DNA of 64,000 nt from Acidiphilium acidophilum. Lineage in GTDB: Bacteria > Pseudomonadota > Alphaproteobacteria > Acetobacterales > Acetobacteraceae. Numbering within the stretch: position 1 is the first letter of the stretch; the number at the start of each line of letters is the position of its first letter. The stretch covers positions 2,587,501 through 2,651,500 of the forward strand of contig NZ_JAWXYB010000018.1 of NCBI RefSeq assembly GCF_033842475.1. Reading direction: 5' to 3'. This document shows, one piece after another, positions 1 through 64,000 of this stretch. The translations under genes were made by a program, and so were the position numbers. The notes under the pieces are model-generated. The model made no database searches and was not told the DNA's origin. It saw only the letters and a list, made by a program, of their open reading frames with translations.

Positions 1-177
1 CATCAGAACCAATCAATGAAACCAGATCCAAACCCAGCCACCAATCAACCCAAATCAACCACCACCATGCCCAAGCCTAAACCCAAACACAGCAATCACT
101 ACCAACCATACCACCAAGCCCTCTCAGACCCAGCAATCCAGCCAGCAGCCAAACGCCACCAACGTATCCCTTCCTAG
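1..177 (+). CDS. Possible 3' end of a low-complexity coding region (partial)
   Basis: Frame 1 is open from the window edge to a TAG at 175-177. It would encode about 58 residues rich in Pro, Asn, Gln, Lys, Thr and His. The DNA is strikingly poor in G and T on the plus strand and is far less GC-rich than the rest of the window. This could be the disordered C-terminal tail of a protein that begins outside the window, or simply non-coding skewed DNA. No domain is recognisable. From 178 to 300 I see no gene, only a weak 5-bp hairpin (CGGGA/TCCCG) near 209-227. Confidence 0.25.
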   Translation, partial: HQNQSMKPDPNPATNQPKSTTTMPKPKPKHSNHYQPYHQALSDPAIQPAAKRHQRIPS

Positions 178-300
178 CCTATTCACAAACCTCAAAGAAC
201 AAAACGACGGGACCTTTGATCCCGCCGAAAACTTTAGCATCAGCGAAAACATAAGACGCCGCCGCCGATGTGACTGATCTATTACAGCCAGCTTACGCCG

Positions 301-1269
301 TCAACCCCTTATTGCCCGCCAATCGTGAAACCAGCGAACAAAAAGCGGAATCCCCTGAGCAAGCGTGGTTTTGGGAGTGAAACCGGTCAGCGCGTTGAGG
401 GCTTGGATGTCCGCACATGTCTCGATCGGATCGGCGGCCGGCCGCGGCGTGTCGCGAATCAACGCGCGACACCCGAGTTCGGACTCCAGCAGAGCAACCA
501 GATCGATCACCAGCTCCGACCGGTGATTGCCGATGTTGAACAGACGATGCTCCCCCATCTCGGTCGCTGGCCGGTCGACAACGCCGAGCACGCCGGTCAC
601 GATATCCTCGATGAATGTGAAATCGCGCTTGAGTCGTCCCCCTTCATAAAGGGTGATCGGCCGCCTCTCCATCATGGCTTCGGCAAATCCGAAATATGCC
701 ATATCGGGGCGCCCCCATGGCCCGTAGACCGTAAAAAACCGCAGACCGGTCTGCCGCAACCCGTACAGATGACTATAAGCCACACTCATCATCTCATCGG
801 CCCGTTTAGTGGCCGCGTAGAGCGATTGCGGTAGGTCGGCGCGAGCCAACTCGCTGTAGGGCAAGGCGGATCCCGCACCATAAACCGACGAGGAACTGGC
901 ATAAATCAGATGTTCGAGCCGCGGAGCATGCCGCGCTACCTCCAGCACCGACAAATGCCCGGTCAGGTTTGAGGCCGCGTAAGCGAACGGATTGTCGATC
1001 GAGTAACGAACCCCCGCCTGTGCCGCCAGATGCACAATAACCTCGGAGGTCGCCGCCACTTCACCCAGCGCGACGTGGTCGGTGATGTCGATCGCCCGGA
1101 ATGCGAAGCGCGGGGAGGACTGCAGCTGGGCCAGCCGGGCCTGCTTAAGCCGCACATCGTAATAATCGTTGCAATTATCGACGCCTACCACGAAGTCACC
1201 CCGCGCCAGCAAAGCTCGGGCGACATGGAAGCCGATAAAGCCGGCAACGCCGGTGATCAGAATATTCAT
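301..1269 (-). CDS. UDP-glucuronate 4-epimerase family NAD-dependent epimerase
   Basis: A 322-aa extended short-chain dehydrogenase that should interconvert UDP-glucuronate and UDP-galacturonate for surface polysaccharide or LPS. The NAD-binding GVAGFIG motif is at residues 7-13. The HLAAQAGVRYS block, the Ser cluster SSSSVYG, the catalytic YAATK and the GLRFFTVYGPWGRPDMA signature are those of the CapI/LpsL group. I chose the ATG at 1269 because the fold begins there and because it overlaps the upstream TGA as ATGA (1266-1269). The longer open frame upstream is the other gene read out of frame. It is translationally coupled to the sugar-phosphate isomerase gene, which suggests a role in cell-surface sugars. 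Exact substrate is inferred from family only. Confidence 0.85.
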   Translation of the reverse strand: MNILITGVAGFIGFHVARALLARGDFVVGVDNCNDYYDVRLKQARLAQLQSSPRFAFRAIDITDHVALGEVAATSEVIVHLAAQAGVRYSIDNPFAYAASNLTGHLSVLEVARHAPRLEHLIYASSSSVYGAGSALPYSELARADLPQSLYAATKRADEMMSVAYSHLYGLRQTGLRFFTVYGPWGRPDMAYFGFAEAMMERRPITLYEGGRLKRDFTFIEDIVTGVLGVVDRPATEMGEHRLFNIGNHRSELVIDLVALLESELGCRALIRDTPRPAADPIETCADIQALNALTGFTPKTTLAQGIPLFVRWFHDWRAIRG

Positions 1270-1877
1270 CCGCCCGACCCGGTCAGACGATCTTCCAGCA
1301 ATTCGAGAATAATATGGCCGAGGGTGATATGGCATTCCTGAATGCGCATCGTCTCGTCATCGGGCACCACGATCATCCGGTCGCACAGCGCAGCCGCCGC
1401 GCCACCATCGCCGCCGAGCAGCCCGACCGTGCTGATCTGCATTGTCCGCGCTACCTCCAACGCCCGGATCACCGAAGGCGACCGACCGGAGGTGGTGATC
1501 CCGAACAACACATCACCCGCTGACCCCAATCCCGAAAGGGGACGCGCGAACACTTCCTCGAACCCGAAATCATTTCCCGCAGCGGTCAGCACTGCCGGAT
1601 CGAGCGTCAAGGCAATCGCCGGCCACGAATTCCGGGCAACCGAGCCGCGTAACCGTATCAACAACTCGGTCGCGAGATGCTGGGAATCCGCGGCCGACCC
1701 GCCATTGCCGCAGAACAACAACTTGTGCCCATGACGCAAAGCGGTCTCGCAGAGATCGACGATCGCGATGATTGCGCCGGAATCACGCCCCAGTTCGCGT
1801 TTCAGCGCCGCCGACCGGTCGAGCGACCGGGCGATATGCGCCGCCTCGGCCGCTTCACTGCGCAATCCATCCTCCAT
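1266..1877 (-). CDS. gmhA: SIS-domain phosphoheptose isomerase (GmhA-like)
   Basis: About 203 aa with a single SIS domain. The phosphosugar-binding CGNGGSAADSQH loop is followed by the TTSGRSPSV motif, and the C-terminal QECHITLGH helix is typical of sedoheptulose-7-phosphate isomerase, the first step of ADP-heptose synthesis for LPS core. The start is uncertain. ATG 1877 lacks a clear Shine-Dalgarno sequence, GTG 1895 is possible, and a TTG at 1865 sits 5 nt after GGAGG. The gene overlaps the end of the upstream dehydrogenase by about 20 bases, and its TGA overlaps the next ATG, so the three genes look like one operon. Confidence 0.8.
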   Translation of the reverse strand: MEDGLRSEAAEAAHIARSLDRSAALKRELGRDSGAIIAIVDLCETALRHGHKLLFCGNGGSAADSQHLATELLIRLRGSVARNSWPAIALTLDPAVLTAAGNDFGFEEVFARPLSGLGSAGDVLFGITTSGRSPSVIRALEVARTMQISTVGLLGGDGGAAAALCDRMIVVPDDETMRIQECHITLGHIILELLEDRLTGSGG

Positions 1878-2640
1878 CGATCGACAATGCGTCACCGGTC
1901 ATGGTGTCGGCGGCATCCGAGCAGAGGAAAACGCAGAACGCACCGATCTTCTCGGGTGTGGTGAACGCCAGCATCGGTTGTTTTTCGGCCAGCAGCGCAG
2001 CCGACTCGGCGGCAACGCTGGTCCCGTTCGCAGCAGCACGTGCCGCGATCTGGGCTTCCACCAATGGCGTCAGAACCCAACCGGGACAGATCGCGTTCAC
2101 CGTGATCCCCTCATTCGCACATTCGATCGCGGCAACCTTGGTGGCGCCGATGACGCCGTGCTTGGCCGCGACATAAGCAATCTTTCCAGCACTGCCGACC
2201 AGGCCATGGGCCGATGCGATGTTGATCACCCTGCCCCACCGCCGCCGTTTCATCGCCGGCAAGGCGAATTTCATCCCATGAAACACGGCGGAAAGATTGA
2301 GGGCGATGATCGCGCTCCAGCGCTCCTCGGGAAACGATTCGATCGGCGCGACATGCTGAATGCCGGCATTATTCACCAGAATATCGAGCGAACCGAATTC
2401 TGTTTCGCAAAACTCGACCAGTTCGGCGACAGCCGCCGCCTGCGAGACGTCGGCAGCATGATACCGCACCCGACCACCCGCAATTGCCGCAAGCTCGCCA
2501 CGCACTCGTTCGATTTCGGCGGCATCGCCAAACCCGTTCAGCACCACGGATGCTCCCGCCTGCGCCAGCGATCTCGCAATGCCAAGCCCGATCCCGCTGG
2601 TCGAGCCTGTCACCAAGGCAACTTTTCCGGTCAAACTCAC
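1855..2640 (-). CDS. bdhA: D-3-hydroxybutyrate dehydrogenase (SDR family)
   Basis: A 261-aa classical short-chain dehydrogenase that oxidises D-3-hydroxybutyrate to acetoacetate, linking polyhydroxybutyrate or ketone-body use to central metabolism. The TGSTSGIGLGIA cofactor loop is near residues 11-22, NNAG follows, the catalytic Ser is in INIASAHGLVGS and the YVAAK motif is present. The GWVLTPLVEAQI and EKQP segments resemble 3-hydroxybutyrate dehydrogenases rather than FabG. The start is GTG 2640, 7 nt after AAGGGG. It is the first gene of the leftward bdhA-gmhA-epimerase set. A transcription terminator lies just upstream (2724-2759), so its promoter should be in 2641-2723. Confidence 0.85.
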   Translation of the reverse strand: MSLTGKVALVTGSTSGIGLGIARSLAQAGASVVLNGFGDAAEIERVRGELAAIAGGRVRYHAADVSQAAAVAELVEFCETEFGSLDILVNNAGIQHVAPIESFPEERWSAIIALNLSAVFHGMKFALPAMKRRRWGRVINIASAHGLVGSAGKIAYVAAKHGVIGATKVAAIECANEGITVNAICPGWVLTPLVEAQIAARAAANGTSVAAESAALLAEKQPMLAFTTPEKIGAFCVFLCSDAADTMTGDALSIDGGWIAQ

Positions 2641-2723
2641 GTCGGTACCCCTTCAGGTTCAACCGCCGTTCTGAGCCAAGCTCCGCCTGCCATCAAGCCG
2701 GCAAACCGCAGGACAACCATAAG

Positions 2724-2759
2724 AAAAAAGAGCCAGCGACCTTAATTGATCGCTGGCTC
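2724..2759 (-). terminator. Rho-independent terminator upstream of bdhA
   Basis: A perfect 10-bp stem (2730-2739 with 2750-2759, GAGCCAGCGA arm) with a 10-nt loop is followed on the minus strand by six T residues. It ends a transcript arriving from the right. Today the next feature on that side is the IS element; before insertion it was the 77-codon frame described at 2824-4418. Confidence 0.8.
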
Positions 2760-2885
2760 CACGTGGCTGCGGGGGTGGGGGAATCCCGCGCCAGTCAGAC
2801 AACGCCCTGATGTTACGGCATCACTACGCGGCGTCGCGTCTGATCCGTTGCTCCGAGATCAACCGATGAAGACTGCAATGCGCTG

Positions 2886-2893
2886 CTCCCCAT
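2886..2893. repeat. Target-site duplication, left copy
   Basis: CTCCCCAT directly adjoins the left end of the IS256 element and is repeated exactly at 4247-4254 next to the right end. Confidence 0.8.
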
Positions 2894-2941
2894 GGTGGTG
2901 TAACCTGACGTCTGGAAATTCATTTTGGGTTGGGAGTTGGT

Positions 2942-2971
2942 GCCCTTGCCGGGGCATGCCCCGGCAAGGGC
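2942..2971. repeat. 30-bp perfect palindrome in the IS left end
   Basis: Positions 2942-2956 are the exact reverse complement of 2957-2971 (arm GCCCTTGCCGGGGCA). It lies between the left inverted repeat and the transposase start at 3024. In RNA read through from outside it would form a very stable hairpin. That could terminate transcription or limit transposase translation, by analogy with other IS elements; this role is inferred. Confidence 0.8.
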
Positions 2972-3023
2972 TGTTCATTCTGGTATTCCATGCAGTTGTT
3001 CACACCAACATGGAGACCGATGA

Positions 3024-4205
3024 ATGGACGCCAAAAAGGATACGATTATCGAGGCACTTTTGGAACATCTGATCGAAAACGGCGCAGGCGATATCGCCAC
3101 GGTATTTGCCAGGACCTTCGAACTCGCCATGCAGATCGAGCGCGAACGCTTCCTCCACGCCAGTCACTACGAGCGCAACCCCGATCGTCAGGGTTACGCC
3201 AATGGCTACAAGCCCAAGCGGATCGATACCCCGGCCGGGTCGATCACCGTCGATGTCCCCAAAACCGCCGGTCACGTGGGCGAACCCTTCTACCCACAGT
3301 CCCTCGAACGCGGCCGACGCTCGGTCCGCGCCGTCATGGTCGCCGTCGCCGAAATGTACATCAAAGGCGTCTCCACCCGCGACGTCGAGGCCGTCATGCG
3401 CGAATTCGGCATCGAAAGCCTCTCCTCCGCTCAGGTCAGCCGCGCCAGCAAGCTGCTCGATGACGAACTCGCCGCCTGGCGCACCCGACCCCTCGCCGAG
3501 ATCCGCTACCTCATCCTCGACGCCAGATATGAAAAAATGCGCGATAATGGCGTCGTCCGCGATGCCGCCGTGCTCTCGGCCATCGGCATCGGACCCGATG
3601 AACGCCGCCGTGTCCTCGGCGTCTCGGTCGCCCTTTCCGAGGCCGAAGTCCATTGGCGTGCCTTCCTCGAAAGCCTCCATCAGCGTGGCCTGCGAGGCGT
3701 CGAATTCATCGTCTCCGATGACCATGCCGGATTGCACGCCGCACGCCGCGCCGTCTTCGGCGCCGCACACTGGCAACGATGCCAGTTCCACCTCGCCCAA
3801 AACGCCATCCACCACGCCCCCAACCACGCCATCCGCAAACGCATCGGCGCAGAACTCCGGACCGTCTGGAACGCAAATTCCCTCGCCGCTGCCCAGATCG
3901 CTCTCACAACCCTCGTCAATGCCTATCGCGACACCGCACCAAAGCTCGCCGATTGGCTCGAACGAAATATCCCCGAAGGCCTCACCGTCTTCACACTGCC
4001 AGAACCCCACCAGCGCCGGCTTCGCACTTCCAACCCCATGGAACGCGGCATCCAGCAGGAACTCAAACGCCGCACCACCAAAATCAGGGTCTTCCCCAAC
4101 GAAGCCTCCCTCGAACGCCTCGTCAGCGCCGTCCTCGTCGAAATCGATGAAAAATGGGCCGCCGACACCAAGGGCTACATCAAGTGGGACTACCAGGATG
4201 CCTGA
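3024..4205 (+). CDS. IS256-family (mutator-type) transposase
   Basis: A 393-aa DDE transposase of normal family length. The N-terminal part carries the RNPDRQGYANGYKPKR segment. The acidic residues sit in the LDARYEKM, VSDDHAGL and NPMERGIQQELKRR blocks, the last being the diagnostic C-terminal E region. No frameshift or internal stop is visible, so the protein should be functional. The start ATG at 3024 follows the internal palindrome by about 50 bases. It is the only gene of the element. Confidence 0.95.
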   Translation: MDAKKDTIIEALLEHLIENGAGDIATVFARTFELAMQIERERFLHASHYERNPDRQGYANGYKPKRIDTPAGSITVDVPKTAGHVGEPFYPQSLERGRRSVRAVMVAVAEMYIKGVSTRDVEAVMREFGIESLSSAQVSRASKLLDDELAAWRTRPLAEIRYLILDARYEKMRDNGVVRDAAVLSAIGIGPDERRRVLGVSVALSEAEVHWRAFLESLHQRGLRGVEFIVSDDHAGLHAARRAVFGAAHWQRCQFHLAQNAIHHAPNHAIRKRIGAELRTVWNANSLAAAQIALTTLVNAYRDTAPKLADWLERNIPEGLTVFTLPEPHQRRLRTSNPMERGIQQELKRRTTKIRVFPNEASLERLVSAVLVEIDEKWAADTKGYIKWDYQDA

Positions 4206-4246
4206 CCCCCGCTCGCCCTATTTTCCAGACATCAGGTTGCTCAATC

Positions 4247-4254
4247 CTCCCCAT
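4247..4254. repeat. Target-site duplication, right copy
   Basis: CTCCCCAT directly adjoins the right end of the IS256 element and is an exact copy of 2886-2893. Confidence 0.8.
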
Positions 4255-4448
4255 CGGTCCGCCCCGGAAAATTCATCGCTACCGGCGGGCATCATTCTAC
4301 CCGCAACTTTACCAAGATCCGGTTTACAAACCCCATAATCATCAGACACGCGATGATACTGAGTAGACCCTGCAAGCCGAACAATGGTCCCGTCGCTTGC
4401 TAAAACGGTGCGAACCATCCTTCAGATGCAGCATTACAAAATAAATTT

Positions 4449-4466
4449 ATTCACGACATCGTGAAT
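4449..4466 (-). terminator. Hairpin downstream of rsgA
   Basis: ATTCACGA and TCGTGAAT form an 8-bp stem with a 2-base spacer eight bases beyond the rsgA stop. On the minus strand it is followed by an A/T-rich run. It is probably a modest rho-independent terminator for rsgA. From 4255 to 4448 I see nothing else apart from the interrupted frame. Confidence 0.5.
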
Positions 4467-4473
4467 ACCCGGC

Positions 4474-5535
4474 TCAGGAAATCGGTCGCCGTCGATTGGC
4501 ACGGGTCTGCTCCCGCCACTGCCGCTTCACCGCCGCTTCCGCGCGCTTGTCGCCGCGTCGCTCAAGATAGGCCATTTCGCGATTGAGTTTGACGTAGTCA
4601 GCCAGTCGCCGCGCTTCGATCCTGCCATCCTCGATCGCCTCGCGCACGGCACAGCCGGGCTCCGCCTCATGCCGACAATCGGAAAAGCGGCACTGTGCTG
4701 CGAGTACCGTGATGTCGGTGAACGCATCGTCCAGCCCTTCCGGCTGCCACTGCGTGATCGCGCGGATCCCCGGCGTATCGAGGATCATGCCTCCACCATC
4801 GAGCAGGAACAGATCGCGGCTGGTGGTGGTGTGACGACCGCGACCATTATCATCCGTGATCGACGTCGCCTGACGCTCATACCCCAGCAGGCGATTGACC
4901 AGGCTCGATTTCCCGACACCGGACGATCCAACCAGAAGCGCCGTCTGCCCCGGCCCGATCAGCGCCCGAAGCGCGGGAATGCCCTCGCCCGTCCGGTTCG
5001 AAACCTGATGGACAGCGACCCCCGGAGCTTCCAACGCGAGTTGCACGATCATCGGCGCGGCCAGACCCAGATCGGTCTTGGTCACCACGATCAAAGGCAC
5101 CGCACCGGACCCGAATGCCGCGCCGAGCAGACGTTCGAGCCGCCTGACCGAGAAATCCGCATCAGCCCCGGTCACGATGAACACGTAGTCGATGTTGGCC
5201 GCAATGATCTGTTCGCCCCGCGCGACGTCGTGCCGGGTCAGATCACCGACGGCACGGGCGAATTTGGTGCGGCGCGGCAGGATCGCGTCGATCGTGGCGG
5301 CACCGGCCTCGATCCGGGCAATCACGAAGTCACCCACGACCGGCAGGCCATAACCCGCATCGTGATGATGCATGCGACCGGCGCACTGGGCACGCAGCGT
5401 GGCCCCGGTGCATGCGAGTTCGTAATGCCCGCGATGATGAGCGATGATCCGGCCGGCAATCTGGCCAGGTTCGGCGGTTTCGGCAAAGGCACGGGCGAGC
5501 GCGGGGCTCCATCCCAGATGGTCGATATCGTCCAT
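4474..5535 (-). CDS. rsgA: Ribosome small subunit-dependent GTPase RsgA
   Basis: A 353-aa circularly permuted GTPase that acts late in 30S subunit maturation. An N-terminal OB-fold region is followed by the permuted G motifs: TKTDL (G4), then the P-loop GSSGVGKSSLVN, then DTPGI (G3). The C-terminal zinc site QCRFSDCRHEAEPGC has the expected Cys/His spacing. I start at ATG 5535 (MDDIDHLG); the 36 upstream residues of the longer frame are not typical of the family. It has its own unit, with a hairpin behind the stop and the channel gene upstream on the same strand about 180 bp away. Confidence 0.9.
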   Translation of the reverse strand: MDDIDHLGWSPALARAFAETAEPGQIAGRIIAHHRGHYELACTGATLRAQCAGRMHHHDAGYGLPVVGDFVIARIEAGAATIDAILPRRTKFARAVGDLTRHDVARGEQIIAANIDYVFIVTGADADFSVRRLERLLGAAFGSGAVPLIVVTKTDLGLAAPMIVQLALEAPGVAVHQVSNRTGEGIPALRALIGPGQTALLVGSSGVGKSSLVNRLLGYERQATSITDDNGRGRHTTTSRDLFLLDGGGMILDTPGIRAITQWQPEGLDDAFTDITVLAAQCRFSDCRHEAEPGCAVREAIEDGRIEARRLADYVKLNREMAYLERRGDKRAEAAVKRQWREQTRANRRRPIS

Positions 5536-5717
5536 GACGATCAGGCTCCGTGTGCTGGAAGTCGCAATCGGGCCTGATGATCCGGGAAGGTGCTCGTCAG
5601 GCGCGGGGCGAATTGGCGCGATTTGCGCCGGGGCGATCCACAATGACTGTCATGATGCCCTCCTTCTGACCGAGTGCCCTGGCTCTTCAGTGGACCATTG
5701 GGGCCGATCTGTCGAGG

Positions 5718-6545
5718 TCATTCTTCAATCTCGTGGAATTTCGTGTAGTCGATGGCAAAACTGCCGTCGGGGGCGCGGTCGAAGATATCCGCGAACCGGC
5801 TGCCAAACTTGATATCGCTGAAATTATAGATGTGACGGGCGGCAACCGTGGATAAAAGCGTATCGTCGAGGCCGGTGAGCACACAAATGAACACCCAGTG
5901 CGCCGCCGCGAGATCGTCGGCGGCGAGTCCGTGAAGCGGGCTGGTTTCGGTGATCCGATGCATCACCGACCATGAAAGAGCGAGCGCCGGTGTGCGGGTG
6001 CGGACCAGATCGAGGTCGATCAGGCGCCGCGTATTCCCGCCTTCGGGCTCGACTTCATCGCGCAGGATCGAAATCGTCATTTCCGCATTGGTCAGCGCGT
6101 TGCGCCGCCGGTTGGCCACCCGGAAGGAAAGGGTCGGAACCCCGCCGATCTCGTGGATCACCGCAAGTCGGGAAAACATGACGCGCGCCTGTGGACGCGA
6201 GAGGCGGGCGAAGAGCAGGCCGGTGGCAAGGGCGGTCGACAGCAGACCGATGATGATCTCGACGCTGGCAACCGAATTGGCGAGCACCGTCTTGGGGTAG
6301 AGCACACCGTAACCGGTCGTCGAAAACGTCTGCACCGAGAAGAATACCGCGTCGCCGTAATCACCGGGACGCGCCCCGCCGATACCGCCGATCAGCCAGT
6401 AGACCGTCCCGAACGCCAGGTTCATCAGCGCGATGCCGAGCGCCATCAGCCCGAGCAGTGCGATCACCCGCATCGTCATCAGCGCGTAGAACAGATCGGA
6501 CAACCCGAGCCGCGCCAGACCGCGCCGCTCGATCCGCCGCAGCAT
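5718..6545 (-). CDS. KirBac-type inward-rectifier potassium channel
   Basis: About 275 aa. Two transmembrane helices (about residues 26-52 and 88-112) flank a pore loop with the potassium filter TTGYG at residues 76-80. A cytoplasmic immunoglobulin-like Kir domain follows, with the DxxRxxTPAL..SWSVMH region. The amphipathic slide helix before TM1 is present (LGLSDLFYALMTM). The N-terminus is short; in-frame coding continues upstream of ATG 6545 toward ftsZ, but no ATG or GTG is available there. It lies 56 bp beyond the ftsZ stop on the same strand, so it may be transcribed from the dcw operon. Its physiological role here is unknown. Confidence 0.85.
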   Translation of the reverse strand: MLRRIERRGLARLGLSDLFYALMTMRVIALLGLMALGIALMNLAFGTVYWLIGGIGGARPGDYGDAVFFSVQTFSTTGYGVLYPKTVLANSVASVEIIIGLLSTALATGLLFARLSRPQARVMFSRLAVIHEIGGVPTLSFRVANRRRNALTNAEMTISILRDEVEPEGGNTRRLIDLDLVRTRTPALALSWSVMHRITETSPLHGLAADDLAAAHWVFICVLTGLDDTLLSTVAARHIYNFSDIKFGSRFADIFDRAPDGSFAIDYTKFHEIEE

Positions 6546-6601
6546 TTCCGCCGAGAACGGCGCCGGCGGGTTACGCCGACGCCTTCGGTTCGTGCGGGTG
6601 G

Positions 6602-8209
6602 TCAGGACTGCTGGCGACGGAGGAACGCAGGAATATCGATCCCGATCTCCTCGTTATGCGCGAGGCGCACGGCCGGGCGCGGCTCGCCCTGCTGGATCGG
6701 TGCCGGTTGTGCATGCGGTGCCGGGGCTGCGTATTGCGCGGGGGCGGCCTGGGGAGCAGGTGCCTGATAGTGTTGGGGTGCCGCCTCCTGCGGCATCGCA
6801 TAGGTCTGCGCCTGGGCTTCCGGACGCTGATATTCATTCGCCATCGGCTGCGGTGCGACCGCACCTCGGAACCCATTGGTCATCCGGCTGAACAGGCTCG
6901 CCTTGCGCGCCGGCTCGGCCGGGTTGCGCGGTGCGTCGCGATAGGCGGCGGGCGCGGAAATCGGGGCGCGCATCGGCGGCTCGGCCTGAGGCATCGCCTG
7001 GGTCATCGTCTGCGGCTGGGACGCATGGGCCGCAAACTGCGGTGCCTGGGGCTGCATCGGCTGCGGCTGATGATGCTGCGGCTGCGGCTGCGAATGCGGG
7101 GACATCGGCTGAGCCGGTACCACGTTCAGAACCGGCGGCTGATGGGTCGCACCGGCATGGGTCGTCGCAACCGCATCGGCCATCATGCCGCCGCCGCCCA
7201 TCGCCACGAGTTTCGGCCGTTCCGACTGCGCCGGTGCGGCTGAATCGATCCCGGTCGCCACGACGGAAATCCGCACCCGCCCGCCGAGATTTTCATCGAG
7301 CGCCATGCCGACCATGATGTTGGCGTCCTCATCCACTTCCTCGCGAATGCGGTTGGCCGCCTGGTCGAGTTCGAACAAGGTCAGGTCCGAACCGCCGGTG
7401 ATGTTGATCAGCAGCCCGCGCGCACCCTTCATATTGGTATCTTCGAGCAGCGGGTTGGAAATCGCGGCCTCGGCGGCGCGGATCGCGCGATCCTCGCCCT
7501 CGGCCTCGCCGGTGCCCATCATCGCCTTGCCCATTTCCGACATCACCGAACGAATATCGGCGTAGTCGAGATTGACCATGCCCGGCACCACCATCAGGTC
7601 GGTCACGCCGCGCACACCCATGTAGAGCACATGGTCGGCCATCTCGAAGGCTTCCTTCCAGCCGGTGCGCTCGTTCGCCACCTTGAACAGGTTCTGGTTC
7701 GGAATGACGATCAGGGTATCGACGTAGTTCTGCAGCTCGGTGATGCCCTCATCGGCCGATTTCAGCCGCCGCCGCCCCTCGAACGAGAACGGCTTGGTCA
7801 CGACGCCGACCGTCAGAATCCCGCGCTCCCGCGCCATCCGCGCGATCACCGGCGCGGCCCCGGTTCCGGTGCCCCCACCCATGCCGGCGGTGATGAACAC
7901 CATGTGCGCGCCATCGAGATGGCGGGCGAGATCCTCGGCGGCTTCCTCGGCGGAGGCCTTGCCCACTTCGGGCCGGCCCCCCGCGCCGTTGCCCTGGGTG
8001 ATGTGCGGCCCGAGCTGAATGCGCCGTTCCGCGCGCGAGAGAAGCAGCTGCTGCGCATCGGTATTCGCGACCACGAAATCGACGCCCGGCAGATTCAGCG
8101 CGATCATGTTGTTGACCGCATTGGTCCCGCCGCCGCCGACACCGATCACCGTGATCCGGGGGGTGAAATCGGTGTGGCTGGTCTTCTGGATGGTGAGGTT
8201 GAGAGTCAT
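6602..8209 (-). CDS. ftsZ: Cell division protein FtsZ
   Basis: A 535-aa tubulin-like GTPase that polymerises into the division ring. The N-terminal globular domain carries [12 protein letters not shown], the tubulin signature [13 protein letters not shown] and the T7 region. Residues from about 330 form a long disordered linker very rich in Pro, Gln, Ala and Met. It ends in the conserved C-terminal peptide [14 protein letters not shown], which binds FtsA and other anchors. The linker makes it longer than E. coli FtsZ (383 aa), as is common in alphaproteobacteria. It is the last gene of the dcw cluster, 66 bp after ftsA. Confidence 0.97.
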
Positions 8210-8275
8210 GGCTGCATCTCCTGGCAGGCGGGCGTTGAGCGTTTTGCGAAAAGGGGAGGGTTGGAGCGCGTCATC

Positions 8276-9583
8276 TCAGAGGCGCCGTTTGAGGAAAGCA
8301 ATGATACCGCCGATAATCCCGGTCGGGCTTTCGGCGGTGAAATCGAGATCGTGCAGGGTTTGGCCATCGCCGGTGGCAAAAGCGAGCAGCCCGATCAACG
8401 TTGCGAAATTCGGCCCGGTCGCGGCATCGGGCAGGCCGATCACCCCGAACGGCCGGCCGAGACGAACCTGACGGTTGAGGATATGCGCGGCCAGTTCCCG
8501 CGCGCCAACCAGTTGCGCCGCCCCGCCGGTGAGCACGACCCGCGCCCCGGCAGCGCGGCCGAGTCCGGAGGTTTCGATCCGGTCGCGCGCCAGCTCGAAA
8601 ATCTCCTCAAGGCGTGGCCGGATGATCGAGACCAGTGCGCTGCGCGGTACCTTCGAAATCTGGTGCTCCGCCTCGCCCACCATCGGCACCGGCAGGAGTT
8701 CGCGGGCATCGTCCGGGCTTTCCTGGCAGGTGCCGTACAGGGTTTTCAACCGCTCCGCATGGGCAACCTGAGTCGAAAGCAACCGCGCGACATCGTTGGT
8801 GACGTGAATGCCGCCGATCGGCAATTGCGCAGTGTGCAGCAGATGGTTCTCGGCAAAAACCGAAATCGTGGTGGTGCCGCCGCCCATGTCAATCACGGTG
8901 GCACCGAGTTCGCGCTCATCTTCCACCAGGGTCGCTAGCCCCGAGGCGAAGGGCGCGGACACCATGCCCGAGATTTCAAGCTCGCAGCGTTCGAGGCAGG
9001 CGGTGAGGCTCTTGATCGCGGTGGTCGCCGCGTCGATCACATGGAGCTGCGAGGTCAGCGTATCGCAGTACAGCCCGCGCGGATCGGCAACCCCACCGGT
9101 CTCGTCGGTCGCGAAGTTCAGCGGCAGCGCATGGATCGTGCCGCGCCCCTCGGAGGCCGCCCGCGCCCGCGCCTCGCGCACCACGCGGCGAATGTCGTCC
9201 CCGGTCACCGCCCTGCCGTCGATCGGCCATTGCACGTTGAACAGGCGCGATTCCGGCTGCCCACACGACAGGTTCACGATGACCGATTTGAGCCGCATGT
9301 CGGCCTGATCCTCGGCGGTCCCCACGGCGGCCCGGATCGCGCGTTCCGCCTCGTCGAGATCGACGATCCCGCCGGATTTGATCCCCCTGCCCTTCTGCCA
9401 GCCGAAGCCGAGCGCGCGCAGCCGCCCATCGGAGTCCGCGCGCCCGATCAGGCAGGCGATCTTGGTCGAGCCGATATCGAGCACGCCGAACGGGCCGGAG
9501 CGCATGGGCCGGGGTCGCGCGGTATCGGGCCGCGAATCCCCCTTCTGCGGCGGCAAGGCGGTGCGGCGGGCCATGTCGTTCAC
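8276..9583 (-). CDS. ftsA: Cell division protein FtsA
   Basis: A 435-aa actin-like ATPase that tethers FtsZ to the membrane and recruits later divisome proteins. Phosphate 1 is in LDIGSTKIACLIG; phosphate 2 and the adenosine motif are in VIDMGGGTTTISVF and VVLTGGAAQL. The protein ends in a basic amphipathic tail (IIAFLKRRL) expected to be the membrane anchor. GTG 9583 is preferred as start because AAAAGGA lies 7 nt before it. ATG 9574 is the alternative and is too far from that site. It lies between ftsQ and ftsZ as usual. Confidence 0.93.
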   Translation of the reverse strand: MNDMARRTALPPQKGDSRPDTARPRPMRSGPFGVLDIGSTKIACLIGRADSDGRLRALGFGWQKGRGIKSGGIVDLDEAERAIRAAVGTAEDQADMRLKSVIVNLSCGQPESRLFNVQWPIDGRAVTGDDIRRVVREARARAASEGRGTIHALPLNFATDETGGVADPRGLYCDTLTSQLHVIDAATTAIKSLTACLERCELEISGMVSAPFASGLATLVEDERELGATVIDMGGGTTTISVFAENHLLHTAQLPIGGIHVTNDVARLLSTQVAHAERLKTLYGTCQESPDDARELLPVPMVGEAEHQISKVPRSALVSIIRPRLEEIFELARDRIETSGLGRAAGARVVLTGGAAQLVGARELAAHILNRQVRLGRPFGVIGLPDAATGPNFATLIGLLAFATGDGQTLHDLDFTAESPTGIIGGIIAFLKRRL

Positions 9584-9596
9584 GCTGAATTCCTTT

Positions 9597-10463
9597 TCAT
9601 GACGGGTGGCCGGGCGCGGCGGCAGCGTCGGTGATGAAACCCTTGGGATAAGGGCGCACCACGAGGCGGTCGGCGAGACGCAGATCGATGGTGCGAACCG
9701 GGCGCTCCAGCAGCTTGATCCGATCCTCCGCCTCCACCAGCCGGGCCATCGCCGCCCCTTCGTGCTGATCGGGCAGCTTGATCGTGGTGTGATCGCGCAG
9801 CAGCAGGTTCCAGCGCAGATCATCGATCCGTTCGGCAGCCACGACATGTTTCGCGATCGCCGGATACCGCTTGAGCAATGCCAGTAAGGCCGCGGCGTGT
9901 CCGGGCACCCCGGCGCCAACCAGAAGCGGCAGGTCCGGATCATGGGCGCGGGCAGCGGCGGCATCATGCCCGTCGAGCACCGTGCCATCCGGCCCGATCA
10001 GGGCAAAACGATTATCCGGCTCCTGCCAGATCGCAACAGGCCGGCGCTCGACCACCTCGACCCTGATGGTATCAGGCAGGATGCGTTCCACCGTGGCGCT
10101 GCGCACCGCGCCGAGAGCAGCAATCCGCCGTGCCGCGGCTTCGGGCGAAAATCCCAGGATCGGCATACCGTGGCGAACCCCGAGCGCGCGCTCCACCGCC
10201 ACGCGCGGCGTCGTGGTCGCCCCGTCGATCTCGATATGCGCGACCCGCATCCCGCCATCGGCCATCAAATCGGCGAATCCGGCATGAACCGGCCTGAACA
10301 GCGCGGTGATGCCGCGCACGCCGAGCGGCACGACCACCAGCACCACGATCACGATCGCCCCGATCAGGGCCGGCTTGCCCGACTTGCGGAACCGCCGCAG
10401 CAACAGGGTCCGCGCACTCGGACGATCCTGGATTTTCGGCTTGCGGGTTTTCACACTCGACAT
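9597..10463 (-). CDS. ftsQ: Cell division protein FtsQ
   Basis: A 288-aa single-pass membrane protein of the divisome. It has a basic cytoplasmic N-terminus ([10 protein letters not shown]), a transmembrane helix at about residues 33-52 ([19 protein letters not shown]), and then a periplasmic POTRA domain ([19 protein letters not shown]) and an FtsQ beta domain with [23 protein letters not shown] 10463 is chosen over a much longer out-of-frame extension. The gene overlaps the end of ddl by 13 bp and ends 13 bp before the proposed ftsA start. Confidence 0.93.
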
Positions 10464-11371
10464 GCGGCGTGCTCCACCATCCAGGCGCAGAGTGCCGGGA
10501 AATCCATGCCGCAATGCGCCGCCTGCTCCGGCAGCAACGAGGTCGGCGTCAGGCCCGGCTGGGTATTCACCTCCAGCAGAACCAGCCGGTCGGTCTCGTC
10601 GTCGTAGCGGAAATCGGCCCGGCTCGCACCCCGGCACCCGAGCGCGCGATGCGCCGCCACCGCGGCATCCTTGGCCCGCTCCGTCACCGAAGGCGCGACC
10701 CGCGCGGGAATATCGTGGCGCGACCCGCCTTCGGAATATTTGGCGTTATAGTCATAGAAGCCGTCAGCCCGGATTTCCGTCACCGCGAGCGCCCGCCCTT
10801 CGAGCACCGCGACCGTGAGTTCGCGCCCCGCGATATATTCCTCGGCCATCACGGCGTCCCCGAACGGCCAGTCGCGCGCGATATCGGCACGACGGTTATC
10901 GCCGTTGCGAATGATGAACACGCCCACCGAAGACCCCTCGTTCACCGGCTTGAGCACGTAGGGACGCGGCAGCGGATCGGCCTCGGCGAGTTCGTCGCGC
11001 GGCACGATCCGGTGCTGCGCCAGCGGCAGGCCGGCTGCGGCGAAAGCGGCCTTGGCCACCGATTTATCCATCGCCATGGCAGACGCCCGAACCCCGGAAT
11101 GGGTGTAGGGTATCCCCATATAATCGAGCACGCCCTGAATCGTGCCATCCTCGCCGAACCGTCCGTGCAGGGCATTGAACACCGCATCGGGCGGCGGCGT
11201 CAGGGCCGCGATCACCGCGCCGAGATCGGCACCGACCAGGATCGGCAGCACATCGTACCCTGCCGAGTTCAGCGCCGCGATCACCTGTTGCCCGGAGGCG
11301 AGACTGACCTCGCGTTCGGCGGAAATCCCCCCGAACAACACAGCCACCCGCTTGATGCCACCGCCGCTCAT
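10451..11371 (-). CDS. ddl: D-alanine--D-alanine ligase
   Basis: A 306-aa ATP-grasp enzyme that makes D-Ala-D-Ala for the peptidoglycan stem peptide. The N-terminal [18 protein letters not shown] and the [25 protein letters not shown] block are diagnostic. The ATP-grasp core runs from about residue 95, and the metal site is in [12 protein letters not shown]. Its ATG overlaps the murB TGA (ATGA at 11368-11371), and its own end overlaps ftsQ. The length is normal for DdlB-type enzymes found in dcw clusters. Confidence 0.96.
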
Positions 11372-12297
11372 CGCGCGCCCCCCGGCTTCACGCCGAGCCG
11401 CCTGATTTCCCAGCGCAGTTCGATACCGGTTTCCGCCAGAACCCGCGCACGCACCGCATCGCCCAGCGCCTCCAGATCCGCAGCCGTCGCCGCCCCACGA
11501 TTGATCAGGAAATTGCAGTGCTTTTCCGATACCTGCGCATCACCGATCACCATGCCCCGGCATCCCGCCTGATCAATCAGCTGCCAGGCCTTGTGGCCAT
11601 CGGGATTGCGAAAGGTCGACCCGCCGGTACGCGCACGGATCGGCTGGCTCGCCTCGCGATTGGCCTTGATCGCGGCCATCCGTGCCGCGATCGCCACCGG
11701 CTCATCGGGATGGGCGAACAGGCGCACCCGCAGCACGATGCCCCCGGGCGGGAGCGTCGCGTGACGATAGGACAAGGCAAGATCCGCCGCGCTGAGCCGG
11801 TTGATGCTGCCATCGCGCCCGACGATCTCGGCCCAGTCCAGCACGTCCCTGATCTCACCGCCATAGGCGCCCGCATTCATCGCGATGGCACCGCCAAGCG
11901 ACCCCGGAATGCCCGATAGAAATTCGAGCCCGCCCAACCCCGCCGCCGCCGCATGATCGGCGATGGTGACATCGAGCGCTGCCGCCCCGGCGACCAGCCC
12001 GTCCGCCTCGATCGCGACATCGCCGAACCCCCGCGCCAGCCGGATCACGATGCCCGGAATCCCGCCATCGCGAATGATCAGGTTGGACGCCGCCCCGATC
12101 ACGGTGACCGGCAGTTCCGGGCTGAGCGCGGCCAGAAACCGTGCCAGATCATCGTCATCCTGCGGCCGCAGCAGGTATTCCGCTGCGCCGCCGACGCGGA
12201 ACCACGTGCTTGCCCCCAACGGCGCATCGAAGGTCACCCGGCCGCGCGCCGCCGGCAGCGTCTCACGCCAGTCGTGCCGGATCGCCGCCGCCATCAT
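11368..12297 (-). CDS. murB: UDP-N-acetylenolpyruvoylglucosamine reductase MurB
   Basis: A 309-aa FAD-dependent reductase that completes UDP-N-acetylmuramic acid. FAD-binding [22 protein letters not shown] is cut short here to its first part, [29 protein letters not shown] and the catalytic region TGGSTFRNP follow. The Ser of the last motif is the proton donor of the family. ATG 12297 overlaps the murC stop as ATGA, which fixes the start better than the longer frame that begins inside murC. Confidence 0.96.
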
Positions 12298-13721
12298 CGC
12301 GCACCCCCCGGCCCGCGCGACAGCGCCTGCAACTGCGCCGGCAACGCCTGCGCCCATTGGGTGATGTTGCCCGCACCCAGACAGACCACGAAATCCCCGG
12401 TCCGCGCGATCGCCTTGATCATTTCCGCCAGATGATCGGGGCTCGCCAGCGGCACCACCGCCCGGTGCTGATGCGCCCGCAGACCATCGATCAGCGCATC
12501 CCGGTCGATCCCTTCGATCGGCTCCTCCCCGGCGGCATAGACATCCGCGACGATGACGGTATCGGCATCGTTCATGCAGGTGCAGAAATCCTCGAACAGC
12601 GAAGCGAGCCGCGAAAACCGGTGCGGCTGCACCACCGCGATCACCTCGCGCGCGCCAGCCTGCCGCGCCGCCTTCAGCACCGCCGCGATCTCGACCGGGT
12701 GATGGCCGTAATCGTCGATGACGGTAACCCCGCCGACCTCGCCGGTCTTGGTGAACCGCCGCTTGACCCCGCCGAACCCCGCAAGCGCCGCCCGCAGATC
12801 GACCTCGGGCACCTCCATCTCGATGCCGATGGTGATCGCCGCGAGCGCGTTGGAGACGTTATGATTGCCCAGCATCGGCAGACGGAACGGCCCCATCCGG
12901 CGGGATTTACCCCCGATCCGGTCCGACAGGCGCACCTCGAACGTCGCCCCGTTGCGGTCGGACATGATCCGCTCGGCGCGCACATCGGCCTGCGGCGAAA
13001 ATCCGTAGGTGATCAACCGGTGATCCGACAGGTCCGGGATCATCTGCTGGACCGCCGGATGATCGATGCAAAGCACCGCGAAGCCGTAGAATGGAATATT
13101 GGCGACGAACTGCCGGTAGCCCGCCTCCATCGCCTCGCGTGTCCCCCAATGATCGAGATGCTCGGGGTCCATATTGGTCACCACGGCGATCACCGAGGGC
13201 AGGCGCAGGAAACTGCCATCGCTCTCATCGGCCTCGACCACCATCCAGTCCCCGGTGCCGACCCGCGCATTGGTGCCGTAGGCATTGATGATCCCGCCAT
13301 TGATCACGGTTGGATCGAGCCCGGCCCCATCGAGCACGGCGGCGACGATGCTGGTCGTCGTGGTTTTGCCATGGGTCCCGCCGATCGCGACCGACCAGCG
13401 CAGCCGCATCAGTTCGGCCAGCATCTCGGCGCGGCGGACCACCGGGATCAGCTTGCTGCGCGCGGCCTGAACCTCGGGATTGTCGCGCGGCACCGCCGTC
13501 GAGATCACCACCACCTGGGCAGTGCCCAGATTGGCCGCGGCATGGCCGATCGCGACATTGATCCCGGCAGCGCGCAGACGCTGGACATTCGGGCTTTCGG
13601 AAATATCCGAGCCCTGCACAGCGTAGCCCAGGTTATGCAGCACCTCGGCGATGCCGGACATGCCAATCCCGCCGATGCCGACGAAATGGATCATCCCGAT
13701 TCCGAGCGGCATCGCCCTCAT
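12294..13721 (-). CDS. murC: UDP-N-acetylmuramate--L-alanine ligase MurC
   Basis: A 475-aa ATP-dependent ligase adding the first stem residue to UDP-MurNAc. The N-terminal UDP-binding [15 protein letters not shown], the central P-loop [11 protein letters not shown] and the DYGHHPVEI motif of the C-terminal domain are all present. It overlaps murG upstream (ATGA 13718-13721) and murB downstream. Length and motifs are fully normal. Confidence 0.97.
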
Positions 13722-14824
13722 CGCACACGCTCCGCCACACAGGTCTGCACCAGATCCGCGAGACGCCGCGTGCCATCGGCAATGCCGCAGGCGGCAGCGG
13801 CGGCCGCCATCGCCGCAAGCCGGCCCGGCTCGGCCACTAGCGTCTCGATCGCGCGGGTCAGGAGTTCCGGGCTCAATCCCGCCTGATCGAGCCTGAGCGC
13901 GCCACCCCGGCGGGCGATGGCATCGGCGTTATGGCGCTGATCGGCATTGATCGCGAGCGGAATGAACAGGGCCGGCCTTCCGATCACCGCCAGTTCAGCC
14001 ACGGTCGATCCGCCGGCACGGGCGATCACCAGATGCGCGGCGGCGATCCGCGACGCGACATCGGCGAAGAACGGCGCAAGAGTATGAGCGATCCCGGACC
14101 GATCGAGCACGATCCGCGCCGCCGCGATCTCCGCCTCCGGGCATTGCATGACGAGGTCGATCCGCCGGCGCAGCGCTTCGGGCAATCCGGCCAGCGCGGC
14201 GGGAACCAGGCTCGCGAAAATCCGCGCGCCCAGCGATCCGCCAAGCACCAGCAGCGCGATCCGATCGACCGGCGCGGCATAGGGCGCCCCGGTCAGTTGC
14301 ACCACCGCCGGGCGCACCGGGTTGCCGGTCAGCGTGGTCCTGATCCGACGCGGCACCGCCTCGGTCTTGATGAAACTGGTCGCAAGATGATCGGCGAAGT
14401 GCGCGAGCACACGGTTCGCCCCGCCCAGAATGGCGTTCTGGTCGTGCAGGATCACCACCGGGCGGGATTTCAGCCCGAGCGTCGCCATCACCGGCGGCAC
14501 CGAAGGATAACCGCCGAACCCGACCAACGCGGCGGCATCGAGCGTCGCGAGCACACGCCGCGCGGCACCGGTCCCCCGCGCAAGCTGGCGCAAACCGGCA
14601 ACGACCCGCGCCGGGCTCCGCCCCGCAAGACCCGCGCCGTCGAGCACATGGCGCTCGCACCCGGCGAACACCGAGGATTGCACCGCACCGGACCGCTGAT
14701 CGGTCATCAGCACCACGCGTTCGCCGCGCTGCATCAGCACATCGGCCACCGCTTCGGCGGGAAACAAATGCCCGCCGGTACCGCCCGCCGCAATGACGAT
14801 GGGTTTCAGCATCGCGCCCCTCAT
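13718..14824 (-). CDS. murG: UDP-GlcNAc:lipid I N-acetylglucosaminyltransferase MurG
   Basis: A 368-aa GT28 glycosyltransferase that converts lipid I to lipid II at the inner face of the cytoplasmic membrane. The glycine-rich [17 protein letters not shown] loop is near residue 12, and the acceptor/donor region [10 protein letters not shown] and [12 protein letters not shown] follow. ATG 14824 overlaps the ftsW TGA (14821-14824); an internal ATG four codons later is a possible alternative. It is part of the tightly overlapping mur/fts run. Confidence 0.96.
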
Positions 14825-15984
14825 GCCACCCGGTCCTGCACGCTGCCGCGCGCGCGCCGTTCATCGGCACGTTCGGCATGGTTGCGCTTGCGGGTCAGCG
14901 CCAGCAGGAACCCCATGTGCAGCCCGACCGCGAGCACCGCCGAACCGCCATAGGAAATGAACGGCAGCGTCATCCCCTTGGTCGGGATCAGCGACAGCGA
15001 GGACGCCATGTTGATGAAGGCCTGCAAACCGAAACTCACCAACAGCCCCGATGCCGCGAGCGCCACGAACAGATCGGTCTCGCGCATGATCCGCGCGAGG
15101 CCGCGCAGCACGATCACCGCGAAAATCAGAATGATCGCCAGGCACACGATCAGGCCGAATTCCTCCCCGGCCACCGCGAACACGAAATCGGCCCGCGCAT
15201 CCGGCAGGTAATGCTTCACCTGCCCCTCGCCCGGCCCGCGCCCCCACAACCCGCCATTGCCGAAGGCCGAGAGCGCGGTGATCGCCTGATACGCCTTGTC
15301 CTTGGTCGGGTGCAGGAACAGCATCACCCGCGTATGAACGTGGGAAATCAGCTCGAAGGCGGCGAACCCGGAGGCCCCGAAGCCCGCCACCGCCACGCCG
15401 ACCCAGTAAAGGCTCAGCCCATCGAGAAACAGCTGAACGAAAAAAGTCGAGGCGACCAGCGCGGTCGAGCCAACATCCGGCTGGCGCATCAGGATCAGCA
15501 GCACGAGACCGTTGAGCCCGAGGGCCACGATCATCCCCGGAAATCCCGGCGTGCGGCGGCGTTCCGCCAGCAGCCACGCCGTCGCGATGATCAGCGCCGG
15601 CTTGAGGAACTCGGAGGGCTGGATCGTGAAGCCGGGTAGCGCAATCCACCGCCGTCCGCCATCGATCACCACGCCATGAACCAGGGTGAACGCGGTGAGG
15701 ATCAGGAACACGATGCCGATGCCGAGTGCCGCGAGCTTGACCTGCTTGAGATCGAGCATCGAGGTGCCGAGCATCACGAACGCCCCGATCGCGAGATAGA
15801 CGATCTGCTTGATCATCACGATGGTGCGCGGGTCCGACAAAGCGAGGTTGGTCGCGGGAGTGGCGGCGAGCGCCAGCACATAGCCGATGCCGACCAGCAA
15901 AATCAGCGCGGTCAACATCACCCGGTCGATGCTCCACCACCACCGTCCGACCACCGAGGTATCCGCGCGGGAGAGTATCGGCAT
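14821..15984 (-). CDS. ftsW: Peptidoglycan polymerase FtsW
   Basis: A 387-aa polytopic SEDS glycosyltransferase that polymerises lipid II at the septum together with FtsI. About ten transmembrane helices are visible. The signatures are PSEFLKPALIIATAW, FVQLFLDG and, near the C-terminus, PTKGMTLPFISYGGSA. ATG 15984 shares its A with the murD stop (TGATG), so it is preferred over the GTG at 15993. The cytoplasmic tail is short and charged. Confidence 0.95.
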   Translation of the reverse strand: MPILSRADTSVVGRWWWSIDRVMLTALILLVGIGYVLALAATPATNLALSDPRTIVMIKQIVYLAIGAFVMLGTSMLDLKQVKLAALGIGIVFLILTAFTLVHGVVIDGGRRWIALPGFTIQPSEFLKPALIIATAWLLAERRRTPGFPGMIVALGLNGLVLLILMRQPDVGSTALVASTFFVQLFLDGLSLYWVGVAVAGFGASGFAAFELISHVHTRVMLFLHPTKDKAYQAITALSAFGNGGLWGRGPGEGQVKHYLPDARADFVFAVAGEEFGLIVCLAIILIFAVIVLRGLARIMRETDLFVALAASGLLVSFGLQAFINMASSLSLIPTKGMTLPFISYGGSAVLAVGLHMGFLLALTRKRNHAERADERRARGSVQDRVA

Positions 15985-17372
15985 CACGCGCACTCCGCCG
16001 GACAGGTCAGGGATTGCGCGAGTTCGGCGAAACGATCGCCGCGCGCGGCGTAATTCGCGAACTGATCGAAACTGGCCCCGGCTGGGGAGAGCAGCACCGT
16101 CGGCACCCCCTCACGGCGCGCATGGGCGAAGGCGGTCGGAACCGCCCGGTCGAGAGTCTCGACGATCTCGAAAGAAACCCCTCCCGCCGCAAGCGTATCC
16201 CCGAACGCGGCGGCATCGCGCCCGATCAGCAGCGCATGGTCGATCCGGTCGAACCAGGGCGCGAGCGACCCGATCCCGCCCTCCTTGCCGATCCCGCCGG
16301 CAATCCAGACCACGCGCGGGAAACTATCCAGCGCCCGCGCGGCGGCATCCGCATTGGTCGCCTTGCTGTCGTCGATGAAATCGATCCCCGCCACGGTCGC
16401 AACCCGCTTCTGCCGGTGCGGCAATCCCGGAAAACCCGCCATCGCACCGGGAATGATCGCCCGGTCGATGCCGAGCGCCAATGCCAGCGCAGCGGCGGCG
16501 GCGGCGTTCTGGGCATTATGCGTCCCGCGCAGCGCCGGCGCGGTTGACAGGTCCACGATCGGACCGAAATGGTCAATCACGATACGCTGATCGGCGAAAA
16601 TATCGGCCTTGCGATGACCTGAAATCCGCACCAGCCGGCCCGGCCCGGTTGCGAGCCGCGCCGCCAGCGCGCATGACGCCTCGTCATCGACGCCGACGAC
16701 CGCCGTATCGGTATCGATCTGACCTGCGAAAATCGCTGCCTTTGCAGCGATGTACCCGGCCATGCTGCCATGGCGGTCGAGGTGGTCTTTGGTAATGTTC
16801 AGCATTGCGCCTGCATCGAAGCGCATCGTCGCGATTCGCTCCAACATGTAACTCGACATTTCCAGCACATAGATCCCGTCATCCGGCAGCAGCGGCAGCG
16901 CGAGCGAGGCCGGCCCGAGATTACCCCCGGCGGCAACCGGCACCCCGGCGGCGGCGATGATGTGCGCGAGCAGCGCCGTCGTGGTCGACTTGCCGTTGGT
17001 CCCGGTGATGCCCGCAAACCGTGCACGGCTCCCCGCCGCGCGCACTGCGCGGAACAGCAGTTCGGCATCGCTCAAAATCGGCACGTCGCGGGCGAGCGCC
17101 GCCGCCGCTTCAGGATGGGGTTCCGGCAGATGATGCGGAATTCCCGGTGAGAGCACCAGCGCATCGAGGCGATCAACCTCGCTGGGTTTCGCAAGCGCAA
17201 GCCCGGCACCGATGGCGGCGTCCCGCTTCGCCGCATCATCGTCCCAGGCCACCACGAACGCCCCCATCGATCGCAGGGTTTGCGCCGCAGGCAGCCCGTT
17301 CTGCCCCAGCCCGAGCACGGCGAATCTCTGCCCCTCGAACACACACGGCCAGATTGTCGCGGCGGTACTCAT
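15984..17372 (-). CDS. murD: UDP-N-acetylmuramoylalanine--D-glutamate ligase MurD
   Basis: A 462-aa Mur ligase that adds D-Glu to UDP-MurNAc-L-Ala. A Rossmann-like N-terminus ([15 protein letters not shown]) is followed by the P-loop [15 protein letters not shown] and the [22 protein letters not shown] block, whose DDSKATN is MurD-specific. Its start overlaps the mraY stop as ATGA (17369-17372) and its stop overlaps the ftsW start. Confidence 0.97.
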
Positions 17373-18457
17373 CGGATTTTCAACGTCGCCAGCCCGGCGA
17401 GGCCCAGAATCATCGCAACGATCCAGAACCGGATCACGATGGTCGGCTCCGCGAGACCTTTTTTCTCGAAATGATGATGCAGCGGCGCCATCAGAAACAC
17501 CCGCCGCCCGGTCCGCTTGTACCAGAATACCTGCACGATCACCGAAACCGTCTCGACCACGAACAACCCGCCGACGATCGCGAGCACGATCTCGTTCTTG
17601 GTGGCGACCGCGACTGAACCGAGCGCGCCGCCCAGCGCGAGCGACCCGGTATCGCCCATGAACACCGCCGCCGGCGGCGCGTTATACCACAGGAAACCCA
17701 TGCCGGAGCCGATCAGCGCCGAACAGAACACGGCCAGTTCGCCGGTACCCGGCACGAAATTGATCTGGAGATAATGCGCGAAAATCCGGTTGCCGACCAG
17801 GTAGGCGATCAGCGCGAACACGCCGGCGGCAATGATGGTCGGCACGATCGCGAGCCCATCGAGCCCGTCGGTCAGATTGACCGCGTTCGAGGCCCCCATC
17901 ATCACGAACATCGCGACCAGCGGAAACATCATCCCGAACGGGATCAGCAAATGCTTGAACACCGGCACCGCCAGATCGTCCGCGATCGAGGCGGGCATCA
18001 GATGCGTGATCCAGATCGCCGCGATCAACCCGATCACCGCCTGAAACACCAGCTTGACCCGCCCCGGCACGCCCTTGGTGTTACGCTTGGTCAGCTTGAG
18101 AAAATCATCCGCGAAGCCGATCGCGCCATACCCGATCGTGACCATCAGCACCGCCCAGACATAGCCGTTTTCCAGATCGGCCCACAGCAGCGTCGACACG
18201 CTCATCGCGATCAGGATCAGAAACCCGCCCATGGTCGGCGTGCCCTTCTTCTCGATCAGATGCCGTTCCGGTCCGTCGAGCCGGATCGGCTGGCCCTGCC
18301 GCTGGAGCGAGCGCAGCCAGCGGATCAGGCGCGGCCCGAGCACGAAACTCACGATCAGCGAGGTAATGCACGCAGCCCCCGCACGGAACGTGATGTAGCG
18401 GATCAGATTCAGCACATGGAATTGTGCGACATGCGGCAGGAGGAGTGCGTACAGCAT
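17369..18457 (-). CDS. mraY: Phospho-MurNAc-pentapeptide translocase MraY
   Basis: A 362-aa integral membrane enzyme with about ten helices that transfers phospho-MurNAc-pentapeptide to undecaprenyl phosphate, making lipid I. Conserved segments include GTPTMGG, the Asp-rich [24 protein letters not shown] and the C-terminal [15 protein letters not shown] 18457 shares a base with the murF TGA (TGATG). The 48-residue upstream extension of the frame lies inside murF and is not real. Confidence 0.97.
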
Positions 18458-19812
18458 CAGACGGTCGATTCGAGAGTTGCGATGATCGTCCGCATCCGCG
18501 AACCCAGACTGCCCTTGACCAGCACGACATCGCCATCCCGCAGCGCGTCGCGCACCAGCGGTGCCAGTTCCGCCGCACTCGGCGCCCAGACATGGGGGCA
18601 ATGCACGGGCAGCTCATCGGCCATCAGCCGCATCTTCTCGCCACAGGCGAACACATGGTCGGCCACCCCGGCAACCGGACCCGCGAGGTCACGGTGCTCG
18701 TCATCGGCGAAATCGCCGAGTTCGAGCATATCGCCCAGCACCACGATGCGCCGCCCCGGCTGCAACGCCAGCACATCCAGCGCGGCACGGATCGACGCGC
18801 CGGATGCGTTGTAGCTTTCGTCGAGCAGTGTCACGCGACCCGTGCCGATCCGCACACTCCGGCGCACCCCGCGCCCGGCGAGCGGGGCAAAGCCATCGAG
18901 CGCCGCCGCCGCCGCTTCGGCATCGAGCCCGAGCGCCACCGCACCGGTAAGCGCCGCCACCGCGTTCATCGCCATATGCGCCCCCGGTGCCGCGAGCCGG
19001 CACCGGACAATCCGATCGAGAATCCGCGCCGTCACATCCACGCCGGACGCATCGCTCTCGGCTCCGATCAGCCGGGCCTCGGCCAGATCCTGCGTGCCGA
19101 ATGAAATGAGCCGTGCCCCGTCCGGCGCGCGCCGCGCCAACCGGGCGAGGTGCGGCCCGCGCGGCAGAATTGCCGTCCCGCCCGGCACCAGCCCGCGCAA
19201 CAATTCCGCCTTCTCATCGGCGATCGCCTCGATCGAGCCCATCAGCCCGATATGCGAGGCCGCGATGGTCGTGACGATCGCCACATGAGGCCGCGCGATC
19301 GCCGCCAGCGGCGCGATCTCGCCCGGATGGTTCATCCCGATCTCGACCACGGCAAACCGCGCATCCCCCGGCATCCGCGCAAGGGTCAGCGGCACGCCGA
19401 TATGATTGTTGAACGATGCCTCGGCGGCATGGGTCGTGCCGGACGCACCGAGAATGCGGCGGAGCATCTCCTTGGTCGTCGATTTGCCGACGCTCCCGGT
19501 CACCGCCGCGACTTTTGCCTGGCTGCGGGCGCGGGCGAATTCACCGAGCCGGGACAGTGCCGCCTGCGTGTCCTCGACCAGCAGCACCGCGCCCACCCCC
19601 TCATCACGTGACACCAGCGCCCCCGCCGCGCCCCGCTCCCGCGCATCGGCGAGGAAATCATGCCCGTCGCGGACATCCGCGAGCGCCACGAACAGATCTC
19701 CGGCTGCAAGGGTCCGGCTGTCGATCGCCACCCCTTCGGCGGCAAACCGTTCACGCGGAAACACCCCTCCGGTGGCAATTTCAAGATCGGCGGCGGACCA
19801 GAGCGGGCTCAT
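18457..19812 (-). CDS. murF: UDP-MurNAc-tripeptide--D-Ala-D-Ala ligase MurF
   Basis: A 451-aa Mur ligase adding D-Ala-D-Ala, the product of Ddl, to the tripeptide precursor. The P-loop is [15 protein letters not shown], the carbamylated-Lys region and [12 protein letters not shown] follow, and [15 protein letters not shown] is the MurF-specific motif. It overlaps murE (ATGA 19809-19812) and mraY. Length is normal. Confidence 0.97.
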
Positions 19813-21245
19813 GCCGCCAGCGCCCGAATGATCGCGGCATCGTCGAACGGCAGGACCGCATCACCCACGATCTGGCCCTGCTCGTGCCCCTTGCCCGCCA
19901 CGGCCAGCACGTCACCGGGGCGCAGCATGGCCAGCCCGGCCTCGATCGCGGCGCGGCGATCACCGATGTCCAGTGCATCCGGGCAGGCCGTCCTGATCTC
20001 GGCGCGGATCGCGGCGGGAACCTCGCTGCGGGGATTATCATCAGTGACGATCGCGACATCGGCGCGACGTGCCGCAACCGCCCCCATCAGCGGGCGTTTG
20101 CCCCGATCGCGATCGCCGCCCGCACCGAATACCAGGATCAGCCGCCCTGTCGCATGTGGCCGCAGCGCCGCGAGCAGCCGGTCGAGCGCATCGGGCGTAT
20201 GGGCATAATCGACATAAGCCGCAGCCCCGTTGGCAAGGCTCGCGGCCAGTTCAAGCCGCCCGCGCACCGGCGCGAGTCCGGCGAGCCGGTCGAGCGCGTC
20301 CTCGAACCCGAGGGCGCGCGCAAGCCCTGCCGCGAGCAGGGCATTATCGGCCTGAAACCGCCCCGGCAGCGGCAGTTCGATCTCATGGCGACGTCCTGCG
20401 GCCTGCACCACCAGAACCTGACCGGCAGGCAATGGGGTGATCCCCCGCAGGTCGAGTGCCGAGCCGCCCTCGCCCACCGTGGCCAGATCCGGGCGGATCG
20501 CGCGCAGCGCCACGAGGGTCTCGGGATCGAGGTCCGCCATCGCGAGCGAGGGCGCCCCGCGCGGCAGAATCTCGGCGAACAAACGCAGCTTGGCGGCCCG
20601 ATAATTCGCGAGATCGCCATGATAATCGAGATGATCACGGGTCAGGTTGGTAAACGCCCCGGCAGCGGGATGCAGCCCGTGGAGACGATACTGATCCAAC
20701 CCATGCGAGGAGGCTTCGAGCGCGACATCATCGATCCCGGCGGCTTTCAAGCGTGCCAGGGTCGCGGCCAGCGTGACCGGATCGGGCGTCGTCAGGCTGC
20801 CGCCCACGGGAAACCCGGGCGCGATCAGTCCCAGCGTGCCGAGCGAGGCGGCTGGCTTTCCGGCCGCCGTGATGATCTGGCGCAGGAAATCGACCGTCGA
20901 GGTCTTGCCGTTGGTGCCGGTGATCGCAACGATCCGGCGCGGCAACGCCCCGGCGAGGCTGACCGCAATCTCCGCCAGCCGGCGGCGCGGATTGGGATCG
21001 GCCAGCAGCGGGCGCGGCGGAGTGCCGGCAGGCCACGGCGTTCCGGTGGGCGCGAGCACGGCGGCAGCCCCCCGGGCGACGGCATCCGCGATGAACATCC
21101 GCCCATCGACCCGCGTCCCCGGCAATGCCGCGAAAATCATGCCGGGCCCCACCGCACGACTATCGGCGGTGATCCCGGCGAAATCGCCGTCCCGCTCAAG
21201 GGTCCAGCCCGGCAGCGATGGCGTGACATGCGAGAGCCGTCTCAT
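19809..21245 (-). CDS. murE: UDP-MurNAc-L-Ala-D-Glu--meso-diaminopimelate ligase MurE
   Basis: A Mur ligase of about 478 aa adding the third stem residue. The P-loop is AITGTNGKTSTVDFL. The C-terminal DDNPRSE carries the DNPR motif that recognises meso-diaminopimelate, so the peptidoglycan is of the DAP type. ATG 21245 is chosen because GGGGG lies about 8 nt upstream. ATG 21263 would overlap ftsI by 14 bases and lacks a ribosome site. The stop overlaps the murF start. Confidence 0.95.
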   Translation of the reverse strand: MRRLSHVTPSLPGWTLERDGDFAGITADSRAVGPGMIFAALPGTRVDGRMFIADAVARGAAAVLAPTGTPWPAGTPPRPLLADPNPRRRLAEIAVSLAGALPRRIVAITGTNGKTSTVDFLRQIITAAGKPAASLGTLGLIAPGFPVGGSLTTPDPVTLAATLARLKAAGIDDVALEASSHGLDQYRLHGLHPAAGAFTNLTRDHLDYHGDLANYRAAKLRLFAEILPRGAPSLAMADLDPETLVALRAIRPDLATVGEGGSALDLRGITPLPAGQVLVVQAAGRRHEIELPLPGRFQADNALLAAGLARALGFEDALDRLAGLAPVRGRLELAASLANGAAAYVDYAHTPDALDRLLAALRPHATGRLILVFGAGGDRDRGKRPLMGAVAARRADVAIVTDDNPRSEVPAAIRAEIRTACPDALDIGDRRAAIEAGLAMLRPGDVLAVAGKGHEQGQIVGDAVLPFDDAAIIRALAA

Positions 21246-21249
21246 CACC

Positions 21250-23337
21250 TCATCCCCCCGCATGGGTGAACGAGGGGCTGGCGTTCATCGTCTGATGCGA
21301 GATCGCCCCCCCGATGATCGGGGCGGACGGCACGCTGATGGTCTCGGCGGTGGCCCCGAGCGGCTGCCACATCTCGGTGCGCGTCAAAGCTTCGTCATGC
21401 GCGGCCTCATCGATCGTCGCGGGCGGCTTCTGCCCGGCCAGCATATAGGCGTATTTGCTCGCCCCGGGCGGGAACATATGGCCCGGCCCCAGCCCGGAAC
21501 GGCCCGGCGGCGGCAACGGATCGACCGGGATCGATAATGCCGCCTGCGCGGCGGCGAGTTTTTCGCCCGAGAGCGGCATGATGCCAAGCATCGGACCGAT
21601 CCGGGCGATGATATTGGCGACCGCAGGTGCCGCAACATAACCGCCGGTGGTGAAACCATGGCAGAAGGGCAGCATCTTTTTGGTCGCATGCGGCTGCAGC
21701 ACAACGACATACACCACGTAACGCGGGTCGGTCATCGGAAACGCCGCCATGAACGAGGCATCGTTCAGGTGCTTCATATACCGCCCGTTCGGCCCGACCA
21801 CCTGCGCCGTCCCGGTCTTGCCGCCGACCAGATAGCCCGGCACCCGCGCGTAAACCCCGGTTCCATCGGGTGCCACCACCACGTTGCGCATCATTTTGCG
21901 CATGATCAGCGAGGTCCGCCGGGTCATCACCCGCACCCCCGCCGGCGGCGGCCCCGAAGCATCGAGCGACGGCGGATAATAGACCCCGCCATTGACCACC
22001 GGCACCACCGCCGAAATCATCTGGAGCGGCGACATCGCGATACCGTTGCCGAAGCTCACCGTCATCGTGGTCAGCAGCTTCCAGCTCGATTTCGGATGAT
22101 ACATCGCCGGCTGCGCCTCGGGCAGCTGGATCGGCGGCTTGCCGAAGAACCCCAGCTTGCGCAGCCAGGCACGCTGGATATCCGGCCCCAGTATGGTCGC
22201 GATCCGCGAAGCCCCGATATTCGACGAGACTTCGAGAATATGCGGCACCGTCATCCAGATATGCGCAGGCTCGAAATCGGTCACGGTGAACCGCCCGACA
22301 TGCAGCGGGTGCGTGGTATCGAACTTGTCCCAGTAATGGATCATGCCCGAATTCAGCGCCATCGACAGCGTCATCAGCTTGAACACCGAGCCGGGTTCAT
22401 AATCGCCCGAAACGCAGCGATTGAACCGGTCGTTGGCCGGCGCGGTGCCAAGGTCGCCCGCGCGGTAATCGGGCAGGCTCGCCATTGCGAGCACCCGCCC
22501 GGTCCGCGCCGAAATCACGATGCCGCAGGCGCCGACCCCGGCATAATCGGTCATCGCCTGCTCGGTCTCCTGGCGGACGATGCCCTCGGCCCCGATATCG
22601 ATCGACAGGCGCAGCGGGGTGGACGGATCGGCGGTCAACGATTTGTTGAAATACTGCTCGACCCCGGCGATCCCGCGCTGATCCGGCGTGACGCCGCCGA
22701 GAATATGCGCGGCCAGATCGCCTTCCGGGTAATGCCGGTGCTCGATATCCTCGAAATACACCCCGGGAATCCCGAGCTGATTGACCGCGAGTTCCTGCGC
22801 GGCGGTAAGGCCGCGATCGAGATAGACGAAATCCCGCTTGCGATCGGCCAGCCGCGATTCCAGCCAGCCGGGATCGAGCGCCGGGATCACCGCGGTAATC
22901 CGCCGCGCGACTTCACCGGGATCGCCGATCTGCTTGGGATTGGCATACAGCGCCGCACCGGGCAGCGAGACCGCGAGGATGGTGCCGTTGCGGTCGGTGA
23001 TCTCGGCACGGGCCGGCGGCGGCAGCAGAATATTGGTGCGCGGCAGTTGCGCCGCGATCGCCGCGGCATCCGGATGGACCGGGTTGATCACCGAAACATC
23101 GATCAACCGCCCGGCCAGCACCCCGAAAATCAGCACGAAGCCGCCAAGCCCGAAGATCATGCGTTTCTGCAGCACCCCGAGTGCGGCGCGGCGGGCGAGG
23201 TCGGGCGAGGTTACCCGGACATGTTCGATGCGCGACGTGGCACCCCGGTCCGGCGCCCCGCGATTGCGCGCGGCGCTCCAGCCGCCACCGTGAGGCCGGT
23301 TGGGCGGGATCTGATCGGGGGGCGGCGCCTGGGTCAC
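21250..23337 (-). CDS. ftsI: Peptidoglycan transpeptidase FtsI (PBP3)
   Basis: About 695 aa, a class B penicillin-binding protein that cross-links septal peptidoglycan as the partner of FtsW. It has a cytoplasmic Pro/Arg-rich N-terminus of about 80 residues, one membrane helix (FGLGGFVLIFGVLAGRLIDV) and a PBP dimer domain. The transpeptidase domain has the SxxK motif in EPGSVFKLMT, SSN, and GGKTGTAQV. The proposed start is GTG 23337 (MTQAPPPDQ), 16 bases after the ftsL stop. A longer open frame continues back through ftsL and is unlikely. The N-terminus is longer than in E. coli. Confidence 0.93.
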   Translation of the reverse strand: MTQAPPPDQIPPNRPHGGGWSAARNRGAPDRGATSRIEHVRVTSPDLARRAALGVLQKRMIFGLGGFVLIFGVLAGRLIDVSVINPVHPDAAAIAAQLPRTNILLPPPARAEITDRNGTILAVSLPGAALYANPKQIGDPGEVARRITAVIPALDPGWLESRLADRKRDFVYLDRGLTAAQELAVNQLGIPGVYFEDIEHRHYPEGDLAAHILGGVTPDQRGIAGVEQYFNKSLTADPSTPLRLSIDIGAEGIVRQETEQAMTDYAGVGACGIVISARTGRVLAMASLPDYRAGDLGTAPANDRFNRCVSGDYEPGSVFKLMTLSMALNSGMIHYWDKFDTTHPLHVGRFTVTDFEPAHIWMTVPHILEVSSNIGASRIATILGPDIQRAWLRKLGFFGKPPIQLPEAQPAMYHPKSSWKLLTTMTVSFGNGIAMSPLQMISAVVPVVNGGVYYPPSLDASGPPPAGVRVMTRRTSLIMRKMMRNVVVAPDGTGVYARVPGYLVGGKTGTAQVVGPNGRYMKHLNDASFMAAFPMTDPRYVVYVVVLQPHATKKMLPFCHGFTTGGYVAAPAVANIIARIGPMLGIMPLSGEKLAAAQAALSIPVDPLPPPGRSGLGPGHMFPPGASKYAYMLAGQKPPATIDEAAHDEALTRTEMWQPLGATAETISVPSAPIIGGAISHQTMNASPSFTHAGG

Positions 23338-23353
23338 TGAACCGGGTCCATCC

Positions 23354-24232
23354 TCAGGGTGCGACCGGCCGGGGCGGCGGCAGGTTGGCGGCGAAACCGC
23401 CGAACACCGAAACCGACCCCGACTGCCGCGCCGCCATCGGCTGCGACCGGGCCATCGGTGCCGCATCGGGGCCCGCCATCGGGCGCGGGATCGACTGGGC
23501 ATTGATCGTCATCACCTGCGCCCCCATCGGATGCACGGTCCGCCCCGGCGCAAGCACCGATTGGCCGAGCGGCACCGGGCGCATCCGGGTCGTGGTCTGA
23601 CGCGCGATGATCGGATGCGTCACGACATGGCGGCTGACCGGCAGCACAACATGACGGACCACCGCGACCCGCCGATGCGGCACCGCCGCCGGATGGCTCG
23701 CCGCGAGATGCACCGGCGGCGCAACGGCAGGCGCGGCCGCGACCGGCGTTGGGGCGGCGGTTGCGGTGGCCGTGGTGGCGGGCACCGGCACGGCATCCGG
23801 CGGCAGAACCACCAGCGTCGAAGGGGCCGCATTCGAGGCGATCGGACCGGTCGCGGCGATGGAGGGCGCGCTCGGCAGCGTCCCCGCCGCAGGCAGCTGG
23901 TCCGGCAGCGGTGGCGGCAGCGGCAGATGCGGCACATCCGCGCCGACCGGGGGAAGCCGGTCCGCGAGTTCCGACCAGGTCACCAGCTGGTCCGGCGCCA
24001 TCGGCTTGAGACCGGGCAGGAACAACGCGGCGAGCCGTGCAAGCCGGTTGGGATCGGTCTCCAGCGCCCATTCGGCGCGCAGCACCCGGATCCGCTGCTC
24101 GGAGGCGCGGATCTGGCTGGTCACCCCGCCGATCTGGCGATCCAGTTGCTCGGCCTGATGCTTGACCACGAACATCCACGCCCCGGACGACAGCGCGAGA
24201 ATGGTGGTGACGAAGGTGACCGGGCGGATCAT
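23354..24232 (-). CDS. ftsL: FtsL-like division protein with a long Pro/Ala-rich C-terminus
   Basis: A 292-aa protein in the fixed FtsL position between rsmH and ftsI. Residues 5-24 form a membrane anchor. A short coiled-coil follows, with the conserved [20 protein letters not shown] segment before residue 70, which is typical of alphaproteobacterial FtsL. After about residue 90 the protein is a low-complexity Pro/Ala/Val/His stretch of roughly 200 residues with no recognised domain. E. coli FtsL is only 121 aa. Its start overlaps the rsmH TGA. It should bridge FtsB/FtsQ to FtsWI; the tail has no known role. Confidence 0.85.
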
Positions 24233-25164
24233 GCGGCACGTCTTTCGATCGCCCGCAGCCGGGCGGAGCGGGCACGGGGGTTGGCGACGATTTCGGCATC
24301 ACCGGGGGTGATCACGCCTTTGGTCAGGGCGGCGAACCGCGCGGCGGCGGCGGGGATGATGCCCGACGGATCATGGCGCGAGGGCCCGGCGGTGCGACCG
24401 GTGGCGGTCTGCATGAACCGCTTGACCATGCGGTCTTCCAGCGAATGAAACGAGACCGCGACCAGCCGCCCGCCCGGCGCGAGCAGCGCCGCCGCCTGTT
24501 CGAGGCCGCGCTCGATCTCGGCGAGTTCCTGGTTCACCTCGATCCGCAGGGCCTGAAAGCTCCGGGTCGCGGGATGGATGCCGGATTTATCGGGGCGGAC
24601 GACGCTGCGGATCACCCCCGCCAGATCGGCGGTGGTCTCGAATTTCTGAATGGTGCGGCGCGCAACGATGGCGGCGGCAATCCGGCGCGAGGCGCGCTCC
24701 TCACCGAACTGGTAGAGAATGTCGGCCAGTTCGGCCTCGCCCCGTGTATTGACGATATGGGCGGCGGTTTCGCCCGCCCCGCTCATCCGCATATCGAGCG
24801 GCCCGTCACCCCGGAACGAAAATCCCCGGGCAGGATCGTCGATCTGGTAGGACGAAACCCCGAAATCGAACACCGCACCATCGAGCGCGGCAACCCCCTC
24901 GACTTTGAGCAGATCGAGCAGATCGCCGAACCGGCCTTCGAGCAGATGCAGCCGCGTGCCGTACCGCGCAGCGAGGCTGGCCCCGCGCGCAATCGCCGCC
25001 GGGTCGCGGTCGATCGCCCAGACGGTGCAGGACGCCGCATCCAGCAGCGCCTCGGTATAGCCGCCGCCGCCGAACGTGCCGTCGAGATAAACGCCGCCAT
25101 CGCGCGGCGCGAGCATCGCGATCGCCTCGTCACGCAGAACCGGAATATGCCCCTGCGCGTTCAT
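24229..25164 (-). CDS. rsmH: 16S rRNA (cytosine1402-N4)-methyltransferase RsmH
   Basis: A 311-aa SAM-dependent methyltransferase (formerly MraW) that modifies C1402 in the ribosomal P site. N-terminal [13 protein letters not shown] and the SAM loop [14 protein letters not shown] are diagnostic. [18 protein letters not shown] and [12 protein letters not shown] are the other family blocks. The start overlaps the mraZ TGA (ATGA 25161-25164), and its end overlaps ftsL. Confidence 0.97.
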
Positions 25165-25637
25165 GCCGCGGCACCGGCAATGCCCGCCGCAACCGCCGGC
25201 AGGGTCAGGCCACGGGCGCGGGCGCTCTCGCGCGCCTCCTGGCTGCGACGCTCGGCGGCAGCGGGTTCCCAGATCTGGAACATCTTGCCGAGCCCCATGA
25301 ACACCACACTGTCGGTCAGCCCGGCATGGGCGACCAGTTTTTCCGGCAGCAGCACCCGGCCCTCCTTGTCGGCCTCCAGCGCATGGGCGTCGGCATAAAG
25401 GGCGGTCGCCATGTCGTCATGGCTGTCGCTGAACAAGGCGAGACCTTCGAGATTGGCGCTCATCGCCTCGAACGCCGGAGCCGGCCAGACCTCGATGCAC
25501 GGGCGCTTATGGGACGGCAGCAACACGATGCCGACGGCCTCGCCGTTACGGCGCAGCGCAGCCCGGAATGCGGCGGGGACCGAAACCCGGCCCTTCGCAT
25601 CCAACCGGTTCTGGTGTGTGCCGAGAAACTGGCTCAT
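25161..25637 (-). CDS. mraZ: Transcriptional regulator MraZ
   Basis: A 158-aa DNA-binding protein with two SpoVT/AbrB-type half-domains, each with the DxxGRVxxP motif ([11 protein letters not shown] and [10 protein letters not shown]). In other bacteria it forms a ring that binds repeats in its own promoter and represses the dcw operon. It is the first gene of the cluster, and a set of five 10-bp-phased repeats lies about 90-130 bp upstream, which fits autoregulation. Confidence 0.96.
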
Positions 25638-25724
25638 CCGGCTCTGTCACAGCCCCTTCGTCTCGCCTGTTATCGCCTCGCTGCAAACGATCCGGTGCAC
25701 GGCCGTGGCCATCGCCCGAATCGC

Positions 25725-25770
25725 TGTGGGTCGGCATGGGATAACATGGGCGGATATGGGCGTCAAAGGG
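25725..25770 (-). promoter_or_regulatory. mraZ/dcw promoter with MraZ-type repeats
   Basis: GGG triplets occur at 25728, 25738, 25748, 25758 and 25768, exactly 10 bp apart. Four are TGGG, as in the MraZ box (TGGGN-N5 repeats). They read on the plus strand, opposite to mraZ. The minus strand has a sigma70-like promoter inside the array: TTGACG (25766-25761), a 17-bp spacer, TATCCC (25743-25738). MraZ bound here would cover both promoter elements. The remaining sequence up to 25934 shows no gene. Confidence 0.75.
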
Positions 25771-25934
25771 TTTTATCCCGCCGAATTGGCATTTCCATCG
25801 GATTTTTCGAGAACAAATCCGAATCGTTAACGAAGGATGTACGCCGGCTGGGCACCTTTGATGATGTTGCTTTTTTGTTCCAGTTTGATGTCTGAATCGT
25901 AACCTTTCAGCGCCAATACGCGATTAACCAGTTG

Positions 25935-27689
25935 TTAGTGAATTTCGACCGGCAGCATCGAGAGCCGATGCAAATGGGCCACCGCCATCAATGCCTGCAA
26001 TTGCGGCGGCAGATCGGCCATGCCGAGCGGACTGGCCTTCTGCAACGCCTCGCGCAGCAGGGCGTGAAGCCCCGGTCGCGCATTGCCGTCGGTGATGTCG
26101 AGCGGCGCATGAACCGGCAGTTTCAACGCGGCGCGCACCGCCTCGAACGCGGTATGATAACCGCCGAGCTGATCGACCAGACCGCGCTGCTTCGCCTGGG
26201 TGCCGGTCCATTCCCGTCCCTGCCCGATCGCATCGACCTGCGCCGGGGTCATATGCCGTCCGGCGGCAACCCAGTTGATGAATTGCTGGTAATCGAGGTT
26301 GAGCGAGGTCTGCAGGTTGGCGAGCTGCGCCGGGGTCCATTTATTGACCGGACTGTCGAACAGCGCATTGGCCCCACGCGAGGCCCCGGTAACGGTCAGC
26401 CCGATCTTGTCGAGCAGGCCGCCGAAGCTGAGCTTGCCGCCGAGCACGCCGATCGACCCGGTGATCGTCGCAGGGTCCGCCACCAGCACCGCGCCGTGGC
26501 TCGACACCCAATAGCCGCCGGAGGCATCGAGCGCCCCCATGCTGACGATCAGCGGCTTGTGCACCGCCGCCGCGCGCGCAACCTCGGCACCGATCAGCGC
26601 GGAACCCGTCACGGTGCCGCCCGGTGTGTCGAGCCGCAGGACGATCGCCTTGACCTTGGCATCGTCGATCGCATCACTGAGTTCATCGGCCAGATGGCGC
26701 GGATCGATACTGTCGGCATTGCCGCTGGCCGATGGCGCTTCGATATCGCCATGGGCGATGATCAGCGCAATCCGGGTGGCGTCGGCGGCCGCCCTGGGCG
26801 CATCCTGATCGAAACGGGTGACGCCCGCAGTGTTGCCCTTGAAATGGTCGATCCGGAAATCGACCGGCAGGACCGCATCGATCAGATGATCCTGCTTCGC
26901 CTGCTCGGCACTGAACGGGGCCTGATCGATCAGCGCCTTGATCTGGTCGGGGGTTTCACGCAGCCGTGCCGCGATCGGCACGAGGGCGGATTTGTAGAGC
27001 GAGCCGACCATGCTGTTCAGCATGTGCAGGTTCGCCTTCGATGGCTGCGAGCGGGTGAACATCTGCGGGTAGGTTTTATACTTGCCGATATGCTCGAACT
27101 GCGCGGCGATGCCCAGCTTGTCCAACGTGCCGGCACCGAACGGAGTGAGCAGGGCAAGACCGGTCACCCCGAAATCCCCGGCGGCGGACAGCTCGATCCG
27201 GCTCGCGGCGGTCGCCACGATATAGGCCCCGAGGCCGGCGGCCCCGTCGAGCGACATGGCGCGCGCGATCACCGGCTTGCCGGTTTCGGCGCGGTAGCGC
27301 GCGATCGCGTTGTGCAATTCCTCGGCAGTGGTCAACGAGCAGCAGGCGCTGCCGAGTTCGATGTCGATCCCGGTGACATGATCGTCATGCCCGGCGCGAT
27401 CGATCGCCTGAATGGTCTGCAGCAAGGTCGGCCTCGCCGCACCGCCGAACCGCAACCAGGGCGGCGGCACGGGTGTGTCGGGCACCGGTTGGGTCAGGTT
27501 GAGTTCGAGGGCGAATTTCCCGGGCAGGGGCTTGATCTGCTGCGTCTGCAGATGACGAAAGGCGGCATACGAGCCGATCAGCAGCAACAGCAGGATAATG
27601 CCGAGGCCGAAGACGATGAATTTGACGATGCCCCACAGGAACGAACCGATACGGGATGCGACGGAGCGGTTCGGCGGGGTTTCGTTCAT
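25935..27689 (-). CDS. sppA: Signal peptide peptidase SppA, 67-kDa type
   Basis: A 584-aa membrane serine protease that degrades cleaved signal peptides. One N-terminal membrane helix (residues 23-46) is followed by two tandem ClpP-like domains. The likely catalytic Lys is K205 in HIGKYKTYPQM in the first domain. The nucleophile is S390 in MGALDASGGYW in the second, matching the Lys/Ser dyad split across domains in E. coli SppA. ATG 27689 is chosen over the frame start 11 codons earlier. It is convergent to nothing and lies upstream of mraZ on the same strand. Confidence 0.9.
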   Translation of the reverse strand: MNETPPNRSVASRIGSFLWGIVKFIVFGLGIILLLLLIGSYAAFRHLQTQQIKPLPGKFALELNLTQPVPDTPVPPPWLRFGGAARPTLLQTIQAIDRAGHDDHVTGIDIELGSACCSLTTAEELHNAIARYRAETGKPVIARAMSLDGAAGLGAYIVATAASRIELSAAGDFGVTGLALLTPFGAGTLDKLGIAAQFEHIGKYKTYPQMFTRSQPSKANLHMLNSMVGSLYKSALVPIAARLRETPDQIKALIDQAPFSAEQAKQDHLIDAVLPVDFRIDHFKGNTAGVTRFDQDAPRAAADATRIALIIAHGDIEAPSASGNADSIDPRHLADELSDAIDDAKVKAIVLRLDTPGGTVTGSALIGAEVARAAAVHKPLIVSMGALDASGGYWVSSHGAVLVADPATITGSIGVLGGKLSFGGLLDKIGLTVTGASRGANALFDSPVNKWTPAQLANLQTSLNLDYQQFINWVAAGRHMTPAQVDAIGQGREWTGTQAKQRGLVDQLGGYHTAFEAVRAALKLPVHAPLDITDGNARPGLHALLREALQKASPLGMADLPPQLQALMAVAHLHRLSMLPVEIH

Positions 27690-27752
27690 GCGGGGCCTCA
27701 CTGATGATCGATCACTATGCAAGGGCCCGATCCGCCCCGCAAGAGTGCCGGA

Positions 27753-28337
27753 CTACACGGTTTCGAAGCCGGGCTTGCCGATCTGCTCGGGATACTGGGC
27801 GACCATGCGGAACTGCCGGGCATCGTAGCCCTGATGATAGAAGCGTTCGAGCATGGCATGATAGAGCGCCGGGCTGATCGATTTCCCACGCGCGAACACC
27901 CAGCCGAGCGATCGGTTGGGATAGCCCGCAATGAAAACCGAATAATCCGGCTCGATATGCATGATGACGTAAGGCACCCCGATCGCCCCGTTCAGCACCG
28001 TGACCCGCCAGATCGCATTGCCGGTATCCGGCTCGACCTCATCGATCGAGGTGAACTGGAACAATTTGGCATCGAAGGTCTTGGGGTAGGCGTTATACTG
28101 GTCGTTGATCGTCATGGGATCGCCGTGATGCGGCGAATACACCGCATAGGAACCGACATAACCGGCCTCGGCGAAATAAGGGATATGACCGATGATATAC
28201 CATTTTCCCATGAACCGGGACAGATCGACCTGCGCGTGACGCAGCGGTGGAAACGGGTAGGAACTGGTCTGCAACGTGCATCCGGCAAGGATGGCCGGGG
28301 TGGCGGCAAGCAGCGAACGGCGCCCGAGTTTCAGCAT
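27753..28337 (-). CDS. blc: Outer-membrane lipocalin lipoprotein (Blc-like)
   Basis: About 194 aa. The N-terminal lipoprotein signal with a twin Arg (LGRRSLLAATPAILAGC) has the lipobox LAGC. A lipocalin barrel follows, with the first conserved region FMGKWYIIGHIPY and the third in WVFARGKSISPALY. Bacterial lipocalins bind lipids such as lysophospholipids in membrane maintenance. ATG 28337 is preferred because GAGGAG is 6 nt upstream; an ATG two codons earlier abuts that site. It probably has its own promoter. Confidence 0.85.
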   Translation of the reverse strand: MLKLGRRSLLAATPAILAGCTLQTSSYPFPPLRHAQVDLSRFMGKWYIIGHIPYFAEAGYVGSYAVYSPHHGDPMTINDQYNAYPKTFDAKLFQFTSIDEVEPDTGNAIWRVTVLNGAIGVPYVIMHIEPDYSVFIAGYPNRSLGWVFARGKSISPALYHAMLERFYHQGYDARQFRMVAQYPEQIGKPGFETV

Positions 28338-28414
28338 CGACATCTCCTCATATCCGGATGATACGGCATTGGCCGTCAACCGGATGTGGGGAGCAGCGCG
28401 CAGACCGCCAGCGT

Positions 28415-29482
28415 TCAGCCCTGCTCGATCGCGCCGATCACCGCCTCGGTCACCTGTTTCGTCGTCGCCTCCCCGCCGAGATCACGGGTGCGGATGCCCG
28501 AAGCCGTGACAAGCTCGACCGCCGCCATCAGCCGCGCCGCAGCTTCGGTTTCGCCGAGATGGTCGAGCATCTGCGCCGCGGTCCAGAACGCACCGACCGG
28601 ATTGGCGATGCCCTTGCCCATGATATCGAACGCCGAACCGTGGATCGGCTCGAACATCGAGGGAAACCGCCGCTCGGGGTTCAGATTCGCGGTCGGTGCG
28701 ATACCGATCGACCCCGCAAGCGCGGCAGCGAGATCCGACAGGATATCCGCATGCAGATTGGTGGCGACCACGGTATCGAGGCTGGCAGGATCATGGACCA
28801 TGCGAACGGTCATGGCGTCGACCAGCATCTTGTCCCAGGCGACATCGGGAAACTGCGTGGCGGTTTCGGCGGCGATCTCGTCCCACAGCACCATGCCGTG
28901 TCGCTGGGCGTTGGATTTAGTCACCACGGTCAGCCGCTTGCGCGGGCGGGACTGCGCGAGGGCGAAGGCGAACCGCATGATGCGGGCCACACCGGCGCGG
29001 GTAAAGATCGCAACCTCGGTCGCGATCTCCTCGGGATGGCCGCGATGCGAGCGTCCACCCTGCCCGGCATACTCCCCTTCGCTGTTTTCGCGGACGATCA
29101 CCCAGTCGAGGTCATCCGGCGAACAATCGCGCAGCGGCGAACGCAACCCCGCGAGAATACGAGTGGGCCGCACATTGGCGTACTGGTCGAACCCCTGGCA
29201 GATCGCGAGACGCAACCCCCAGAGCGTGACATCATCAGGAATATCCGGCGCCCCAACCGCCCCGAAATAAAGCGCATCGAACCCCCGCAGCCGGTCCAGC
29301 CCATCCGCCGGCATCATCACACCATGCCGGCGGTAATGATCCGACCCATAGTCGAAATCGGTGACCGCAAGACTGAAGCGGTTGCTGTGGCGCGCGAGGC
29401 TCTGCAACACCGCGACACCGGCCCCGATCACCTCGGGGCCGATGCCGTCGCCGGGAATCGCGGCGATGACGTAGGTTTTCAC
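28415..29482 (-). CDS. Tartrate/D-malate-type dehydrogenase (isopropylmalate dehydrogenase family)
   Basis: A 355-aa NAD- and metal-dependent decarboxylating dehydrogenase. It has the N-terminal AIPGDGIGPEV, the substrate loop LAGLRSPLRDC, the VIVRENSEGEYAGQGGR block typical of tartrate dehydrogenase/decarboxylase and D-malate dehydrogenase, and the metal ligands in DAMTVRMVHDP and NLHADILSDLAA. It is not a typical LeuB, and its partner gene is a transporter rather than leuCD. The ATG overlaps the transporter stop (29479-29482). Exact substrate (tartrate, D-malate) cannot be told from sequence. Confidence 0.8.
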   Translation of the reverse strand: MKTYVIAAIPGDGIGPEVIGAGVAVLQSLARHSNRFSLAVTDFDYGSDHYRRHGVMMPADGLDRLRGFDALYFGAVGAPDIPDDVTLWGLRLAICQGFDQYANVRPTRILAGLRSPLRDCSPDDLDWVIVRENSEGEYAGQGGRSHRGHPEEIATEVAIFTRAGVARIMRFAFALAQSRPRKRLTVVTKSNAQRHGMVLWDEIAAETATQFPDVAWDKMLVDAMTVRMVHDPASLDTVVATNLHADILSDLAAALAGSIGIAPTANLNPERRFPSMFEPIHGSAFDIMGKGIANPVGAFWTAAQMLDHLGETEAAARLMAAVELVTASGIRTRDLGGEATTKQVTEAVIGAIEQG

Positions 29483-30777
29483 TCTGCAGGCCGGCCAAGC
29501 GGCATCCGCATCGCCGGGATCACATCGCGCACCACCACGGTGAGCATCAGCACTCCGGCGGCGAACAGGGACACCGCGAACAGGATCGCGGTGGCATAGA
29601 AATTGCCGGTCACATCCTGCAGGTAGCCACCGAGGAAGGGTCCGAGATAACCGCCAAGATTACCAAGCGCATTGATCAACCCCATCGCGCCGCCGACCAG
29701 AGCGACCGGCAGGGTACGCGAGGCCGCGGCCCAGAACGGACCATCGTAAGCCATCGCCCCGCCGACCGCGAGGCAGAGGAACACGATCGAAAGGATGATC
29801 ATGGTCTCGCCGATCATCACCGACAGGATCAGACTGATCGCCGAAATGGTGAGCGACAGGCAGACATGCCAAGAGTAGCGGCGGTTGCGGTCCGCGAGCC
29901 AGCCATTGGTCCAGAGCATGATCGCGGCCGCGATATAAGGCAGGGCTGCAATCAACCCGACCGCGCCGAACCCGTCATGCGTGAGGTTTTTCAGCAGCGT
30001 CGGCATCCACATGTTCAGACCATAGAAGCCGACCTGAACCAGGAAATACACCGCAACGAGGCGCCACACGGTCGCGGATTTGAAAATGGTGGAAAACGGG
30101 CCGGGTGCCGGTTCGTTGATGCGATCCTGCGCGATCGAGCGGTTGATATAGTCGCGCTCGGGCTGCAGGCACCACGAAGCGTCTTCCGGCCGGTCCTTGA
30201 TAAAGAGCAGCCAGAGCGGCAGCGCGATGATGAAGGGCAGCGCCCCTTCGACGAAAAACAGCGTCCGCCAGTCCGATCCCGCGACGATGAACCCCGAAAG
30301 CGGCTGGGTGATGATCGAGGAAATCGCAAGATTGGCGATCCAGAACCCGTAGGCCCGCGCGCGTTCCTGCACCGGAAACCAGTGGCTGAGCAGAACCAGC
30401 GTGGCCGGCCAGATCCCGCCTTCGGCAACGCCGAGGAAAAACCGGGCAATGACCAGCTGGGTGAAGTTCTCGGCAAACCCGCAGGCCAGCGCCATCAGCC
30501 CCCAGAACACGATCATGACCGCGACGAATTTCTTGGCCGACCAATGCTCGGCGAGCCACCCGCCGGGGATCTGCAGCAGCACATACCCGACGAAGAAAAT
30601 CCCGCCGGCCGTACCCTCATCGGCCTTGGTGATATGGAAATCATGGCCGATGCCGGCGAAAGCATAGGCAATGTTGGTGCGATCCATGAACGAGATGATG
30701 TACACGATCATCGCGATCGGAATGAGGCGGAACCATCGGGACTTGCCGATCGGGGCCGCGGATGCGGTTGTGCTCAT
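29479..30777 (-). CDS. MFS transporter, ACS family (tartrate/organic anion type)
   Basis: A 432-aa twelve-helix major facilitator carrier of the anion:cation symporter family. Cues are RLIPIAMIVYIISFMDRTNI at the N-terminus, the GGIFFVGYVLLQIPGGWLAE segment and the HWFPVQERARA motif in the middle. TtuB-type tartrate carriers have this form. It is the first gene of a two-gene operon with the dehydrogenase, behind a GGAGGAG ribosome site and a LacI-type operator, so it probably imports that enzyme's substrate. Confidence 0.8.
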   Translation of the reverse strand: MSTTASAAPIGKSRWFRLIPIAMIVYIISFMDRTNIAYAFAGIGHDFHITKADEGTAGGIFFVGYVLLQIPGGWLAEHWSAKKFVAVMIVFWGLMALACGFAENFTQLVIARFFLGVAEGGIWPATLVLLSHWFPVQERARAYGFWIANLAISSIITQPLSGFIVAGSDWRTLFFVEGALPFIIALPLWLLFIKDRPEDASWCLQPERDYINRSIAQDRINEPAPGPFSTIFKSATVWRLVAVYFLVQVGFYGLNMWMPTLLKNLTHDGFGAVGLIAALPYIAAAIMLWTNGWLADRNRRYSWHVCLSLTISAISLILSVMIGETMIILSIVFLCLAVGGAMAYDGPFWAAASRTLPVALVGGAMGLINALGNLGGYLGPFLGGYLQDVTGNFYATAILFAVSLFAAGVLMLTVVVRDVIPAMRMPLGRPAE

Positions 30778-30816
30778 TATGGTCTCCTCCTGCGTCGGTG
30801 TTTTGACGATCGTTTC

Positions 30817-30832
30817 TTGGTAGCGCTATCAA
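30817..30832. promoter_or_regulatory. LacI/GalR-family-like operator
   Basis: TTGGTAGCGCTATCAA is a 16-bp inverted repeat with one mismatched pair and the central CG typical of LacI-family operators. It lies about 40 bp upstream of the transporter start, where it could repress the transporter-dehydrogenase operon. No LacI-family regulator gene is in the window. Between 30840 and 30996 I see nothing further. Confidence 0.55.
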
Positions 30833-30996
30833 ACAGGAGACCGTTGTGCTCCCCCGTGGCTTATCGATAAGCCACCGGAGCAAAAACTTCAATCCGCCCG
30901 TCGCCAGAGCAAGCGACCGGTGAGGAAGAACACTCTAAATCTTCGAAAAAACCCGCAAAATCCCGTCAGTTATCCCGCCCGCAGGCGCATCCCCGT

Positions 30997-31179
30997 TCAG
31001 CCATACGGGTCCCAGGCCTCGCCGGCGCTGCTCCGATGGATGTGGATGATTTCGGCACAGGTGGACGCGACCTTCTGCAACAGCATGTCCGCGTCGGCAC
31101 GGGCACCCCGGGCCATCGCACGGGCAAGGTGCAGTCTGAGTTCATAGAGATTATCAATCGCGAGACACATTTGTTCCAT
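30997..31179 (-). CDS. Small hypothetical protein, 60 aa
   Basis: The frame from ATG 31179 (MEQMCLAIDNLYELRL) to the stop at 30997 follows a GGGAG site 9 nt upstream. The product is predicted to be mostly helical with alternating charged and hydrophobic residues and two Cys. No family is recognised. The longer frame to 31215 lacks a better start. It stands alone between the tartrate-type operon and a small plus-strand gene. Composition resembles a real soluble protein, but support is moderate. Confidence 0.45.
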   Translation of the reverse strand: MEQMCLAIDNLYELRLHLARAMARGARADADMLLQKVASTCAEIIHIHRSSAGEAWDPYG

Positions 31180-31328
31180 TTCGTTTCGCTCCCAGTCATT
31201 GTTTTCTACCAACAAGCGGATACAAAACGCAAGATCAATTCAAAAAAAGATACGATTCTGGTTGATGCGCCATCACAAGAGATGTATCCCGTCTCACTGT
31301 ATCAAAAATAATATTCCGGGAGCCAAGT

Positions 31329-31460
31329 TTGAGCCACACATTCTATCCCCGCCGGCGCCTGTTCGGCCGCAAGACGCCGCTGCTCGGGTTTCTCACCTCC
31401 CGCCGGTTTCTCGCGGTCGTGCTGCTGATCGCCCTGATCTGGGAATTCCGCCTCGGCTGA
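31329..31460 (+). CDS. Small single-pass membrane protein, 43 aa, TTG start
   Basis: TTG 31329 follows GGGAG by 6 nt and opens a 43-residue frame ending at TGA 31458-31460. The N-terminal half is strongly basic (YPRRRLFGRKT). A hydrophobic helix (FLAVVLLIALIWEF) follows, and the end is RLG. Basic-then-hydrophobic order suggests a membrane protein with a cytoplasmic N-terminus. Overlapping frames on the other strand look like shadows. No family is recognised. Confidence 0.45.
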   Translation: MSHTFYPRRRLFGRKTPLLGFLTSRRFLAVVLLIALIWEFRLG

Positions 31461-31528
31461 AGCAGCGCCACCCCACCCGGCACCAGCCGGCAAAAAGGAA
31501 CCGGCCTTCCCTGCCTCGGGTCAGCGCC

Positions 31529-32755
31529 CTAATCGTGCGCCATCGACACATCCTTGGCCTCCGGACCGAAGATCATCAGCACCACGATCACCACGGCAAC
31601 GATGCCGATCACCCAGGCCATCGCAAGCCCGTAATCATGATGATGGGCGGCCGCGAAACTGGCTTGCAGGGTCGCGTTATAGGAGGCTAGGAAATTGCCG
31701 AGCTGGTAGACGAACCCGGGAAAAGTGGCCCGAATTTCCTTGGGCGAAAGCTCGTTGAGGTGAACCGGAATCACGCCCCACGCCCCCTGCACACAAATCT
31801 GCATCAGGAACGCACCGAGTCCGAGCATCACCGGTGTCATCGAAAACGCCCAGAGCGGGATCAGCGGCAAAGCGAGCCCGGCCGCAATGCCGATCGCCAG
31901 ACGCCGCCCGATTTTCTGGGACAGGAACCCGAACCCGATGCCCCCGATCATCGCGCCGAGATTATAGATCAGCGCGATGGTGGTGATGGTGGCGTGGCTG
32001 AAATGATGCTGGACGCCCAGAAACACGCTCGGGTAGAGATCCTGCGAACCGTGCGAGAAGAAATTGAACGCCATCATCAGGATCACCGCATAGATGGTGA
32101 GCGGCAGATGCCGGCGCAGCACCTGCGAGACCGGCACGCGCGGCTTTTTCGCCATTTCGCGCCACACCGGGCTTTCGGGTACCGAGGAGCCAATATAAAG
32201 CACCAGCACCGCCGGAAACGCCCCGATGATGAACATCCCGCGCCAGCCGACATAAGGAAACGCAATGCCGAACAGGACGGTGGCCAGAAAATACCCGGCC
32301 GGGTACCCCGCCTGCAGCAGGCCGGAGACCCAGCCGCGCCAGCGGGCGGGAATCGTCTCCATGGTGAGCGAGGAGCCGATCCCCCATTCCCCACCCATCG
32401 CGATGCCATAAAGCGCGCGCAAAATCATGAAGGCGGTCAGGCTCGGGGCAAAGCCCGTCGCCAGTTCGAAAAACGAAAACGCCACGATATTCACCATCAG
32501 CATCGGGCGGCGGCCATACCGGTCCGCCAATCGCCCGAACAGCAGTGCCCCGATCGGGCGCATCGCCAGCGTCAGGGTCACGGCGATGGTCACGGCGGTA
32601 ATCCCGACGTGAAAGGTTTTCGCCACCGCGGCGAAGGTGAAGATCAGAATGAAAAAATCGAACGCATCGAGCGTCCAGCCGAGAAAGGCAGCGATCACGA
32701 CCTTGCGCGAGGTTGCGATATCGGGTTCGGGCATGACGCCCTGATATGCTGACAT
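31529..32755 (-). CDS. MFS transporter, sialate/lactate:H+ symporter type
   Basis: A 408-aa twelve-helix major facilitator carrier. The first helix GWTLDAFDFFILIFTFAAVA, the GRLADRYGRRPMLM loop and the GGEWGIGSSLTMETIP block are those of the SHS family, which includes carboxylate carriers such as JEN1-like lactate permeases. ATG 32755 is chosen because it begins the family-typical N-terminus and follows AAGGGGG. The longer frame upstream is antisense to the next transporter. It is divergent from the MHS-type carrier, with a shared promoter region of about 160 bp. Confidence 0.8.
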   Translation of the reverse strand: MSAYQGVMPEPDIATSRKVVIAAFLGWTLDAFDFFILIFTFAAVAKTFHVGITAVTIAVTLTLAMRPIGALLFGRLADRYGRRPMLMVNIVAFSFFELATGFAPSLTAFMILRALYGIAMGGEWGIGSSLTMETIPARWRGWVSGLLQAGYPAGYFLATVLFGIAFPYVGWRGMFIIGAFPAVLVLYIGSSVPESPVWREMAKKPRVPVSQVLRRHLPLTIYAVILMMAFNFFSHGSQDLYPSVFLGVQHHFSHATITTIALIYNLGAMIGGIGFGFLSQKIGRRLAIGIAAGLALPLIPLWAFSMTPVMLGLGAFLMQICVQGAWGVIPVHLNELSPKEIRATFPGFVYQLGNFLASYNATLQASFAAAHHHDYGLAMAWVIGIVAVVIVVLMIFGPEAKDVSMAHD

Positions 32756-32917
32756 GATGCCCCCTTGCCGGAACCGCGGCAGCCCCCCTGCCCGGTCGTC
32801 CGGTTCTAGCGGATTGTCACCCGATCGCAAGTCCGTGATGGCGCACCGCACAAAGATCGAAAATATCGTTGGCAGATGACGCAAGGGCAGGCATGCTGCC
32901 TTCATGAGGACGATCGA

Positions 32918-34204
32918 ATGAGCGTGGCGCTGGGCGACCGGACGCGGGACGACCGGCGCAGGCGGATCATGATGATCGCCGGGGCCTCGATCGGTAACGC
33001 ACTCGAATTCTACGATTTCATCATCTACGGATTCTTCGCGACCGAGCTGGCCGCGACATTCTTTCCCGGAAAAGACGCCACCACCCGGCTGCTGGAAGCC
33101 TTCGGCACGTTCGGCGTCTCGTTCCTCGCCCGGCCGGTCGGCGCCTTCGTCCTCGGCGCCTTCGCCGACCGGCGTGGACGCACGATCACAATGGTGATCG
33201 CGGTCTCGATGATGACCCTGGCAAGCGCCATGATCGCCCTGATGCCCGGACGCACCAGCATCGGCCTGCTCGCCCCGCTCGGCATCCTGGCGGCGCGGCT
33301 GATCCAGGGCTTCGCGCTCGGCGGCGAATTCGGCAGTTCGACGGCGCTGATGATCGAACACTCACCGGGGCGCGAGAGCCACGCGGCAAGCTGGCAGGGC
33401 ACCAGCCAGAACGTGGCCGGACTGATCGCCTCCAGCGTGGCATGGGGGTTGAGTACCGCGCTGCCCGCCGCGGCATTTCACCACTGGGGCTTCCGCATCG
33501 CCTTCGCCATCGGCGCGCTGGCCGGCCCGGTGGCCCTGCTGTTGCGGCGGCGGCTTGAAGACGCGCCGGGATTCCTCGCCGCCCGGGCATCCCCCGCGCC
33601 CGCAACAACCGAACCCTCCACCGCCGGCGGCATCGCCATCGCCGCAGGCATGGTCGCGATCGGCACGGCGCAAACCTACCTGATCGTCTACCTGCCCACC
33701 TTCGCGCGGACCGAGTTGCACATGCGCATGGGCACGGCGCTCGGCGCCATCGTGCTGCTCTACGTCGTCACCCTCGCTCTGGTCCCGCTCCGCCTCGCCA
33801 TCGCCCACCGGTTCGACCTGACCCACCGAAGCCGATGGATCATCGCCTCCTGCATCGCCATGATGGCGGCGGGATACCCGGCCTTCATGGTGCTGAACGC
33901 CTGGCCGGGACCGATCGCCCTGTTCCTCATCCCGCTCTTCTTCACCGTGATCGGCCTGCCCTACAACGCTCCGCTGACCGGCTACATGGGCATGGTCTTT
34001 CCCACCCGTCATCGCGGCATCGGATTGTCGGTCGGCTACGCGATCGGCATCGCGGCCTTCGGCGGCTTCGCCCCATTCATCAACACCTGGCTCATCGCCG
34101 CAACCGGCGATCCCCGCAGCCCGGGCATCTATCTGGCACTGGCGTCGATCCTGACAATCGCAGCGATCGGTTTCGCGCGCCGCAGGCTGCCGAAGGTAAA
34201 GTAA
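32918..34204 (+). CDS. MFS transporter, metabolite:H+ symporter (MHS) family
   Basis: About 428 aa and twelve helices. The N-terminal GASIGNALEFYDFIIYGFFA, the FADRRGRT loop and the LIQGFALGGEFGSSTALMIEH block are the marks of the MHS family (citrate, alpha-ketoglutarate and proline/betaine carriers). ATG 32918 lies 7 nt after GAGGA, so it is preferred over the ATG at 32876. It is transcribed away from the SHS-type carrier and is followed by A/T-rich hairpins that can act as terminators. Substrate is unknown. Confidence 0.8.
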   Translation: MSVALGDRTRDDRRRRIMMIAGASIGNALEFYDFIIYGFFATELAATFFPGKDATTRLLEAFGTFGVSFLARPVGAFVLGAFADRRGRTITMVIAVSMMTLASAMIALMPGRTSIGLLAPLGILAARLIQGFALGGEFGSSTALMIEHSPGRESHAASWQGTSQNVAGLIASSVAWGLSTALPAAAFHHWGFRIAFAIGALAGPVALLLRRRLEDAPGFLAARASPAPATTEPSTAGGIAIAAGMVAIGTAQTYLIVYLPTFARTELHMRMGTALGAIVLLYVVTLALVPLRLAIAHRFDLTHRSRWIIASCIAMMAAGYPAFMVLNAWPGPIALFLIPLFFTVIGLPYNAPLTGYMGMVFPTRHRGIGLSVGYAIGIAAFGGFAPFINTWLIAATGDPRSPGIYLALASILTIAAIGFARRRLPKVK

Positions 34205-34212
34205 GGAAGCTC

Positions 34213-34232
34213 TTCTTTTTTGGAAAAAAGAA
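34213..34232. terminator. A/T-rich hairpin after the MHS transporter
   Basis: TTCTTTTTT and AAAAAAGAA form a 9-bp stem around GG, nine bases after the transporter stop. Its T-rich and A-rich arms let it work from either side, though the A-run on the 3' side makes it atypical. Confidence 0.5.
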
Positions 34233-34290
34233 TCAAAAAACGTCTTTGATATGATTTCCCGGCGGTTGAACCGGCACGGGATAAATTAAA

Positions 34291-34335
34291 GGGAGTTTTT
34301 TTGCTTCTTTTTTTTGCAAAAAAAGAAGATCTCCC
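34291..34335. repeat. Second A/T-rich hairpin with GGGAG/CTCCC base
   Basis: CTTC plus eight T, GC, seven A and GAAG form an inner stem with one bulge. GGGAG (34291-34295) and CTCCC (34331-34335) close the base. It resembles the hairpin at 34213 and sits between it and the tRNA, so it may terminate the tRNA transcript on the minus strand. Confidence 0.5.
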
Positions 34336-34370
34336 TATATCCCGCCGCCTCGGGAGCAACGAAACGAATA

Positions 34371-34447
34371 TGGTCGGAGTAAGAGGATTCGAACCTCCGG
34401 CCCCTGCGTCCCGAACACAGTGCTCTACCAGGCTGAGCTATACTCCG
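34371..34447 (-). tRNA. tRNA-Pro (anticodon CGG)
   Basis: A 77-base cloverleaf with encoded CCA. The acceptor stem is CGGAGTA/TACTCCG. The D-arm contains AGCCTGGTAGAGC, and the T-arm GGAGGTTCGAATCCTC has the standard TTCGAAT loop. The anticodon stem CTGTG/CGCAG encloses loop TTCGGGA, so the anticodon is CGG with G37, reading CCG proline codons, which should be abundant in this GC-rich genome. Confidence 0.95.
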
Positions 34448-34582
34448 TTGGGCTGGCGTATAGCCAAGGGGACGCGGTTAGGCAAGGCGGGGCCGCGTTG
34501 CATGGTGGTTGCGAATAATTAACCGTGAGGCGGTAAGGGGTGATGTTCGCACCGTTGCATATAGGGTGCTAAGGAGCGGCCC

Positions 34583-37216
34583 ATGCCTGGACCCCTGAAA
34601 GCCGGCGATCGCCTGGCGAACGACAAACCGCGTCGCGCGCAAGGCGCCGCGCCCCCGCCCTCCAATCGCTTCCGCAAGAAGCGGCCGGGCCTTGGCCGCG
34701 TTGCGGGCGGCGTGTTGGCACGCGGCCTGTACCGGCTGGCGTTGCTCGGCGTGGTCGGCGCGCTCGTGGTCGGCGGCGGCCTGTTCCTCTATTTCAGCAG
34801 CGGCCTGCCGAGCGTCGCGAAGCTGCGCCATTACGAGCCGCCGCTGGAAACCCGGATCTATGCCGATAATTTCCGCCTGATCGCCGCCCTCGGCACCCAG
34901 CACCGGATTTACGTGCCGTACGACCGCATTCCCCATCTGGTGGCGAGCGCGTTCATTTCGGCGGAAGACCGGAATTTCTGGACCGAGCCTGGAATCGACC
35001 CGCTGGCGATCGTGCGCGCCGGTTTCGTGGACATGACCCGCCTGGGCACCCACGAACGCCCGCTGGGAGCCTCGACCATCACGATGCAGGTGGTCAAGAA
35101 CATGCTGCTCGACAACCGGATCGATTTCACCCGGAAAATCAAGGAAGCCATCCTCGCCCTCCGGGTGAACCGCGCCATGAGCAAGCAGCGGATTCTCACA
35201 CTCTATCTCAACGAGATCTATCTCGGGCAGAATTCATGGGGCGTCGCGGCGGCGGCGGAAGCCTATTTCGATAAACCCCTGTCGCAACTGAGCATTGCCG
35301 AGGCGGCCATGCTCGGCGGTCTGCCGAAAGCGCCGACCAACTACAATCCGTTCCTGCATCCGAACCGGGCGCTCCGGCGGCGCAACTGGGTCATCGGGCG
35401 GATGCGCGATGACGGGGTGATCACAAGCGCGGAAGCCCGCACCGCGCTCGCCTCGCCTCTGCTGCCCAAAGCCGCGGCAGGATCGCGCCCGGTCCCGGGT
35501 GCCGGCTACTTCATCAACGCGGTCGAAGCGCAGCTGGTGCAGATGTTCGGCCAGAAAACCACGATGGAGGGCGGCCTGATCGTGCGGACCAGCCTCAATC
35601 CCAAGCTGCAAACCGCGGCGATGGACGCGATGCGCGACCGGCTGGAAGCCTACGACCACGAATTCGGCTATTACCACGGACCGGTCGGCCACCTCGATAT
35701 CACAGATCTTTCGACCGGATGGGCCAAGGCCCTGGCCAAACAGCCCACACCGCCCGGCCTGCGCCGGCGGTGGCGCCTCGGCGTGGTGATCGCCACCACC
35801 CCTGCCCTCGCCCATATCGGCTGGATTCAGGGCGATAACGCATCGGCCACCCGCACCGGAACCCTGACGCTCGGCGCCCTCCAATGGGGACGGCCCGAAA
35901 TCCACGGCGCCCCGGGCCCTCTGCTCCGCAGTGTCGATCAGATGCTCAAGCCCGGCGACGTCATCATGATCGACCCGCACAAACCGGCCAAGGGCGGCAC
36001 GGTATCGCTTGAGCAGATCCCCCATGTCGAAGGCTCGATGCTGAGTCTGAACCCGGAAACCGGGCGGGTGAGCATCATGGTCGGCGGCTGGAGCAACCGG
36101 ATGAGCCCCTACAACCGCGCGACCCAGGCTCACCGCCAGCCGGGTTCGAGCGTCAAGCCGTTCGACTACCTCACCGCGATGCAGGCCGGCATCCAGCCGG
36201 ACGCGACCATCCTCGATGCCCCCTTCACCCAGCGCATGGCCGATGGCCAGTTGTACCGCCCGGGCGATTACGAGGATAATTTCCTCGGTCCGGTGCCGGT
36301 GTTCTATGCGATCGAGCAGTCGCTCAACCTTGCCACGCTCCATCTGGTCCGGCGCGTGGGACTCGCCAATGTGGCCGCGAATTTCGAAAAGTTCCGCATC
36401 GTCCATCACATGCCGCTGATCTATCCGGCGGCGATCGGCGCGCTGGACACCACGTTGTGGCGCATGGTCCGCGGCTATGCCGCGCTCGACGAATACGGGC
36501 GGCAGGTCGAACCCTCGCTGATCGACAGCGTGACCGCACCGGACGGGCATATCCTGTATCAGGCGCCCGACCAGTCCTGTGCGAACTGCATGGATGGCTC
36601 GGCGGATCAGCCCCCCGTGCTCAACCGCCCCGGCGCGCAACTCGCCGACCCGGACAGCGTGTATCAGGTCATCATGATGATGCGGAACGTCACCGAATAT
36701 GGCACCGGCGTGCCGGCGGTGGTCGGGCTGCATCGGCCGATCGCGGGCAAAACCGGCACCACCAACAATTTCAACGATGCGTGGTTCATCGGGTTCATTC
36801 CACAAATGGTGACCGGCTGCTGGATCGGGTACGACACGCCGCGCGATCTGGGCAACAACCAGACCGGCGGCAACGTGTGCGGACCGGCATGGAACCAGTA
36901 CATGAAAGTCGCGCTCAAGGGTCAGCCGGTGATCGATTTCCCGACCCCGAAGGGAATGACGCTGGCCCGCGTCTCGTTCGGCAACCAGACCGTCACGGAG
37001 GCGTTCAAGCCGGGTCAGGTGCCGGGGGCGCAATCCAACCTCGGGCTGGTGGCCGATAATCCGCTCGGTCTGGGCGGGGCGCTGACCAATGCGGGCGGCC
37101 AGAACGCGCAGCACGATTTCAACCCCGCGAGCGCTGGCGGCAGCAGCACCGGCAGCACCACACCCTCCCCGCCACCCGCGCAGAGTGTCGACAAATCGCT
37201 GGGCGGCCTGTATTAG
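34583..37216 (+). CDS. mrcA: Bifunctional penicillin-binding protein 1A
   Basis: An 877-aa class A PBP. After a basic cytoplasmic segment and one membrane helix (about residues 50-75) comes a GT51 glycosyltransferase domain with EDRNFW, GASTITMQVVKNMLL and NEIYLGQNSWG. The transpeptidase domain has SxxK in QPGSSVKPFDY, SLN in EQSLNLATL and KTGTTNNFNDAW. The C-terminus is a Gly/Ser/Thr/Pro-rich tail. ATG 34583 follows AAGGAG by 8 nt. It makes and cross-links peptidoglycan during elongation. It directly precedes prfB, 36 bp away, so the two may be cotranscribed. Confidence 0.95.
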   Translation: MPGPLKAGDRLANDKPRRAQGAAPPPSNRFRKKRPGLGRVAGGVLARGLYRLALLGVVGALVVGGGLFLYFSSGLPSVAKLRHYEPPLETRIYADNFRLIAALGTQHRIYVPYDRIPHLVASAFISAEDRNFWTEPGIDPLAIVRAGFVDMTRLGTHERPLGASTITMQVVKNMLLDNRIDFTRKIKEAILALRVNRAMSKQRILTLYLNEIYLGQNSWGVAAAAEAYFDKPLSQLSIAEAAMLGGLPKAPTNYNPFLHPNRALRRRNWVIGRMRDDGVITSAEARTALASPLLPKAAAGSRPVPGAGYFINAVEAQLVQMFGQKTTMEGGLIVRTSLNPKLQTAAMDAMRDRLEAYDHEFGYYHGPVGHLDITDLSTGWAKALAKQPTPPGLRRRWRLGVVIATTPALAHIGWIQGDNASATRTGTLTLGALQWGRPEIHGAPGPLLRSVDQMLKPGDVIMIDPHKPAKGGTVSLEQIPHVEGSMLSLNPETGRVSIMVGGWSNRMSPYNRATQAHRQPGSSVKPFDYLTAMQAGIQPDATILDAPFTQRMADGQLYRPGDYEDNFLGPVPVFYAIEQSLNLATLHLVRRVGLANVAANFEKFRIVHHMPLIYPAAIGALDTTLWRMVRGYAALDEYGRQVEPSLIDSVTAPDGHILYQAPDQSCANCMDGSADQPPVLNRPGAQLADPDSVYQVIMMMRNVTEYGTGVPAVVGLHRPIAGKTGTTNNFNDAWFIGFIPQMVTGCWIGYDTPRDLGNNQTGGNVCGPAWNQYMKVALKGQPVIDFPTPKGMTLARVSFGNQTVTEAFKPGQVPGAQSNLGLVADNPLGLGGALTNAGGQNAQHDFNPASAGGSSTGSTTPSPPPAQSVDKSLGGLY

Positions 37217-37252
37217 GCCGCCTCGATCAAACCCTGATATGGAATAGTCCCG

Positions 37253-38384
37253 ATGTCCGCCGAAACCCAAGCTCTTGCCGAGCAGATCACGCAAAGCGTG
37301 GCCCTGCTGAGGAGGCATCTTTGACTGGGATGCCGCACTCGACAAACTCGACCGTCTGAACTCGCAGGCCGAAGACCCTTCGCTGTGGAACGATGCCGCA
37401 GCAGCACAATCCCTGCTTCGCGAACGCAACCGGCTGGTCACCCAGACCGATGCGGTGCGCGCGATCGAACGCGAGACCGAAGACGCCATCATGCTGGTCG
37501 AACTCGCGGAAATGGAAGGCGATCAAGCGGTCCTGGCCGAGGCGGAAGCCGCATTGAAGCGGATTTCCGAGGACGCCAAGCGCCGCGAGATCGAAAGCCT
37601 GCTCTCCGGCGAAGCCGACGCCAATGATTGCTACATGGAAATCAACGCCGGCGCCGGCGGCACCGAGGCCCAGGATTGGGCCGAGATGCTGATGCGGATG
37701 TACACCCGCTGGGCCGAGCAGCATGGCTACAAAGTCAGCATGCTCGATCAGTCGGAAGGCGAACAGGCCGGCATCAAGTCGGCCACGCTCCAGATCACCG
37801 GCATGAACGCCTATGGCTGGCTCAAGACCGAAGCGGGGGTCCACCGCCTGGTCCGCATATCCCCGTTCGATGCCAATGCCCGGCGGCAGACGAGCTTCGC
37901 CAGCGTCTGGGTCTATCCGGTGGTGGACGACACCATCGAAATCGAGATCGACCCGTCGGACCTCAAGGTCGATACCTATCGCGCCTCGGGTGCCGGCGGC
38001 CAGCACGTCAACAAAACCGAGAGCGCGATCCGGATCACCCATGTCCCGACCGGGATCATCGTCGCCTGCCAGACCGATCGCAGCCAGCACCGCAACCGCG
38101 CGACCGCGATGGAAATGCTGAAGGCCCGAATGTACGAAGCCGAATTACAACGGCGCGAGGCGGCAAGTGCGGCAACCGAGAGCACCAAGCGCGATATCGG
38201 CTGGGGCCATCAGATCCGCTCCTACGTGCTCGCCCCCTACCAGTTGGTAAAGGATCTACGCACCAACTGGGAAAGCGGCAATCCCGAAGCGGTGCTGAAC
38301 GGCAATCTCGACGAGTTCATGGCCGCCTCCCTCGCCGCCCGCGTCGGCGCGACACGGAGCGAGGCTTCGGCCCAGGCGAGTTAG
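37253..38384 (+). CDS. prfB: Peptide chain release factor 2, with programmed +1 frameshift
   Basis: RF2 of 376 aa terminates translation at UGA and UAA. The ATG at 37253 opens 23 codons that end in CTT followed by an in-frame TGA (37322-37324). Reading continues in the +1 frame (CTT-GAC-TGG) to TAG 38382-38384. An internal Shine-Dalgarno AGGAGG lies 3 nt before CTT, as in the classical RF2 autoregulatory slip site. The stop-recognition SPF (RISPFDAN) and the catalytic GGQ (GAGGQHVNKTES) are intact. The join is 37253-37321 plus 37323-38384; without the frameshift only a 23-residue peptide is made. Confidence 0.95.
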
Positions 38385-38416
38385 CCTCTCGCAAAAAAAT
38401 ACCGTCTGAACATGGG

Positions 38417-38448
38417 AAAAGGCGCGGATCGCTCGATCCGCGCCTTTT
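38417..38448. terminator. Strong bidirectional terminator between prfB and pufC
   Basis: A perfect 14-bp stem (38417-38430 with 38435-38448, arm AAAAGGCGCGGATC) has a 4-nt loop. It starts with A4 and ends with T4, so it can stop transcripts from prfB and from the puf operon, which converge here. Confidence 0.9.
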
Positions 38449-38466
38449 CGACACCATGCGCGGGCG

Positions 38467-39606
38467 TTATTTGCCCGATTGACCCGCCGGAGCCGTAGCG
38501 GGTGCGGCGGTCATGGTGATCATCGCCGGGTTGGCCTCGCCGCTGGCGGCGGGGGATTTCGGATTGGGATCGGCGAGTTTGGCCGGTCCTTCGAGGTAGG
38601 GGAACTGCGCGGCCATCTTCGCACCATAGAGCGGTTTCGAAACGCCCTGATGGCAGGTCGAGCAGTCGATCTTCGCAACATCCCCGCCCGCGCCGAGCAT
38701 ATTGTGCGGGAAGGTCGCGGTCAGCGGCAGCATGTAGTCATTGTTCAGACCCCGAACCATATGGAGCCCGTAATAGGCGATCACACGCTTGGGCGTGCTT
38801 TCCGACCAGGAGCCGAAATCGCGCGACTGATGGCAGAATTCGCAATTGACCCCGAGCGAGGTGGCGAAGTTCATCATCAGCGCATAGGTCCAGTTGGTCT
38901 GCTGGATCGACATGCGGTTGCCGGTGGGCAGGGCCGTGGTGCCTTCGGTATTGATCAGCGCATTCACCCCGCCCTTGGGATGACCGACCAGAAAGGACGA
39001 GAACGGATCATAGGGCAGCGCCGAACCATCCGCCGCGAGCGAAGGCCGCGCTTCGCCGGTTGCGGTATCCATCAACCCGGTCGCATGGGGCGGTTCGACC
39101 CCGTTGAACCAGACGTATTTCGGCGCATTATTGCCGCGATGGCAGGTATAGCACGTCACGCCGACATTCTTGACGTGGGATTTCCAGTGCGAATTGATAT
39201 AGATCGTCATCTGGATCATGCGGCGCGCGACACGTTTGGTATATTTGGCATCGGACGCGAAATTGCCGCTGACATGGCAGTAGTTGCAGCCCTGCTTCGG
39301 CGCGACCCACTGGGTCATCGAGACCATGATCCGCGCGAAAGCACCGGCAGGAACGTCCTTGAGCACCTGGACGTTCTTGTAGATGGTCCCGGCCAGCGGC
39401 CCGGCATTGTTCTGCGGCAGAACCGCCGGTGCCTGATTCATCGCGAAGGATGCCGCGATCGCCGCCGGGTTCGAAACATCCATCGCGCCGGTGCCGCGAT
39501 AGCCGATCTGCTCGATGTGAGCAGGCGGGCGTTGCAAGGTGAGCACCGCAATGAAGGCCAGCGCAAGACCGCCGATCAAAGCGAGCAGGGGGATCGTGAC
39601 TCTCAT
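38467..39606 (-). CDS. pufC: Photosynthetic reaction centre tetrahaem cytochrome c subunit
   Basis: A 379-aa periplasmic electron donor to the special pair. One N-terminal helix (residues 4-24) anchors it; no lipobox Cys is present at the anchor. Four CxxCH haem sites are visible in order: CNYCH, CYTCH, CEFCH and CSTCH. Met ligands lie in the preceding helices as in the family (for example [11 protein letters not shown] and YALMMNFA). The C-terminus is Ala/Pro-rich. It is the last gene of the puf operon, and its ATG overlaps the pufM TGA (39603-39606). Confidence 0.96.
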
Positions 39607-40598
39607 GGGTTCGCTCCCGTTCCGGTCGTACCAGCGCCGGTGAGGGTGGGGTTGGGAACATGGCCGTAAACATGCGGATAAGGCGGCGCGACATGGTGCT
39701 TCACAGCCCAGAGGAACCAGTTATCGACCACGGTGCCGGTGAGCAGAATGCCGATGCCGCCGGTCAGTGTGGTCAGCACCGCGAACCACCAGGCCCAGCG
39801 ATGGATCGACTCCATCGTGGCATTGAACCCCATGGTCCAGCGCCAGAACAGCGCGGCGCGTTCCGAGGCGGTGCCACGATCCACGATCTGCTCGGCCTCC
39901 CGCTCGCCGCCGAACCGGCTGACCGCCAGAATCGTCGCCCCGTGCATCGCGAACAGCAGAACCGAGCCGTATAAAAACACGATCGAGAGCATATGGAACG
40001 GATCGTAATAGAGGTTGCCGTAACGGAGTGAAAACGAAACCGTCCAGTCCAGATGAGGAAAAATCCCAAACGGCGGCGCTTCGCCCCAGCTGCCCATCAG
40101 CAGCGGGCGAATAAAGCCGAGCACCAGGAACAGCCAGATCGCAGAGGCGAACGCCCAGGCGGTATGGGTGCCGATCCCGAGTTGGCGCGACCGGCGATAG
40201 ATCCGCGCCCACCAGAGAATCAGCGAACTGGTCAGGAACAGCCCGGCAAGCAGCCACCAGCCGCCATGCTGAAGCGGCGGAAGGCTCAGACCATAAGCCG
40301 GTGCCGGCGGTTCGAGCGCCAGCCACGGCAGATCACGCACGAATCGGATCGGGTTCCAGTTCACCGAGGCCCACATATTGAGCCCGATGATCTCGAACGC
40401 GACCACGAAACAGATGATCGAGGCCACCCCGAGCGTGCCGAGATAGATCGGCCCGACCTGGGCATTGCCGATCTGCCCGAGCATGTAGCTGAAAAAGGGC
40501 TTGCCCTGCCGGCCCCAGCTTCCCGACGGTGCGGGCACCCCCTCATGCAGGGGACCGCGGATCTGCACCCGGGTAAAGATGTTCTGGTATTCGGCCAT
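39603..40598 (-). CDS. pufM: Photosynthetic reaction centre M subunit
   Basis: A 331-aa five-helix membrane protein that binds the special pair, an accessory bacteriochlorophyll, a bacteriopheophytin, quinone QA and the non-haem iron with PufL. The N-terminus [14 protein letters not shown], the region around helix D ([32 protein letters not shown]) and [23 protein letters not shown] are characteristic; they supply the His ligands. Length is slightly longer than in Rhodobacter. It is the fourth puf gene and lies 54 bp after pufL. Confidence 0.97.
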
Positions 40599-40652
40599 TA
40601 CAGCCTCCCTACTGACAATTCGTTATGGATTTCGCTCTGGTGCATGACCGCC

Positions 40653-41489
40653 TCAGTGTCCGCCGAACTGCCAGATCGGCAGATGCAGCCACCAGCCCCA
40701 CCATGAAGGCCAGCCCTGGGTCCAGAACGGGCCCGAGATCAGAATGCAGGCCGCACTCGCAAACCCGGCGCCGAGGGCAAGGAACAGACCAAGCCGGTGG
40801 ATGCCGAGGGTGCCGATCGAATAGCCGATGAAGTCGCGGAAAAACGTATCCTCGTGCTCGGTGAATTTGGCGGTCTCGCCCTTGGCCGGATTGACCGCGC
40901 CGAGCACCAGCGACCCGTGCAGGGCCAGCGCGAAGGTCGTGGTGAAAAACAGCGTCACCGCCACCATATGCATCGGATTATATTCGAAATTGATATAATT
41001 ATAGCCGGTGTTCGACACCCAATCGAGATGGGACATGATGCCGTAGGGAAATCCCACCCCCCACGCCCCCATCAGCAGCGGGCGGATCACTTCGAGCGAA
41101 ACATACGCGAAAATCGCGACGCTGAAGGCCGCCGGCACATGCAGGCCGATGCCGAGCTTGCGCGAAATCTCGACCTCGCGCAGCGCCCACGACCCGAACG
41201 AGCCGACCGCGCAGATGGTAATGATCTGCCACAGCCCGCCATGGGCGAGCGGCGCGAAGCCGAGCCCGTAGGAAAGGTTGGGCGGGGCGATATTGATCTC
41301 CCAGATATTCCAGGTCGGCCCGATCGCCGCACCCCAGATGATCAGGGCGGTGCCGAGCAGGGTAAAAAACCCGCCGACGACGCCGAAGAACCCGACGTAG
41401 AACGGCCCTACCCAGAAATCGAACAGATCGCCGCCGAGCAGGGTGCCGCCGCGGACCCGGTATTTTCTTTCAAAACTGAGCATTGCCAT
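40653..41489 (-). CDS. pufL: Photosynthetic reaction centre L subunit (L168 Glu type)
   Basis: A 278-aa five-helix core subunit. The N-terminus [20 protein letters not shown] is typical. Helix C to D contains [20 protein letters not shown], where residue 169 (L168 in mature Rhodobacter numbering) is Glu. Other purple bacteria have His there, hydrogen-bonded to the special pair. The special-pair ligand His L173 (residue 174, NPMHM) is kept. Helix D and E motifs [10 protein letters not shown] and [22 protein letters not shown] supply the other ligands. The Glu is the known mark of the zinc-bacteriochlorophyll reaction centres of Acidiphilium. Confidence 0.97.
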
Positions 41490-41542
41490 CGGGCTGTTCC
41501 TTGTCGCTCGTTAGGTCTCGATCGAGGCCCTCGCCCGATGCG

Positions 41543-41590
41543 GCCTGGCTTGCCAGGCGCGCACCGGGGTTGGCGAAGGGCTTGCGCCCT
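41543..41590 (-). promoter_or_regulatory. Intercistronic mRNA hairpins between pufA and pufL
   Basis: Two stem-loops lie in the 118-bp pufA-pufL gap: GCCTGGC/GCCAGGC at 41543-41558 and AGGGC/GCCCT at 41577-41590. In Rhodobacter, hairpins here protect the pufBA message and give more antenna than reaction centre. The same role is inferred. Confidence 0.55.
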
Positions 41591-41607
41591 CCATGCCTGG
41601 TCGAAGT

Positions 41608-41790
41608 TTACTTGTTTGCCGGCATCGACGATTGCTGCTGCATCGTCATCGCCGGGCCACCCGCACCGATCCAGTCGAAACGCGGCGTGCTCAGCAGGAT
41701 GAAGTGAATCAGGATGGCCAGCGCAAACAGGAAAACCCCGAGTGCGGTGAGAACCCTGCGCGGATCGAACAGAAGCCACATGCGCCACAT
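41608..41790 (-). CDS. pufA: Light-harvesting 1 alpha polypeptide
   Basis: A 60-aa single-helix antenna subunit. The N-terminus [14 protein letters not shown] is typical of LH1 alpha. The bacteriochlorophyll-ligating His is in [12 protein letters not shown], and the C-terminal RFDWIG provides the Trp that tunes absorption. A polar tail with several Met and Gln follows. GGGAGGA lies just upstream of the ATG, 13 bp after pufB. It forms the LH1 ring with PufB around the reaction centre. Confidence 0.95.
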
Positions 41791-41803
41791 GGTCTGTCCT
41801 CCC

Positions 41804-42040
41804 TCAACCGATATTCGAGGTGAGCATCTTCACCCCGATATGAGCGTTGGTGAGGAACCCGGTCACATAGCCATGCGGGCCGGGAATCCACGGGCGCCAC
41901 TGCCAGACGAGGAAGTGGGCGACGATCGCAATAACGACGAAGCCGATGAAGCTCATCGTAAAGATGGAGTGAAACTCCTTCGCTTCGCGCTCGGTCAGGC
42001 CGGATAGCGAGCCTTCCCGATCTTGTGTGGTCATGGACAT
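41804..42040 (-). CDS. pufB: Light-harvesting 1 beta polypeptide with extended C-terminus
   Basis: A 78-aa antenna subunit. Residues 1-50 are standard LH1 beta: [13 protein letters not shown] with the conserved His 24, then the membrane helix with the bacteriochlorophyll ligand His 42 in [13 protein letters not shown]. Most LH1 beta chains end within a few residues of that WRPW. Here another 27 residues follow ([11 protein letters not shown]...SNIG). ATG 42040 follows GAGGA by about 10 nt; an ATG two codons later is an alternative. It is the first gene of the puf segment, 148 bp after bchZ, with no pufQ between. Confidence 0.93.
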
Positions 42041-42149
42041 GATAGAGATATCCTCGATTTGGGCTGGCACGTTGCCGGGACAGACCAGTTCCGCGCGGAC
42101 CCCGCGCGGGGGGACGGATGCCGCCTTGCGAACGACACCCGATAGGTGA

Positions 42150-42170
42150 GCCCGGCACGCCTTGCCGGGC
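42150..42170 (-). promoter_or_regulatory. mRNA hairpin between bchZ and pufB
   Basis: GCCCGGCA and TGCCGGGC form a perfect 8-bp stem with a 5-nt loop just after bchZ. It is probably an attenuator or a processing/stability element separating bch and puf messages. Without a T-run it is not a classical terminator. Confidence 0.5.
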
Positions 42171-42188
42171 GAATGGAAAGCGACGGGC

Positions 42189-43625
42189 TCACGCAGGCAC
42201 CCGTTCGCGGAATGCGGCCTCGACATGCGCCGTGGTCACACGGGCCGACCCCTCGTGCCGGGCCTCGCGCTCGGCGCGGTCGCGCAGCCGCTTGGCCGCC
42301 GAAATCCGGATCAGGAACGGCTCGGTCTCCAAATGACGATCGAGCGCGGCCAACGCCGCCGGCTCCCACAAACCGGCCGCATCGGCGCGGGCCGGGGTCG
42401 CATCGATCTTGTCGAGTTCGGTGCCGAGCGGCAGGATGGTGAACAGCGCGTCGAACAGCGCGTTGCAGTATTCCTGCACCACATAGGTCGCTCCCGCGTA
42501 ACCCATGAACGGCGTGCCGGTCGCCCGGCGAATGATCGCACCGGGAAACGAGGCCGGAATATAGGTCGAGCGCCCGCCGCGTTCGGCGGCATACATCCGC
42601 TCGTTGAACGAACCGAACAGCACCAGCGGCGGGGTCTTCGCAATCGCCGCCCGCACCGCATCGTTGTCCGGCTTCACACCCGGCTTGCGCGCGAAGGCAA
42701 AGGTGCAGGGAATCCCCAGATCCTCCTCAAGCAGGCGCTTCAGCCCGCGCGTATAGGTCTCGGTCGCCACCACGGCGAAGCTCGCTGTCGCAAAGAAATC
42801 CTGGGTCACGCTGCGCCACAGATCCCAGATCGGCTTGATCGTGGTCTCCTTCTCGCGCGCAATGAACGGCTCCGGATCGAGCCCGGTGAGTTCACCGAGC
42901 TTGCGGAGGAAATTGGTGGTCGCATGAATGCCGAACGGTGCCATCAGATACGGCTTGCCGAGTTCCTCGCAGAGCTTGCGGCCGAACTCGCGATACAGGC
43001 AGATATTCACCCCGGCATCGGCGAGTTTCGGCGTGTCCCTGAGCTGCGCCCCGAGCGGGAACGACAGATTGACCTCGCAGCCGATCCCCTCGACCAGCCG
43101 CCTGATCTCCGCAACATCGGACGGCATGTTGAACGTGCCGTAGATCGCCCCGATGATGTTGACGAGCGGCTTTTCGGCCTTGGGCTCCGGCCGCTTCGCC
43201 TTCGCATTGCCGAACTCGCTGTACAGATAGACCAGCGCCCGATCCGCACTCTGCCACTGATCCTCATCGATCGTGCGCGGCAGAAACCGCCGGAGGTTCG
43301 AGCCCTCGGGCGTCACGCCGCCCCCGATCATCTCGGCGATACTGCCGGTCACGACAATGGCGGGCAGTTTCTGATCCCCGCTCGCGGCGGCGCGCTTCAT
43401 CGGCCCCTCGGTTCCGGTCATCGAGAGGGAATCCTCGTCGAGTCCGGTGACCACGATGGGCAGTTCATGCGGCGGCAGCGCATCGGTATAATGCAGCACC
43501 GCAGTCACCGGCAGGTTTTCGCACCCGACCGGCCCGTCGATCACGACGCGCAACCCCTTGATCGCGGAGAACACGTAAACCGCCCCCCAATACCCCCCGG
43601 CCCGATCATGATCCTGAACCAGCAT
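42189..43625 (-). CDS. bchZ: Chlorophyllide oxidoreductase subunit BchZ
   Basis: A 478-aa nitrogenase-like subunit. With BchY it forms the catalytic component of chlorophyllide a oxidoreductase, which reduces ring B to give the bacteriochlorin. The N-terminus [21 protein letters not shown], the [21 protein letters not shown] block with the cluster-type Cys and the [17 protein letters not shown] segment are typical. The start shares a base with the bchY stop (TGATG at 43623-43627). It ends the bchCXYZ run before pufB. Confidence 0.96.
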
Positions 43626-45073
43626 CAGACCACCTCCGCTTTCACGGGTCGGGTCACGGTGCGCGGCGGTGGCGTCGGCGCAGGGGCCGCTTCGAAAAAA
43701 CCGACCATGCGGCTGAACCGCTCACGCCCCTTGCACTGGGCGGCAACAATGGCGGGCAATGCCGCCGCCCCGGCAGCGCCGAAAACCGGGCGGGCCGAGA
43801 CCATATTGGTGAAATAAACCGCCGGCGTGCCGATCTCCTTCGCCGCCTGAACCAGCGGCGTCGTCCCGAGCGCCAGATCGGGCTTCACCTCGCGCATCGC
43901 CGCGATATCCTGCTCCAGCGAGGCGCGATACTGGACATGGGTGCCCTGTTCCTCCAACCAGATCCGGTCGGCATCGCTCCATTCGGTGCGCGGCAGGGCG
44001 GTCCCGACATAGGGGATCGTCGCCCCGGCCTCGATCAGCAGGCGGGCAACCAGCAGTTCCGAGCCTTCATAGCCCGAAACGACCATGCGGGCGTTCACCG
44101 GATTGGCAGCCATCACCGCACGGATCGGCGCAAGCGCCTGAGCCTTGGCACGATCGATCGTTACAGCATCGATATTGGCCGCCCTGCCGATCGCATCAAG
44201 CCAGTCGGCGGTCGCGGCCTCACCGACCGGGGCGGACCCGACCACGGCGCGACCGGCGGCGGCGAATTCCCGCACGCTGGCGGTGTAGAACGGATGCACC
44301 GCCGCGGCGATGCTGCAATCGAGTGCGGCATACAGGTCGCGCCATTCCCGCGCCGGCAGTTGCGGGCCGATCGCAAGCCCCATCGGTGCCAGCATGGCGG
44401 CAACTCCGGGCGGATCGGCGGGAAACAATTCACCGAGCAGCGTCACACGCTGCCCGTCCGCCAGTTCGGTCCGGGGCCGGGCAACCGCACCGGCCTCGGC
44501 CTCGGTGCGGGCATAGCGCAGCATCGCCCCGGCCAGCACATCCTTCGCCTCGGCATGGGTCGGCACTCCGAAACCGGGCACATCGATCCCGATGATGCGC
44601 ACCCCGTCGATCTCTTTCGGCAACAGGTCGAGCGGCACGCCCGAAGCGGTCGGCACGCACAGATTGATGATCACCACCGCATCGTAATCGGCAGGCCGCG
44701 CCGTCTCGCGCACCGCCTTGCGGATGTCCTCGAACAGCTGGCCGGTCACCAGGGTTTCGGAATCGAACGGCACATACCCCACGCTGCGGCGCGCCCCATA
44801 GAAATGCGAGGTGAAGGTCAGCCCGTAAACGCAGCACGCCGAACCGGACAGGATCGTGGCCACCCTGCGCATCCGCAGACCGACCCGCAGCGCCCCGAAC
44901 GCCGGACACATCGATTGCGGCTGATCGTGCGGCCCCTTGGGATAATCGGTCGCCAGACGATCGAGCAGCGCCGATTTCCCGGCGGCGCGCGCCGCCTGCT
45001 GCATCGTGTCGGTGCCGCCGTGGCAGCCGGCGGCTGGTTTCGCGGCGGCCACGGTGCCATCGGGCGGGCTCAT
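43625..45073 (-). CDS. bchY: Chlorophyllide oxidoreductase subunit BchY
   Basis: A 482-aa partner of BchZ in the catalytic component of chlorophyllide a oxidoreductase. Cys residues of the [4Fe-4S] cluster region are seen in [10 protein letters not shown] and [11 protein letters not shown]. The C-terminal part has the [22 protein letters not shown] block. ATG 45073 lies 2 bp after the bchX stop. The 20 extra residues of the open frame upstream would overlap bchX and are rejected. Confidence 0.96.
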
Positions 45074-45075
45074 GG

Positions 45076-46044
45076 TCACGCGCCCTCGTAGACGATTTCG
45101 AGCGAGGGTTTGTTCAGAATGGTCGACCCGCACATATCCTCAAGGCTCGCAGGCTGCAACGTCACGCCCCGCCCCACCGCCTCGCCCTTGAACAGGCCGA
45201 GCAGCGCATCGTGGGTCAGCGGCTTCGGGCGGATCGGCGGCGCTTCGGCAACCTGAACCCCGAGCGCCTCGAACAATGGCGCCCACTGTCCGCCCTTCTG
45301 GCCGACGATTTCGTAATTGGCCGATTTCCGCCGGATATCCTCATCCGCCGGAATCGCGGCCAGCACCGGAATCCCCACCGCCTCGGCAAAGGCCTGCGCC
45401 TCGCCGGTGCCGTCATCCTTGTTGATGACGAGCCCGGCAACCCCGACATTGCCCCCGAGATTGCGGAAGTAATCGACCGCCGAACACACATTGTTGGCAA
45501 CATAGAGCGATTGCAGATCGTTCGAGCCGACCACGATGACTTTCTGGCAAAGATCGCGCGCGATCGGCAGGCCGAACCCGCCGCACACCACGTCCCCGAG
45601 GAAATCGAGCAGGACGTAATCGAAATCCCATTGATGGAACCCGAGCTTGTCGAGCAGTTCGAACCCGTGAATGATCCCCCGCCCTCCACAGCCGCGCCCG
45701 ACTTCCGGCCCGCCGAGTTCCATGGCGAACACCCCGTCGCGCTTGAAACACACATCGCCGATCAGCACCGGCTCTCCCGCCGCCTTCTTGCGCGACGAGG
45801 TCTCGATGATCGTGGGGCACGAGCGGCCGCCGAACAGCAGCGAGGTGGTGTCGCTCTTCGGGTCGCACCCGATCAGCAGAACCCGCTTGCCGAGCTGCGA
45901 CATCATGTAGGACAGGTTGGCGAGGGTAAAGCTCTTGCCGATCCCGCCCTTGCCATAGATCGCAATGATCTGGGTCTGCTTCGGGGACGCGACGCTGGCC
46001 CCGACCTCGATATCCGGGGCAATACGGCCAGTGGATGCGTTCAT
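45076..46044 (-). CDS. bchX: Chlorophyllide oxidoreductase iron protein BchX
   Basis: A 322-aa NifH-like ATPase dimer that feeds electrons to BchYZ. The P-loop is IYGKGGIGKSFTLANLSYM. The two cluster Cys regions are EVGRGCGGRG and LGDVVCGGFGLP, and the switch region is CDPKSDTT. ATG 46044 overlaps the bchC TGA (46041-46044). A longer frame continuing into bchC is out of context and rejected. Confidence 0.97.
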   Translation of the reverse strand: MNASTGRIAPDIEVGASVASPKQTQIIAIYGKGGIGKSFTLANLSYMMSQLGKRVLLIGCDPKSDTTSLLFGGRSCPTIIETSSRKKAAGEPVLIGDVCFKRDGVFAMELGGPEVGRGCGGRGIIHGFELLDKLGFHQWDFDYVLLDFLGDVVCGGFGLPIARDLCQKVIVVGSNDLQSLYVANNVCSAVDYFRNLGGNVGVAGLVINKDDGTGEAQAFAEAVGIPVLAAIPADEDIRRKSANYEIVGQKGGQWAPLFEALGVQVAEAPPIRPKPLTHDALLGLFKGEAVGRGVTLQPASLEDMCGSTILNKPSLEIVYEGA

Positions 46045-46979
46045 GAGGCGTCTCTCCAATCGATGAGAAGTTTCAGGCAATCGTCCGTGCCAAAGGCGGT
46101 GTGGTAGGCGCCCGCTGCATCCCGTGCCGGGATGCGGTGGGTGATCAGCCCGCCGAGATCGAGCCGGCCTTCGGCGATCAGGGCAGTAACGCGCGCGAGA
46201 TCCGCCTTCTGCCATTGCGCCGCGATCGCAATCCGCGCCTCGCGCATGAAGGCCGGAGCGAACGCGAATTGGATGGGCGCCGCGTAGAACCCGGCAAGAA
46301 CGATCTGCCCCTGCGGCGCGAGCCGGGCGATCAGCGCATCGAGAATCGCCGCATCGCCGCTGGCATCGATCACCGCGCGATAGTCGCGCCGGGGATCGCT
46401 CCCGGCGTGGCAAATCTTGTAGCCCTGCGCGCCATCCATCCGATTCGGGTTGGTCTCCCACACCGTGGGTGCACCACCGTCGATCACCGCAAGCCGCGCG
46501 ATCAGGCGACCCAGCACGCCGTGGCCGATGATCAGATCCGGGGGCCCGCCCGCAATGGCGAGCGCATGCTGCGCCGTGGCGGCAAGAGCGATCAGCGCGC
46601 CGCGATCGCCAAGATCGGGTGCGATCGGAACAACCCGGTCAGCCCCGGCGACCAGATGGCTGGCATTGGCGCCGAACAGCCCGCGCACCGCCCCGAAGCA
46701 GCGGGCACCCGGGACGAACACATGCTCGCCGATCCGCGATTTCGCCTCCGCCCCGGCGTCGATGACACGACCGACCGCCTCGTAGCCCGGCACCAGCGGG
46801 TAGCCCATGCCGGGAAAATCCGGCATCGCACCGGACCAGATGAGTTTTTCCGTGCCCGCGCTGATCCCGCTGTAATCGACCGCCACCAGCACGTCGTTCG
46901 CAGCCGGCGCATCGAGCGCGATACGGCGAAGGGCGACGTGCTTTGGGGAGTCGATGATGACGGCAAGACTATCAGACAA
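46041..46979 (-). CDS. bchC: 3-hydroxyethyl bacteriochlorophyllide a dehydrogenase BchC
   Basis: A 312-aa medium-chain dehydrogenase that oxidises the C3 hydroxyethyl group to acetyl. Features are a GroES-like N-terminus (VDYSGISAGTEKLIWSG), FPGMGYPLVPGYEAVG and the cofactor fold LIIGHGVLGRLIARL. The start is TTG 46979, supported by GGGAGG ending 7 nt upstream; no ATG fits. Upstream lie two PpsR boxes over a sigma70-like promoter, so bchCXYZ-puf transcription can begin here as well as from crtE. Confidence 0.95.
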   Translation of the reverse strand: MSDSLAVIIDSPKHVALRRIALDAPAANDVLVAVDYSGISAGTEKLIWSGAMPDFPGMGYPLVPGYEAVGRVIDAGAEAKSRIGEHVFVPGARCFGAVRGLFGANASHLVAGADRVVPIAPDLGDRGALIALAATAQHALAIAGGPPDLIIGHGVLGRLIARLAVIDGGAPTVWETNPNRMDGAQGYKICHAGSDPRRDYRAVIDASGDAAILDALIARLAPQGQIVLAGFYAAPIQFAFAPAFMREARIAIAAQWQKADLARVTALIAEGRLDLGGLITHRIPARDAAGAYHTAFGTDDCLKLLIDWRDAS

Positions 46980-47029
46980 TGCACGTCCTCCCTGTGGAGT
47001 GCCGCAACCGGTTGATACCGGGATACAAG

Positions 47030-47073
47030 TGTAAGAATACTCTGACAGTCTTTATTGTCAACCTAAATTTACA
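47030..47073 (-). promoter_or_regulatory. bchC promoter with tandem PpsR/CrtJ operators
   Basis: Two exact TGT-N12-ACA palindromes, at 47030-47047 and 47056-47073, are separated by 8 bp. The minus strand has TTGACA (47061-47056), a 16-bp spacer and TATTCT (47039-47034). The -35 lies in one box and the -10 in the other, so PpsR binding would block the promoter, as known for bchC in Rhodobacter. Confidence 0.85.
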
Positions 47074-47099
47074 CTGATCGGTGAACGAACCCGCCATCC

Positions 47100-48215
47100 T
47101 CATGCCGCGCGCGCCGTGATCACGCTCGCCAGCATCGGCTGGTTGGTGGCGTGCCGGCGCGCGGCGGTGAACCCGGCGGCGCTCAGCATGGCGAAAAGTT
47201 CGGCGGGGCGGCGCGGCCGTCCGCTGCCCATGGCGAACAGATAGAGCCCGAAATAGGCATCGCCCATCGATAAGGCCCCCTTGGTGCCGGCCATCGGCTC
47301 GGCAATCAGCAGCGTGGCGCCCCGCTCCAGCGCGGCACGCGCGTTACGCAGAATCGCCATCGCCTGGTCGTCGTCGTGATCATGCAGCACCCGGATCAGG
47401 GTGATGATGTCGGCATCGCGCGGCAGCGGATCACGCCGCATGTCGCCGCCGCACACCCGGCTCCGCCCCGCGAGACCGGCAGCGGCGAGTTTCCGCCGCG
47501 CCAGTTCGGCAACCGTCGGCACATCGAACAGCGTGAGGTCGAGCAGCGGCGCCGCAGGGGCCAGCGCGGCGAGGAAACTCCCGTCGCCGCCGCCAAGATC
47601 GAGCAACCGCCGATGGCGCCTGAAATCATAGGCCGCAAGGATCTCGGCGGCGATCATCGGCTGCGATGCGGCCATCAGCGCGGAATAGGTCCCGGCGCGG
47701 TCCTCGCTGGCGGCATCGTAGGGCCAGAACGCCGCGAGGCTGGCATCGCTCTCGCCGCGCAGCAGCGCCACCGGGTCCGCAAGATCGCGATAGAGCAGCG
47801 CATGATGCCGCACCATGGCGGCAATCCCCGGATTACCCCGCAGCGCCGCCCCGAGTGGGCCGAGGCGCGCCGTGGTGCCATCGGTCTCCAGCAGCCGCAG
47901 CGCGGCAGCGGCGCGGATCAGCCGCAGCGCCGCCTCGCCCGGCATATCGGCCTCAGCCGCAATCGTCGCGATGGCCACCGGCCGTTTCGCAAGCCGCTCG
48001 AACAGATCGAGACTGACGCAGGCCGACAGCGTCTGCGCATAGACGAATCCGGCGCAGAGATCGAACAGGGCGGTCGCCTCGCGCCGCGCGATCGGCCGGG
48101 TCAACGGAAACGCCGCGGCCCAGTGCTGAAACCGTGGACTGGCGAGCAGCCGGTTCCGAATCGCTTGCCAGCGGTCGCGCAGCGATAGCGGCAGCGCGCC
48201 GGCCACAACCGTCAT
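47100..48215 (-). CDS. crtF: Hydroxyneurosporene/demethylspheroidene O-methyltransferase CrtF
   Basis: A 371-aa SAM-dependent O-methyltransferase that adds the methoxy groups to hydroxylated carotenoids on the way to spheroidene- or spirilloxanthin-type pigments. A dimerisation domain is followed by the SAM loop LLDLGGGDGSFLAAL, LFDVPTVAELARRK and the catalytic region LIRVLHDHDDDQA. ATG 48215 overlaps the crtE TGA (48212-48215). It is the second gene of the crtEF-bchCXYZ-puf set. Confidence 0.95.
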   Translation of the reverse strand: MTVVAGALPLSLRDRWQAIRNRLLASPRFQHWAAAFPLTRPIARREATALFDLCAGFVYAQTLSACVSLDLFERLAKRPVAIATIAAEADMPGEAALRLIRAAAALRLLETDGTTARLGPLGAALRGNPGIAAMVRHHALLYRDLADPVALLRGESDASLAAFWPYDAASEDRAGTYSALMAASQPMIAAEILAAYDFRRHRRLLDLGGGDGSFLAALAPAAPLLDLTLFDVPTVAELARRKLAAAGLAGRSRVCGGDMRRDPLPRDADIITLIRVLHDHDDDQAMAILRNARAALERGATLLIAEPMAGTKGALSMGDAYFGLYLFAMGSGRPRRPAELFAMLSAAGFTAARRHATNQPMLASVITARAA

Positions 48216-49081
48216 GCGGCAACGCGCGCGAGGGTTTTCGGCACGAGTCGCTTGGCCTCCTGCACGATCAGCGCCCGCAGCGGCACCGCACCGGGACAAT
48301 CGGGGATCGAAGCGGCAGCATCCTCGGCAATCCGGTCGAGCCGATCGAGCGCGCCGTCAATTCCGTGCAGCGTGACCGCGCTGGGCCGATGCAGCGCCCG
48401 GTCCTGCCCGATCGGCTTGCCGCAGACCGCCTCATCTCCGGCGGCGTCGCACAGATCATCGGCAATCTGGTAGGCATCACCAAGATTTTCGCCGAGCGCA
48501 CGCCAGGGTGCCGGATTATGGCCCGCACTCAGCGCCCCGGCCATGGCGGCGGCAGCGAACAATGCGCTAGTCTTGGCACGCTGATACCGCGCCAGATCGA
48601 CATCATCCTCGCTTTCCCACGCCTGTCCGGCCACGATCCCACCCGGCATCCCGACCGCCTGCCCGACAATGCCGATCAGCCCGGCCAGATGCGCCGGGTG
48701 CCCGGCACATCCCAGGGCCACGGTCTGAAACGCGAGCACGATCAGCGCATCCCCCGCCAGCACCGCCAGCGGCGCGCCGAACGCGGCATGGACCGAAGGT
48801 TTCCCCCGGCGGATCGGCGCATCGTCGAAACAGGGCAGATCATCGTGAACCAGTGAGGCACAATGCAGGAATTCGAGCGCAGCCCCCGCAGCGGCGGCGC
48901 ATTGCGGATCGGTCGCCCCGCACGCCGCCGCCACCGCCAGACAAAGCCGCGGGCGCACCCGTGCCCCGCGCGGGAACACCGCATGGCGCATCGCCGCAGC
49001 CAGTTTCGGCGGGGCATCACCGGCTTCGGCGCGGAGCATGGCGGTGGTAAGAGTGGATTCGATCAGTGCCAAGGCGTCCAT
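48212..49081 (-). CDS. crtE: Geranylgeranyl diphosphate synthase CrtE
   Basis: A 289-aa trans-prenyltransferase that supplies C20 diphosphate for carotenoids and for the bacteriochlorophyll tail. The first Asp-rich motif is LVHDDLPCFDDAPIRRG and the second DAYQIADDLCDAAGD; KxxGR-type binding residues lie in FPRGARVRPRL. ATG 49081 follows GGGAGG. It is divergent from crtD, with PpsR boxes between. Confidence 0.95.
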   Translation of the reverse strand: MDALALIESTLTTAMLRAEAGDAPPKLAAAMRHAVFPRGARVRPRLCLAVAAACGATDPQCAAAAGAALEFLHCASLVHDDLPCFDDAPIRRGKPSVHAAFGAPLAVLAGDALIVLAFQTVALGCAGHPAHLAGLIGIVGQAVGMPGGIVAGQAWESEDDVDLARYQRAKTSALFAAAAMAGALSAGHNPAPWRALGENLGDAYQIADDLCDAAGDEAVCGKPIGQDRALHRPSAVTLHGIDGALDRLDRIAEDAAASIPDCPGAVPLRALIVQEAKRLVPKTLARVAA

Positions 49082-49118
49082 ATGACCCTCCCGAACGACC
49101 TGCGGACGATACCGCAAG

Positions 49119-49162
49119 TGTCAACTTTGATTGTCACTACTGACTGTGCTATTTGATTGACA
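49119..49162. promoter_or_regulatory. Divergent crtE/crtD promoter region with PpsR operators
   Basis: An exact TGT-N12-ACA box at 49145-49162 and a near-consensus TGT-N12-TCA box at 49119-49136 are 8 bp apart, the same spacing as at bchC. For crtD a plus-strand promoter is visible: TTGATT (49127-49132), 17 bp, TATTTG (49150-49155), overlapping both boxes. A clear promoter for crtE was not identified. Confidence 0.75.
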
Positions 49163-50706
49163 GTTCGTCAAGCAATTTCGATCCTCGCCGTGACACGGAG
49201 TGCACCGCCATCGCCAACCCAGCCCCCCTGCCGGTCGTGATCATCGGTGCCGGCATCGGCGGCCTCGCAGCGGCAGCCGATCTCGCCACTTCCGGCCGGC
49301 CCGTCATCGTCCTCGAACGCGCCACCGCCCCGGGCGGCAAATTGCGCACCGTTCCGGTGGCAAACACCACGATCGACGCAGGGCCCACCGTGGTCACCAT
49401 GCGCGCCGTGTTCGACGACCTTTTCGCCGCTGCCGGCGAACGCCTCGACGATCACCTGACACTCCTGCCCCTCGCCGTCCTCGCCCGCCACCACTGGCCG
49501 GACGGCGCCACCCTCGACCTCTTCGCCAGCGAAACCGCGAGCGCCACCGCGATCGGCCAGGTCTTCGGCACCCGCGCCGCGCAGGAGTTCCGCATCTTCT
49601 GTGGCCGGAGCGCCGCGATCTACCGCACCCTCGATGCGAGTTTCATGCAGGCCACCACCCCCAGCCTGCTCGGCGTCACAGGCGGTGCCGGCCTCGCCGG
49701 TGCCGCGTCGTTCCGCCACGCCTCGCCCTTCGTATCGCTCTGGCAGGCGCTCGGCAAATGCTTCACCGATCATCGGCTGCAACAATTATTCGCCCGCTAC
49801 GCCACCTATTCCGGCGCGTCGCCCTTCGCCGCCCCCGCCACCCTCATGCTGATCGCCCACGCCGAACAGCGCGGCGTCTGGCGCATCGCCGGCGGCATGC
49901 GCCCCCTCGCGGACGCGATCGCCGACCTCGCGATCCGCCACGGCGCAACCTTCCGCTACGCCACGAGCGTCGATGCCGTGGTCACCCATAACGGCCGCGC
50001 CAGCGGCGTCCGCCTCGCCGACGGCAGCACCATCGCCGCCGCCGCCGTCATCGCCAACACCGATCTCGGCGCCATCGCCACCGGCCAGTGCGGCGAAGCC
50101 GCCCAACGCGCGATCAAGCCCGCTTCCCTGCGCTTCACCCGCTCTCTCTCGGCGGTGACCTGGCAGGTCGTCGCAACGGTGAACGGCTTTCCCCTCAGCC
50201 ACCACAACGTCTTCTTCTCCGCTGACTACGCCGCCGAATTCCATGACATCGCACAGAGCACCCTGCCCACCGACCCCACCATTTACATCTGCGCGCAGGA
50301 CCGCACCGGCGCGATCACCGAACCGCCGATCGACGGCGCCGAACGCCTGCTGATCCTGGTCAACGCCCCTGCCCAGGGCGACCGCGCCACACCGGACCCC
50401 GCCGCCATCGCCGCCCTCTGGCACCGCGTCCTCACCCGCCTGCGCGCCGCCGGACTGACCCTCGACATCCAGGCCGCCACCACCACCGGCCCGGTGGAAT
50501 TTGACGCCCTGTTCCCCGGCTCCGGCGGCGCTCTCTACGGCCGCGACCTCGCCGGCTGGCGCGATCCGTTCCAACGCCCGACCGCGCGAACAAAACTCCC
50601 CGGATTCTATCTCGCCGGCGGCTCCGCCCACCCCGGCCCCGGCCTGCCGATGGCCGCCCGCTCCGGCCGATTCGCCGCCCAGGCCGTGCTGGCGGACCAG
50701 CCATGA
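49153..50706 (+). CDS. crtD: Hydroxycarotenoid 3,4-desaturase CrtD
   Basis: A FAD-dependent carotenoid desaturase acting on hydroxylated intermediates after CrtC. The dinucleotide fold PVVIIGAGIGGLAAAADLA lies near the N-terminus, and the C-terminal FAD motif is FYLAGGSAHPGPGLPMA. The start is doubtful. TTG 49153 is the only standard start codon before the fold with a reasonable position, but it lies inside the proposed -10 box. An ATC at 49210, 9 nt after GGAG, would give MANPAPLPVVIIGAG, which looks like a natural N-terminus. The stop overlaps the crtC ATG (50703-50706). Confidence 0.88.
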   Translation: MIDSSSSNFDPRRDTECTAIANPAPLPVVIIGAGIGGLAAAADLATSGRPVIVLERATAPGGKLRTVPVANTTIDAGPTVVTMRAVFDDLFAAAGERLDDHLTLLPLAVLARHHWPDGATLDLFASETASATAIGQVFGTRAAQEFRIFCGRSAAIYRTLDASFMQATTPSLLGVTGGAGLAGAASFRHASPFVSLWQALGKCFTDHRLQQLFARYATYSGASPFAAPATLMLIAHAEQRGVWRIAGGMRPLADAIADLAIRHGATFRYATSVDAVVTHNGRASGVRLADGSTIAAAAVIANTDLGAIATGQCGEAAQRAIKPASLRFTRSLSAVTWQVVATVNGFPLSHHNVFFSADYAAEFHDIAQSTLPTDPTIYICAQDRTGAITEPPIDGAERLLILVNAPAQGDRATPDPAAIAALWHRVLTRLRAAGLTLDIQAATTTGPVEFDALFPGSGGALYGRDLAGWRDPFQRPTARTKLPGFYLAGGSAHPGPGLPMAARSGRFAAQAVLADQP

Positions 50707-51638
50707 TCCGCTTCGACACCCCGATCCCCCGCAGCGGATACGCCTGGTGGTACATCGATGCCCTCAGCGACGACGGCCAGCACGCCCTCACCCTGATCGC
50801 CTTCGTCGGCTCGGTCTTCTCGCCCTATTACGCCCGCGCCAACCACCGAACTCCCGGCGGCGCGGACCCCGAAGACTACGTCGCGATCAACCTCGCCCTC
50901 TACGGCCCCCGCCGCTCCCTGTGGGCCATGACCGAACGCCGCCGCCGCACCCTCATCCGCGACCCCCACACCCTGAGCATCGGCCCCAGCCGACTCGACT
51001 GGAACGGCAACCACCTGTCCGCCCGGATCGAGGAAATCACCACCCCGATCCCCCGCCCCCTGCGCGGCACCATCACCCTCACGCCCAAAGCCCTCGAACC
51101 CGCCATCTACAACCTCGACGCCACCGGCACCCATCGCTGGCAGCCCGTCGCCCCCTGCGCCCGCATCGCCGTCACCTTCCAGAAACCCGCCCTGATCTGG
51201 CAAGGCGATGCCTATTTCGACCGCAACGACGGCGACGCCCCGATGGCCACCGCCTTCTCGACCTGGAACTGGTCGCGCGCAACCACCCGCCGCGGCGCCC
51301 GCATCTTCTACCACGCCAACCGCCGCGACGGCGGCACCACCGACCTCTCGCTCGACTTCGCCGCCAACGGCGGCGTCACCACCAAACCCGCCCCACCCGC
51401 CGCGCCTCTGCCCATGACCTGGTGGCGCCTCCCCCGCGAAACCCGCAACGACCCCGATACCGAGCCCCGCCTCATCCGCAACTTCGAAGACGCCCCCTTC
51501 TACGCCCGCGCCCGCATCGCCACCCAGATCGACGGCGAACCCCTCGACACCATGCACGAAACCCTCGACCTCAATCGCTTCCGCTCCCCCATCGTCCAGG
51601 CCATGCTCCCGTTCCGAATGCCGCGCCGGGTGGTGTAG
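50703..51638 (+). CDS. crtC: Carotenoid 1,2-hydratase CrtC
   Basis: A 311-aa membrane-associated hydratase that adds water to the terminal double bond of acyclic carotenoids (neurosporene or lycopene). Family blocks seen are GYAWWYIDALSDDG, FVGSVFSPYYARA, NLALYG and GDAYFDRNDGDAPM, with FSTWNWSRA in the second half. It is translationally coupled to crtD (ATGA). CrtC, CrtD and CrtF together give methoxylated spirilloxanthin-type pigments. Two inverted palindromic repeats follow the stop. Confidence 0.93.
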   Translation: MIRFDTPIPRSGYAWWYIDALSDDGQHALTLIAFVGSVFSPYYARANHRTPGGADPEDYVAINLALYGPRRSLWAMTERRRRTLIRDPHTLSIGPSRLDWNGNHLSARIEEITTPIPRPLRGTITLTPKALEPAIYNLDATGTHRWQPVAPCARIAVTFQKPALIWQGDAYFDRNDGDAPMATAFSTWNWSRATTRRGARIFYHANRRDGGTTDLSLDFAANGGVTTKPAPPAAPLPMTWWRLPRETRNDPDTEPRLIRNFEDAPFYARARIATQIDGEPLDTMHETLDLNRFRSPIVQAMLPFRMPRRVV

Positions 51639-51647
51639 GAAGCACCA

Positions 51648-51827
51648 AGGGGCTTTGCCCCCTGGACCCCCACTAAGGGCACGGCCCTTAGAACCCTTTA
51701 GTTTCAGGCGGGAAGAGGGCATCCAGTGACGGGCGGTGGTTGGACTGGAATGCCGCCCTCTTCCCGCCTGAAACTAGTGGATTCCAAAGGCTCCGCCTTT
51801 GGCGGGGTCGAGGGGCAGAGCCCCTCG
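51648..51827. repeat. Two inverted copies of a palindromic intergenic element
   Basis: The left copy (51648-51727) and the reverse complement of the right copy (51744-51827) share the same order: a GGGGC-loop-GCCCC hairpin, GACCCC, a second hairpin (CTAAGGGC/GCCCTTAG left, CCAAAGGC/GCCTTTGG right), then TAGTTTCAGGCGGGAAGAGG and a CCAGT end. Positions 51699-51720 and 51755-51776 are a perfect 22-bp inverted repeat. It lies between the convergent crtC and small-membrane-protein genes and could serve as a terminator. The REP-like nature is inferred. Confidence 0.75.
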
Positions 51828-51856
51828 CCTTGCTGCCCATCCCACCCCGCGCCGCA

Positions 51857-51976
51857 TCAGACCGGATCGTGCGGAGGATCGGCGGCGCGGTCGCGTTTGA
51901 GGCTGCGGCGGACCGAGACGAGGGACCAGATCGCGGCGGCGAGCACGACGAGTTCGAGTCCGCCGAATTCGAGCAT
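51857..51976 (-). CDS. Small single-pass membrane protein, 39 aa
   Basis: ATG 51976 lies 6 bp after the stop of the 147-aa membrane protein and 4 nt after GAGG. It opens a 39-residue frame ending at TGA 51857-51859. The sequence has a short acidic N-terminus, a hydrophobic helix (LELVVLAAAIWSLVSV) and a basic then Pro/Asp tail (RRSLKRDRAADPP). Such a positive-inside pattern fits a real membrane protein with its C-terminus in the cytoplasm. It is the last gene of the bch/crt operon. No family is recognised. Confidence 0.55.
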   Translation of the reverse strand: MLEFGGLELVVLAAAIWSLVSVRRSLKRDRAADPPHDPV

Positions 51977-51982
51977 CCGGCC

Positions 51983-52426
51983 TCAGTCGGCCGGTTCGAG
52001 TTCGCGAACCGGGGCGGGCGATGGTGTGCGCGCGACCGGCTGGGGGATGAGTTCGGGCGGCAGGGCCGGGTGAAGCGGTGCGGGCGCCGGGGTGGGTTCG
52101 GTATTGTCCTGTCCCGGCTGGGAAATCGGCTTCAGTTTCAGCTGGACCCAGATCCCGTAGGCCGCGAGCATCGCGATCAGCCCGCCGAAATCGATCAGCG
52201 GAAAAATCCGGGGTCCGCCGAGCGCGTAATACATGAAGGTGGTTTTGACCGCGGCATAGGCGGCGGCGATCTGCAGGATCGGGCGCATGATTTCACCGGC
52301 GGCGAAGATCATCGGGTTCACCGGCTCATCGGCTTCGAGTCGCTTGAGGCGCCGGGCGCGAATGCCGTGGGCGACGAAAAAGATGGCGATGCCATAGAGT
52401 GAAAGGCCGATCGCGGTATCCAGCAT
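51983..52426 (-). CDS. Hypothetical membrane protein in the photosynthesis operon, 147 aa
   Basis: The product has an N-terminal helix (LDTAIGLSLYGIAIFFVAHGI), a basic loop, a second helix (GEIMRPILQIAAAYAAVKTTFMYYAL), a third (LIDFGGLIAMLAAYGIWVQL) and a disordered Pro/Ala/Glu tail of about 45 residues. ATG 52426 follows GGAGG by 8 nt and lies 23 bp after crtB, so it is cotranscribed with crtB and crtI. I do not recognise the family. The position suggests a role in assembling or placing pigment complexes, but nothing in the sequence proves it. Confidence 0.7.
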   Translation of the reverse strand: MLDTAIGLSLYGIAIFFVAHGIRARRLKRLEADEPVNPMIFAAGEIMRPILQIAAAYAAVKTTFMYYALGGPRIFPLIDFGGLIAMLAAYGIWVQLKLKPISQPGQDNTEPTPAPAPLHPALPPELIPQPVARTPSPAPVRELEPAD

Positions 52427-52449
52427 GAAATGATCCTCCTGAGCCTGAA

Positions 52450-53514
52450 TTAGGGGGGGCAGGCGAAATCGCCAGAGAGGCGGGATCCAAGATTCGAGAG
52501 CGGATGTTCCGGGCGGCGGATAATGCGGTCGGTCCGTTCCAGCCGGTCGATCAGCATGATGACGCGCGCCCCCGGCCCGATCGGCTCGCGCACCGGCACG
52601 GCGGCGGCATCGATCAGGAAGCGCGTCTCCGCACACGGCAAGGGCGGCAGGCGCAAAGCGGGCAGTCCGGTGCGGGCGAGCGCGAGGGCGGCGAGGCCGA
52701 GTTTGCGCCGGCCCGAAACGCGGGCGCGGGCGGCGATCGAATCGTAACCGTCACGAGCAAGGGTGCGGCCGATGGCGCGATAGATCATCCGCGCCGCCTG
52801 AATGCCGGGCTGGCAGTCGAGCGGCAGGCGCGAAATCCCCGAGCCGGCACGCTCATAGAACCGCTCGGCCTCGTCGAGCAACCGCGCAACGACCCGCGCC
52901 AGCGCCGGCGAGAACCGTGGATCGCCCAGAAAATCCCCAGGGTCGATACCCGCCTCGCCAAGCCAGTCGAGCGGCAGATAGAGCCGGCCCTGCCGTGCAT
53001 CCTCCCCCACATCGCGCGCGATATTGGTGAACTGCATGGCAATGCCAAGATCGCAGGCGGCGGCAAGGCTTTCGGCATCGCGCCGCCCCATGATGAGCGT
53101 CATCATCGCCCCGACCGCTCCGGCCACGCGCGCCGCGTAGGCGCGGGCCTCGGCGATGGTGTCATGCCGCCGCCCGGCAGCATCCCAGGCGAGACCCTCG
53201 ATCAGCGCGTCGGGCAGGGTGCGCGGTATGGCGTGGGTCGCGATCATGTCCGCAAACGCGCGATCGACCGGATGGTTCTGCGGCTGTCCCGCATAGGCGC
53301 GGTCGAGCCGGTGGGCGAGCCGTTCCACCGCGGCGTCCTTGTCGGCGCCCTCATCCACCTCGTCATCGGCCACGCGGCAGAAGGCATAGAGCGCGGTAGC
53401 AGGATTGCGGATGCGCGCCGGCAGCAGCAGCGAGGCCGCATGAAAGCTGAGCGAACCACCCCGCAGCAGGGTGCGGCAGGCTTCGAGGTCCGGCGTTGCG
53501 GGGCGATCAGACAT
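52450..53514 (-). CDS. crtB: Phytoene synthase CrtB
   Basis: A 354-aa squalene/phytoene synthase family enzyme that condenses two geranylgeranyl diphosphates into phytoene. The first Asp-rich region is YAFCRVADDEVDEG and the second QFTNIARDVGEDARQGRLYLP, both intact. ATG 53514 overlaps the crtI end by 8 bp. The C-terminal part after about residue 290 is longer and more variable than in Rhodobacter. It is cotranscribed with crtI and bchO. Confidence 0.95.
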   Translation of the reverse strand: MSDRPATPDLEACRTLLRGGSLSFHAASLLLPARIRNPATALYAFCRVADDEVDEGADKDAAVERLAHRLDRAYAGQPQNHPVDRAFADMIATHAIPRTLPDALIEGLAWDAAGRRHDTIAEARAYAARVAGAVGAMMTLIMGRRDAESLAAACDLGIAMQFTNIARDVGEDARQGRLYLPLDWLGEAGIDPGDFLGDPRFSPALARVVARLLDEAERFYERAGSGISRLPLDCQPGIQAARMIYRAIGRTLARDGYDSIAARARVSGRRKLGLAALALARTGLPALRLPPLPCAETRFLIDAAAVPVREPIGPGARVIMLIDRLERTDRIIRRPEHPLSNLGSRLSGDFACPP

Positions 53515-55030
53515 AATGGCGCGCGTCCTGCACCACGGTATCGAGCACCCGCGCGGTCGAGAGCACGCCGGGAACCCCGGCGCCGGGGTGCGTGCCGGCG
53601 CCGACGAGAAACAGGTTGCGGATATCCTCGCTCGCATTATGCGGCCGGAACCACGCGCTCTGGGTAAGCACCGGCTCCATGCCGAACCCGGCCCCGAGGG
53701 TGGAGGCATAGCGGGTCTGGAAATCCGCCGGGGTCATGATGCGCGAGGTCACGACATGCCGGGCGAGGTCGGGCAGCATGGTCTCGCTCAGCCGGGATTC
53801 GAGCGCCTGCCGGTAAGTCTCGGCATGCGTCGCCCAATCGGTATCACCGCCGAGATGCGGCACCGGTGCCAGCGCGTAGAACGCATCGCAACCCGGCGGC
53901 GCCAGCGAAGGATCGGTCGCGGTCGGGCGGTGCAGATAAATGCTCATATCCCCCGCCAACGTCCTGGTCTCGAAAATATCGTCGAGCAACCCGCGATAGC
54001 GCGGCCCCATGACGATCGCATGGTGCGGCACCTCGGCATAGCGTTTGTCGGTGCCGAAATACCAGACGAACAACCCCATCGAGTAGCGCGTCCGGTCGAG
54101 CTTGCGATCGGTCCAGCGCCGGCGCGGGGCATCGCGCAGCAGATGTTTATACGTATGCGCGGTGCAGGCATTCGACACCACGATATCGGCGGCGATGCTT
54201 GTGCCATCCTCAAGCACCACGCCGGTGGCCACCCCGTTCGCGGTCGTGATCCGATCGATCGTGGTATTGCAGCGGATCGTCCCGCCCTGCCCCGCGATCA
54301 GCCCCACCATCCCCTCCACGATGCGCCCGGTCCCGCCCATCGCGAAATGCACGCCGTGCCTGCGTTCGAGATGCAGGATCATCGCATAGATCGCGCTGAC
54401 CTTGAACGGATTGCCGCCCACCAGCAGCGGATGAAAGCTAAGCGCCGCACGGATGCGCTCATCCCGCACATGCCGCGCCGCGAGCGCATACACGCTGCGA
54501 TGACCGGACAGACGCAGCAGATCGGGCAGAATCCGCGCCATGTCGGTCCACGACCCGAACGGCACGTGGCCGAGCTGCTCGAACCCGATCCGGTAAATCT
54601 CCTCGGTCAGCGCGATGAATTTTTCATACCCGGCAAGATCCCCCGGCGCGAGGCGCAAAATCTCCGCGCGCATGAAGCCGGGGTCCGACGCGCAATCGAT
54701 ATACGAGCCCCCGTCGAACCGGATGCGATAGAACGGCTCGATCGGCACGAGGTTCACATCATCGGCAAAGCGCCGCCCCGCGAGGCTCCAGAGTTCTTCG
54801 AGCAGAAACGGCGCGGTAATGATGGTCGGCCCGGCATCGAAGGTGAACCCGTCCTGACGGAACACCGAAGCCCGCCCGCCCGCCTGCTCGCAGCGTTCCA
54901 GCACGCTCACGCGCCAGCCCCGCGCGCCGAGCCGAATGGCGGCGGCCAGCCCGCCGATCCCGGCGCCGATCACCACGGCATGGGGCCGATGCCGGTCGGT
55001 CATCGCCGCACGGTCCGGCATCGCGTTCAT
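53507..55030 (-). CDS. crtI: Phytoene desaturase CrtI
   Basis: A 507-aa FAD enzyme that converts phytoene to neurosporene or lycopene. The N-terminal dinucleotide fold is HAVVIGAGIGGLAAAIRL, followed by GGRASVFRQDGFTFDAGPTIIT. The C-terminal bacterial-type desaturase signature is NLFLVGAGTHPGAGVPGVL. ATG 55030 overlaps the bchO TGA as ATGA, so it is chosen among several nearby Met codons. The number of desaturation steps cannot be told; spirilloxanthin producers usually make lycopene. Confidence 0.95.
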   Translation of the reverse strand: MNAMPDRAAMTDRHRPHAVVIGAGIGGLAAAIRLGARGWRVSVLERCEQAGGRASVFRQDGFTFDAGPTIITAPFLLEELWSLAGRRFADDVNLVPIEPFYRIRFDGGSYIDCASDPGFMRAEILRLAPGDLAGYEKFIALTEEIYRIGFEQLGHVPFGSWTDMARILPDLLRLSGHRSVYALAARHVRDERIRAALSFHPLLVGGNPFKVSAIYAMILHLERRHGVHFAMGGTGRIVEGMVGLIAGQGGTIRCNTTIDRITTANGVATGVVLEDGTSIAADIVVSNACTAHTYKHLLRDAPRRRWTDRKLDRTRYSMGLFVWYFGTDKRYAEVPHHAIVMGPRYRGLLDDIFETRTLAGDMSIYLHRPTATDPSLAPPGCDAFYALAPVPHLGGDTDWATHAETYRQALESRLSETMLPDLARHVVTSRIMTPADFQTRYASTLGAGFGMEPVLTQSAWFRPHNASEDIRNLFLVGAGTHPGAGVPGVLSTARVLDTVVQDARHYV

Positions 55031-56001
55031 GCGCCGCACACCCCGATGGCGGTGGCGAATTCCTCGATGATCCGCGCGGTCTCCGCCGGCGCTTCCTCAT
55101 GCGCGAGGTGCCCGAGTTTCGGCATCGAGACCAGTCTGGCACCCGGCACCATGCGCGCGATCCGCTCCGCCTCGCGCGGCGAAATCGCGCGGTCATTGGC
55201 CCCGGTCACCAGCAGCAGGCGCGGCGCGAAGCGGGGCAGATCGGTCTCGATCGCATCGAGGTTCCAGTTCGCCATCATGGTCAGGGCCGAGGCGGCATGG
55301 CCGCTATGGCGGACCAGCGCGGCATAATGCGTCTCCCCGGCCGCATCGATGGTCGAACCGGTCCCGGCGAGCAGGCGGTGCACCACCGCGGGGCTCCGCG
55401 CCCGCCACGCGAACAGGCGCGGCACCAGCGGGTTCATCGCGAAAACCTTGGCGATCGGCGAAAACACCCGCGTCATATTGCCCCGATACGGCAACAGCGC
55501 GCCATTGAGGCTGACCAGCCCCGCCGGCGCGAGCCGCCCGTTGCGGCACATCTCGATCCCGATCGCCGCCCCGGCGGAATGACCGACGATCAAATCAGGC
55601 TTCAGCGCGAGCGCATCGAGCAAGGCATTCAGCGCCCCCGCCATGCCGGGCAGCGACATGCGCGGCCAGCCCGGCATTTCGGTGAACCCGTGCCCGGGCA
55701 GATCGGGCGCGATGACGGTGAACCGCCGTGCGAGTGCAGGGGCCAGATCCCGCCACGAATGAGTCGCCGCCCCGGTGCCGTGCAGCAGCAGCACGACCGG
55801 CCCGGCCCCCATGACCTGAACATGAAAGCGCAGGCCGCCCGCCTCGACGAAGCGGCTCGCCGCGCGATTGGGCCAGGCCGCGCCGTCGCGCTCCCAGTCC
55901 GGCGCGCCATCGCCCATCAGCGCCTGCCAGAGCGAGGCGTCATGCCCCCGATCGATCGGAGCGGCTGCGGTTTCGGTCATTTCAAGCGCCATTCGGGTCA
56001 T
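55027..56001 (-). CDS. bchO: BchO, alpha/beta hydrolase of the magnesium-chelatase operon
   Basis: A 324-aa alpha/beta hydrolase found with bchID in purple bacteria. The oxyanion region VVLLLHGTGAATHSW, the nucleophile elbow GHSAGAAIG, the acid in GANDRAIS and the His in LGHLAHEE give a plausible Ser-Asp-His triad. The N-terminal DWERDGAAWPNRAASRFVEAGGLRFHVQ is the BchO-type start. Its reaction is not established. It lies 3 bp after bchD and overlaps crtI. Confidence 0.93.
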   Translation of the reverse strand: MTRMALEMTETAAAPIDRGHDASLWQALMGDGAPDWERDGAAWPNRAASRFVEAGGLRFHVQVMGAGPVVLLLHGTGAATHSWRDLAPALARRFTVIAPDLPGHGFTEMPGWPRMSLPGMAGALNALLDALALKPDLIVGHSAGAAIGIEMCRNGRLAPAGLVSLNGALLPYRGNMTRVFSPIAKVFAMNPLVPRLFAWRARSPAVVHRLLAGTGSTIDAAGETHYAALVRHSGHAASALTMMANWNLDAIETDLPRFAPRLLLVTGANDRAISPREAERIARMVPGARLVSMPKLGHLAHEEAPAETARIIEEFATAIGVCGA

Positions 56002-56004
56002 CTT

Positions 56005-57795
56005 TCAGGCCGCCTGCGCGCGCACGGCGTGGCTGAGCGCCGCCGCATCGGCGAAGGGCAGCGGCAGATAGCGCCCCTCCATCAGCCGCGCGAGTTCGGC
56101 AGCGAACGGATTGCGGCGCGGCGCGGTGTCGATCACCATGGCCGCAAGCCCGGCAGCGGCACAGGATTGCGCGGCACCACGGGCATCGCGCCCGGCGGCC
56201 TCCCGTCCCGGCTTGCCGTCCCGCCCGATATTCGCCCCGCCGTCGGTCAGCAGCACGATCAAGGGCCGCGCCCCCCGGCGCCGCTCGGCCAGCGCCATGT
56301 CGCGCGCGGCATCGATCCCGAGCGCAAGCGGCGTGGCCCCGCCCCCCGGCAAGGCGGCCAGGCTGCGGCGGGCACGGGCGAGCGCGCCGGTCGGCGGCAG
56401 CAGCACTTCGGCGGCGCGGTTGCGAAACGCGATCAGCGCGACCTGATCGCGCCGCACATAGCAATCGGCGAGCAGCAGCTGGATCGCCCCCTTGGCTTCG
56501 GCCAGCCGGTTCAACGCCGACGACCCCGACGCATCGACCGCGAAAATCGCCACCGCCCGCACCGGCGCGATAAACCGCTTGATCCGGAAATCCTCGGCGC
56601 GAACCATCACGCGCGGCCCGCCCGCCGAGGCGGCCCGATCCCGGCGGCGCAAACGCTGCATCGGCGCGGCGGCGCGCAGCGTATCGATCACGGCAAGCCG
56701 CGCCCCATTGCCGGGACGGCCCGGCCGCACCCCGGCGGGACGACCCCGCATCCCCCCGGCCGCACGATCGACCGCACCCCCCCCGGCACTGCGCGCGGGC
56801 GGCGTGTGGCCATGCATCGCCAACGCCGCCAGCAGATCGAGCGGCAAGGCGATGCGGGCGGCATCCAGCACCCGGTCGGCCATGTCTTCCGGCGTCCGGC
56901 CCGGTTCGCCCCGCTCCTCCGGCACTTCATCCGGCATGGACGATCGGGCTTCAGCCTCCGATGTCTGCCGCTCCGGCTGCGCTTGCTGCTCCGCCTGCTG
57001 TTCGGGCGTTGGCAGCGTCGTTGCGCGCGGCGCCAAAATCAGCCGCGCGGCCAGAATGGCATCGGCCTCGGCCACGGTTGCGCGCGCGGCCAGCGCCGCG
57101 GCGGCACGGGCAGCGCGCAGCGCAAGAATCGTCCCCCGCAACGACCCGATCCCGAGCGCAGCGGCCGTCCCGCACAAAGCGGCGGCAATCCCATCCGGCA
57201 CCACGACCCGCGCAAGCCGGCGGCGCGCGCCAGCAATCCTGCCGGCACCGGGCCAGACGAACGCGCCCACGAACGTGTCGTCGAGCATGGTCTCATCGAG
57301 CATGAACGCAAGCCGGTCGGCCAGCGCAGCCGGGGCGGCCTCATCGCCGATCCCCTCATCGAGCGCGATCACCCCGAACCGCGCGTCCCGCACACTCATC
57401 ACCCCGTCCCGCGCCACACTCACCGTCCCGCGATCGAGTGACGCCACCAGCTTGCCCACCAGCGCGCGATCCAGCCGCTCCGCCATCGGGATCACCACGA
57501 CACCGCCATCGATCTCCGCGAGCAGCCCGGTCGCCGCGATCCGCGAGCCCGACCGCAGCGTCGCCGCCAGATCGAGCCCGCCCAAAAGCCGGTCATCGCT
57601 GATATGGGCGGGCAGGCGGCGCACCGGCATGGCGGATGGCAGCAAGGCACGGCAGCGCGCAATAAATTCATCCCGCGCCGGCCCGATCCGGCTGCGGATC
57701 ACCATGCCACCGAGCCCGACCGGATCGATCGCGAACAGGCACGCGGCAAGCCCGGCATTGCGGGTCGGTTTACGCGGTGCCGGCATCGGGCTCAT
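56005..57795 (-). CDS. bchD: Magnesium chelatase subunit BchD
   Basis: A 596-aa subunit that works with BchI and BchH to insert metal into protoporphyrin IX. The N-terminal AAA-like half (LLGGLDLAATLRSG) lacks a Walker A motif, as usual for BchD. An acidic, Pro/Gln/Glu-rich linker (about residues 265-320) is followed by a von Willebrand A domain with the MIDAS motif DASGSSALNRLAEAKGA and LTDGGANIG. The start overlaps the bchI TGA (57792-57795). In Acidiphilium the final pigment carries zinc, so this chelatase may act before a later metal exchange. Confidence 0.95.
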   Translation of the reverse strand: MSPMPAPRKPTRNAGLAACLFAIDPVGLGGMVIRSRIGPARDEFIARCRALLPSAMPVRRLPAHISDDRLLGGLDLAATLRSGSRIAATGLLAEIDGGVVVIPMAERLDRALVGKLVASLDRGTVSVARDGVMSVRDARFGVIALDEGIGDEAAPAALADRLAFMLDETMLDDTFVGAFVWPGAGRIAGARRRLARVVVPDGIAAALCGTAAALGIGSLRGTILALRAARAAAALAARATVAEADAILAARLILAPRATTLPTPEQQAEQQAQPERQTSEAEARSSMPDEVPEERGEPGRTPEDMADRVLDAARIALPLDLLAALAMHGHTPPARSAGGGAVDRAAGGMRGRPAGVRPGRPGNGARLAVIDTLRAAAPMQRLRRRDRAASAGGPRVMVRAEDFRIKRFIAPVRAVAIFAVDASGSSALNRLAEAKGAIQLLLADCYVRRDQVALIAFRNRAAEVLLPPTGALARARRSLAALPGGGATPLALGIDAARDMALAERRRGARPLIVLLTDGGANIGRDGKPGREAAGRDARGAAQSCAAAGLAAMVIDTAPRRNPFAAELARLMEGRYLPLPFADAAALSHAVRAQAA

Positions 57796-58829
57796 GCCGC
57801 GACCGCGCTTGGCGCGAACAGTTCGGAAACCGCGCGTTCGACCCGTGCCCCGGCGAGGCTCTCATCGAGCGGATCGCGCCGCAGCCGGTGGCGCAACGCG
57901 GCAGGAGCCACGGCCCGCAGATGCGCCTCGCTCACCTCGCACGCCCCCTCCAGCGCCGCCTCGGCGCGGGCGGCGCGCAGCAGCGTGAGTTCGCCGCGCA
58001 ACCCGTCAGTGCCGAGCTGAAGGCAAAGCTGCGCGGCCCGGCGCAGGATCGCCTCCGGCACCACAACAAGCGGCAAAATCCTCATCGCATCCACCAGTTG
58101 CCGCCGCAGCGCCGCTTCCGCCGGCGCGAACCGGGCCATGAACCCGCGCCGGTCGTGCTCGAACGCATCGCGCCGCCGCACCACCTCGATCCGCTGGTCG
58201 AGATCGGTCGGGGTCTTGACCTCGACGCAGAGTCCGAACCGGTCGAGCAGTTGCGGGCGCAACTCGCCCTCCTCGGGATTGCCGCTGCCGATCAGCACGA
58301 ACCGCGCCGGGTGGCGCAGGCTCAACCCCTCGCGTTCCACCACATTCTCGCCCGAGGCCGCGACATCGAGCAGCAGATCGACCAGATGATCTTCGAGCAG
58401 ATTGATCTCATCGATATATAAAAAGCCCCGATGAGCGCGCGCCAGCAGGCCGGGCTCGAACGCCTTGACCCCATCGGACAAGGCCCGTTCGAGGTCGAGC
58501 GCACCGACCACCCGATCCTCGGTGGCCCCGAGCGGCAGATCCACCACCGGTATCGCCACCCGCTCGGCAGGCAGCCGCCCCGCCGCACGGCGGGTGCGGC
58601 AATCCGGGCAGAGCGCCGCGCGATCCGAAGGGTCGCAATGATAGACGCATCCCGCAACCGCGCGCATCGTCGGCAACAGCGCCGCCAAAGCCCGGACCGC
58701 CGTGGATTTGCCGGTGCCGCGATCGCCGAACGCCAGCACCCCGCCAAGCGCCGGCTCCACCGTCGCGATCAGCATCGCCCGGACCATTTCCGACTGGCCG
58801 ACAATGGCGGTGAACGGATAAAGCGCCAT
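57792..58829 (-). CDS. bchI: Magnesium chelatase ATPase subunit BchI
   Basis: A 345-aa AAA+ ATPase. Walker A is in AFGDRGTGKSTAVRAL, Walker B in GFLYIDEINLLEDHLVD, and sensor 1 in FVLIGSGNPEEGELRPQLLDRFG. The CxxC-containing loop DPSDRAALCPDC is present. ATG 58829 (MALYPFTAIVGQ) gives the normal N-terminus; the open frame continues upstream through tspO but is not coding. It lies 2 bp after the tspO stop. Confidence 0.96.
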   Translation of the reverse strand: MALYPFTAIVGQSEMVRAMLIATVEPALGGVLAFGDRGTGKSTAVRALAALLPTMRAVAGCVYHCDPSDRAALCPDCRTRRAAGRLPAERVAIPVVDLPLGATEDRVVGALDLERALSDGVKAFEPGLLARAHRGFLYIDEINLLEDHLVDLLLDVAASGENVVEREGLSLRHPARFVLIGSGNPEEGELRPQLLDRFGLCVEVKTPTDLDQRIEVVRRRDAFEHDRRGFMARFAPAEAALRRQLVDAMRILPLVVVPEAILRRAAQLCLQLGTDGLRGELTLLRAARAEAALEGACEVSEAHLRAVAPAALRHRLRRDPLDESLAGARVERAVSELFAPSAVAA

Positions 58830-58831
58830 GA

Positions 58832-59347
58832 TCAGCGCACCGCTGCAACGGCGCCGAACGGCGCGTTCAACCGTACGATGGTCCAGTTCAGAAACCCCGC
58901 GAAGCTGACCCACAACAGATACGGCACCAGCAGCAGGCTCGCGCGCGCGGCATAAGGCTGCATCGCAATGATCAGGGCGGCAATCGAAAGCCAGAGCGGA
59001 AAAATATCGATCAACGCCCAGTCCGGCCGCCGCATCGCAAAAAACAGCACGCTCCACGCAACATTGACCACCGCATTGAGCGCGAACAGCCCGATCACCA
59101 GCGCCGCACTCGCCCGATCCGGCGCCGATTCCCAAGAAATCACCCCCGCCGCCGCGATCAACGCGAAAATGATCGTCCAGACCGGCCCGAACAGCCAGGG
59201 CGGCGGCTGCCACGAGGGCTTGCGCAGGTTCCAGTACCAGGGCCCCAGCCTCGTCGCGAGCCCCCCCGCGAGCGCGGTCACCGCCGCCGCCCCGGCAGCG
59301 ACCAGCACCGGTCCCCAATTGCCCGAAAAAAACGTCACGTGCCGCAA
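58832..59347 (-). CDS. tspO: Tryptophan-rich sensory protein TspO (CrtK)
   Basis: A 171-aa five-helix membrane protein of the TspO/MBR family. GPWYWNLRKPSWQPPPWLFGPVW is shortened here to its core, LRKPSWQPPPWLFGPVW, the family signature. AVVNVAWSVLFFAMRRPDWA is the second block. In Rhodobacter TspO (CrtK) binds tetrapyrroles and dampens photosynthesis gene expression under oxygen. Its place between bchP and bchI fits such a role. Ribosome site and start are consistent with ATG 59347. Confidence 0.93.
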   Translation of the reverse strand: MRHVTFFSGNWGPVLVAAGAAAVTALAGGLATRLGPWYWNLRKPSWQPPPWLFGPVWTIIFALIAAAGVISWESAPDRASAALVIGLFALNAVVNVAWSVLFFAMRRPDWALIDIFPLWLSIAALIIAMQPYAARASLLLVPYLLWVSFAGFLNWTIVRLNAPFGAVAAVR

Positions 59348-59366
59348 TCCATGATGTAATCCATCC

Positions 59367-60554
59367 TCATGCGTGCATCAGCCGGGTCAGCCGCGCCATG
59401 TTCTTGGTGAAAATCCGCAGGTGCACGACCGGCCTGGTGCGCACCAGCGCCTTGTTCATATAGGCCTGCCAGGTCATCGCCTGCACATCGGCATCGCCGC
59501 AGATCGCAACGAACAGCTCCCGCCGCCGGTCGCTCGAATACCAGAAATTCTGCATGAACCCGAGCACGAAAAACACCATCCCGTGGGTCTTCATGAAGCG
59601 CTTGCGCGCCGTCCGCAGCGCCCTCGCCTCCCCCGTGGCGCAGAATTCATCGACCGCCTCGCCCGCCAGCTGGCCACCGAGCATGGCGTAATAAATTCCC
59701 TCGCCCGAAGCCGGCGCAACCACCCCGGCGGCATCCCCGGCGAGCAGCACGTTGATCCCGTCATCCCAGCGCGGCAGCGGCTTGAGCGGCAGCGGCGCGC
59801 CTTCGGAGCGGATCGTCTCCGCCCCGGCCAGCCCCGCCGCACTCCGCAGATCGCCCACCGCCCCGCGCAGCGAAAACCCCTTGACCGCACTACCGGTGCC
59901 GATGCTCGCGGTCTCGCCATGCGGAAAGATCCAGGCATAGAAATCCGGCGACACCCGCGCATCGTAATGGATCTCGCATTGCTGCGGATTCCACCCCGGC
60001 GTCCCGGCGGGCGGCGATTTGATCACCTCGTGATAGGCGAACACCCGTTTGTGCTTGTCCGCCCCCGGAATCGTCTGCCGCGCCACGGCGGACACCGCCC
60101 CATCCGCGCCGATCACCGAGCGCGCCCGCACCACGTCGCTGCCCGCCCCCGTCTTGAAATGCACGCTCGTGCGCCCCGTCGCATCCCGTTCGAGCCGCTC
60201 GAACCGCCCGGTCCGCCGTTCCGCCCCCGCTGCCGCCGCCCGCTCGCGCAGGAACTCGTCGAACACATCGCGATCGACCATACCGACATAACCGCCATCA
60301 TCGATCGGCATCGCCACCGTCTTCGCCGTCGGGGAAACGATGTTCGCCCCCCGCGCCCTCGCCACGATCAGATGCTCCGGAATCGCATAATCGCGGATCA
60401 GTCGCGGCGGGACCGCCCCGCCGCACGGCTTGATCCGCCCGGCGCGGTCGAGCAGCAACACCGTGCGCCCGGCCTTCGCCAGCGTCTCCGCAGCAGTCGC
60501 CCCCGCCGGGCCACCGCCGATCACCACCACATCGTATTCGCCCATCTGTGCCAT
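59367..60554 (-). CDS. bchP: Geranylgeranyl reductase BchP
   Basis: A 395-aa flavoprotein that reduces the geranylgeranyl tail of bacteriochlorophyll to phytyl. The N-terminal YDVVVIGGGPAGATAAE FAD fold, KPCGGAVPPRL, the GADGAVS motif and LLAGDAAGVVAPASGEGIYYA are those of the BchP/ChlP group. ATG 60554 lies 2 bp after the bchG stop, so the two tail-adding enzymes are coupled. Confidence 0.96.
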   Translation of the reverse strand: MAQMGEYDVVVIGGGPAGATAAETLAKAGRTVLLLDRAGRIKPCGGAVPPRLIRDYAIPEHLIVARARGANIVSPTAKTVAMPIDDGGYVGMVDRDVFDEFLRERAAAAGAERRTGRFERLERDATGRTSVHFKTGAGSDVVRARSVIGADGAVSAVARQTIPGADKHKRVFAYHEVIKSPPAGTPGWNPQQCEIHYDARVSPDFYAWIFPHGETASIGTGSAVKGFSLRGAVGDLRSAAGLAGAETIRSEGAPLPLKPLPRWDDGINVLLAGDAAGVVAPASGEGIYYAMLGGQLAGEAVDEFCATGEARALRTARKRFMKTHGMVFFVLGFMQNFWYSSDRRRELFVAICGDADVQAMTWQAYMNKALVRTRPVVHLRIFTKNMARLTRLMHA

Positions 60555-60556
60555 CG

Positions 60557-61486
60557 TCAGACCCCCGTTGCGGCGAGCGCGAAGGCGCTGACCAGCATCC
60601 CCAGAACATAAAGCGTGGTCCCCGTGGCATTGTACCAGGGAGCCCGTTCGCGCGGCTTTTCCAGCAGCCGGCGCATCAGCACCAGTTGCACCGCGAGCGA
60701 AACCCCGATCAGCCCCGCCGCCCACAAATGATGCCAGCCGATCATCAGCAGAATCACCCCCGCCTGCGGCACCGTCATGATCACGCAGGCGATCACCGCC
60801 GCCCGCATCACACCAAGCTGCGCCGGCAGTGAGCGGATGCCGATCTTCAGATCCCCCTCGACCGATTTGAAATCGTTCAGCGTCATGATGCCATGCGCAC
60901 CCACGCTATAAAGCGCGGCGATGATCAGAATATTCACCGAGGGCAGCGCATCGCGCATCACCGCCGCCCCGGTGAACCACGGCACGCCCTCGTAACACAG
61001 CGCCACCGCCGCATTGCCCCACCAGCCGTTCATCTTGAAACGGAACGGCGGCGCGCTGTACCCCCAGGCGGCGAGCAGCGCGAACACCGCCGCGCCGAAC
61101 CCCCACGGCCCGAGCGGCACCGCCACCAGCAGCGACGCGCCCGACCAGATGATCGCGATATAAAGCCCCCAGCGCCCCGGCATCCGCCCCGAGGGGATCG
61201 GCCGGTCCGGCTCGTTGATCGCATCGACATGCCGGTCGAACCAGTCGTTCACCGCCTGCGAGGTGCCGCACACCATCGGCCCGGCCAGCACCATGCCGAG
61301 CACCAGCTCCGGCCAGCGCGCGGCGAGCGGCACGCCCGAGGACACCACCCCGCACATGAACGCCCAGATGGCGGCGAACCACGTGACCGGCTTGAGCAGT
61401 TCGAGACAAACCCTGAGATCAGGCAGCCGCAGCGGCGCAACGACGGACCGATCGAGCACAAGGCCGGGTTTGTCCGCTGGCGTCAT
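60557..61486 (-). CDS. bchG: Bacteriochlorophyll synthase BchG
   Basis: A 309-aa UbiA-family membrane prenyltransferase that esterifies (bacterio)chlorophyllide with geranylgeranyl diphosphate. The Asp-rich motif is NDWFDRHVDAINEPDRPIPS and the second polar site NDFKSVEGDLKIGIRSLP. About eight helices are visible. ATG 61486 follows GGAG by 5 nt. It lies 18 bp after ppsR. In this organism its natural substrate may be the zinc form, which is inferred. Confidence 0.96.
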   Translation of the reverse strand: MTPADKPGLVLDRSVVAPLRLPDLRVCLELLKPVTWFAAIWAFMCGVVSSGVPLAARWPELVLGMVLAGPMVCGTSQAVNDWFDRHVDAINEPDRPIPSGRMPGRWGLYIAIIWSGASLLVAVPLGPWGFGAAVFALLAAWGYSAPPFRFKMNGWWGNAAVALCYEGVPWFTGAAVMRDALPSVNILIIAALYSVGAHGIMTLNDFKSVEGDLKIGIRSLPAQLGVMRAAVIACVIMTVPQAGVILLMIGWHHLWAAGLIGVSLAVQLVLMRRLLEKPRERAPWYNATGTTLYVLGMLVSAFALAATGV

Positions 61487-61504
61487 CCGATCTCCAATTC
61501 CATT

Positions 61505-62947
61505 CTATGCGGCTCCCAGCGCATCGGCATCCATCATGCCGTAGCGCCGCAGCTTGACGTACAGGCTCTGGCGCGACAGGCCGAGCATCTCCGCCGCCGA
61601 CGCCCGGTTATCCCCGGTAATCTTCAGCGCCGCCTCGATGCTGAGCCGTTCGATCACCTCGGTCGCCTCGCGCACGATCTCCTTGAGCGAAACCCGCCCG
61701 ATCAACTCGCTGATCTGTTCGAGCGAACGCGGCACCGCGCGCGTGGTCGCGGGCGGAATAAATTCCGGCGCGGTACGCCGCCCGATATTCCTGATCGCGA
61801 ACCCGAAACACGGCTTGCCGCCGTTCATCACCGTCACCGCCGAAATCTCCACCTCGGTCTGGGTGCCGAATTCATCGCGCAGCACGGTCGGATACAGCCG
61901 CACCGAACCATGCTGGCGCAAATTCGCGCTCAGCACGTTCAAATCCACCCCGGGCCGCCCGAGCCAGCGGTCGAGCGACTGGCCATGCGCCTGCTCCTCG
62001 GAAGGAAGCTGCGTCATGTCGAGAAACGCCGCATTGGCCGCGAGCAGCCGCCCGTCATTGCCGGTGACCACAAACCCGTCCGGCGCGCTTTCGATCAGCT
62101 TGAGCAGCTTCGCCTTGCTGTCGGACAGCAGGTTGTTCGGATCGACCGGGCTGACCGGCGAAAGCCGGAGCAGGAAGTTCTGCCCCTCGCCCTGACGCAG
62201 CAGGAACGCGGAAATCCGCATCTCGCCCTCGTGACCCGCCAGCCGGATCCGCACATCGTCCATCCGCCCGGCGGAGCGGATCGAGCCCAGCAGTTGCGCG
62301 GTCGCATCCTGGCTCTCCTCATCGACCAGCGCGGCAAAAGCCAGCCCCGACAATTTATCGCGATCGCCGAACAACCGCTGCGCCGCCGGGTTGGCCTCGA
62401 TGATCTTCTGGTTCTGCCCGTCGAGCACCAGCACCGGTTCGGTCGACATCTGAAACAAAATCCGGTAGCGCGTCTCGACATGGCGCAGCCGCGAATAATC
62501 GCGCTCCAGCGATTGCTGCACATCGATCAGCCGCTGCTGGAGCGATGCCAGCGCCCTCAAATCCCGCCCGAACGCAATCGCCCGGCCGCTCCGCCCGACC
62601 GGAATGGTCGAGAACAGGATCGGCACATCGATCCCCTCGCGCGCGGCATAATTCACGTGCCGCCCCAGCGGATTGGGCCGGTCGTCCGATTTTCCCGCCA
62701 TGTCGCGCAACATATCGGCGACCTTGGGCCGGCTCTCCACCGTAACCGTCTCCGCCCAGGCCCGCCCGATCCAGGAATCGCTCTGCTCGAACTCATTGGC
62801 GAACGCCGCACTCTGGAATGCCACGTCGCGAATGATCCCCTTGCGATCGATGATCAAAGCGATGTCGGCGGCGGCGGCAATCAGCATGCCCGCGGCATCG
62901 GCATCGACATCGGCGAGCCATTTCGCAGGAGTCTTGAAGGCTTTCAT
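61505..62947 (-). CDS. ppsR: Photosynthesis gene repressor PpsR (CrtJ)
   Basis: A 480-aa redox-responsive repressor. An N-terminal domain is followed by two PAS domains (about residues 160-270 and 280-390) and a C-terminal Fis-type helix-turn-helix (GDNRASAAEMLGLSRQSLYVKLRRYG, quoted here in part: RASAAEMLGLSRQSLYVKL). The only Cys is C380 in GGKPCFGF. In Rhodobacter PpsR/CrtJ a redox Cys lies in the helix just before the HTH; here the same place reads VIERLSIEAALKI, with Ser 436. ATG 62947 is the start of the family-typical N-terminus. Its targets in the window are the TGT-N12-ACA boxes at bchC and crtE/crtD. Confidence 0.95.
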   Translation of the reverse strand: MKAFKTPAKWLADVDADAAGMLIAAAADIALIIDRKGIIRDVAFQSAAFANEFEQSDSWIGRAWAETVTVESRPKVADMLRDMAGKSDDRPNPLGRHVNYAAREGIDVPILFSTIPVGRSGRAIAFGRDLRALASLQQRLIDVQQSLERDYSRLRHVETRYRILFQMSTEPVLVLDGQNQKIIEANPAAQRLFGDRDKLSGLAFAALVDEESQDATAQLLGSIRSAGRMDDVRIRLAGHEGEMRISAFLLRQGEGQNFLLRLSPVSPVDPNNLLSDSKAKLLKLIESAPDGFVVTGNDGRLLAANAAFLDMTQLPSEEQAHGQSLDRWLGRPGVDLNVLSANLRQHGSVRLYPTVLRDEFGTQTEVEISAVTVMNGGKPCFGFAIRNIGRRTAPEFIPPATTRAVPRSLEQISELIGRVSLKEIVREATEVIERLSIEAALKITGDNRASAAEMLGLSRQSLYVKLRRYGMMDADALGAA

Positions 62948-63025
62948 CGGTAACCACACTTTCGAATGTATCGCCCTGATCTGATGTAACCTTGATACCC
63001 CCATGTCAACGCGACCGCCTTGTTG

Positions 63026-63044
63026 TGCGATCGTATCGATCGCA
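63026..63044. repeat. Inverted repeat between ppaA and ppsR
   Basis: TGCGATCG and CGATCGCA form a perfect 8-bp inverted repeat around TAT in the 137-bp ppaA-ppsR gap. It could be a terminator stem or an operator; there is no T-run. I find no PpsR box in this gap. Confidence 0.45.
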
Positions 63045-63084
63045 GCGCAGCGGCCCGGCCATCCCCACCCCCATCATCCGCCGT

Positions 63085-63999
63085 TCAGCCCGGCAGTTCA
63101 TGTTGTTGGTCGAACATCCCGTCGGCCTCGAACAGCGCTTCCTGCGCGTCCCGTGCCGTAGCATCGGCGCCCACGAATTGCGCCCGCTCGGGATGATCGA
63201 CGAATGCCTTCCCCCCGACCATCACCCCAAGAGCCGGGTTCAGCGCGGTCTGCCGCAACGCGCGGATCACCGACGGCAATCCCTTGAGCCCGCGCTCGGC
63301 GCTGACCGAAAGCCCGACCACATCGAACCAGTTGCGCCGCACCGTGCTCATCAGGCAGGCGCGCGTTATCATCGGCTCGCTCTGCACCACCCATCCCGCC
63401 CGGCGGAACACATCCGTGATCACAACGACCCCGAAACTATGCTGCTCCCCCGGTGCCGCCGCGATCAGCAAATGCCGCTCCCGCCCGCGCAGGCTGGTCG
63501 CATCGCTGATCGGCGAGGCGGTCTCCCGCACGATCTGATTGAGCCGGATCATTCCGAGCGTGACCGTGGTGAAATCGCACTGGTCGGTCTCCCACATCTC
63601 GCCCAGCCGCCGCGCCGTCGGCGTCAGCAACAGGTCGAGCACCTGCTCGCGGGTCACCCCGCGTTCGACCATCTCGCGCACCGCGCCCAGCGCCTCGGCC
63701 AGATGATCCTCCAGAATCAACCGCAGAAACCGCTCGAATTCCGCCGGCAGCGGCGGCGTCACCGTATCGCTCCCGCGCGGCGCGGGACGCGGCCGGTTGG
63801 CCAGCATCTGCGGCAGAACCTCGATAGCGATCGCGCGTTCGAGCAGATGCGCCCACGGGCGGATCACGGTCTGGTGCCGATGCGCCTCGGCCTCGGCGCC
63901 GCGCCCCGTCCCCGCCGCGTCATAAATCCGGTCCCCCGCGAGGGCCCGTTCGGCGCCGCGCGCCAGTTGCGGTGTGCCCGACATCGAGAGCCGCGCCAT
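63085..63999 (-). CDS. ppaA: B12-binding antirepressor PpaA/AerR
   Basis: A frame of 304 aa that reaches the window edge, so the true start may lie outside or be internal (Met 6 is possible). The N-terminal half has a helical B12-cap-like segment (TPTARRLGEMWETDQCDF). The C-terminal half is a cobalamin-binding fold with AAAPGEQHSFG in which His 187 matches the AerR cobalamin ligand; the DxHxxG motif of B12-dependent enzymes is absent, as expected for this family. In Rhodobacter it binds light-altered cobalamin and opposes PpsR/CrtJ. It lies next to ppsR on the same strand. Confidence 0.9.
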   Translation of the reverse strand: MARLSMSGTPQLARGAERALAGDRIYDAAGTGRGAEAEAHRHQTVIRPWAHLLERAIAIEVLPQMLANRPRPAPRGSDTVTPPLPAEFERFLRLILEDHLAEALGAVREMVERGVTREQVLDLLLTPTARRLGEMWETDQCDFTTVTLGMIRLNQIVRETASPISDATSLRGRERHLLIAAAPGEQHSFGVVVITDVFRRAGWVVQSEPMITRACLMSTVRRNWFDVVGLSVSAERGLKGLPSVIRALRQTALNPALGVMVGGKAFVDHPERAQFVGADATARDAQEALFEADGMFDQQHELPG

Positions 64000-64000
64000 C

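Follow-up and report, generated by a model that had tools for sequence, protein, structure and literature searches.

The question raised by this locus is whether the glutamate that its reaction center L subunit carries in place of His L168, the textbook tuning residue of the bacterial special pair, marks a center built with zinc bacteriochlorophyll (BChl), as the original prediction held. The window, the whole stretch of 64,000 nucleotides that was analyzed, comes from a genome of 4.16 Mb in 21 contigs (G000) and contains a photosynthesis gene cluster on the minus strand, with the puf genes at 38.5-42.2 kb, the chlorophyllide reductase genes and bchC at 42.2-47.0 kb, carotenoid genes, and bchO, bchD, bchI, and bchP at 55.0-60.7 kb (Table 1). 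The only RNA gene found in the window is a tRNA-Pro (cgg) at 34371-34447.

Table 1. Photosynthesis genes of the window and codons of the special-pair and QB positions discussed in the text
Feature	Coordinates	Strand	Basis or comparison
pufC, tetraheme cytochrome subunit	38467-39606	minus	CytoC_RC, E 1.6e-119
pufM, reaction center M subunit, 331 aa	39603-40598	minus	profile match
codon GAT, Asp at M199	40002-40004	minus	Asn in 41 His-L168 loci fully read
codon TAT, Tyr at M197, symmetry mate of L168	40008-40010	minus	alignment
codon CCG, Pro at M175	40074-40076	minus	Val in 41 His-L168 loci fully read
codon AAT, Asn at M44, partner of L213 swap	40464-40466	minus	alignment
pufL, reaction center L subunit, 278 aa	40653-41489	minus	Photo_RC
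codon GAT, Asp at L213 near QB	40848-40850	minus	Asn in 18 family members compared
codon CTG, Leu at L179	40950-40952	minus	Phe in 41 His-L168 loci fully read
codon GAA, Glu at mature L168 of PufL	40983-40985	minus	alignment
codon AAT, Asn at L166	40989-40991	minus	His in 18 His-L168 family members compared
pufA, LH1 antenna peptide	41608-41790	minus	LHC; A by gene order
ORF with C-terminal pufB, LH1 antenna peptide	41804-42226	minus	LHC at residues 81-114; B by gene order
bchZ, chlorophyllide reductase subunit	42189-43625	minus	Z by order and PCP_red domain
bchY, chlorophyllide reductase subunit	43625-45133	minus	Y by order
ORF holding bchX	45076-46461	minus	match at residues 164-446; true start later than ORF start
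bchC	46041-46979	minus	
bchO	55027-56001	minus	
bchD, Mg-chelatase D subunit	56005-57795	minus	open frame, DASGSS motif at 421
bchI, Mg-chelatase I subunit	57792-58829	minus	open; Walker A GDRGTGKST at 35; start chosen at MALYPFTAIVG
bchP, geranylgeranyl reductase	59367-60725	minus	

The window PufL scores 301 bits against PF00124 (Photo_RC; E 6e-90), for which the curated cut-off is 27. The R. sphaeroides L and M chains served as alignment references, the L sequence being identical to chain L of PDB 1AIG, and the global alignment of the window PufL with the L chain has no internal gap ahead of L168; residue 169 of the window protein is therefore mature L168, at which R. sphaeroides has His and the window Glu. 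The original prediction had placed Glu at PufL 169, between positions 40970 and 40990, and had described His L173 as retained, and the alignment confirms both, with the His L173 codon at 40968-40970. The PufL of A. rubrum also has Glu at L168, the residue by which an Acidiphilium-type reaction center is recognized. GAA encodes the residue in each of the 28 Glu loci that were read, some of which share a genome, and because the step from a His codon (CAT or CAC) to GAA requires two base changes, a one-base error does not account for it. The features that define a type II PufL, the His ligands L153 and L173 and the Fe ligand L190, are present in every sequence compared (12 from the Glu clade, 18 from the His clade), and the BChl ligands L153, L173, M182, and M202 are intact in the Glu sequences compared (12 PufL, 11 PufM).

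Glu at this position is as rare, and His as nearly universal, as had been claimed. A PufL match is present in 125 of 397 genomes of the family, and L168, read in 124 of these, is His in 112 and Glu in 12; the remaining genome (G018) has one weak match (E 4.5e-6). A motif that leaves L168 free, and that overlooks PufL with differing neighbor residues, was found in 25 of 385 genomes sampled from the class (24 with His and the window with Glu) and in 32 of 398 sampled from the phylum (30 with His, the window with Glu, and one with Ser), so that these two samples, which overlap in some genomes, contain no motif match with Glu L168 besides the window. The Ser, in G893, is a motif match alone and may be a chance match. 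The 12 Glu genomes are that of the window, seven congeners (one of them conspecific), G023, and three (G283, G325, and G368) from one further genus. When contigs of named genomes were scanned with the Glu motif, 22 loci were obtained, 9 without a PufL match and 13 that are PufL with Glu; the 13 records comprise A. rubrum and three others named Acidiphilium, four metagenome-assembled genomes (MAGs) named Acidocella (loci L033, L035, L037, and L040), and five MAGs that bear only a higher-rank name (L041, L043, L047, L051, and L053). Judged from these sequences, Glu L168 extends beyond Acidiphilium to MAGs labelled Acidocella and their kin.

Two irregularities were seen in the family scan. The PufL of G216 is split over different reading frames, one piece covering residues 1-152 and the other, which overlaps it, residues 141-276 (locus L150, G216:C1:313000-314300); this suggests a frameshift or an assembly error. 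In addition, G043, G383, G128, and G206 have two or more PufL-like places each, perhaps representing two puf clusters or mixed bins.

The window PufL is 100% identical to that of the MAG Acidiphilium sp. STC_15, 97% identical to that of A. rubrum (locus L032), and 96% identical to that of Acidiphilium sp. PA; as its PufL groups with named Acidiphilium, the window organism is, by this protein, an Acidiphilium. In a tree constructed with IQ-TREE from 54 distinct PufL+PufM rows (13 with Glu), with the trait columns masked, L168 changes once. The Glu group has support of 100/99 and is set apart from the other rows by a branch in every one of 200 PufL+PufM bootstrap trees, and the Glu taxa are likewise on one side of a branch in each of the separate pufL, pufM, bchD, bchI, and bchH trees, the lowest support being 0.922 for bchI; the apparent PufM matches of G125, G154, G062, and G370 are PufL and were excluded from the gene trees. 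The placement of the sister of the Glu clade is weakly fixed, with support of 0.224 in one tree and 84/85 in the masked IQ-TREE. Being confined to Acidiphilium and close kin, with a single change on the tree, the residue has the worth as a taxonomic clue that was claimed for it. The single origin also means that sequence alone is unable to separate zinc from acid, since any tie of Glu L168 to zinc rests on one lineage, in which zinc is confounded with extreme acidity.

A single change, on the fairly long branch that leads to the Glu clade (0.15 changes per column in the PufL+PufM tree), could also represent neutral drift confined to this lineage, in which a mainly respiring cell could do without its hydrogen bond to PA. 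The family scan gave no PufL match in 5 of 13 genomes of the genus of the window (G153, G288, G328, G345, and G357), which indicates that phototrophy can be lost; it seems that the photosynthesis cluster has disappeared from part of the genus or is missing from drafts. However, the Glu group in the masked tree has no nested His row even though its members go down to 81% PufL identity with the window, and the accompanying changes cluster at two symmetric special-pair positions while the ligands and QB residues are kept, so that we regard drift as quite improbable.

These accompanying changes are part of nine strictly fixed differences between the Glu clade (12 PufL, 11 PufM) and His-L168 family members (18 PufL, 13-15 PufM). 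From the His clade to the Glu clade, they are His to Asn at L166, His to Glu at L168, Phe to Leu at L179, and Asn to Asp at L213 in PufL, and Asp to Asn at M44, Gln to Asp at residue 89 of the window protein (M88), Val to Pro at M175, Phe to Tyr at M197, and Asn to Asp at M199 in PufM. Four of the nine are within 5 residues of L168 or M197, as are 22 of 335 invariant columns (hypergeometric P 0.0014, for windows that were chosen after seeing the data). The L213/M44 pair is, we presume, the known Asp/Asn exchange near QB. At L104 (PufL residue 105), which we take to be the site that bonds the bacteriopheophytin keto group, Glu is found in 12 of 12 Glu-clade sequences and Gln in 17 of 18 His-clade sequences. 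In a table of the 67 loci that could be read fully, from which rows lacking a column (L043, L051, and L116 are examples) are omitted, the 26 Glu loci (several from one genome) have a single pattern; among the 41 His loci, Asn L166 occurs in 7 and Tyr M197 in 5, and Asp L213 and Asn M44 occur as well. The residues that are exclusive to the Glu clade and also occur in every fully read member of it are Glu L168, Leu L179, and Pro M175; Asp M199 is also confined to the clade, but locus L043 combines Glu L168 and Tyr M197 with Asn M199.

Acidic residues at M199 lower the P/P+ potential electrostatically. By symmetry, M197 occupies at the PB acetyl group the place that L168 has at that of PA; loss of the L168 bond lowers P/P+ by 95 mV, the Phe to Tyr change at M197 raises it by 30 mV, and L166 interacts with L168 and tunes the L168 bond (PMC8895020). 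With these roles, the clade would have swapped its PA donor, dropped the L166 helper, and gained a likely PB donor. The reading to which we incline, and which we consider rather probable, is that of a purple-bacterial type II center of Acidiphilium in which His L168 was replaced by Glu once, in an acidophile ancestor, within a retuned, acid-tolerant special-pair site, Zn-BChl a being assigned by kinship. The His that donates a hydrogen bond to the PA acetyl group would have been exchanged in the ancestor of the Acidiphilium/Acidocella acidophile clade, in company with Asn L166, Tyr M197, and usually Asp M199, together with the Asp/Asn swap near QB. At the acid outer face, Glu and Asp may be neutral and able to donate a bond, so that Tyr M197 would hold PB and a protonated and uncharged Glu L168 would hold PA; the substitution would remove a His liable to become charged beside P at this very acid face and would tune the P/P+ potential. 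Zinc would be put into the pigment after Mg, and Glu would go along with zinc as neither its cause nor its proof.

A further reading, which we advance tentatively and with less than even expectation, is that Glu L168 is the core of an acid-proofed site that arose once, and not a zinc residue, the zinc pigment being a separate acid adaptation of the same lineage. If so, His L166 and His L168 would have been lost, Tyr M197 would have brought a hydrogen bond to PB, P would be flanked by carboxylic acids that remain uncharged at pH 2-3, and the QB pair would have been swapped; the phototrophic MAGs labelled Acidocella would share the protein site whatever their metal. Against the reading to which we incline, the L chain of PDB 7xxf, which we take to be the structure of Rhodopila globiformis, keeps His at L168 in the alignment. 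This species grows at pH as low as 3 (PMC9640540), so that, if 7xxf is from it, an acidity of about pH 3 needs no Glu. In favor of the same reading, the fraction of Asp, Glu, Lys, and Arg in PufC is 0.114 in 10 Glu loci and 0.151 in 19 His loci, a comparison that ignores relatedness, that includes two loci of one genome (L040 and L153) and three that reach a contig end (L053, L246, and L255, the last overlong at 621 aa), and that excludes L033 and L037 (short PufC) and L250 (no PufC). The low charge of PufC in the Glu clade agrees with a remark on A. rubrum in PMC9640540.

A. rubrum makes exclusively Zn-BChl a, and its chelatase inserts Mg first, zinc coming afterwards (PMC4944227). Through its kinship with this species, as measured by PufL, the window organism probably has Zn-BChl a as its pigment, and to this extent the prediction of a zinc-BChl reaction center stands; the part of it that took Glu L168 itself as evidence of zinc does not, in view of the single origin and of R. 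sphaeroides bchD mutants, which assemble photosystems with Zn-BChl (PMC4944227). Since bchD alone is mutated in these strains, their L subunit presumably keeps the native His L168. Glu L168 could nevertheless be a specific adaptation to zinc, restoring a geometry or potential upset by Zn-BChl a and so marking a zinc center wherever it occurs, as the original prediction supposed. Acidiphilium has both the published Zn-BChl a and Glu L168, and Rhodopila, called a sister genus in PMC12542754, is described there as having no Zn-BChl a in its mat and would have His L168 if 7xxf is its structure. Against this are the bchD mutants, the fact that L168 contacts an acetyl group and is not a metal ligand (PMC8895020), and the one change on the tree, which leaves the tie to zinc without an independent replicate; we consider a specific zinc adaptation unlikely. 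Acidisphaera is reported to make Zn-BChl conditionally, at raised zinc (PMC12654162). Glu L168 is a mark of the lineage and is not by itself proof of zinc, which may not require it.

The bchD mutants also suggest a different source of the metal, in which the zinc pigment of the clade would arise from decay of the Mg-chelatase through BchD. BchD identity to the window does fall fast, to 57% for G196, whose PufL is 90% identical, and bchD is faulty in 3 of 12 Glu-clade genomes: that of G382 has two in-frame stops, that of G232 lies in two frames, and none was found in G309. The mean distance within Glu taxa relative to that within His taxa also places bchD (0.88) and bchH (0.90) above pufL (0.70), pufM (0.63), and bchI (0.74), these ratios being calculated without G382, which belongs to the species of the window, and without the bchD of G232. 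However, zinc of the bchD-mutant type calls for a broken or missing bchD, and that of the window is open, as are those of eight other Glu-clade genomes (9 of 12); DASGS is conserved in 10 of 10 Glu-clade BchD sequences compared; and the ratio for bchD is no higher than that for bchH. Further, G382, G232, and G309 are drafts with 83-96% completeness in 70-580 contigs, and similar faults are seen in His-L168 genomes, with bchD not found in G074 and in fragments in G039, G128, G108, and G213, and with the bchH of G026 split over two frames. In-frame stop counts other than that of G382 bchD are, as we read them, mostly query ends that lie beyond the true genes. The bchH gene on the contig of the window, approximately 3.8 kb past the end of the window, is also open, and open bchI, bchD, and bchH are expected because the A. 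rubrum chelatase inserts Mg first (PMC4944227). Chelatase decay is, in our estimate, very improbable.

The bchI gene was likewise not found in G309. Fixed differences of the Glu clade are present in BchD (Glu to Gln at 439 and Arg to Gly at 520) and in BchH (locus L200; Asn to Asp at 263, His to Tyr at 808, and Trp to Tyr at 1092) and are candidates for any link of the chelatase to zinc, whereas BchI has no strictly fixed difference between the Glu and His clades.

Glu at L168 of Acidiphilium has reportedly been described by Nagashima in 1997 and by Hiraishi and Shimada in 2001. A search for literature containing both "Acidiphilium" and "L168" found none, most subscription papers being outside its reach, and neither the set of changes at L168, M197, and M199 nor its occurrence in Acidocella-labelled MAGs was met in a literature search that was mostly below full-text depth and covered few subscription papers. 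Photosynthetic traits have been published for some Acidocella, in a paper whose main text does not contain the word zinc (PMC10715153). A lineage that has naturally replaced His L168, its symmetry mate M197, and their neighbors provides a natural experiment in donor tuning, and the same site in the Acidocella-labelled MAGs offers a way to separate zinc from acid; it also provides a warning against taking Glu L168 as proof of a zinc pigment.

Among known systems, the center of A. rubrum is like that of the window in its PufL (97%), in Glu L168, and in having the same residues at L166, L179, L213, M44, M175, M197, and M199 (locus L032), but A. rubrum differs as a species, with 93% identity in PufM and 79% in BchD (G096, which is taken to be this species since its PufL and PufM are identical to those of L032). 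Blastochloris viridis uses BChl b. Its center is of the four-subunit type, like that of the window, and likewise has Asn at L166 and Tyr in the place of M197, but it retains His L168 (PMC8895020). The R. sphaeroides center belongs to the same fold family and has the same BChl ligands, Asn L166, Asp L213, and Asn M44, but differs in His L168, Phe M197, and Asn M199 and in its three subunits without PufC (PMC8895020). The R. sphaeroides bchD mutant has Zn-BChl in a purple-bacterial photosystem (PMC4944227), as the window organism probably does by kinship; in the mutant, the supposed source of the zinc is ferrochelatase, the Mg-chelatase having been lost, whereas bchI, bchD, and bchH of the window organism are open. 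Finally, the P840 center of Chloracidobacterium thermophilum has a special pair of Zn-BChl a', but it is a type I homodimeric center and is not comparable at L168.
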